This document shows positions 1-28,030 of a stretch of 28,030 bases of DNA, piece by piece. The stretch spans positions 1-28,030 of the IMG/VR virus record IMGVR_UViG_3300035688_001182. One strand, 5' to 3'. A program made the translations under genes and the position numbers. Every line of letters begins with the position of its first letter. Within the stretch, counting starts at the first letter, position 1. Source of the DNA: a virus. Below the pieces are notes generated by a model that was not told the origin of the DNA, searched no databases, and worked only from the letters and a program-made list of their open reading frames with translations.

Positions 1-1305
1 TTTCTCCTGGATCCGGCGGCGCTTAAGGTTTTGCGCTGGCCACGGCGCGCTGGCAAGACAACTGTGATGGCCGGCGACGATCTTCAATTCGGATTCAACA
101 ATCCCAACTGCAAGATCATCGTAACCATGCCGAAGTTCCAGCAGATCAAAGAGATCTACTTCCAAGCTTTTCACGAACACCTTGCTCGCATGGACGATCG
201 AATCTATGATGCGTACATTGAAAGCGAATTGCAAACCATAATCCGGCTGACGAATGGTACCATAATACTTGCTGAAACGCCTGAGCCCTTCACGATTCGC
301 GGTCACGGCCCCCGAAAAATCAGCATTGATGAAATGAACTTCATCCGCAAGGACCAGGATCTTTGGCTCAGTGCCCTACTGCCGATGACATTGACGCAGA
401 CTGTGGGCATTAACGTCTCGTCGACTCCCTGGAACAAAGACAGCATCTACTACAAGATGTGCTTTGACAAGAGTTTCAGGATATTCAGCGGCAACATTCA
501 CGAGCGGGATCCTCCCCGATACTTTCTCACGTACAAGGATGTCCAGAAGCCAAACGGGCCCTTGGATCCATACCAGGTTGAGGTCATGCGAGAGCAGTAC
601 GCCGGGGATCCTTGGCGCTGGAAGCGAGAAATGGAAAGCAGCTTCGTCGACGACGAGACCGCCTTCTTGCCCAGCAGCCTCATCATCAAGTGTCAAAATG
701 AAGAGCTTAGCTTCCTGGAATTCGAAGAAAGCCTTTCAGGCGAATTCTATCTCGGCTGGGACCTTGGGCGAGAAAGGGATCATAACGCTGTTGCCATCAT
801 CAACAAGCAGCAGGACTTTGTGCAGCTCGTCCACTGCAAACAGTTTCCGCTGGGCACGCCCTATGTAAGCGTGATGGCCTACATAAAGAGCATCTGTGAC
901 CGGTGGAGATCTGTGCGGGCCGTGTATTACGATCACACGGGCACGAAGGGCATGGATGAGGAGATCAACAAGGCTGGTTTCCCGGGAGTGAAGGGAGTTG
1001 ATTTCACGAGGCCGTTGAAGCATGGCATGGCCATGACGTTAAAGCAGCTGATGATGACTCCCAGAGAAAGTGATAGAGCTCTTGCTCCAGAAGATGCCCG
1101 GCGCAAGTTCGAGTTGCCGTTTGATCAGGATGTGCAGGCTGAACTCAACTGCGAGCAGTGGGAGCAATCCCAGGGAAGTGAGGTGTACACGTTTAGCCAT
1201 CCTGAAGGCTCGCATGACGACCGTTTCTGGGCTATCTGCCTAGCAGTCTTCACGACTACGGAGGTGCCTCCGCCTGGAAGAGGTGCAATAATACTTCCGC
1301 ATTAA
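1..1305 (+). CDS. terL: Terminase large subunit (TerL), 5'-truncated
   Basis: Packaging motor: an ATPase-nuclease that cuts concatemeric viral DNA and pumps it through the portal into the prohead. The frame is open to base 1, so the true start lies outside the window; a TTG at 31 is only an internal codon. Visible in order: a terminase-type Walker A (RRAGKTT) encoded near base 46, Walker B ISIDEMNF, the coupling motif with SSTPW, then the RNase H-like nuclease with GWDLGRERDH (first Asp), YYDHTG (second acidic site) and the C-terminal SHDDRF. All main ATPase and nuclease residues are therefore present. It heads the rightward head-gene run and lies about 0.7 kb before the portal gene. No small terminase is seen; it is presumably upstream of the window. 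Identification is firm; only the N-terminus is missing. Confidence 0.95.
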   Translation, partial: FLLDPAALKVLRWPRRAGKTTVMAGDDLQFGFNNPNCKIIVTMPKFQQIKEIYFQAFHEHLARMDDRIYDAYIESELQTIIRLTNGTIILAETPEPFTIRGHGPRKISIDEMNFIRKDQDLWLSALLPMTLTQTVGINVSSTPWNKDSIYYKMCFDKSFRIFSGNIHERDPPRYFLTYKDVQKPNGPLDPYQVEVMREQYAGDPWRWKREMESSFVDDETAFLPSSLIIKCQNEELSFLEFEESLSGEFYLGWDLGRERDHNAVAIINKQQDFVQLVHCKQFPLGTPYVSVMAYIKSICDRWRSVRAVYYDHTGTKGMDEEINKAGFPGVKGVDFTRPLKHGMAMTLKQLMMTPRESDRALAPEDARRKFELPFDQDVQAELNCEQWEQSQGSEVYTFSHPEGSHDDRFWAICLAVFTTTEVPPPGRGAIILPH

Positions 1306-1314
1306 GGTGGATTG

Positions 1315-1806
1315 ATGTCAAGCCTTCCGCAAGAGATGATTAGGAAACTGCCAATTTATTACTACAGTTTCTTAAGCAAATTCAAGTTTGTAATTCATGG
1401 CCAGACTACGTTTGAGCGAATAATCAAATTCAACGATCGGTACACGCATCTCTTTCACACCGAAATGCATTCAGACGGGTTCAGCATGGCTCTTATTGGC
1501 GTTGAGGATCGAGATGAAGGGATGGAGCCCGATGGTTGGACGGATATCTTATTGCCCGTATTCCGTGATAAGAATGCTTTGAATGGGTGCAACTTGAAAG
1601 ATGAATATCTGTTTTACGTCGACCTCGCATTGAGCGGGGCTTATGCAAAAGAAGTATGGTTCAAGCTGAAGAGCGGCTGGCGCAAACTTTTCGATTATAG
1701 CGTAAGTGCTGGTTTGCGAGTTTCTGATACTGGTCAAATGGTAAGCGTTGGATATGTCGAGTATTCGCCTCGACTGAGTCGTCTCTGCAATTTCAAGCTT
1801 ACGTAG
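1315..1806 (+). CDS. Hypothetical protein between terL and portal
   Basis: A protein of about 163 residues that I do not recognise. The ATG at 1315 (a TTG lies directly before it) follows an AAGGTGG ribosome site at 1305-1310. It mixes aromatic-rich and charged stretches, with no signal peptide, membrane span or cysteine cluster, and looks alpha/beta. Base composition is visibly more AT-rich than terL and the portal gene, which suggests a gene added between two conserved packaging genes. It starts 9 bases after terL and is followed at once by another small gene, so it is co-transcribed with the packaging genes. Function unknown. Confidence 0.7.
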   Translation: MSSLPQEMIRKLPIYYYSFLSKFKFVIHGQTTFERIIKFNDRYTHLFHTEMHSDGFSMALIGVEDRDEGMEPDGWTDILLPVFRDKNALNGCNLKDEYLFYVDLALSGAYAKEVWFKLKSGWRKLFDYSVSAGLRVSDTGQMVSVGYVEYSPRLSRLCNFKLT

Positions 1807-1814
1807 GTGAAAAA

Positions 1815-1985
1815 TTGGAAGACGAGATATTTCGCGCATCTGAGAAGGAGAAACAGGTGAAGGCTCTAGGAATCCTTGTCAACTGCAACCTGCAGGACTT
1901 GCACATTTACGTCAACGGAGTCGACATCGCGAAGACAGTGGTGCTTGAGGAAGTTCGAGTTACGGTTGAGAAGAAAGGTGCTTAA
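1815..1985 (+). CDS. Small hypothetical protein upstream of portal
   Basis: A short frame of 56 codons from TTG at 1815, after a GGTGA ribosome site at 1806-1810. An alternative start is GTG at 1857 in the same frame, which would give 42 residues behind GAGAAGGAG. The C-terminal part has a beta-like pattern (ILVNCNLQDLHIYVNGV, then TVVLEEVRVTVEKK). It fills the gap before the portal gene and ends 4 bases before the portal start. Coding is supported by ribosome-site placement and tight packing; no family is recognised. Confidence 0.5.
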   Translation: MEDEIFRASEKEKQVKALGILVNCNLQDLHIYVNGVDIAKTVVLEEVRVTVEKKGA

Positions 1986-1989
1986 GTAG

Positions 1990-3357
1990 ATGCCTTGGAA
2001 AAGCCAGCTGGAAAACTCTGCTTTCTTAGCACAGCGGAACGTTCCCGAGGAACTGAGCAAACGTCAGATTGAAGAGGAAGTGCCCGTCAGCTGGAAAGCT
2101 GACATGGCTATGTATGGCTACGTTTCTCGGTATATGCTTAGGGGCTCTGGCGCCGGCTTTGTCACTAGCCCATACATGGCTTATTGGGAGAGGCTTTGGG
2201 GCGCCACACCCATCGAGGATCTGCCCAAGTACAAGGACCTGTACACTTTCACGCCGTACATCAAAGCGGCTATTGACGTCACTGTGAACCTTGCTCTATC
2301 GAATGGGTTTGAGTTGGAAGGCGGGGACGATGCTGTCCGCGAGTGGCTTTCTGACTGGCTTGATGAGCAAAACGCTCTCCAGACGCTGCGTATTGTGGGC
2401 ACTGATATGCTTGTCTTCGGCAACGCCTTTCTCGAACTCTGCCGAGACGAGAGCACTGGCCAGATCGTGTGGCTCAAGCCGCTGGATCCCGTGCACGTGC
2501 GGGTTCGTCGCGACGCCTATGGCAACGTTTTCGGGTACATTCAACTCTTGACTTTTCCGCCCGTAGCCTTTACCGCGCAGGACATGGTTCACTTTCGGAG
2601 CGGAGCTAAGAGCTGGTGGTACGAGTTCAGCTATGGCACGAGTCTTCTGAGACCGTTATTGAAGATTCAAGCTTTGATCGATCAGTTGGAAGATGACATG
2701 GCCGTCATCGTTCACACTTACGCTAAGCCAATGCTTGTGGTGAAGGCTGGCACGCCGGAGAGGCCCTTCAGCGATCCGCAGCTGCAGAGCCTCGTCGAAG
2801 CATTTCGAGACCGCAAGGTCGCTTCGGACGTGTACGTCCGCGGCGACGTGACAGTCGATGTTATTCCTAGCCTGACGAAGGACGTGAACATTCAGTGGTG
2901 GCTTGATTACCTCTACACGCAGCGCGAAGCGGTTCTCGGGGTTCCGAAGATTTTTATGGGCAAGAGCGAGGGCACGAACCGGGCTACAGCTGACGTCGTT
3001 ATGCAAGAGTATGTCACGCGATTGCGTATGCTGCAGGAGATGATTGCGGACACGCTTGAGACAGAGCTATTCAAGCAGCTGATCGAAGAGGAGTTTGGAG
3101 AAGGCGTTGAAGTTCCTCAGGTTAAGTGGCGTCCAATCTGGGAGCCCACACTTGACAAGAAAGCGATTTTGATGGGTGACTTGGTGGAAAAAGGGATTCT
3201 GTTGCCTTCTGAGGCGCGCGGAGAACTTGGTTACCCAGCGGAACCGGAAAACGGGGCTAGCCTATTGAAGCCTTTGGCGAAGCCTGAAGGACAAGATGGG
3301 AAGGGCGTTGAACAGGTCAAGCGGATGATCCGGGAGATCCGAGACAGGGAGGACTAA
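1990..3357 (+). CDS. Portal protein
   Basis: Predicted portal, the dodecameric ring at one capsid vertex that receives the terminase and later the neck. It has 455 residues, normal for HK97/SPP1-type portals. Typical features are the helical entry region (YTFTPYIKAAIDVTVNLAL), the long central wing/stem with conserved aromatic and proline positions (LKPLDPVHVRVRRDAYGNVFGYIQ), the HFRSG segment, and the GVPKIFMGKSEGTNRATADV motif that marks many phage portals (Gly-Val-Pro plus a later Asn-Arg). The start at 1990 has an AAAGGTGC ribosome site. Position directly behind terL and ahead of the protease fits the standard packaging-head order. Confidence 0.93.
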   Translation: MPWKSQLENSAFLAQRNVPEELSKRQIEEEVPVSWKADMAMYGYVSRYMLRGSGAGFVTSPYMAYWERLWGATPIEDLPKYKDLYTFTPYIKAAIDVTVNLALSNGFELEGGDDAVREWLSDWLDEQNALQTLRIVGTDMLVFGNAFLELCRDESTGQIVWLKPLDPVHVRVRRDAYGNVFGYIQLLTFPPVAFTAQDMVHFRSGAKSWWYEFSYGTSLLRPLLKIQALIDQLEDDMAVIVHTYAKPMLVVKAGTPERPFSDPQLQSLVEAFRDRKVASDVYVRGDVTVDVIPSLTKDVNIQWWLDYLYTQREAVLGVPKIFMGKSEGTNRATADVVMQEYVTRLRMLQEMIADTLETELFKQLIEEEFGEGVEVPQVKWRPIWEPTLDKKAILMGDLVEKGILLPSEARGELGYPAEPENGASLLKPLAKPEGQDGKGVEQVKRMIREIRDRED

Positions 3358-3359
3358 AT

Positions 3360-3617
3360 GTGAGTTTTGCGTGCAAGCGCTTGTGTGGGCACGATTTGAA
3401 GCGGCCACATTTCAGCTGCCTCTACTGCAGGGTTCGCCGGTTCTTCTACGGGAAGATAGACCGGAAACAGTATCACTACAACAGCAAAATGCGCATAGTC
3501 ATGCCGCAAGACTGCACAACATACATATTGTTCATCGACAATCAGCGGCGCCTTGCACGTGTCAAGGGTGCGATTTTGAAGCGTCTCGTCACGTTATGTG
3601 AGTGGCTCGCAAACTAA
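3360..3617 (+). CDS. Cys-rich small protein, zinc-finger-like
   Basis: An 85-residue frame beginning with GTG three bases after the portal stop. The N-terminus carries CKRLCGH and, after about 14 residues, CLYC, a C-x3-C...C-x2-C arrangement with a nearby His that could bind zinc; the rest is basic and beta-like. Its TAA overlaps the ATG of the next gene by one base, typical of translational coupling, and this favours the frame over the competing +2 frame across the same stretch. A DNA- or protein-binding head accessory is possible; no family is recognised. Confidence 0.65.
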   Translation: MSFACKRLCGHDLKRPHFSCLYCRVRRFFYGKIDRKQYHYNSKMRIVMPQDCTTYILFIDNQRRLARVKGAILKRLVTLCEWLAN

Positions 3618-3943
3618 TGGTGGATTACATGCCTGGAATTGATGAAGACCAGAACATTTGGCGTTACCGGGTTCAGGACCCGGACAAGTTTGAGAGGTTC
3701 CGCGTGAAAGATATCGGCAGTGGTGGCGTCAAGATTACGGTCGGCAAGGTGAAGGGTTCTGACCGGTGGGAAATTCAGAACTACATGTTTGACAAGAAAC
3801 GCTTCAAAACCCGAGACCAGGTCCGTAACTGGCTTGACAAGCACTTGAAAAGTGAGATTCAGACCTTGCTGGACTTCAAGGCTTGGAATGAGTATCGCCG
3901 CCGAGTTGTTAACGCTTATGTTCAGATCTCGACCGTGGAGTAG
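3617..3943 (+). CDS. Conserved head-region hypothetical protein
   Basis: About 108 residues from the ATG at 3617, which shares a base with the preceding TAA; GTG at 3602 is an in-frame alternative. The protein reads as a compact alpha/beta module: YRVQDPDKFERFRVKDI, then GVKITVGKVKG, then an IQNYMFDKKRF segment and a helix with NWLDKHLK. Short proteins with a similar pattern commonly sit next to, or are fused to, prohead protease genes in phages of thermophiles and archaea. That comparison comes from memory and is not a verified match. Its place between portal and protease supports a head-assembly accessory role. Confidence 0.7.
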   Translation: MVDYMPGIDEDQNIWRYRVQDPDKFERFRVKDIGSGGVKITVGKVKGSDRWEIQNYMFDKKRFKTRDQVRNWLDKHLKSEIQTLLDFKAWNEYRRRVVNAYVQISTVE

Positions 3944-3949
3944 AAGAGA

Positions 3950-4102
3950 ATGAGTTTGAAAGCAAGAAGTGAATCGAAAAAGCCATCCGTGAATGCGTCG
4001 GTGAAAGAAGAAAGGAAAAGTCTTCTGGGCGATGTTGCAGCTTTTAGGGCCTGGCAAGAAGCGTACTTGAAGGCTCAGGGAAAACGTTTGCCAGTAGCAT
4101 AG
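3950..4102 (+). CDS. Small basic hypothetical protein (50 aa)
   Basis: A 50-codon frame starting with ATG at 3950 behind a GAAGAGA purine stretch, six bases after the previous stop, ending 22 bases before the protease start. It has a lysine/serine-rich N-terminal half and a helical C-terminal half (LLGDVAAFRAWQEAYLK). Coding is supported by position and spacing within a gapless gene run. Function unknown. Confidence 0.5.
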   Translation: MSLKARSESKKPSVNASVKEERKSLLGDVAAFRAWQEAYLKAQGKRLPVA

Positions 4103-4124
4103 GAGTAGTCGAGGCGAGGGCAAG

Positions 4125-5249
4125 ATGCAGCTCCGGTATTTTGTGCCTTTCAAGGCGCAGCAAGGTGTTGATGGAGAGGGCCCGCTGAAAGAGCTCATCA
4201 ACATTGAAGGGGTGGCAATTGACACAAGCGTGAACAAGAATAAGTGGCAGGTGCCCGAGGAGGACCTAGACTTTTTTGTTGAGACACTGCAGGGGGCTCA
4301 GCTGCGTGTGGATCATGCTGAAAGTGCTTTGATGGTAGTTGGGAAAGTTCCGCATGCCAAGCGCGACGGCCAGCAAGTCTTGTTCCAGGCAGAGGTCGGC
4401 GGAGAAGAGAAGCTGATTGACAAGATCCGACGCCAATACGTGAGCCACGTGAGCGTTCAAGTTGACAGTGACGATGTCGTCTGCAGCAAGTGCAAGCAGC
4501 CTTCACGGAATGAGGGAATTCTTGTTCACTTGTGTTCTGGCGCTTGGGAGATCGTGCACAAGCCGAGGGTTCGGGAGCTCAGTATCGTTGCTTCTCCAGC
4601 TTACGAGAAGACGGAGTTTAGACCCGTCGGGTTCTTCGCTGCGATGAATGACGCTCAGTGGGATGCTGCCATGAAGGGCGCGGGTTCGAATCCCGCTTTA
4701 GGATCACTTGTTGAAGGTGATGATGTGGGTTCTAGGCGAGAGCCGCAAGGACCTGAAAACAAACATGAGAAAGAGGAGGTGAAGCCTTTGTCTGCTAAAG
4801 CAGATGAGAAGGCTTCTCCGCATCAAGCACAGGGAGTTGTCAACACGGCGCCAGGAGAAACGGCGCCAAAACAGCATACGTATGAAGAATTCATGCAGCA
4901 GTTGACTCAGCTTCAAAAGCAGATTGAGGCTTTCAAGGGTAGGATCGCGGATCTCGAGGCAGAGCTGGCGAAGAGGGCTGAGAATGGCGGGGCAGCGAAA
5001 AAGGTGAGCGAAGAGGCTGGCCAGAAAGCCACTTCTAACGCTACTGCGAGCGCCGGAGCGAGTGCTCCTGCAAGTCCTTCGGTCACTTCACCTGCACCAC
5101 AAGCTCAATCGCAAGCGTCGCCTCAGGATCAGAAGCCGACTGGTCAGGGCATTGTTGCTGTCGACGAGATCAACAAAGACGCCCTCGGAAACTTTGACTG
5201 GTACAAGGATCTGCTGAAGGCTCACAAGAAACTGATTGGGTTCCAATAG
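4125..5249 (+). CDS. Prohead maturation protease fused to scaffold-like C-terminus
   Basis: Predicted capsid maturation protease with internal scaffold. Residues 1-170 resemble HK97-type (S78) prohead proteases: a beta-rich start, RVDHAE with candidate catalytic His64, a YVSHVSVQV strand with candidate nucleophile Ser107 or Ser110, and ELSIVASPAYEKTEF. Between these lies an insertion with Cys120, Cys123, His135 and Cys137, spaced like a zinc site and not typical of the family. Residues 185-374 are low-complexity and charged, with a predicted coiled coil near 263-293, then an Ala/Ser/Pro/Gln-rich stretch. That layout fits a scaffold that is digested during maturation. It lies directly before decoration and capsid genes. 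Protease-scaffold fusion is known in phages; here it is inferred from sequence only. Confidence 0.82.
   Translation: MQLRYFVPFKAQQGVDGEGPLKELINIEGVAIDTSVNKNKWQVPEEDLDFFVETLQGAQLRVDHAESALMVVGKVPHAKRDGQQVLFQAEVGGEEKLIDKIRRQYVSHVSVQVDSDDVVCSKCKQPSRNEGILVHLCSGAWEIVHKPRVRELSIVASPAYEKTEFRPVGFFAAMNDAQWDAAMKGAGSNPALGSLVEGDDVGSRREPQGPENKHEKEEVKPLSAKADEKASPHQAQGVVNTAPGETAPKQHTYEEFMQQLTQLQKQIEAFKGRIADLEAELAKRAENGGAAKKVSEEAGQKATSNATASAGASAPASPSVTSPAPQAQSQASPQDQKPTGQGIVAVDEINKDALGNFDWYKDLLKAHKKLIGFQ
4680..4696 (+). other. tRNA T-arm-like 17-mer inside protease gene
   Basis: Five-base stem GCGGG, seven-base loop TTCGAAT, stem CCCGC: a perfect match in shape and sequence to a tRNA T-arm. It lies in the linker between protease and scaffold regions (residues about 186-191). 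No D-arm, anticodon arm or matching acceptor strand was found around it, so it is not a tRNA gene. It may be chance or a relic. Confidence 0.35.
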
Positions 5250-5277
5250 CGCGCACGTTTTGAAATGGTGATTTTGT

Positions 5278-5724
5278 ATGAGTACTCCAACATATGAAGG
5301 GACGAATCCGCTTGTCAGCGACGCGTTCGTAGTGACTTACCAAGCTGCTGAAGATCTCGACGTCGGAAAGGCGGTGCAGTTCAGTGCTGGCACGGGCATG
5401 GCTTTCCAAGTGAAGGCAACAACAGGTCAGGTCAAGCAGTGCTGTGGGATAACCGTGACCAAGGCTCTTTCAGGCAAGAAGATCAGCGTTGCATGCAGAG
5501 GCATTGTCCGTGCTATCGCTTCAGCCGCGATTGCAGTGGGCGATCTTGTTGTATCAGCGGCAAACGGCAAGGTTGCAGCATTGGCAGACGTGGTCGATAC
5601 TGACTTAATCTCAAGCGCAGGCATCGCGCTCGCCATCAACAAGAGCCGAATGATCGTTGGCAAGGCCATCAGTGCAGCAGCGGTAGACGGCGACACGGTC
5701 TACGTGCAACTCTTGATTCCTTAG
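5278..5724 (+). CDS. Capsid decoration / cement protein (DUF2190-like)
   Basis: A 148-residue small-residue-rich beta protein placed between protease and major capsid protein, the usual place for a capsid cement protein. It shows the DUF2190-like pattern: an N-terminal strand region ending in LDVGKAVQF, a central GITVTKALSGKKISVACRG segment, a GDLVVSAANGKVAAL turn, and a final GIALAINKSR...GDTVYVQLLIP, as in proteins that stiffen HK97-type shells. The ATG at 5278 follows GGTGATT. Family assignment is by pattern and context, without a search. Confidence 0.75.
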   Translation: MSTPTYEGTNPLVSDAFVVTYQAAEDLDVGKAVQFSAGTGMAFQVKATTGQVKQCCGITVTKALSGKKISVACRGIVRAIASAAIAVGDLVVSAANGKVAALADVVDTDLISSAGIALAINKSRMIVGKAISAAAVDGDTVYVQLLIP

Positions 5725-5737
5725 AAAGGTGTTTTGA

Positions 5738-6631
5738 ATGAGTCTTTTCAGAGACGCTTTAACGTGGGTTGACACTGGCGCAGTCGCGTATCCAGCCTTG
5801 CACAAGAAGATCATTGAGTTGACGATGCCGGCTCTTGTCGTGAAGCAGCTGTTTCCAGAGTTCCCATTGGTCGCAGGGAAGACCGCGACCTTTGTGAAGC
5901 AGAGCGGTTCTCGGAGCGCAGCGATCAGCGAGATTGCCGAGGGCTCTGAAATTCCGATGGATTTCACGCCTTACAGCACCGTAACCGTCACGCCTTACAA
6001 GAAGGGTCAGCGTCAGCGTGTCAGTCGAGAAAACATCGAAGATCTGTACATCCCGGTGATCGAGGATCAACTGCGACGTCTGGCAAGGCGTATGGCATAC
6101 ACGATTGACAAGGATTGCATGACAGTGATCGACTTGGCTGCTGGAAACAGCAGTGCGGGTTCAGGCACGAGTCTCGGCGCCACAGGAACCGAGTTCACCA
6201 TTTCGGGTGGGCTCGGCACCAAGGACATTTTGAATGCCAAATCGAAGATCGAAAGCTACAGTTTCATCCCGGACAACATACTGCTCAACCCCATAAACGC
6301 TAGAGACGTCATGTACTTGCCTCAGTTCAGCTTGCACATGCAGTACGGAGAAACGGTCATGCAGTCTGGCCTCATCGGATACATTTACGGCATGGCAGTC
6401 AAAGTGAGCCCAGTAGTCAACGTAGGCAACGCTTACATTCTAAGCAGTGGCCAAAACCTGAGCGCGGCCTACGCGCCCATGGGGTTCTTCGTCATCAAAC
6501 GCCCGCTCCTAACCGACATTGACGTTAAGAAAGAGTTTGACGCTGTCGACGTGAGCTTGACAACCAGGTACAGCCCTGTCGTGACTTGCGGAGAAGCAAT
6601 TTTCAAGGTTACCGGATTAGCCTCAACTTGA
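5738..6631 (+). CDS. Major capsid protein (HK97 fold)
   Basis: Predicted shell-forming capsid protein, 297 residues, a usual mature HK97-type size. It has an N-terminal arm, an E-loop-like stretch with basic and charged residues (TATFVKQSGSRSAAISEIAE), the spine helix region (IPVIEDQLRRLARRMAYTID), then P- and A-domain segments with DNILLNPINARDVMYLP, a motif seen in many such proteins, and a terminal strand pair. There is no N-terminal delta domain, consistent with scaffolding being supplied by the protease fusion. The gene follows the decoration gene by 13 bases, with a ribosome site AGAAAGGTG. An oligo-T tract downstream ends the head operon. Confidence 0.9.
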   Translation: MSLFRDALTWVDTGAVAYPALHKKIIELTMPALVVKQLFPEFPLVAGKTATFVKQSGSRSAAISEIAEGSEIPMDFTPYSTVTVTPYKKGQRQRVSRENIEDLYIPVIEDQLRRLARRMAYTIDKDCMTVIDLAAGNSSAGSGTSLGATGTEFTISGGLGTKDILNAKSKIESYSFIPDNILLNPINARDVMYLPQFSLHMQYGETVMQSGLIGYIYGMAVKVSPVVNVGNAYILSSGQNLSAAYAPMGFFVIKRPLLTDIDVKKEFDAVDVSLTTRYSPVVTCGEAIFKVTGLAST

Positions 6632-6671
6632 GCTTTGATCCGCTAGGATCTTCATTCTAGCTAGTTTCCAC

Positions 6672-6683
6672 TTTTTTGTTTTG
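6672..6683 (+). terminator. Oligo-T terminator-like tract after capsid gene
   Basis: A T-rich run (TTTTTTGTTTTG) follows the capsid stop by about 40 bases; a short inverted repeat GATCC/GGATC lies just before it. Archaeal RNA polymerase commonly terminates at oligo-T, so this may end or attenuate the packaging-head transcript. Confidence 0.45.
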
Positions 6684-6723
6684 ATGCCATCTCTCCTCTT
6701 CCCGCTCAGAATTGCTGTGAGCA

Positions 6724-6876
6724 ATGAATATGGGCAACAAAGTTAAGACTAGCATGGCGTTGGACGAAGAGCTGCTCTCTTGGATAGAGGAGATGATAAA
6801 GAAGAAACGGTTTGCGAACAGAACTCACGCAGTTGAGTATGCTCTTCAAAGATTGAAGGAGCAAGGAGTGGTCTGA
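6724..6876 (+). CDS. Small ribbon-helix-helix protein
   Basis: A 50-residue protein with the ribbon-helix-helix pattern of CopG/Arc regulators: a strand KVKTSMALDEELLSW, helix LLSWIEEMIKKKR, turn FANRTHA, helix VEYALQRLKEQG. Such proteins dimerise and insert a two-stranded sheet in the DNA major groove. ATG at 6724 is the first of two in frame; the ribosome site is weak. It stands alone after the capsid terminator tract and ends one base before the next start. Control of late genes is a reasonable guess. It is unrelated in detail to the divergent pair at 20.3-20.9 kb beyond sharing the fold. Confidence 0.72.
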   Translation: MNMGNKVKTSMALDEELLSWIEEMIKKKRFANRTHAVEYALQRLKEQGVV

Positions 6877-6877
6877 A

Positions 6878-7324
6878 ATGTCAAGTAAGCTGGCTGGTTT
6901 TCTTGCATTAGCCGTTATAGCTGGCCTGTGTGCCGGTTCAGTTCTCACGTTCGCTGTTATGCAGTGGACGCATCGGATCTCTAATGTGGCTTCTTTGAAA
7001 GTGGTGGGTGTAGGCGTTTTCAAAGACGTCAATTTCACGGTTACAGTCACGCAGATTGATTGGGGCATCGTTGAGGCTGGTGAAAACAAGAATTTTTCAG
7101 GGTACGTAAAAAATGAGAGTAACGTGCCCATAACTTTAAGCATGTATACTGAAGAATGGAGCCCTCCTAACGCTTCAGGTGTCATTTCAGTCACTTGGGA
7201 TTATGGAGGAGGCGTGATTCCGACTGGCGGATTTGTTCCGGTGACCTTTACTTTAAGGGTGGATCCTGCCGTTTCCACCATCACGAGTTTCAGTTTCACG
7301 ATCGTTATTGTCGGGAGTGGTTGA
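6878..7324 (+). CDS. Membrane-anchored or secreted beta-sandwich protein
   Basis: 148 residues: an N-terminal hydrophobic segment (residues about 4-24) acting as signal or anchor, then a beta-sandwich-like domain with alternating strands (VNFTVTVTQIDWGIVEAGE, NFSGYVKNESNVPITLSM) and N-x-S/T sequons. Its plan resembles small exported archaeal envelope proteins of the SipW/TasA or pilin-like kind. An AAGGAG ribosome site lies 9 bases before the ATG. An exported protein inside the structural cluster is unusual, because virion parts assemble in the cytoplasm. It could alter the cell envelope or be a virion surface protein of a membrane-associated particle. Confidence 0.65.
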   Translation: MSSKLAGFLALAVIAGLCAGSVLTFAVMQWTHRISNVASLKVVGVGVFKDVNFTVTVTQIDWGIVEAGENKNFSGYVKNESNVPITLSMYTEEWSPPNASGVISVTWDYGGGVIPTGGFVPVTFTLRVDPAVSTITSFSFTIVIVGSG

Positions 7325-7325
7325 A

Positions 7326-7535
7326 GTGTCCGGGGCAAAAGAGATCGCGGAGGATCTCACTCGCGCCATGAAATTGCGTAAGAAGTGGGTGCAGACTTGG
7401 GATAAAATCGGGGCGCGGATCCTGCGTATGCCAGAGTGGATGCAGAACATCATCCTCGAAGACATTAACACGGCGATCCTGAATCGCATAGCAGTCATGG
7501 AGCTTGTGCAAAGAAGTAGGAAGGTTGATGCGTGA
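7326..7535 (+). CDS. Small helical hypothetical protein
   Basis: About 69 residues from GTG at 7326, one base after the previous stop, with GGGAGTGGT as ribosome site (TTG at 7308 is an upstream in-frame option). It is charged and mostly helical (AEDLTRAMKLRKKWVQTWDKIGARIL, then ILEDINTAILNRIAVMELVQRS). Its TGA overlaps the next ATG. Co-translation with the connector gene suggests a head-tail joining accessory. No family is recognised. Confidence 0.65.
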   Translation: MSGAKEIAEDLTRAMKLRKKWVQTWDKIGARILRMPEWMQNIILEDINTAILNRIAVMELVQRSRKVDA

Positions 7536-8230
7536 TGACTGTGGCCTACATTGCCCTTGCCGATGTTCAAGCGCACTTGAATGCTACGTATGATGCAGCG
7601 AATCATGTCTACTCGGTTTATGGCATCAACATAGCCGAAAGCAGCTTTCAAGCACACGTTGACCACGCAAACACCTACATCAATGCGCTAATCGGCATGG
7701 ATCTCAGTCCTTCCGATCCAAAATACTCAGTTGCGAAACTTGCAGCACTTGATCTTGCATGCATGCATATCCTGGTCGTGTCAAGCGGCGGAGCCTTGGT
7801 CGGAGCTTTCGACTACTTCTTAGGTGATTTGCGTGTTGCTCGCAGCGGCCCCTATGCAGAAGCTATTCAGCGAACGATCTCGGGCTTCAAGGAGGACTTG
7901 ACTAAGCAAATAGTAAACTTGACGAGTGCAGTAAAAGTGGCGGAAGCAAGCGCAGCCAGTGAAGTGCCAACACGGGGAGGACTCACTGGCCCGTGCGTGT
8001 TCAGGGGCGGCGAAAGCTCAGTTTATGTGGATGTGACGGTCCCAGCGGGGTCCGAAGAAGTTACCGTTGAACATGGGCTCGGCCGGATTCCGCAAAATAT
8101 ATATCCTGAACCTCAGGACAATTTGGAAGGCCGCTCACTATGGATCACCGATAAGACGCTGACGCATTTCACGTTGCATCTGAGTAATGCAGACATTATT
8201 AGTCATAGTATTAGGTGTAAGGTGAGTTAA
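7535..8230 (+). CDS. Head-tail connector-like protein with extra C-terminal beta domain
   Basis: About 231 residues from ATG at 7535 (GTG at 7532 in frame), overlapping the previous TGA. Residues 1-140 are helical with the rhythm of gp6-type head-tail adaptors: IALADVQAHLNATYD, HVDHANTYINALIGMDLS, KLAALDLACMHILV. Residues 150-231 are a separate beta-rich domain with the segment VEHGLGRIPQNI and a closing THFTLHL...IRCKVS. A similar His-Gly-Leu...Pro segment followed by THF occurs in the next gene near its residue 455. The first part fits a neck ring that joins the portal; the second looks like a surface-exposed add-on. Adaptor assignment rests on pattern and position. Confidence 0.6.
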   Translation: MTVAYIALADVQAHLNATYDAANHVYSVYGINIAESSFQAHVDHANTYINALIGMDLSPSDPKYSVAKLAALDLACMHILVVSSGGALVGAFDYFLGDLRVARSGPYAEAIQRTISGFKEDLTKQIVNLTSAVKVAEASAASEVPTRGGLTGPCVFRGGESSVYVDVTVPAGSEEVTVEHGLGRIPQNIYPEPQDNLEGRSLWITDKTLTHFTLHLSNADIISHSIRCKVS

Positions 8231-10255
8231 ATGGCTCAGAATAACGGTTTTTGGGATAAGAAGACTAAGGCTTTCCTATTGATGTTTATCACAACACTCG
8301 CGCTCAGCATATCGGCTAATTTGCACTTGATTTCTCCAACTCAAGAGAATTATCTGCAAAGCGTGGTTGCTATGCAGATCGCAGATTGGATGAATTATGG
8401 GAATATCACATCTGCTCTTGAAACGCCCGTTGGTAGCAGTTATTCGCCCTTGGGACGGGGATTCAATCTTATCACGACCATTGAGGGCGTGATCTGTTGG
8501 GCCAGAGGCAACGACAGTAAACTGATGGCCTACAGTACAAACACGAGCGCAGTATTTCAAAATGCAGCAGACAATGGCGCAGACAAAGAAATTTTCGTCC
8601 CAGCAGGAACGTATAACATCACGAATACGATTGTTCTAACTAAGACAGTTCATATTGTGGGAGAAGGCAACGGCATGGCTTCTACAGTTTTGCGTTTGGC
8701 CGATAATGCCAATTGTGATATGTTCAGAATCGAGGGAGGTTTGTGTCTTCCATATTTTGCGCATATGAAGTTAGAGGGGAATAAAGGTAATCAAGCAGTT
8801 GTGACATGTGCTATCAACCAAACTAATTCAATAGTGTCTGCCGATATCACGCTCTATGATATTTGGTTCCGCGGATGGAAAGGTAATGCAGTCAAGTTGA
8901 CTTGCGGATGGGATCATCACATTAGTCGTTGTCAATTTGAACTTAGCGACGATTATGGAATCTACCTATACCAATCACAAAAAACTAACGAGTTTCCGCA
9001 TGCTATGATAACTGGGTGTCAATTTGCGGGCAATGGTGGTGGAATAAAATGCGATTATGCTTCAGGCGATTATCCACATCAGTGTACAATCATAGAAGGC
9101 AACATCTTCAATGAAGAATTAGGGAATGCCTGTATTAATCCGAGAGGAGCGCAAGGCATGATTATTAGCAACAACATCTTTTCCTACTGTCTAAATCCGA
9201 TATTGTTTGATGGCTTCAAAGGATATGTGAATATACAAATCTTCGGTAATTATTTTCAGTTTGAAGATGTAGCCATCAAGAATAACTCTACATACCATAC
9301 TAATGGCATTCAAATTGAAAGTAATACCTTCAGAAGTTATCATGCGGCGGCACTAGGAATGATTCTTGTTGGCCCCTCTGTTGGCACTAAAATATCGAAC
9401 AATTATTTTGATGCCACTGGGCAAGCCGTGACTTACGGGATTGACAGTTCCAATGCCAATGCGAACGATACAGAAATCAAGGATAACACTTTCGTCGGAA
9501 CCTATACCAATGTCTTAACCTTCGGCTCACAGCATCCTCTAGTTCAACAGAACGTGGGGTTTACCACAGAAAATAGCGGTTCAATAGGATCATGCATAAA
9601 CGGAACATGGATCCCTCACGGCTTGGACGGTACTCCTACAAGCATTCACGTTTGGGTTGATGGGTCTAGTTACCTTAATTCGACATCTTCTTTGCTTCAA
9701 CCAACAGTAATATCGAAAAACTCTACACACTTCCAAATCGGATTCTATGAAGTAGACACCCGTGTGAACCGTCTTAGTGGTGTTGTTGGAACTGCAACGG
9801 GATGGGGTGTGGCGCCGGATCTGACCCTTGCCACGGATAACGATTTTTCCACAGTTGGTGCAGAAGGAAATACCACCGTTTCTGGTGCGGCACAAATAGG
9901 GACAGTTCAATGGGACATGGGTGCAACCTACGATGTGACGCTCTTAGCTAAAGTCGGTCTTTACAGCAGTACAAGCAGTGTCACGGGTCTTTGGTGGTAT
10001 AGTGTGGATGGCTCGAATTATTATCAGGTAAGTAATAGTGCAGCGATGGGGATCACTAGCACCACTGAAGTAGACCTGTTCGATAATTTGGTTTTCTGTC
10101 AAGCTAGATATGTCCGACTTAGATTCACAAGTGGAGCCACAGAAGTCGGTCATGTCCTGGTGCATGAAGTCCAAGCGTTAGACTTGAATAATGTGATCAA
10201 CGCTGTTTCTGGGTCTGGATACCCCATAATGTGGCAAACAGAATATAGACCGTGA
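8231..10255 (+). CDS. Membrane-anchored beta-helix spike/adhesin with discoidin-like domain
   Basis: 674 residues. Order: a hydrophobic segment at 13-33 after a short basic N-terminus (signal anchor); a pectate-lyase-3-like start near 95-150 (FVPAGTYNITNTIVLTKTVHIVGEG); a right-handed parallel beta helix to about 445 with repeated N-x-F/I turns (ISNNIFSYC, IFGNYFQFE, IESNTFRSY, ISNNYFDA); a small domain near 455 with PHGLDGTP; and a discoidin/F5-8C-like domain at about 515-655 (DNDFST..., WDMGATYDV, SVDGSNYYQV, ARYVRLRF). Beta helix plus discoidin fits glycan binding or degradation. The gene is clearly AT-rich compared with its neighbours, suggesting acquisition. Either the virus's receptor-binding spike or a protein displayed on the infected cell. 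Confidence 0.78.
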   Translation: MAQNNGFWDKKTKAFLLMFITTLALSISANLHLISPTQENYLQSVVAMQIADWMNYGNITSALETPVGSSYSPLGRGFNLITTIEGVICWARGNDSKLMAYSTNTSAVFQNAADNGADKEIFVPAGTYNITNTIVLTKTVHIVGEGNGMASTVLRLADNANCDMFRIEGGLCLPYFAHMKLEGNKGNQAVVTCAINQTNSIVSADITLYDIWFRGWKGNAVKLTCGWDHHISRCQFELSDDYGIYLYQSQKTNEFPHAMITGCQFAGNGGGIKCDYASGDYPHQCTIIEGNIFNEELGNACINPRGAQGMIISNNIFSYCLNPILFDGFKGYVNIQIFGNYFQFEDVAIKNNSTYHTNGIQIESNTFRSYHAAALGMILVGPSVGTKISNNYFDATGQAVTYGIDSSNANANDTEIKDNTFVGTYTNVLTFGSQHPLVQQNVGFTTENSGSIGSCINGTWIPHGLDGTPTSIHVWVDGSSYLNSTSSLLQPTVISKNSTHFQIGFYEVDTRVNRLSGVVGTATGWGVAPDLTLATDNDFSTVGAEGNTTVSGAAQIGTVQWDMGATYDVTLLAKVGLYSSTSSVTGLWWYSVDGSNYYQVSNSAAMGITSTTEVDLFDNLVFCQARYVRLRFTSGATEVGHVLVHEVQALDLNNVINAVSGSGYPIMWQTEYRP

Positions 10256-10274
10256 GGGGAGGACTCATCAATCC

Positions 10275-10406
10275 TTGAGCAAGGTTTTGGGCAAGGGCAA
10301 CTATATCGTTGCGAAAGTGAATGGCGCCAAAACTGTTTTGACAAGTGCTGAGTTTCAGCAGCTCCTCGATAACGGGTATGATGTTGAAGTCATCTCTTCA
10401 TTCTGA
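10275..10406 (+). CDS. Small hypothetical protein (43 aa)
   Basis: A 43-codon frame from TTG at 10275, behind a GGGGAGGA ribosome site that is somewhat far (about 11 bases). The sequence KGNYIVAKVNGAKTVLTSAEFQQLLDNGYDVEV has alternating beta then helix and looks like a real mini-domain. It follows the spike gene directly and could be a companion of it. No family is recognised. Confidence 0.5.
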   Translation: MSKVLGKGNYIVAKVNGAKTVLTSAEFQQLLDNGYDVEVISSF

Positions 10407-10502
10407 ATCCTATCATTGTTTTCCCGAAGCCCTTAGAGAGCTTGCAATTCGCATCTCCTTTGGGGATTCGTTCTCCAGTGCTTTTCTAGGGGCGGGGCAA
10501 AA

Positions 10503-10631
10503 GTGACGATTGCGGATTTGAAGAGGCTGAGCAAGCTTGTTTGTGGAGGTTGCCGCGCGCCTGACTATGCTGCTTGCCAGTCCTGCGAACTGAAAAAGTT
10601 GATTGACAGACTTGTGGAGAAGTCCCGTTGA
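10503..10631 (+). CDS. Zinc-finger-like microprotein (42 aa)
   Basis: GTG start at 10503 following a G-rich stretch. Cysteines are arranged as C-G-G-C and, ten residues later, C-Q-S-C, flanked by helical charged ends (IADLKRLSKL and LKKLIDRLVEK), a plausible single zinc knuckle. Its TGA overlaps the TTG of the next gene, so the two are coupled. The 96 bases before it hold nothing I can identify. Confidence 0.6.
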   Translation: MTIADLKRLSKLVCGGCRAPDYAACQSCELKKLIDRLVEKSR

Positions 10632-11065
10632 CGGAGACGAGTAAGCTTATCATGCAGACCCTGCAGGCACAGTGGAGCCTAGTCTCTCCAGGCGTGAATG
10701 ACATTTACTGGGTTGACACTCGCGTCGAGACGTTGGATTTTGCGAAGGTCTCCAAGAACTTTGTTATCAGCTGTTATAGTCCCACGGGCCCTAGTACGAC
10801 AGTGCCTTTGTCGCGTGAGGCTTGGCTCAAGACTGAGCACGTTATCGTCGACCTGATCGTGAAAGTGATAGGCACGGTTGATGATGCTGTCACAGTCCGC
10901 GAAAACGTGCGCAAAGAGGTTGAGCGCATAATCCATGCTAATGAGCTGAACATGCCTGGGCTCGCTGACGCTCCTGTCACCCGAGAGCCCTACCAGGTTG
11001 AAGGGCCCGATCTTGTTCGGGTCTCGATTCAGATCAGCTGCAGGAGTTTCCAAATCAAGAGTTAG
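10628..11065 (+). CDS. Tail terminator/completion-like protein
   Basis: 145 residues from TTG at 10628. It begins with a helix (TSKLIMQTLQAQW), followed by strands, an acidic central EHVIVDLIVKVIG strand with a DAVTVRENVRKEVERIIHANE helix, then a final strand pair (DLVRVSIQISCRSF). This helix-sheet-long helix-strand order, with the gene before an HK97-gp10-like gene, fits tail terminator or head-closure proteins. The assignment is contextual; I see no diagnostic motif. Confidence 0.5.
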   Translation: MTETSKLIMQTLQAQWSLVSPGVNDIYWVDTRVETLDFAKVSKNFVISCYSPTGPSTTVPLSREAWLKTEHVIVDLIVKVIGTVDDAVTVRENVRKEVERIIHANELNMPGLADAPVTREPYQVEGPDLVRVSIQISCRSFQIKS

Positions 11066-11077
11066 GCAGCCACGAAC

Positions 11078-11155
11078 TTGAATAGGAAATGTAGAAGGTG
11101 TATCAAGTTCAATCAGAGGAGCAAGAAGGCCTGCAAGGATAGGTGCTTCCGATGA
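11078..11155 (+). CDS. Cys-rich basic microprotein (25 aa)
   Basis: A 25-codon frame from TTG at 11078 to a TGA that overlaps the next ATG (ATGA). Four cysteines (C-x2-C and C-x3-C) are set in a strongly basic sequence, RKCRRCIKF and KKACKDRCF. Too short to be sure, but the coupling overlap and the repeated presence of such mini zinc proteins elsewhere in the window support it. Confidence 0.4.
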   Translation: MNRKCRRCIKFNQRSKKACKDRCFR

Positions 11156-11526
11156 GTGCTGCCATTAAGGTTGAAGTGAAATATGCAGCGGATCTAGCTC
11201 GGAATCTTTGTGAGCTCTGGCCGGAGGCTTTGGATAAGGGCGTGCAAAGCGCGGTCCACATGGTTGGAGAGCGCATGCTCGACACGGCGGAGAGGCTTGT
11301 TCGGGTCCGAACTGGCTATCTGCGTAGCACTATGGCGCTCGAGCAGACTGGGAAGTGGACTTTTAGGCTTATTGCCCGGGCTCCGTACGCGGCTTTTGTG
11401 GAGTGGGGTACAAGTAGGATGCAAGCTAGGCTCTTCATGACGTCGGCCGTGCGCATGCACACGCCAGAAATGTGGGAAGAGCTTGAAAACGCTGCGCTTG
11501 CTGCTATGCATGGGGGGCTGCTCTAG
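11152..11526 (+). CDS. HK97 gp10-like neck/tail completion protein
   Basis: 124 residues from ATG at 11152 (GTG at 11143 in frame, but AGGATAGGTG suits the ATG). It shows the hallmark HK97-gp10 pattern: an N-terminal helix pair, then VRTGYLRSTMALE, then ARAPYAAFVEWGTSRMQARLFMTSAV, equivalent to the TGxL...YAxxVExGT...P/RxFL signature of this family. These proteins join tail to neck. The gene overlaps the previous microprotein and the next gene by a base or a few bases, so it is part of a coupled set. Confidence 0.85.
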   Translation: MSAAIKVEVKYAADLARNLCELWPEALDKGVQSAVHMVGERMLDTAERLVRVRTGYLRSTMALEQTGKWTFRLIARAPYAAFVEWGTSRMQARLFMTSAVRMHTPEMWEELENAALAAMHGGLL

Positions 11527-12017
11527 TGCACCGCGAGCTCAAGATGCACTTAACGAAAAAGTTTGTGAACCTAGCGGTTCGAATGCTGAACAGGCTTGTT
11601 CCTGAAGCTGAGCCGACTTTTCCTCAGACGCGGATGGCAGAGCATGTTTTTCAAAGAATTCTGAAAGCCTATCGGGTTGAAGTATACGCTGGACGCTTCG
11701 ATGACGTGCCCTACCAGACGATCAAGGGCTTGAAGGATAAGAACTTCATGTTGCTGCTCCTGCTGACGAGGAGGATCTTGCTTTACTTCGGCGAGAATGA
11801 TCGGTATTACCGTCAGTGGCTCGGGTATGCTTTTCTCCTTGCAACTGAAGAAACGCAGAAGCAGCTTGGAAACCTGACGTATGGTGATTGTCTGGAGCTC
11901 TGTCGGGTCCAGTGGGATTTCAACCTAGAAGGAGCTTTTCCGGCTGAATATTTCGAAGCTCACAAAGGCGAGTTTCTGAATATGGTTCTCGCCAATTTTC
12001 TTGGTAATCTAGCGTAA
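11526..12017 (+). CDS. Helical tail-region hypothetical protein
   Basis: 163 residues from GTG at 11526, overlapping the previous TAG by one base. It is almost all helical, with long amphipathic stretches (KKFVNLAVRMLNRL, NFMLLLLLTRRILLYFGENDRYYRQWLGYAF) and no signal or membrane segment strong enough to call. It sits between the neck completion gene and the tail tube. A neck or tail-assembly role is inferred from position only. Confidence 0.7.
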   Translation: MHRELKMHLTKKFVNLAVRMLNRLVPEAEPTFPQTRMAEHVFQRILKAYRVEVYAGRFDDVPYQTIKGLKDKNFMLLLLLTRRILLYFGENDRYYRQWLGYAFLLATEETQKQLGNLTYGDCLELCRVQWDFNLEGAFPAEYFEAHKGEFLNMVLANFLGNLA

Positions 12018-12029
12018 AAGAGGTGAGAA

Positions 12030-12428
12030 ATGGAAATGAGTGCAACACCGATCATAGGCCGTAACGCGGTCATCAAGATGGATGCGACTCCAATAGGCTT
12101 CGCCACCGGTATAACCTGCAGCATTAGTGCGGATATCCTGAAACAGTATGTTTTCCAGAGTGATAAAGCAAGCATCCTTGCAGCTGGCAACAAAAGCTTC
12201 AAGGTTGGCTGTGACAAGCTCTACATCGATAACACTTACGCTTCCCAGGTGCTTGGCGGTACAGCGGTAGATTTCGAGATCGGCCCGGCCGGCACGACGA
12301 CAGGGAAGCCGAAGATCACGATCAAAAACGTCGTCCTAAACCTGTGGGATTTCAAGGCGGACCAGAACGGCATCATAGCCGAGAAAGTGACCGGCGAAGG
12401 CAACGACTTCCAAACTAGCACCTACTAA
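12030..12428 (+). CDS. Tail tube protein (major tail protein)
   Basis: 132 residues from ATG at 12030 (a second ATG at 12036), ribosome site AGAGGTGAG. It is beta-rich, with an N-terminal GRNAVIKMDATPIGFATGITCSIS strand pair, a central helix-like segment, and final paired strands (KPKITIKNVVLNLWDF). Length and order fit tail tubes, which share the Hcp-like fold; the gene precedes the tail chaperones and tape measure as in siphoviruses. No sheath gene is seen next to it, which argues for a non-contractile tail. The family call is by pattern and synteny. Confidence 0.75.
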   Translation: MEMSATPIIGRNAVIKMDATPIGFATGITCSISADILKQYVFQSDKASILAAGNKSFKVGCDKLYIDNTYASQVLGGTAVDFEIGPAGTTTGKPKITIKNVVLNLWDFKADQNGIIAEKVTGEGNDFQTSTY

Positions 12429-12437
12429 GGCCTTCTC

Positions 12438-12452
12438 TTTCTTTCCTTTTTT
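12438..12452 (+). terminator. T-rich tract after tail tube gene
   Basis: A pyrimidine run ending in six T (12447-12452) follows the tail tube stop. In an archaeon this could act as a partial terminator, giving more tube transcript than chaperone and tape-measure transcript; the chaperone start lies 15 bases on, with its own GGTGAT ribosome site. Confidence 0.35.
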
Positions 12453-12466
12453 CACGGTGATTTGTT

Positions 12467-12826
12467 ATGGGAAACGTTCAAGAATACGCGGAGAAGCTTG
12501 ACGAGTACGACAAGAAGAAGAGGTTGAAAGCGAAGGTTTTCAACCCCAAAGACGTGGTGAAGACTGCCAAGGCCGTCCTCTCTATCGAGGACCCTGAGCT
12601 AGGCACGATCAAATACGGCGTTCTCAGCATGAACGATCTGCTTGAGATAGGAGCACAGGCAAAGTCAAACGAAGACCGGAGCGTAATGATACTATATCGC
12701 ATGCTGAAGAAAGGATACCCGGATCTCACGGAAGAGGATGTCCGCAATCTGCCGATGGACACTGCTACTAAGCTATTGACGATTTTAACACAGAGCTCGG
12801 GTTTTTTGCAACCGCCGAAGAAATAG
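12467..12826 (+). CDS. Tail assembly chaperone (gpG-like)
   Basis: 119 residues, directly between tail tube and tape measure, where phages encode tail assembly chaperones that coat the tape measure during tube growth. It is charged and helical (EYAEKLDEYDKKKRLKAKVFNPKDVVKTAK; MNDLLEIGAQAKSNEDRSVMILYRMLKKGYPDLTEEDVRNL). A slippery heptamer lies five codons after residue 109, and a long -1 frame follows, so this is the short (G-like) product. The position, size and frameshift together make the call strong even though primary sequence of this family is poorly conserved. Confidence 0.82.
   Translation: MGNVQEYAEKLDEYDKKKRLKAKVFNPKDVVKTAKAVLSIEDPELGTIKYGVLSMNDLLEIGAQAKSNEDRSVMILYRMLKKGYPDLTEEDVRNLPMDTATKLLTILTQSSGFLQPPKK
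12802..12808 (+). promoter_or_regulatory. Programmed -1 frameshift site T TTT TTG
   Basis: In the chaperone frame the codons read GGT TTT TTG, giving the X XXY YYZ heptamer T TTT TTG. After slipping back one base both tRNAs can re-pair with TTT, and reading continues with GCA at 12808. The zero frame ends six codons later, whereas the -1 frame stays open for 59 codons. Confidence 0.82.
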
Positions 12827-12987
12827 CAGAATGGATCGACTGCTGTGAAGACGCGCAGCTGATAGGCTACGTAGTCCACGAGTACAAGGGTTACAGGCTG
12901 GAAGATGTGGCTGAACTGTCCCGTTTTCAGCTGTTGTTTTTGGTTGAGTGGAGTAAGTGGTGGGTGAATGAGCAGCGGCGACGTTGA
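12808..12987 (+). CDS. Tail assembly chaperone extension (gpT-like, -1 frame)
   Basis: A 59-codon extension with no start codon needed: read only after the -1 shift, giving a G-T fusion of about 173 residues. The extension is coherent protein (TAEEIAEWIDCCEDAQLIGYVV, YRLEDVAELSRFQLLFLVEWSKWW). It ends inside the first codons of the tape measure gene, overlapping it by 20 bases. The arrangement is that of lambda G/GT, where the longer form links the chaperone complex to tube protein. It accounts for the otherwise unexplained 140 bases between the chaperone stop and the tape measure start. Confidence 0.8.
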   Translation, partial: ATAEEIAEWIDCCEDAQLIGYVVHEYKGYRLEDVAELSRFQLLFLVEWSKWWVNEQRRR

Positions 12988-14803
12988 AATACACCTTAAA
13001 GCCTTTGATGAGGCTTCGAGTGTTATTCAGAAGGTTGGCGAAAACACAGCTGCCGCTCTAGGCCGTGTGGAGACAAGCGGTGAAGCATTAACAAAGCAGA
13101 CTCGGAAAGTTGACGTTTCAGTCAGGGATACTGCGCTGAGCTTCAACAACATGGCTACTGCGGGCATGGCATTGTACATGGCTGTTGACCGCGTGGAAGA
13201 GGCTAACGTAAGACTTGACAAGGCGAACCTGATTGTGCAGAGAAGCAATGAAGCGGTTGAGAAGGCCCAGACTGCGTATAACCTGGCTCTTTCCCGGTTC
13301 GGCGTCGACAGTACGAATGCGAAGGATGCTTCAGACAAGCTGGCGCTTGCGCAGGAAGCACAGAGGGTTGCGGTTGAAAGGGCGGGGCTAGCTCAGAACA
13401 ACGTTAACCAGACGATGATACTGGCAACGTTGACCGTTATCCCGTCGATGATTACGATGGTAAAGAGTGCCCAGGACGCTTTCAAAGGGCTGGAAGGCGC
13501 GTCTGGCCTAGCTGGGAAAGCGTTCGACATGCTCACGGGCCCTGCAGGCATAGCGATGATGGGCATCGCCGCCGTTGCAGGCGTCGTCTACATGGCGTGG
13601 CAGAACTTCACGACTGCCTCGGCCGAAGCGGAAAAATTCCGGAAAGAGCATGAGGAGATTTGTAAGACGCTGGAGAAGACCGATTCGCTCCTCAAGTTAA
13701 CGGTCACGAGTGTCAGTGATTTGAGCAGGAAGTATGAGGGGTTAACGTCAGCATGCAGTGAACTGAAGAAAGAGCTTGAGACCCAGGAAGAGCATCTCAC
13801 ACAACTTAACAAGAACACGGAGAATTTGAACAAGTTGTACGGGCTCTTGGGCACCTCGATTGAGCAGGAAGGCAACATGTTTGCCAAGAATACAGATGCT
13901 GTCAACGAGCACATTGCTGCTTTAAAATCTGAGATGGAGGTTGCTGAGAAGCTGGCTGAAAAGACTAAGAAGCAGTTGGATGTCGCAGAGATCTACTTTA
14001 ACACTGTTGTCAAGGCTAGTGATGAGTACAAGCGCAGCGTCGAAACGAGCGGCCACGCTGTAACCGAGGTTTTTAATGATCAGACTCGGTCCTTAACTGA
14101 GAAAACGGATATCGTCAAGTCCGTGATCAGCATGTTCGCTGCCAGGTGGCACTTAACATGGGATGAAGCCTCAAGAATCCTGGGTCACAGCGTCGAATCG
14201 ATCCTTGATAACACGAAGAAAATGGAAGAGGCTCTGGCCAAGGTTCCTGACGTTTTCGGGAAGATGGAAGATGCTGCGAAGACAGCGGTTAACTCAATCG
14301 GTGGAGACGTTGAAGAAATGGCCAGAGGCATGGAAGCAAAGCTGAAACGGCTGAATGAAGAGCTTGTCGGCGGAAGCGTGTGGACCGATCTGATGCAACG
14401 CATGGTTAATCAAGCTCAGGCCACAACTCGTGTCGTCGGCGGCTTGTTTGGGCAGATGGGAGTCTACGCGACTGAGGCGATTCCCGGCGTCATATCGTTT
14501 GCGGGTTTGTCCTTGCCTGCTGCCGGTGCAGGTCCCTCAACGACGATTAACATTACAGGACCGCTCGTTCACGTTGCTGGTAGCGCGGACAGGCAGACCG
14601 CTGCGCTGGCTGCCAATATCGTGTCTCAGCAATTGAAGAACGTGGTGGTTGAAGCTTCGAGTCCGGGAGCTCCGCAAACGCAGAAGCGATTGAGGTTCGG
14701 AGGCGCCGGTGAGATTAGCCCAGCTGCGGGTGTGGCTACGGGTACTGTTGCTCCGGGCGCATCTAGTCCCGGCTATGGTGTCGCTGAAAGCTGGGTAGGG
14801 TAA
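12968..14803 (+). CDS. Tail tape measure protein
   Basis: 611 residues, the longest product of the tail region. The N-terminal 170 residues are a heptad-like helix rich in Ala, Glu and Lys (VEEANVRLDKANLIVQRSNE, then VEKAQTAYNLALSRF), followed by two hydrophobic segments near 150-168 and 190-212 (PAGIAMMGIAAVAGVVYMAW), as in tape measures that insert in the cell membrane. More coiled coil follows at about 220-360, then a Gly/Ala/Pro-rich C-terminus with NITGPLVHVAG. At the usual 1.5 angstrom per residue the tail would be near 90 nm; that is an estimate. The start at 12968 overlaps the frameshifted chaperone. Confidence 0.87.
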   Translation: MSSGDVEIHLKAFDEASSVIQKVGENTAAALGRVETSGEALTKQTRKVDVSVRDTALSFNNMATAGMALYMAVDRVEEANVRLDKANLIVQRSNEAVEKAQTAYNLALSRFGVDSTNAKDASDKLALAQEAQRVAVERAGLAQNNVNQTMILATLTVIPSMITMVKSAQDAFKGLEGASGLAGKAFDMLTGPAGIAMMGIAAVAGVVYMAWQNFTTASAEAEKFRKEHEEICKTLEKTDSLLKLTVTSVSDLSRKYEGLTSACSELKKELETQEEHLTQLNKNTENLNKLYGLLGTSIEQEGNMFAKNTDAVNEHIAALKSEMEVAEKLAEKTKKQLDVAEIYFNTVVKASDEYKRSVETSGHAVTEVFNDQTRSLTEKTDIVKSVISMFAARWHLTWDEASRILGHSVESILDNTKKMEEALAKVPDVFGKMEDAAKTAVNSIGGDVEEMARGMEAKLKRLNEELVGGSVWTDLMQRMVNQAQATTRVVGGLFGQMGVYATEAIPGVISFAGLSLPAAGAGPSTTINITGPLVHVAGSADRQTAALAANIVSQQLKNVVVEASSPGAPQTQKRLRFGGAGEISPAAGVATGTVAPGASSPGYGVAESWVG

Positions 14804-14822
14804 CATGAGTTAGGGTGTACTA

Positions 14823-15851
14823 ATGTTTCCAACTGAGCAGGTTCGCAAGGTTAAAAGCGAACTGAATCTTGTCAACGATCCGACAGTTTACTCAATTACA
14901 AGCAGCTCCTGGGCGACATTGCATAATTATGGGAATATCACGCTCGCCGAGGATGGGCTTCTCGCTGTTCATCTCCAGCTTGACACTAACAATAGTAACG
15001 GTGCTTTCTGCCGTGTGAAGATCGGCGGCAGCCTCTACGCATGGGGCGTCAAGCATCTTTACAGTGCTGGCGTTTATACCAAGTATGGCTTTCTAGTCTG
15101 GCTCGCCGCCGGAACCTACGCGATCCTGGTTGAAGGGTGCCTTTCGGCAAACACGTTGAACCTGAAAAATCTTCAGTGCGGTTTTGCCAAGCTTACGGAT
15201 TCCGTAGGCCTTGCGAATGTAACATATTCGAATTCAGTAGCTTTGACCGTTGCAGCCAGAAAAACAGCGATCGGCGATTTAAAAGAAGCTGTTTTCGCGA
15301 TCAACCTTTTTGGCTCCACACCGAGCGGCCAGACGAACTTCGAGAACATCGGTGAGACGCTCACGAACGGCGTTTCGGTCACGGTCGACGCCCAGCAAGT
15401 CAATGCATCCGAGCGCAACCAGGACGTTGACAGCAAGGGCAACGCGAGCGCAAAATATTACGTGCCCTTAACTGTGGGAGTCCAGCACACAGTCGCCGTC
15501 TCCAAGCGAAACGCGAACACCGTTGTTAACATCAGCATCATAGCTTGCCCTTGGATCCTGACTGTGAAGGAGCAGAAGCATCGTCCCGTCACATTCAATT
15601 TTCCTCAGGGAAGCACATTGTATCTGACTCTAGAGCCTCTCTTCGTTGATGCTGGCACAAATGTTGTCACCGGGCTTGTCAGGGCGGTAAGCTTCGGAGA
15701 CATCTGTGACTATTATCACGTTGCGTCGGGAACCGGCATTCTGGCTGACAGCTACACGTTCCAAACTGTGAATTTCACAGAGGTCGAAACCTACGTGTAC
15801 GGGTTGGGGGGCTGCGTGAGCATCGTAGGCGTCGACATCAGACCGATTTAG
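14823..15851 (+). CDS. Beta-rich tail tip / distal tail-like protein
   Basis: 342 residues directly after the tape measure, where the distal tail and tip proteins are expected. Almost entirely beta, with two similar-looking halves, each a series of strands with aromatic and Asn/Thr-rich turns (LLAVHLQLDTNNSNGAFCRVKIGG; later HTVAVSKRNANTVVNISIIACPW). No catalytic motif, signal peptide or coiled coil is apparent. It could be the distal tail hub or a tip adhesin; I have no family match. The start at 14823 follows GGTGTAC, a moderate ribosome site. Confidence 0.65.
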   Translation: MFPTEQVRKVKSELNLVNDPTVYSITSSSWATLHNYGNITLAEDGLLAVHLQLDTNNSNGAFCRVKIGGSLYAWGVKHLYSAGVYTKYGFLVWLAAGTYAILVEGCLSANTLNLKNLQCGFAKLTDSVGLANVTYSNSVALTVAARKTAIGDLKEAVFAINLFGSTPSGQTNFENIGETLTNGVSVTVDAQQVNASERNQDVDSKGNASAKYYVPLTVGVQHTVAVSKRNANTVVNISIIACPWILTVKEQKHRPVTFNFPQGSTLYLTLEPLFVDAGTNVVTGLVRAVSFGDICDYYHVASGTGILADSYTFQTVNFTEVETYVYGLGGCVSIVGVDIRPI

Positions 15852-15867
15852 TGAGGCACTGACTAGT

Positions 15868-16227
15868 TTGACGACGATAACGCTTGGCACAAAAACTTTG
15901 AACCTAGTCGGGCTCCGCGAGTCGTTGGGCGTTATCGGGTTGCAGTATGATCTCTGGCAGAATCAGGTCTGTCGTCGGCAGGTAGTGGTTTACGGCGGCA
16001 CGCGTGATTGGAGCGTGGATTGCGTGGAGAAAGACATCGCTTGGGCCGATAGTGCCGTCAACTATCTCATGGGAATCGCTAGCGCCGGAACTGCGATCAG
16101 CTTCAGCAGCGATGACCCGAGACGTCCCATAAGCTGCAACGTCAACGTCTTGAGCGTTCTGTTGACACTTGAGCTTACGGGCACGGTTAACCTGCGTCAT
16201 TTCAGTGTCGCGTTGCATGAGGTCTAG
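15868..16227 (+). CDS. Small tail-tip hypothetical protein
   Basis: 119 residues from TTG at 15868 with GTGAGG about 11 bases before it. Beta-rich (TITLGTKTLNLVG; RRQVVVYGGTRDWSVDC) with a final strand pair ending at HFSVALHEV. It lies at the end of the tail genes and could be a baseplate or tip component. Two cysteines in the middle (Cys35, Cys52) might pair. Function inferred from position only. Confidence 0.65.
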   Translation: MTTITLGTKTLNLVGLRESLGVIGLQYDLWQNQVCRRQVVVYGGTRDWSVDCVEKDIAWADSAVNYLMGIASAGTAISFSSDDPRRPISCNVNVLSVLLTLELTGTVNLRHFSVALHEV

Positions 16228-16294
16228 GCAGGTGCGCGCTAGGTTTCGGATCGCGAGAACTCGAATGTATTAATGATTTGGATCGTGAAAGTCA

Positions 16295-16678
16295 ATGAAG
16301 CGTAAAGTTGCTGATGAAATCAAGAAGCTTAGCGTAGGCGATCTTGTTCGTGTTGAGTGGGGCGACGCAAGTGTCGGGAAAAGCTTGGCGTGCGGCACGA
16401 GCGTCGACGTCCCGGTTGTGAGCTGGGGCATATACATTGGCGTGTTGGGTGACAAAAAGAAGCACATCATCATTGCACAAAATAACTTCCGTTACGCTGA
16501 TGGCCTCTACGATCTAGATTACACCGCGATACCTCTCGACTGGAGCATGAATGTGATAGTAATCGTGAAGAACCATATAGAACGAGAAGAGGCCAGGCTT
16601 CTTCTTCGCAGTTTCTTGGAGGGCGGACGTAGGACCTTCTCTTCCAGAAAGCAAAGAATAAGGAATCATCATGGATGA
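16295..16678 (+). CDS. Hypothetical protein, possible SH3-like barrel
   Basis: 127 residues. The core reads LSVGDLVRVEWGDAS, then SWGIYIGVLGDKKKHIIIAQNNFRY and MNVIVIVKNHI: short strands with the GDxVRV start common in small SH3-like barrels; the C-terminus is strongly basic. No signal peptide. The ribosome site is weak (GTGAAAG). It overlaps the following membrane-protein gene by 8 bases. Its place at the end of the late region is compatible with a lysis or tail accessory role; no family recognised. Confidence 0.6.
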   Translation: MKRKVADEIKKLSVGDLVRVEWGDASVGKSLACGTSVDVPVVSWGIYIGVLGDKKKHIIIAQNNFRYADGLYDLDYTAIPLDWSMNVIVIVKNHIEREEARLLLRSFLEGGRRTFSSRKQRIRNHHG

Positions 16679-16922
16679 CTTTATCAAACGGGCACTAACG
16701 CGGAAAATACACTCCAAGACTCGAAGAGGTCAGATCGCTCTTGTTGAGCCTAACGCAAAACTTGTTTTGCTCGTGAAGTTTGCGATCGGCATGACTCTTT
16801 GTCTCACCGGGCTAGAGGTTTCTCATCTTGCGGTCTTGCATGTGTGGAATAGCGAGGTCTTCGCTGCGATCACTGGGTTGATCGGCACTGTTACAGGCGT
16901 CTTGATCGGCCATCGGGCTTAG
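16671..16922 (+). CDS. Small two-span membrane protein, holin-like
   Basis: 83 residues: a basic cytoplasmic start (KRALTRKIHSKTRRGQ), then two hydrophobic segments at about 29-47 and 63-79 separated by a short turn (LEVSHLAVLHVWNSE). Size, topology and place after the tail genes resemble holins, but sequence alone cannot prove this, and an archaeal envelope would need a different lysis strategy. ATG at 16671 overlaps the previous stop. Confidence 0.6.
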   Translation: MDDFIKRALTRKIHSKTRRGQIALVEPNAKLVLLVKFAIGMTLCLTGLEVSHLAVLHVWNSEVFAAITGLIGTVTGVLIGHRA

Positions 16923-16969
16923 GGTCTGAAACGTCACGCTGAACTCGTTGCTTCAGGGGAGGTGATAGG

Positions 16970-17410
16970 ATGAAGAGAGCAGTTCTCGTAGTTATCTTGG
17001 CTATGGTGGTACTTTGCTTGGCAGTGCCTGTTTTCGCGCAGGATGGCGTTGCGGAGGGACAGGTCGGGCCTGAAGTGCCATACGAGTGGATCTACGGAGT
17101 CTGGACCGGAGTGAAAGCCACGCCAATAGCGATTATAGTGGCGTTGGCAACATGCATTGCTGGGTACCTATCAAAGACTCCGCCTGAAGCATTCAAGCTT
17201 GAGAATTTTGTCTTCACAGCATTGATCAGCCTTGTAATCGGGTTCTTGACGTTGTATGGAGGCTGGACTTACGCAATGGTGCAGACATGGCTAGCCAACG
17301 GTTTCTTGACATGGTACATCTGGAAACTCGCTGAGATAATTGCCAAAAAGTTGAGCTTGGTAAGGCAAGTGAACCAGGCATCAGGACCGGGACCTCCTGC
17401 AACAGCCTAG
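16970..17410 (+). CDS. Membrane protein with signal peptide, pore- or holin-like
   Basis: 146 residues: an N-terminal signal peptide (residues 1-24, cleavable after VFAQ), an external acidic stretch, then two hydrophobic segments at about 53-69 and 83-101 and a third weaker one near 105-120, ending in a Pro/Gly/Ala tail. A good ribosome site GGGGAGGTGAT precedes the ATG. Together with the small membrane protein before it, this forms a late membrane pair just before the terminator, where lysis genes usually lie. A viral envelope-altering or egress protein is likely; exact role unknown. Confidence 0.65.
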   Translation: MKRAVLVVILAMVVLCLAVPVFAQDGVAEGQVGPEVPYEWIYGVWTGVKATPIAIIVALATCIAGYLSKTPPEAFKLENFVFTALISLVIGFLTLYGGWTYAMVQTWLANGFLTWYIWKLAEIIAKKLSLVRQVNQASGPGPPATA

Positions 17411-17420
17411 AATAACGTTC

Positions 17421-17460
17421 TATACTCTCCCTCTTTTCTCGTTTCTTTTCTATCTTTTTC
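17421..17460 (+). terminator. Pyrimidine-rich terminator region at end of late genes
   Basis: A long C/T-rich stretch with several T runs (TTTTC, TTTCTTTTC, TTTTTC) follows the last late gene. It fits an archaeal oligo-T terminator and marks the end of the rightward late region. Confidence 0.5.
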
Positions 17461-17487
17461 GTCAAATCTAACGGGTCAGTGGATAGT

Positions 17488-17565
17488 ATGCGTGTTGGGA
17501 AATCGAAGTTGGAAAGGGTTCGAAAGAAAGTGAGGCAGAGGCAGGCTACTGGTGTGGGCAGGTAA
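17488..17565 (+). CDS. Possible basic microprotein (25 aa)
   Basis: A 25-codon frame from ATG at 17488, very basic (KSKLERVRKKVRQRQ). No good ribosome site. It might be a DNA- or RNA-binding peptide or chance. The rest of the 17411-17665 interval holds a terminator and a promoter-like box only. Confidence 0.25.
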   Translation: MRVGKSKLERVRKKVRQRQATGVGR

Positions 17566-17620
17566 GGCTTCAGTTTCACTTATCTCTCTGGGCTCGTTTC
17601 GTGTCGTTTAGGCGATCTGC

Positions 17621-17637
17621 CTTTAATCATAAAAGAA
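17621..17637 (+). promoter_or_regulatory. TATA-like box before ABC-GNAT gene
   Basis: CTTTAATCATAAAAG, about 35-45 bases before the ATG at 17666 and after a terminator tract, fits an archaeal TATA element for a separate transcript. Sequence match is moderate. Confidence 0.35.
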
Positions 17638-17665
17638 GCATGATTCCTAGGGGTTTGAATGGACA

Positions 17666-19132
17666 ATGAGACATCGTAGGGAATTCTTCAAAATTCACCA
17701 ATTACGACGCATCTATGATAAGAACGCTGGCAAATTCACCTTTAACATTGCTTACGAGACCGCCGCCAAACTCACGCCCAGAACTGTCGCCGTTGCTGAA
17801 GCCTTCGGCCTGGGTTTGGACCAAGGTGAAAAATTCGTAGTCTTAGATAATGTCGAATTGAAAATAGGGCCTCGAGACGTCGTCTACATCACTGGCGATA
17901 GTGGTAGCGGCAAGAGCGTTCTACTGCGAGCCCTCCAGAAGGATCTCGGCGAAGAAGCAGTCGACATAGCCGGTCTGCAGATCAATTCTAAGAGGCCGTT
18001 GATTGAAACCTTGGGCAAGTCAATTGAAGAGGCGCTTAATCTCCTTTGTAAAGTAGGCCTCAACGATGCTTTCCTCTTCCTGCGCACCTACGATCAGCTG
18101 AGTGATGGCCAGAAATACCGTTACCGCATAGCGAAACTGATGGAGAGCAAGAAGCAATGGTGGGTTTTGGATGAGTTTGCAAGTACGCTTGATCGTGATA
18201 CGGCGAAGATCGTGGCGTTTAACCTTCAGAAACTGGCCCGGGAAAGCGGAAAGGCGGTTCTAGCGGCAACGACGCATACGGACCTGCAGGAGGACCTCCA
18301 TCCCAGTGTATGTATTCACAAGCGTTTCGGCAAGGAGATTAGCGTCGAATATTTCTCAAACGAGCCCAGTGCTGAATGTAGCTTGGTCCGGGAAATGGAG
18401 ATCCGCCCTGGGCTCTTGGATGATTGGCGGAGGTTGAGTGGTTTCCACTATCGAAGTCATAGGTGCGGGGCAACGAGAGAGGTGTTCTGTATGCGCAGGG
18501 GGTACGAGCTCTGTGGCGTAATACTCTACAATTATCCGCCGATCGCCTGTTTCGGCCGAAACCTTGTCTTGCCAAAAATGAGTGTCAAGGACCTCAACAA
18601 GAATGTAAGTATCATCAGCCGGATCGTGATTCACCCGAAGTATCGAAGCATAAGCTTGGGCTCTAGACTGATTCGAGACACTTTGGCCAAGGTGGGCACG
18701 CTTTATGTGGAGATGGTGGCGGTTATGGCTCGATACAATCCTTTCGCAGAGAAGGCTGGAATGCAACGCGTTATTTTTTCGACTCCTGGGAAGGAGGCAT
18801 TGAAGATCGCGGATGTGCTGGAAGGGTTCGGTTTTAACTCTAAACTTTTGGGCAGTGAGAGGTACGTGATGGGACGTTTGCAGAGGTTGAGTCTAAAGAA
18901 AATGGCCATTTTGAAGCAAGCCTTTAAGGAGAATAATCATCCGCGGCTTCAGAGGGATATCGGAGGTGACAGGCATCTGCCTTACGGCACGAAGGAAGCT
19001 TACGTTCAGGGAATTAATGCGGCAAACCTGCAGGACATGGCGAAACTGATCAAGGTCGTCGGCATGCTGCTCCAAGTGAAGGCCTATCTTTTCTGGCAAC
19101 GCCCGTCTCTTCAAGTCGGACTCAAAAACTAG
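17666..19132 (+). CDS. ABC-type ATPase fused to GNAT acetyltransferase
   Basis: 488 residues, two domains. Residues 45-230 are an ABC ATPase without membrane spans: Walker A GDSGSGKS (77-84), signature LSDGQ (145-149), Walker B WWVLDE (165-170) and H-loop His204. Residues about 245-400 read as a GNAT fold: CGVILYNYPP, then SRIVIHPKYRSISLGSRLIRDTL (acetyl-CoA site with R...G-S) and YNPFAEKAGM. The last 90 residues are extra. Because it lacks a transporter partner it is a soluble enzyme; such ABC-GNAT fusions occur in archaeal genomes and mobile elements, with unclear role. It has its own promoter-like box, so it may be an accessory gene acting on host proteins or RNA. Confidence 0.85.
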   Translation: MRHRREFFKIHQLRRIYDKNAGKFTFNIAYETAAKLTPRTVAVAEAFGLGLDQGEKFVVLDNVELKIGPRDVVYITGDSGSGKSVLLRALQKDLGEEAVDIAGLQINSKRPLIETLGKSIEEALNLLCKVGLNDAFLFLRTYDQLSDGQKYRYRIAKLMESKKQWWVLDEFASTLDRDTAKIVAFNLQKLARESGKAVLAATTHTDLQEDLHPSVCIHKRFGKEISVEYFSNEPSAECSLVREMEIRPGLLDDWRRLSGFHYRSHRCGATREVFCMRRGYELCGVILYNYPPIACFGRNLVLPKMSVKDLNKNVSIISRIVIHPKYRSISLGSRLIRDTLAKVGTLYVEMVAVMARYNPFAEKAGMQRVIFSTPGKEALKIADVLEGFGFNSKLLGSERYVMGRLQRLSLKKMAILKQAFKENNHPRLQRDIGGDRHLPYGTKEAYVQGINAANLQDMAKLIKVVGMLLQVKAYLFWQRPSLQVGLKN

Positions 19133-19135
19133 ATA

Positions 19136-19483
19136 CTATGGTCTTTTGTCCATTCCCTCTTCAACCGGATTGGAGAGGATAAACTCATAAACCGTGACGA
19201 CCTGTTCCGGATTCCAGGATCCCGAGCCATAGATCTCTTCCCAACCTCTTTTGAAGTCCTCCATGGTTGCGAATCCTTCTTTTCGGATATCGAGGAGCGT
19301 GATCTCTCCAAGTTTCTGTTTGAACTTGCGCGTTATCCTAATGTGGCCTTTTGGTTTCTCGAACCAACGGTCCCGGACAGAGTAGGTCCTCCCTATCTTC
19401 CATTCTAGCTTGTGCGTGCGTCTTGTCTGCGTCTTCTCCCCAGTCAGGATCTTGCTGAGGTGTTTTCTCTTAAAAATAGGCAT
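19136..19483 (-). CDS. ASCH-domain protein
   Basis: 115 residues on the reverse strand, converging with the ABC-GNAT gene. Near the start it has the typical ASCH line KHLSKILTGEKTQTRRTHK, then KIGRTYSVRDRWFEKPKGHIRI (the small beta barrel) and a C-terminal EEIYGSGSWNPEQVVTVYEF helix-strand. ASCH domains resemble PUA folds and bind RNA or modified nucleotides; some are nucleases or deaminase partners. As one of only two reverse-strand genes it is transcribed apart from the virion genes. Likely an accessory (host takeover or counter-defence) gene, though that role is a guess. Confidence 0.8.
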   Translation of the reverse strand: MPIFKRKHLSKILTGEKTQTRRTHKLEWKIGRTYSVRDRWFEKPKGHIRITRKFKQKLGEITLLDIRKEGFATMEDFKRGWEEIYGSGSWNPEQVVTVYEFILSNPVEEGMDKRP

Positions 19484-19563
19484 TTGACTCAGCCTAAAAC
19501 ATGGATCTGAAGCCTCTTAAGCGTTGTTCTTCCATGGAATTTCTGCTGGTCTACCGTTTTTTT

Positions 19564-19579
19564 TGCAAAGTTTTAAAAG
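19564..19579 (+). promoter_or_regulatory. BRE/TATA-like promoter of exported-protein gene
   Basis: GCAAAG followed by TTTTAAAAG, a strong archaeal BRE-TATA pattern. A start site about 25 bases on would be near 19600, at the foot of the hairpin that follows. Confidence 0.5.
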
Positions 19580-19601
19580 CTGAATTGATCTAACAGTTGG
19601 G

Positions 19602-19633
19602 CGCGGAAATCGAACTTTTCATGGATTTCCGCG
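19602..19633 (+). repeat. 10-bp inverted repeat (5'-UTR hairpin)
   Basis: Perfect arms CGCGGAAATC and GATTTCCGCG separated by 12 bases. It ends just before an AAAGGAG ribosome site and the ATG at 19657, so the transcript would begin with a stable hairpin. It could protect the mRNA or bind a regulator. Confidence 0.6.
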
Positions 19634-19656
19634 TATAAAATAAAGGAGAAGAAAAA

Positions 19657-20163
19657 ATGTTAGTGAAAAAGGCAGCCATGATTGTCATTGCAGTTGCTCT
19701 TGCGGCCACCTTATCAATTGTGTTCGCTAATCTGATCTTAAGCAACACTCTCACAGCATCTTGGACGGTTCAAGAGTCAGGCTCAAACTTGGTACTGTGG
19801 TGGGATTCAAACACGCCAGGAGGCACACTTAACCGTGGAGTATGGTATCAGACTGGGATAGGCCTCCAGAACGTCGGCGTAGCCACCTACAAGATCACGC
19901 TGATATTCCGGATCTACACTGACATAAGCCTCACTACGACGGACGTGAAGACACAATACTGGGACGGCTTAGCATGGCAGGACCTACCGCTAACCGTGCA
20001 GACTGTGGGCGGGCGCGACATACTTGTGGGCACTTTTGGCCCAGGAGGCGGCTTTGATGTTGGACCCGGCTACAATGTTGTCACGCAATTCAGGTATTAC
20101 TTTGAAGGCTCCGCTCCCGTTGGGCATGGCTACAGTTTTGACACATGGGCAGAACAAGTCTAA
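19657..20163 (+). CDS. Exported beta-sandwich protein with N-terminal anchor
   Basis: 168 residues: a hydrophobic signal or anchor at about 6-28 (MIVIAVALAATLSIVFANLIL), then a beta-sandwich-like domain with many Trp, Tyr and Thr (WYQTGIGLQNVGVATYKITLIFRIYTD). It resembles small exported archaeal proteins of the SipW/TasA-like type and the protein at 6878, though I see no close identity between the two. It has its own promoter, hairpin leader and ribosome site AAGGAG, and an oligo-T tract after it, so it is a stand-alone unit. It may change the host surface, for instance to block superinfection. Confidence 0.65.
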   Translation: MLVKKAAMIVIAVALAATLSIVFANLILSNTLTASWTVQESGSNLVLWWDSNTPGGTLNRGVWYQTGIGLQNVGVATYKITLIFRIYTDISLTTTDVKTQYWDGLAWQDLPLTVQTVGGRDILVGTFGPGGGFDVGPGYNVVTQFRYYFEGSAPVGHGYSFDTWAEQV

Positions 20164-20180
20164 ATGCTTAAGCAATTTCC

Positions 20181-20190
20181 CTTTTTTTCT
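20181..20190 (+). terminator. Oligo-T terminator
   Basis: CTTTTTTTCT follows the exported-protein gene by 17 bases, a compact archaeal termination signal before the convergent regulator gene. Confidence 0.45.
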
Positions 20191-20264
20191 GTGTTTTGAA
20201 GGGATATGAAGACATTGACGAAGCTGCTTCTGAAGATTAAACAGGGAAAGGTCAACATCCTATC

Positions 20265-20666
20265 CTAGAGATCAGGGAGTTTCCAGCCTTCTTTCTTCTT
20301 TTTCTGAATCAATTCTTGGACTTCAGGAACCTTCAACGCAAACTTGACGTGTTTGCAGTTCCCCGTATTGCATTCGCCGCACTGGATCCCTTCGTGATGC
20401 ATATACACCTGAACTGTTCTGCGTAGGTCTTTGTCGTAAAGCAAGGCTCCTAACTCGTTGGGATCTACGTCTATGAGTGAGATTCTTCCAGGGTATACTC
20501 CTAGCTGCTCGAAGCGTTCTCGGATGGCGTCGCTAATGAAATCTGCAATGCTGGTGTACCCAGCTTCTGGATTTTCATCGATGAACTTTTCTATCGCTGC
20601 AATCGTTTCTTTTGAGAGGCTGATCCCTCTGTACTTTCCTTCTGGCATACTGTACCCATACTGCAT
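20265..20666 (-). CDS. Ribbon-helix-helix regulator with C-terminal zinc-like site
   Basis: 133 residues, reverse strand. Residues about 12-55 are a ribbon-helix-helix DNA-binding domain: strand YRGISLSKE, helix ETIAAIEKFIDENPE, turn GYTSI, helix ADFISDAIRERFEQLG. The C-terminal part has CGECNTGNCKH, four possible zinc ligands, and an acidic-basic helix. NikR-like regulators also join such a domain to a metal-sensing part, but here the second domain is different. Met7 is an alternative start that fits better with the TATA-like box at 20681-20690. It is divergent to another ribbon-helix-helix gene; the pair looks like the virus's main switch. Confidence 0.8.
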   Translation of the reverse strand: MQYGYSMPEGKYRGISLSKETIAAIEKFIDENPEAGYTSIADFISDAIRERFEQLGVYPGRISLIDVDPNELGALLYDKDLRRTVQVYMHHEGIQCGECNTGNCKHVKFALKVPEVQELIQKKKKEGWKLPDL

Positions 20667-20680
20667 AAATTAAACATCAA

Positions 20681-20690
20681 CATATAAAAA
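20681..20690 (-). promoter_or_regulatory. TATA-like box of reverse regulator
   Basis: On the reverse strand it reads TTTTTATATG, about 15-25 bases before the ATG at 20666. A start site at the usual distance would fall close to or just inside the first codons, suggesting a leaderless or Met7-started message. Confidence 0.45.
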
Positions 20691-20735
20691 TTGCTGGAAC
20701 CTACGCGTTTCGTTACCGTGACTATATACTTCATG

Positions 20736-20788
20736 TGTACCACAACGCTTTAAAACCAAACAGTTGAATGGAGTATCGGTGTGGTATA
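20736..20788. promoter_or_regulatory. Putative operator and TATA box of forward regulator
   Basis: Half-sites TGTACCAC (20736-20743) and GTGGTATA (20781-20788) form an imperfect inverted repeat (7 of 8 pairs) on both sides of a TATA-like CTTTAAAACC (20748-20757). The second half-site reaches the ATG at 20788. A dimeric ribbon-helix-helix protein could bind here and shut off the forward regulator. Confidence 0.4.
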
Positions 20789-20943
20789 TGCAAGAAGGTT
20801 ACCGCAGTGTAAGCCTTCCGAAGGAGCTTGTCGACGACGTTGAAAACTATGTTGCCGAAGACAAGCGTTACCGAAGCATCGCATCTTTCGTTGCGGAGGC
20901 GATTCGCCTTCGACTTGAGAGAGTCCAGAAAAAGGAGAAATGA
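20788..20943 (+). CDS. Ribbon-helix-helix regulator (51 aa)
   Basis: A compact ribbon-helix-helix repressor: strand YRSVSLPKE, helix LVDDVENYVAEDKR, turn YRSIA, helix SFVAEAIRLRLERV. It shares the YR-x-[VI]-SL-x-KE opening with the divergent regulator. Start at ATG 20788. Its TGA overlaps the next ATG. Upstream TATA and inverted repeat suggest self-regulation. Analogous to the small repressors that pick between integrated and lytic states, but this is inferred from layout. Confidence 0.8.
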   Translation: MQEGYRSVSLPKELVDDVENYVAEDKRYRSIASFVAEAIRLRLERVQKKEK

Positions 20944-21074
20944 TGGCTGGGGATGTGGAATGGTTCGGCAGAAGGATTTTGAAAGCAGTGGAGTTTCTTC
21001 TCTCCTTTCTCCCCTTCACGCAACCGAATCACACAGTTCCTTGGCCCTCAACAACCGACGGAATAGGGAAATAG
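20943..21074 (+). CDS. Small hypothetical protein (43 aa)
   Basis: ATG at 20943 shares a base with the stop of the preceding regulator and has AAAGGAG as ribosome site. The N-terminal half is an amphipathic or weakly hydrophobic helix (EWFGRRILKAVEFLLSFLPF), the rest Pro/Thr-rich. Possibly membrane-associated. No family is recognised; support comes from coupling and the ribosome site. Confidence 0.5.
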   Translation: MAGDVEWFGRRILKAVEFLLSFLPFTQPNHTVPWPSTTDGIGK

Positions 21075-21241
21075 CTAGGTACAAGCGAATTGCAATCAAT
21101 GAATCGAGCCCGGCGAAGGGCGGCTTTCTCTACGCATTTCTCGTGGCATTCAAAAGGGCTGACGACGGTAACGCGTTGATTCTGCTTTCAGCAATGCGGA
21201 AGCTCTGCCAAAAGTACTCTCTGCAGGAAGGAGAAACGTGA
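21041..21241 (+). CDS. Small helical hypothetical protein
   Basis: About 66 residues if read from TTG at 21041, which overlaps the end of the previous frame; no good ribosome site is visible, so the start is uncertain. The C-terminal 50 residues look real (GGFLYAFLVAFKRADDGNALILLSAMRKLCQKYSL). The stop overlaps the next start (GTGA). Function unknown. Confidence 0.45.
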   Translation: MALNNRRNREIARYKRIAINESSPAKGGFLYAFLVAFKRADDGNALILLSAMRKLCQKYSLQEGET

Positions 21242-21402
21242 TCATGGTCAACTATCTTGTGTCTTACTTTTGCAGTTTTGGAAATCGCACCGTTGCACGC
21301 GGTTCAGAAGCTCATGCGAGGGATGGGCGGAAGCTTTGTCCCTTGCATCGAAGGCAATTGCGCGTACGCAGGCGACATGAACACAAGAGGAGGGCAAACT
21401 AA
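21238..21402 (+). CDS. Basic, His/Cys-containing small protein
   Basis: 54 codons from GTG at 21238 (ATG at 21244 in frame), behind GGAAGGAG, overlapping the preceding stop. Very basic C-terminus (RRQLRVRRRHEHKRR) with LCPLH before it, so a nucleic-acid-binding peptide is likely. It ends 2 bases before the ParB-like gene, whose ribosome site GAGGAGGG lies in its last codons. Confidence 0.45.
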   Translation: MIMVNYLVSYFCSFGNRTVARGSEAHARDGRKLCPLHRRQLRVRRRHEHKRRAN

Positions 21403-21404
21403 GC

Positions 21405-22769
21405 TTGCCAATTAGTGACATAAAATCTGTTGCAGTTGATAAGATCGACCGTAACCCATGGAATCCTAACGTAATACAAAAAGAAGAATATGATGCCCTC
21501 AAACAGGATATGCACATTCACGGCGCCACTGGCATCGACCCGCTTCTCATCTCCCCTAAGAAGTTTTTCTTCAAGGCACAGGATCACAAAGAGGGTTCGA
21601 CTGCTGACACGTACATTATTGTTGATGGTGAGCACCGGTGGCGGGCTGCCAAGGAGCTCGGCTGGAAGGAGATCCGCTGTGAGATCCGGGAAATCAGTGA
21701 GGATGATGCTAAGGCTCTCTGTTACCGGCGCAACCGGGAACGCGGCAACATCGACCCTTTCAAAGAAGCGTTGCTCTTCAAAACGGAGGTGCCTAAGCTA
21801 TCGCAGGCCAAGATCGCCGGCAAGTACGGTGTGGACCAGTCGACCGTCAGCCACCGCTTGAGCCTCCTAAAAATTGACGCTCAGATCGTTGCGAAGGCTA
21901 AGATTATGCCACGTGGCATAATCACGCCCAGTCACCTTGAAGCATTGGCGACCTTGGAGCCTAAAGACCAGAAACAAGTCTTTCAGCAGTATGACCGAGA
22001 CCGTTCATATCGTCAGTGGGGCGTGAAGGAAATGCAGGAGCAGACGGCACGTGTCAAGAAAGCGCGTGAAGAGGAAAGGGCTCTTGCAGAAGCGTTGCAA
22101 ACAGCGAAGTTTCCGAAATGCCCCAAATGCAGGAAAGGTTCTCCCAAACGTGTCTGCCATAAGGGTTTGCCATGGGTAACATGTAGCAGTTGCTTGGATG
22201 ACTGGAACCTGGAAACTGGCAAGCGACTCTATGAGCCTGAAGTATCCACACAGAAGGGGCTGGACGGCAAATCGGAACCCATAAGGCAGAAGACGATCCG
22301 CTGCGCTCACACAGTAAGAGAGTTGGTTGAGGTTTTTGTGGAAAGGGCAAAGGAAATCGTGCCGAAAGTAGATATCGCAAGCCTCAAAGTCTCGGGAAAG
22401 CTGGATGGGGCGCAGTTTGGGTTCGACTTCTCTTCCTATGGTAAATCGGTATCTGTCTCGTGGCATAGCAACGCATTATGGAGAGGATTCAGGGCTGAAG
22501 AGCACGAATACCGGACCGGCGAAAAGTCCGCTGTCGACACACACTCTTCCGATCATGTGGAAGAAGTGAAGCAACTCATCGAGAACGCGTTTCAAGGCAA
22601 ACTCGGAATCGAGTCTAAGCGGTTGAAAAAGGCCAAGACTGCTGAGGAACTGATTCATGATCTTCATCCGGAGGAGCCTTTGGAAGCTGACACGATCCAG
22701 ACGACCGACAACCCGAAGGAATCGCTTGCCGCAGATGAAGCAAAAAGGGCTCTTCTTGAGGAAGATTAG
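21405..22769 (+). CDS. ParB-like partition/nuclease-fold protein with zinc insert
   Basis: 454 residues from TTG at 21405. Residues 1-125 are a ParB N-domain: KIDRNPWNPN, VDGEHRWRAAKELG (74-86; the GERRxRA nucleotide box of ParB) and RRNRERGNIDPFKEALLF (108-125). Residues 131-155 are the helix-turn-helix (LSQAKIAGKYGVDQSTVSHRLSLLK) that reads parS in true ParBs. A cysteine cluster follows (Cys239, 242, 251, 260, 263), then a C-terminal domain of about 170 residues that I do not recognise. The protein thus looks like a DNA-binding clamp, or a ParB-fold nuclease. No ParA ATPase is present; a HerA-like ATPase lies downstream. The gene itself contains a 22-bp palindrome. Confidence 0.87.
   Translation: MPISDIKSVAVDKIDRNPWNPNVIQKEEYDALKQDMHIHGATGIDPLLISPKKFFFKAQDHKEGSTADTYIIVDGEHRWRAAKELGWKEIRCEIREISEDDAKALCYRRNRERGNIDPFKEALLFKTEVPKLSQAKIAGKYGVDQSTVSHRLSLLKIDAQIVAKAKIMPRGIITPSHLEALATLEPKDQKQVFQQYDRDRSYRQWGVKEMQEQTARVKKAREEERALAEALQTAKFPKCPKCRKGSPKRVCHKGLPWVTCSSCLDDWNLETGKRLYEPEVSTQKGLDGKSEPIRQKTIRCAHTVRELVEVFVERAKEIVPKVDIASLKVSGKLDGAQFGFDFSSYGKSVSVSWHSNALWRGFRAEEHEYRTGEKSAVDTHSSDHVEEVKQLIENAFQGKLGIESKRLKKAKTAEELIHDLHPEEPLEADTIQTTDNPKESLAADEAKRALLEED
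21902..21923. repeat. 22-bp perfect palindrome, parS-like
   Basis: Half-site GATTATGCCAC followed by its exact reverse complement, centred on CACGTG. It lies in the ParB-like gene at codons 166-173, just after the helix-turn-helix. Bacterial parS is a 16-bp palindrome with the same CACGTG centre and in Bacillus one copy lies in the parB gene. Role as binding site is inferred. Confidence 0.6.
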
Positions 22770-22781
22770 GGAGGTTTCTTC

Positions 22782-23147
22782 TTGAAGATCTGTCCGAACT
22801 GTGGTTTTGTGGATCCTCAGTGTTGGCGTCAGAACCGTTGGATCTCAAACGTTGATTACACTCGAGTTGAAGATTTCCAAACGGAGTATCCACAATTCTC
22901 AGATCTGCAGCCTGGCGAAGAACGTTCAGATGACCAGTGCTATTATTATCGTGGCAAGAGAAACCCTTACTTTGTTTATCGGTGGCCCAAGTTCCTCGGC
23001 CCACGTTACTACACGAGCACACATCATTTGACTGAAAGGCATGTGCCTCAAGTACCTCCGTTGAAGGGACAGAAGACACTTCCCATCTTAGTTGCTGCAC
23101 CTGACCCTTTGAGGGGCATGACCCCTAGAACGGAGGTTGCTGTTTGA
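22782..23147 (+). CDS. Zinc-ribbon-start hypothetical protein
   Basis: 121 residues from TTG at 22782, ribosome site GGGAGGT. Opens with CPNCGFVDPQCW, half of a zinc ribbon with a third cysteine, then a Tyr/Arg-rich middle (CYYYRGKRNPYFVYRWPKF) and a Pro-rich end. It overlaps the next gene (TTGA). Possibly a nucleic-acid-binding helper of the ParB-like protein; no family recognised. Confidence 0.62.
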   Translation: MKICPNCGFVDPQCWRQNRWISNVDYTRVEDFQTEYPQFSDLQPGEERSDDQCYYYRGKRNPYFVYRWPKFLGPRYYTSTHHLTERHVPQVPPLKGQKTLPILVAAPDPLRGMTPRTEVAV

Positions 23148-23449
23148 AGCGGGTTCAACGGAAAAGGACCAAGGGCTGGCGAATGCCTCCCAACACGGTT
23201 TATGTTGGAAGACCGACTAAATATGGAAATCCCTACAAAGTGACGTCATTTAGTTTGAAGATTAAGGGAATGGATAGAGAGAACGCCATTAGGATGTACG
23301 GATTGTGGCTTTCTCAAAAGTTGATAGAAGATCCGCATTTTCTTGACTCATTGAAAGGTAAGGATTTGGCTTGTTGGTGCCCCCTGGACAAACCTTGTCA
23401 TGCTGATGTGTTGCTCAACTTTCTCGAAGGAATGGAGGTTTTTATTTGA
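23144..23449 (+). CDS. DUF4326-family protein
   Basis: 101 residues from TTG at 23144. Recognisable DUF4326 features: VYVGRPTKYGNPYKV, a helix AIRMYGLWLSQKL, and KGKDLACWCPLDKPCHADVLLNFL, whose Cys/His residues are conserved in the family. These small proteins are common in phages and bacteria and have no settled function; metal binding is likely. It overlaps both neighbours by 4 bases, so it is translated together with the HerA-like protein. Confidence 0.83.
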   Translation: MKRVQRKRTKGWRMPPNTVYVGRPTKYGNPYKVTSFSLKIKGMDRENAIRMYGLWLSQKLIEDPHFLDSLKGKDLACWCPLDKPCHADVLLNFLEGMEVFI

Positions 23450-25071
23450 AGTTGCGTTTGAGCTCCGATTTTGCAATCGACACTGATGTTTACAAGCGTG
23501 AAGGCCTACGCATTAGTATATTAGCGATGAGTGGCCATGGCAAGAGCAACGCAGCAGCCGACCTCGTTGAAGACGTCCTGGATAATCACGCGCAAGTAAT
23601 CATCATCGAGCCCATACCGGAATGGCACACGTTGAAAGCGAGATACAACAATATCGTAGTGATCGGAGGGCCCTACCAGGATCTTCCGCTCGAACCCGCT
23701 TTCGCTCATGAGTATGTTTTGGCTGCATTGGAGAAAGGCATAAGCCTCATAGTCAACGTCAGCGACATTGAAGACGAAGTTGAGCAGCTCCATTTTGTCT
23801 CTAGCTTTTTGTGGAATCTTTATCGCCTCGAGCAGAAGTACCGCCGGGTCTTGTTCTTGGTGCTCGAGGAAGCAGATATTTGGGCTCCTCAAAGCTGGGA
23901 TCAAATGAGCAAACCAAGCCTCTCCAGAGTAAGCTTGATCGCCAAGCACGGCCGCAAAATCGGCATCTTCCCGATTCTCATCAGCCAGCGCCCCGCGGAC
24001 CTGCACAAGAGCCCCCTGAGCCAGTGTAACATCAACCTTTTCGGCAAGTTCACGAGCCCAGCGGATCTGGACCCGAAGACCGGCATCATGTACGTCGTCA
24101 AGAAACTTCATCTACCCATCACGGAAGAGCAGATCATGAAGTTGCCCACGGGCTCTTTCGTCGTCTCGCACAAGGGCGGCGTCGACACGATCCCGGTTCG
24201 GAAACGGATCTGTCCTCATGGCGCCGACACTCCGCTCATCGAGCCCAAGCCCTTTACGGCAGATCTCTCGAGGGCCCTCGGAGGCCTACGTGACGAAATC
24301 TCCAAAGCGATAGCGGCCAAGAAAGACGAAGAATCAGTTGTGAAACGGCAAGAGAAGGAGATTGTGCGGTTGAAGAGGGAAAATGAGGAGCTCGAGGCGA
24401 AGGCGAAGATCAAGATGTCAGTCAAGGAAATGCTTCAGCAAGATAAGGATGTAGGGGTCGCGACCCCTAGCTTGAACGTGGTTCCTGAGGATGTTCGGAA
24501 AAGGCTTGCCTTTTTGGGTGAGCAATTGGCTGAAAGTGCTAAGAAGATAGAGTGGTTTGAGCTTAAGGAGAAACAGTACAAGCAGCGTTTGGATCAGGCT
24601 GAAAAGGACCTGAAGGTCTACGATGAGTTGCGATCTTGGCTACGCATGGCGATAAACGTACAGAACATCTATGACAACATTCACCGGGTTGAGGAAAAAA
24701 TACCTACTGCTATACCTACGCAGATACCTACTGATGGCGACGTACCTGGCAAAGTTGTTGTTACTGAGACTATTCCTGAGATTCATCACAAGATTGAGCG
24801 TCCGATTCTGGAGACTGACGAATCCACACATGAAGGTCGTCTGATTACTCTTACACTTCATGGTTTCTTCGATGAAAAGAGGCGCGTTATCGCTATAGGG
24901 AAGGAAATCACTCGGACTTATGGTGTTCAGGTTAACACGAAGGCCTTGAATGAGGCGTTGGAGAGTATGATTCAGAAGAAGACTCTGCAACGTGAAGAGA
25001 CATCGAATGGCGGCTGGGAGTACTGGACCTATCCCGGAGCCAAGGACCGAATCAAAGAGGTTGATCGTTGA
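23446..25071 (+). CDS. HerA-like DNA translocase ATPase
   Basis: 541 residues from TTG at 23446 with GGAGGT upstream. N-terminal HerA/FtsK-superfamily ATPase: Walker A MSGHGKS (28-34), Walker B VLFLVLEEAD (135-144), and the HerA line LIAKHGRKIGIFPILISQRPADLHKS (164-189). Residues about 280-400 contain coiled coil broken by a linker, followed by an IPT-rich stretch near residue 420, and a winged-helix-like domain at 455-540. Cellular HerA works with NurA nuclease; none is seen here, but a ParB-fold protein is three genes upstream. It could move DNA for replication, segregation or packaging. A separate packaging motor is already present, so a genome maintenance role is favoured. Confidence 0.87.
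   Translation: MKLRLSSDFAIDTDVYKREGLRISILAMSGHGKSNAAADLVEDVLDNHAQVIIIEPIPEWHTLKARYNNIVVIGGPYQDLPLEPAFAHEYVLAALEKGISLIVNVSDIEDEVEQLHFVSSFLWNLYRLEQKYRRVLFLVLEEADIWAPQSWDQMSKPSLSRVSLIAKHGRKIGIFPILISQRPADLHKSPLSQCNINLFGKFTSPADLDPKTGIMYVVKKLHLPITEEQIMKLPTGSFVVSHKGGVDTIPVRKRICPHGADTPLIEPKPFTADLSRALGGLRDEISKAIAAKKDEESVVKRQEKEIVRLKRENEELEAKAKIKMSVKEMLQQDKDVGVATPSLNVVPEDVRKRLAFLGEQLAESAKKIEWFELKEKQYKQRLDQAEKDLKVYDELRSWLRMAINVQNIYDNIHRVEEKIPTAIPTQIPTDGDVPGKVVVTETIPEIHHKIERPILETDESTHEGRLITLTLHGFFDEKRRVIAIGKEITRTYGVQVNTKALNEALESMIQKKTLQREETSNGGWEYWTYPGAKDRIKEVDR
24452..24469. repeat. 18-bp perfect palindrome in HerA-like gene
   Basis: Half-site TAGGGGTCG joined to its exact reverse complement with no spacer. 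It falls in a weakly conserved linker of the protein, so coding constraint is a poor explanation. A related interrupted form, AGGGG-5 bases-CCCCT, is at about 23112-23126. Confidence 0.5.
24700..24731 (+). repeat. Three 8-bp direct repeats at 12-bp spacing
   Basis: ATACCTAC at 24700, 24712 and 24724. They encode repeated Ile-Pro-Thr in a linker between the coiled coil and winged helix. May be just a protein linker, but the iteron-like spacing is notable beside possible partition sites. Confidence 0.4.
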
Positions 25072-25244
25072 TGTGGAAGTGTAAGAACCCTGAATGCCTC
25101 AAAACCTTCCATGTACTGGCCAGGATAAGCATTGAGAAGCGGCCGCCCCCAACCTTCTCGCCAGACGCTCCAACCCGCGTGATCGTTGAAATTGCGTGCT
25201 GCCCTTATTGTCAATGTATTGAATTTGAGGAAGTCAAAACATGA
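25071..25244 (+). CDS. Zinc-ribbon protein (57 aa)
   Basis: A 57-codon frame whose ATG overlaps the HerA stop and whose TGA overlaps the next ATG. CKNPEC near the start and CCPYCQC near the end are placed as the two knuckles of one zinc ribbon, with a Pro-rich loop between. The double overlap makes the frame convincing. A nucleic-acid-binding accessory of the HerA-PolX group is likely. Confidence 0.68.
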   Translation: MWKCKNPECLKTFHVLARISIEKRPPPTFSPDAPTRVIVEIACCPYCQCIEFEEVKT

Positions 25245-25840
25245 CCGCAAAGGAAGAGAAGCAGGCCACTTTGATCGGAGACTTTCCAACCACAGTCAAT
25301 GTTCTGCAGAATCTTGAGCGAAGCGAGGTTGAGCCTTTAGCTTTCAAAGTCTTAACGACAATCGAGCCCATGTGTCAGCGAGTTCAGATCGCCGGAAGCA
25401 TCAGAAGATTCAGGCCTCTAATCAATGATATAGATGTTGTTTTGGAGCCGAGACCCGTTTCTGTGAATCTTGATAGTTGGCTTCAAATCATCAAGACGAT
25501 CCGGCATGAATTTGACGCGGTAACTGCACAGCAAGGACCCAAAATAGCCAGGTTCCACATACCTTTCGCAAGCAAGAAAGGCCGTGGACACGTTCAACTA
25601 GACCTGTATCGTGCCTCGCCTGAAACCTACGGCATACTGCTGTTGGTCAGAACCGGCAGCCGAGAATACAATATTTCCTTGTGCAACTTGGCCATTCAAA
25701 GGGGCATGCGCCTCGAGTACAGTCGTGGCCTCATCAAAAATGGCAACGTGATAGCAGCAAGAACGGAAGAGGAAGTCTTCGCTGCCCTTGGCTTGCCCTT
25801 CGTTCCGCCTCGAAACCGTGAAGTTCAGGAGGACTTGTGA
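25241..25840 (+). CDS. PolX-type nucleotidyltransferase
   Basis: 199 residues. Catalytic core of family X DNA polymerases: AGSIRRFRPLINDIDVV (51-67) with Gly52-Ser53 and metal-binding Asp63 and Asp65; VQLDLY with third Asp121; TGSREYNISL (138-147) for nucleotide binding; and the C-terminal TEEEVFAALGLPFVPPRNRE characteristic of PolX. The N-terminal helix-hairpin-helix (lyase) domain and the C-terminal PHP exonuclease of cellular PolX are both absent, so this is a minimal form for gap filling, end joining or tailing. It lies behind the HerA-like and zinc genes in the same coupled run, suggesting repair or joining of viral DNA ends. Confidence 0.88.
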   Translation: MTAKEEKQATLIGDFPTTVNVLQNLERSEVEPLAFKVLTTIEPMCQRVQIAGSIRRFRPLINDIDVVLEPRPVSVNLDSWLQIIKTIRHEFDAVTAQQGPKIARFHIPFASKKGRGHVQLDLYRASPETYGILLLVRTGSREYNISLCNLAIQRGMRLEYSRGLIKNGNVIAARTEEEVFAALGLPFVPPRNREVQEDL

Positions 25841-25841
25841 A

Positions 25842-25988
25842 TTGACTTTTGAAGACGATGAGATTGACGACATTGGTTACTGCGCTATATGTGACCACAA
25901 GTACGGTAGCCCTGACTGTTGGAATTGCCCCAGTTATGATGGGCCTGTGCCTGGAGAGGAGGAAGATGAGCCAGAGGAGGAAGAATGA
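25842..25988 (+). CDS. Acidic Cys-rich small protein (48 aa)
   Basis: TTG at 25842, with AGGAGG about 10 bases upstream inside the end of the PolX gene. CAIC and, after 9 residues, CWNC make a four-cysteine zinc site; the C-terminus is a run of glutamates with a few Asp and Pro. It is followed without gap by the next TTG. An acidic tail on a zinc knuckle suggests a protein-binding or DNA-mimic role. Confidence 0.6.
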   Translation: MTFEDDEIDDIGYCAICDHKYGSPDCWNCPSYDGPVPGEEEDEPEEEE

Positions 25989-26309
25989 TTGAGGCAATAT
26001 AAAACGTGGGCGAGTTTGAATGATGAGGGTAAGAAGGTTTGGGGTGATATCTTTCCAGATGGCGAAGTGCCAGTCCGTAGCATCATCACGCAACCTGCGA
26101 GGCTCGAAGGCGTAGGGGAAGAGAGAGTTTTCATTCTTGAATGGCGGGATTTGAACTCGTGCGAGCAAGATGCTATTCTTGAGCGATTGAGCAAGAAGAG
26201 TGGAGCTCCGAAAGAGGTCATATTGCAGGATATTCTGAAAATCGGTCTGCCATTAAGGGAAAAGTACACTAATGGGTCAGGAACAAGCCGACTAGGGCTC
26301 TTCATTTAG
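25989..26309 (+). CDS. Hypothetical protein (106 aa)
   Basis: TTG at 25989 directly after the previous stop, with GAGGAGGAAG as ribosome site. Alpha/beta, soluble: YKTWASLNDEGKKVWGDIF, then RVFILEWRDLNSCEQDAILERLSKKSGAPKEVILQDIL, in which the last part looks like a small helix-turn-helix or helical bundle. No family is recognised. Confidence 0.6.
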   Translation: MRQYKTWASLNDEGKKVWGDIFPDGEVPVRSIITQPARLEGVGEERVFILEWRDLNSCEQDAILERLSKKSGAPKEVILQDILKIGLPLREKYTNGSGTSRLGLFI

Positions 26310-26327
26310 GTGACCTATTTTTGGCTG
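26308..26327 (+). repeat. Translation-leader repeat, copy 1
   Basis: A 20-base block containing GGTGA and the TTG GCT start of the gene at 26321; a copy with one difference lies at 26638-26657 before the integrase. Probably a duplicated initiation region. Confidence 0.55.
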
Positions 26328-26635
26328 TTTATTCTAAGTATGGTGTTCTGTTTTCGGTTCGTCATCATGCTCGGAGAACGAATGATTTACTGAACAACAT
26401 AGTTGCAAGGTTTGTTGTGAAAGCGGGAAGGATCGAGTGGGATACATTTGGGCGTTGTCACAAGATCATTATCGATCCCGACAAGGATCTGATCGTTTAT
26501 TTTCAGAAGCGAGGCAACAAATATGCAAATTACTTAGAGATGATGTGTAAGGACCTGGAACTTCTAAGACAGATTAAGAACGCTTTCGCGTCTGATTTTC
26601 CACGCGAACTCAAAATTGAAGAGGGAATACTCTAG
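26321..26635 (+). CDS. Hypothetical protein (104 aa) upstream of integrase
   Basis: TTG at 26321 in a leader nearly identical to that of the integrase. It reads as a beta-hairpin plus helices: VLFSVRHHARRTNDLLNNIVARFV, IEWDTFGRCHKIIIDPDKDLIVYFQ, YLEMMCKDLELLRQIKNAF. More AT-rich than its neighbours. It might be a recombination directionality or integrase partner, from position only. Confidence 0.6.
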   Translation: MAVYSKYGVLFSVRHHARRTNDLLNNIVARFVVKAGRIEWDTFGRCHKIIIDPDKDLIVYFQKRGNKYANYLEMMCKDLELLRQIKNAFASDFPRELKIEEGIL

Positions 26636-26637
26636 CC

Positions 26638-26657
26638 AGGTGATCTATTTTTGGCTG
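26638..26657 (+). repeat. Translation-leader repeat, copy 2
   Basis: 19 of 20 bases match 26308-26327. It carries the integrase ribosome site GGTGA and its TTG start, supporting TTG at 26651 as the true start. Confidence 0.55.
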
Positions 26658-28030
26658 AAGATTTTCCCGGTGACCAGACTTGTGGCGAGGGAATGGCTGG
26701 ACTTACACAAGGTGGAGCAGCGAGAAGCATATTTGGCAGAGAAGTCGGTTCTAACCTCGGTAAGTCGGAGCGCATGGGTCGCTCCGCCGGCGCCAGCCCT
26801 CTATGCCCACAATGCGGCTCTAACAAGGTTTGGCGCGATGGCCTTCGGTATTCTCTCTTCGGGGAGAGGATCCAGCGGTGGTTTTGTCGAAACTGCGGAT
26901 TCCGGTTCTCTGACTCTGATGATGTTCAGAGAGGGTTGAGCACGTCTGAAAGGCTTCAGAGGGTTGATACGAAGTCATTAAAAGGCAGCGCTAACACACT
27001 TAGTAATCGCCAAATATGCGTAACGGAGACGAAAAACTTGGCAGCGGAAATCCAGGAAAAGGAAGTTCCGCGAAGAAGCGAAACCAAGCCTGTTGGTGGC
27101 CTTAGAGAAATCGATAAGACGACCGCCAAAGGCTTACTACTGCAGTTCGGCGTCTACTTAGACAAAGAAGGATACGATGAAAACTCCCATTACGTCCATT
27201 TCATCCGCATGCTCCTAAACTCGAAGTGCAACGTCTACGATCCTGAGGCCGTAAAAGAAGCCATCGCAAAGAAGAAATGGAAAGACGGGACGAAGATGCT
27301 GTGCACCTACGCTTACGATGCATTCACAAGAATGGCGGGCTTAAGCTGGCTCATGCCGACCTACCACCAGGAAGAGTACGTCTTCTTTCTGCCTGACGAG
27401 ACCGAGCTTGACGCCCTGATCAACGCGACAAGAAGCCAACGAATGAGAACCTACCTTCAGACACTGAAAGAAATCTGGGCTGACCCTTCCGAAGGATTAG
27501 GCCTGCGATGGATAGACATCGATCAGCGCCGCTGCGCCATAGCCATAAACAAGCCCGTAAAAGACCACCGGCCGCGAGAACTCGAAGTCACCCCCCGTCT
27601 CATAGCCATGATCAACACGTTGCCCAGGAAGTCGAAGCTCGTGTTTCCCATGACTTACGCAACGATGTATGGCACGTTCAAGAAACTGAGGAAGAGAGTA
27701 GCTCACAACACTCAGAACCCGCGGATATTGAGCATCAAGCCAAACAGCTTTCGGCACTGGGGCGGCACTATGCTAGCATGGTTGACCAACGGAAACGCGT
27801 TCACGATCCAACGAAAACTGGGACTGAAAAAACTCGAGAACGTAAGTAAATACGTGGCCAGAGTAGAGTTTAACCTTAACCAGGACTTTGAGGTCGTAAC
27901 GGCCACTACGGACGAAGAAATTAAGAAGTACGGGGAATCGGGATACCAAAAATACGATGAACGCACCGTCGGGGGAACTCACATCAGCTACTACAGAAGA
28001 CCCAAAAGGTTCGGAAGCCTGAAAGCATGA
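26651..28030 (+). CDS. int: Tyrosine recombinase (integrase) with zinc ribbon
   Basis: 459 residues. Zinc ribbon near the start (Cys52, 55, 79, 82), a core-binding helical domain at about 155-240, then the catalytic domain. Expected motif Arg-I appears in a context TLKEIWADPSEGLGLRW where Asp278 holds the Arg place; motif II reads SFRHW with Arg368 present but Asn365 where His is usual; motif III reads LGLKKLENVSKYV with Leu392 for His and Tyr401 as nucleophile. The C-terminal tail (FEVVTATTDEEIKKYGESGYQKYD, then RRPKRF) is shared by many archaeal integrases as I remember them. It would splice the circular viral genome with a host attachment site, if active. No attachment site could be identified. 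Confidence 0.85.
   Translation: MAEDFPGDQTCGEGMAGLTQGGAARSIFGREVGSNLGKSERMGRSAGASPLCPQCGSNKVWRDGLRYSLFGERIQRWFCRNCGFRFSDSDDVQRGLSTSERLQRVDTKSLKGSANTLSNRQICVTETKNLAAEIQEKEVPRRSETKPVGGLREIDKTTAKGLLLQFGVYLDKEGYDENSHYVHFIRMLLNSKCNVYDPEAVKEAIAKKKWKDGTKMLCTYAYDAFTRMAGLSWLMPTYHQEEYVFFLPDETELDALINATRSQRMRTYLQTLKEIWADPSEGLGLRWIDIDQRRCAIAINKPVKDHRPRELEVTPRLIAMINTLPRKSKLVFPMTYATMYGTFKKLRKRVAHNTQNPRILSIKPNSFRHWGGTMLAWLTNGNAFTIQRKLGLKKLENVSKYVARVEFNLNQDFEVVTATTDEEIKKYGESGYQKYDERTVGGTHISYYRRPKRFGSLKA

Follow-up and report, generated by a model that had tools for sequence, protein, structure and literature searches.

A CACGTG-centered palindrome within a viral parB gene is a putative parS-type nucleation site for the encoded ParB

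ParB, including Spo0J, and the related proteins Noc and KorB are nucleotide-dependent clamps that slide along DNA. Work on Caulobacter ParB and Bacillus subtilis Noc has yielded a recognition code in which Arg173 reads G1 and Gln173 reads A1, Gly201 pairs with A6 and Arg201 reads C6, and Gln173 requires a lysine at position 179 or 184; the corresponding consensus sites are TGTTTCAC-GTGAAACA for parS and TATTTCCC-GGGAAATA for the Noc binding site, NBS (PMC7383237). In B. subtilis, one such site, parS-359, sits within spo0J/parB (PMC4442127), and among viruses the temperate mycobacteriophage RedRock possesses a ParB with centromere sites (PMC7157519).

We analyzed a 28,030-nucleotide stretch of viral DNA (hereafter the window), which encodes a ParB. 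Genes for a terminase, portal, HK97-type capsid, and tape measure identify its source as a tailed virus. The record is incomplete: open frames continue past its two ends, that of the terminase on one side and that of an integrase-like gene on the other; given the latter gene, the virus is probably temperate, and integrase-like genes occur in two related genomes, G005 and G006, as well. The features considered here are as follows; the residue equivalences were obtained by alignment.

21405–22769, + strand: parB, 454 amino acids, TTG start behind a GGAGG motif, with ParB_N and HTH_ParB domains
21417–21713, + strand: ParB_N domain, residues 5–103, with the nucleotide-binding motif GEHRWRA
21753–22052, + strand: HTH_ParB domain, residues 117–216; its coding DNA contains the palindrome
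21837–21839, + strand: Gln145 codon, equivalent to Caulobacter residue 173; predicts adenine at position 1
21870–21872, + strand: Lys156 codon, equivalent to residue 184, the permissive lysine
21902–21923, no strand: putative parS of the viral ParB, perfect 22-bp palindrome GATTATGCCAC-GTGGCATAATC
21905–21920, no strand: 16-bp core TATGCCAC-GTGGCATA, in the same register as bacterial parS and NBS
21930–21932, + strand: Ser176 codon, equivalent to residue 201 and preceding a conserved His; not Arg, so C6 is not predicted

The ParB_N fold and HTH_ParB, in canonical order, place the protein in the ParB family; both Pfam domains score above their cut-offs (38.4 and 31.0 bits), as does TIGR00180 (62.1 versus 58.45). 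By sequence, the nearest solved structures are Noc (7ng0, 2e-17) and Spo0J (1vz0, 8e-16), and the fold predicted by AlphaFold, with low confidence overall (mean pLDDT 59; about 60–85 across ParB_N and the helix-turn-helix), matches Noc, ParB, and KorB. The C-terminal part beyond HTH_ParB, where ParB-family members have a dimerization domain, contains CxxC pairs; past residue 216 there are no Pfam matches at E 0.01, and the structure model is of low confidence. The first nucleotide-binding motif (GERRxRA type) reads GEHRWRA, and the second (ENLQR type) aligns with RNRERG, which retains the Asn and Arg and replaces Glu with Arg. This replacement, within RNRERGNIDP (window 21729–21758), characterizes the family of the window ParB, here termed W, and may alter CTP hydrolysis by its members.

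An initial annotation of this DNA had reported the 22-bp perfect palindrome within a ParB-like gene and judged it improbable by chance in 28 kb; both statements held, as approximately 0.007 such palindromes are expected (28030/4^11). It is the longest perfect, gap-free palindrome in the whole window, the runner-up being 18 bp (24452–24469), and its center is the CACGTG of a 16-bp palindrome. The sequence forms codons 167–173 of ParB (I-M-P-R-G-I-I), its first base being the last of codon 166 and its center splitting the Arg170 codon (C/GT). Within the window, CCACGTGG occurs once, and there is neither a second copy of the 22-bp palindrome at ≤3 mismatches nor a further TATNCCACGTGGNATA site at ≤2. 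A candidate at 22452, with 3 mismatches to TATNCCACGTGGNATA, was unconvincing and was discarded.

Protein-only scans recovered five relatives: G001 (L002), G005 (L041), G006 (L043), G014 (L063/L109), and G043 (L110). G014 was first encountered through the DNA motif and then recovered independently by protein alone. Together with the window these form a set of six homologues, mostly 53–62% identical, and all six carry CCACGTGG at identical codons. The palindrome at this site is the longest within its gene in each homologue, with arms of 11 bases in the window, 8 in G001, G006, and G014, and 6 in G005 and G043, where it spans just 12 bp. More distant homologues (L003–L005, L111, L112, and L116) do not have the site. 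In G006, the exact 16-bp sequence TATGCCACGTGGCATA is present three times: in parB, at 19728–19743, where a likely start codon follows shortly, and at 29379–29394 in a region without a convincing gene; at that stringency the window, G001, G005, G014, and G043 contain the intragenic copy only, and a reversed pattern, searched as a control, gave zero matches. Scattered copies of the respective sites, counted with ≤2 mismatches, were found in records of the viral ParB families surveyed below: G015 (6), G042 (6), G039 (4), G011, G040, and G041 (3 each), and G038 (2). The IMG/VR records G042, G041, G015, and G039 (behind L132, L144, L124, and L136) are phage-like and encode a ParB; each bears 3–6 sites of parS- or NBS-like sequence, most of them separated by several kilobases, with one inside parB.

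The published code allows the site to be compared with the protein. Gln145 and Lys156 of the window ParB align with residues 173 and 184, Arg151 with residue 179, and Ser176 with residue 201, a combination that predicts an NBS/parS hybrid with A1 and A6; both bases are present in the half-site TATGCCAC. Across families, Gln173 proteins accompany TAT..ATA sites (in G040, just one half of the intragenic site), a pattern that is partly ascertained, as the TAT part served in some searches; for the L144, L132, and L126 sites the palindrome, not the TAT pattern, came first. Cores are CAC in families whose residue 201 is Ser or Gly and CCC in the two where it is Lys or Arg: L144 (Lys201) and L132 (Arg201) carry several TATTTCCC-type sites per record.

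A second ParB paralogue, ParB2, is encoded in G005 (L048:5942–7288, minus strand) and in G001. The G005 gene holds a 26-bp palindrome, AACATTATCTAGC-GCTAGATAATGTT, centered 2 bases from the homologous position, and its inner 20 bases recur at G005:23053. Scanning for this motif led to G045 (L208), whose ParB2 gene reads AACATTATGTAGC-GCTACATAATGTT at codons matching those of the G005 site.

ParB2 candidate sites for G005 and G045: TATCTAGC-GCTAGATA and TATGTAGC-GCTACATA

The encoded peptides are Q-H-Y-L-A-L-D-N-V in G005 and Q-H-Y-V-A-L-H-N-V in G045. Both differences (L to V and D to H) are nonsynonymous, and jointly they preserve the palindrome. Although it comes from a single pair of sequences, this compensatory change is the clearest sign of selection on the DNA palindrome. 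Further copies of the ParB2 palindrome occur at G045:33059, at G046:20762, and, as ATTATTTAGCGCTAAATAAT, at G001:21168. The G001 ParB2 gene (L052:303–1691) contains a 14-bp palindrome, TTGTCCC-GGGACAA (center after 1212), offset by approximately 12 nt from the position homologous to the site; it might be a diverged NBS-like site or a product of chance.

Perfect palindromes can serve dimeric DNA-binding proteins in general, and the link to ParB is made through sequence, so the window site could instead belong to another DNA-binding protein, such as a viral or host repressor, a methylase, or an integrase, and happen to fall in parB. Against this, the site's bases change with the ParB specificity residues from family to family (A6 becomes C6 with Lys or Arg201, for example), and the second ParB family carries a palindrome of a different sequence close to that position. 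We regard this alternative as very unlikely.

Slightly less probable still is a coincidence of codons, in which I/M-P-R-G-I happens to permit a palindrome without selection. The initial annotation had noted that the peptide favors part of the palindrome, and indeed a 12-bp version arises here in approximately 4–5% of synonymous shuffles. With the protein and the gene's own codon use held fixed, however, an 11-base arm appears in only 0.25–0.3% of shuffles (a chance of 0.0025–0.003), so the protein sequence by itself does not account for the palindrome. The homologues point the same way. CCA and CGT are invariant in 6/6, though other Pro and Arg codons vary (elsewhere, single-codon invariant columns number 1/6 for Pro and 1/6 for Arg), and the six windows of highest excess synonymous conservation (ranks 1–6 of 449 codon windows) all overlap the palindrome. 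The pair at ±5 covaries, with ATG or TTG (G) facing GGC (C) in the window, G005, G006, and G043, and ATT (T) facing GGA (A) in G001 and G014, such that the third base of the Gly codon follows its palindrome partner. The exact extragenic copies in G006 and the amino acid-altering ParB2 pair likewise argue against coincidence, which the shuffles and the six homologues lead us to reject. Synonymous loss of the palindrome in relatives had been proposed at the outset as grounds for abandoning a parS-like reading; relatives instead keep it, at synonymous sites and by covariation, which strongly supports a putative loading site for the same gene's ParB.

Least likely of all is a hairpin in the parB mRNA that acts in regulation or termination through base pairing rather than protein–DNA binding: the strand does fold, with energies below those of shuffles in the window (z −2.3) and G001 (z −3.3), but folding is inconsistent across the four homologues (z +0.6 in G005, −1.5 in G006), the invariant CCA and CGT third bases lie unpaired in an ACGU loop, and the extragenic copies stand upstream of a start codon or away from any convincing gene.

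Taken together, the palindrome is very probably a parS-type nucleation site of the ParB whose gene holds it. Four elements of this reading draw on sequence directly: the same-gene site, selection on the palindrome, the extra copies in G006, and agreement with the recognition code; clamp loading and spreading by the window ParB we infer. The helix-turn-helix of a ParB dimer would read both TATGCCAC half-sites, after which the dimer would shut as a nucleotide-dependent clamp and slide to adjoining viral DNA in the manner of Spo0J, Noc, and KorB. With the site written in the I-M-P-R-G-I-I codons, gene and cis-acting site would travel together, and ParB's first loading place would be its own gene.

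We surveyed 80 loci with canonical viral ParBs, comprising 50 non-redundant families, for palindromes centered exactly at this codon position. At least 6 of 8 pairs match in 4 of the 50 families, against 0.9 expected from synonymous shuffles (p 0.008). With the two families first found via the motif removed, at least 7 of 8 pairs match in 2 of 48, against 0.14 expected (p 0.005); at the 6/8 threshold, the reduced set is not significant (p 0.16). A site in parB as a rule for every ParB is ruled out by these figures (4/50 non-redundant canonical viral families only), and the codon position is recurrent, not universal. Twelve named records from bacteria, plasmids, and phages were compared as well; among them, Paenibacillus parB has TGTTTCACGTGGAACA at these codons. 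We tentatively suggest, as a possibility that falls a little short of an even chance, that a parS written just after the helix-turn-helix codons is a recurrent, selected design in viral and some bacterial ParB genes, selected strongly enough for the protein to take paired amino acid changes that preserve the palindrome. If so, parB would constitute a module that is portable because its DNA-recognition domain is encoded by the very DNA that it recognizes, and clamp loading would be coupled to parB's own expression.

Two broader proposals of the initial annotation fared less well. An archaeal virus or host is unsupported, two pattern scans of prokaryote genomes having returned no relative. A self-contained partition system is likewise unsupported: no ParA-type Walker A motif occurs in the six frames of the window, no scanned window ORF matches the ParA family, and the window ParB lacks the ParA-binding LG[KR]GL, so that the ParA gene and binding motif that mark class Ia ParABS are both missing within an incomplete record. 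Because the record is a fragment, ParA could be encoded elsewhere. Among archaeal canonical HTH-bearing ParB fusions, a 2025 survey found that ParA is seldom present (PMC12704722). Since neither ParA nor its binding motif was found, a Noc- or KorB-like clamp appears likelier than a complete ParABS system. Its purpose is less certain; marking or organizing the DNA of the virus, or a parB operon that limits its own expression, would be likelier than complete self-encoded ParABS, and genome marking, host-assisted maintenance, and self-limiting parB transcription fit as well.

A HerA/terminase-like ATPase is encoded shortly downstream of parB (23446–25071) and adjoins parB in G005 too; it is a possible ParB partner in place of ParA. 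The HerA-like gene contains the perfect 18-bp palindrome at 24452–24469, TAGGGGTCG-CGACCCCTA, which is not conserved in G005. Separately, window 17666–19132 encodes an ABC-type ATPase whose G006 relative (L050:7026–9008) is a single long protein: its N-terminal portion matches a ParB_N-like protein of G001 (L052:9913–10467), and weak acetyltransferase matches lie close to its C-terminal end.

The window offers a natural, compact case of one DNA stretch apparently selected both as protein code and as binding site of the same protein, with covariation providing an argument for this dual selection. It takes parS biology into temperate viruses where ParA was not found; the hybrid parS/NBS sites are as the published specificity code predicts, and ParB2 adds a second, new palindrome–protein pair with which to extend that code.

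Several known systems share parts of this arrangement. B. subtilis parS-359 is likewise a parS inside its own parB coding sequence. In Listeria and Priestia, parB carries TGTTTCACGTGAAACA or CGTTCCACGTGAAACA, spelled by VSRET/VPRET codons in an identical reading frame, but in a linker past the DNA-binding domain, whereas the window site TATGCCAC-GTGGCATA lies right after the helix-turn-helix, seven codons ahead of the conserved His. A chromosome-type parB of Paenibacillus cellulosilyticus (L213, from a 2.7-Mb record filed as a plasmid) has TGTTTCACGTGGAACA at identical codons (DVSRGTLSMGH) and phase; this is a canonical parS with G1, and its ParB, unlike that of the window, has the ParA-binding LGKGL. 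Noc is nearest by sequence and fold and has Gln173 and the outer TAT..ATA in common with the window, yet its NBS, TATTTCCC-GGGAAATA, has a CCC core read by a protein with Arg201, against CAC and Ser here; the window pair has neither the CCCGGG center nor Arg201, and the Noc NCBIfam model scores the window ParB at 69.5 bits, far under its cut-off of 315. KorB of plasmid RK2, a ParB-like clamp that acts as a regulator, resembles the window ParB in fold (TMt 0.66), with no sequence evidence for membership. RedRock is a temperate phage with ParB and centromere sites, as the window virus probably is with its putative site; it differs in having ParA and in parS loci each made of eight direct repeats of an 8-bp motif rather than a 16-bp palindrome in parB. 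The literature searched, which included few subscription papers, contained no report of a fixed codon position, covariation, or recurrence in viral ParBs. Relative to these systems, what appears new here is the hybrid parS/NBS sequence, its viral setting, and a recurring codon position with covariation.
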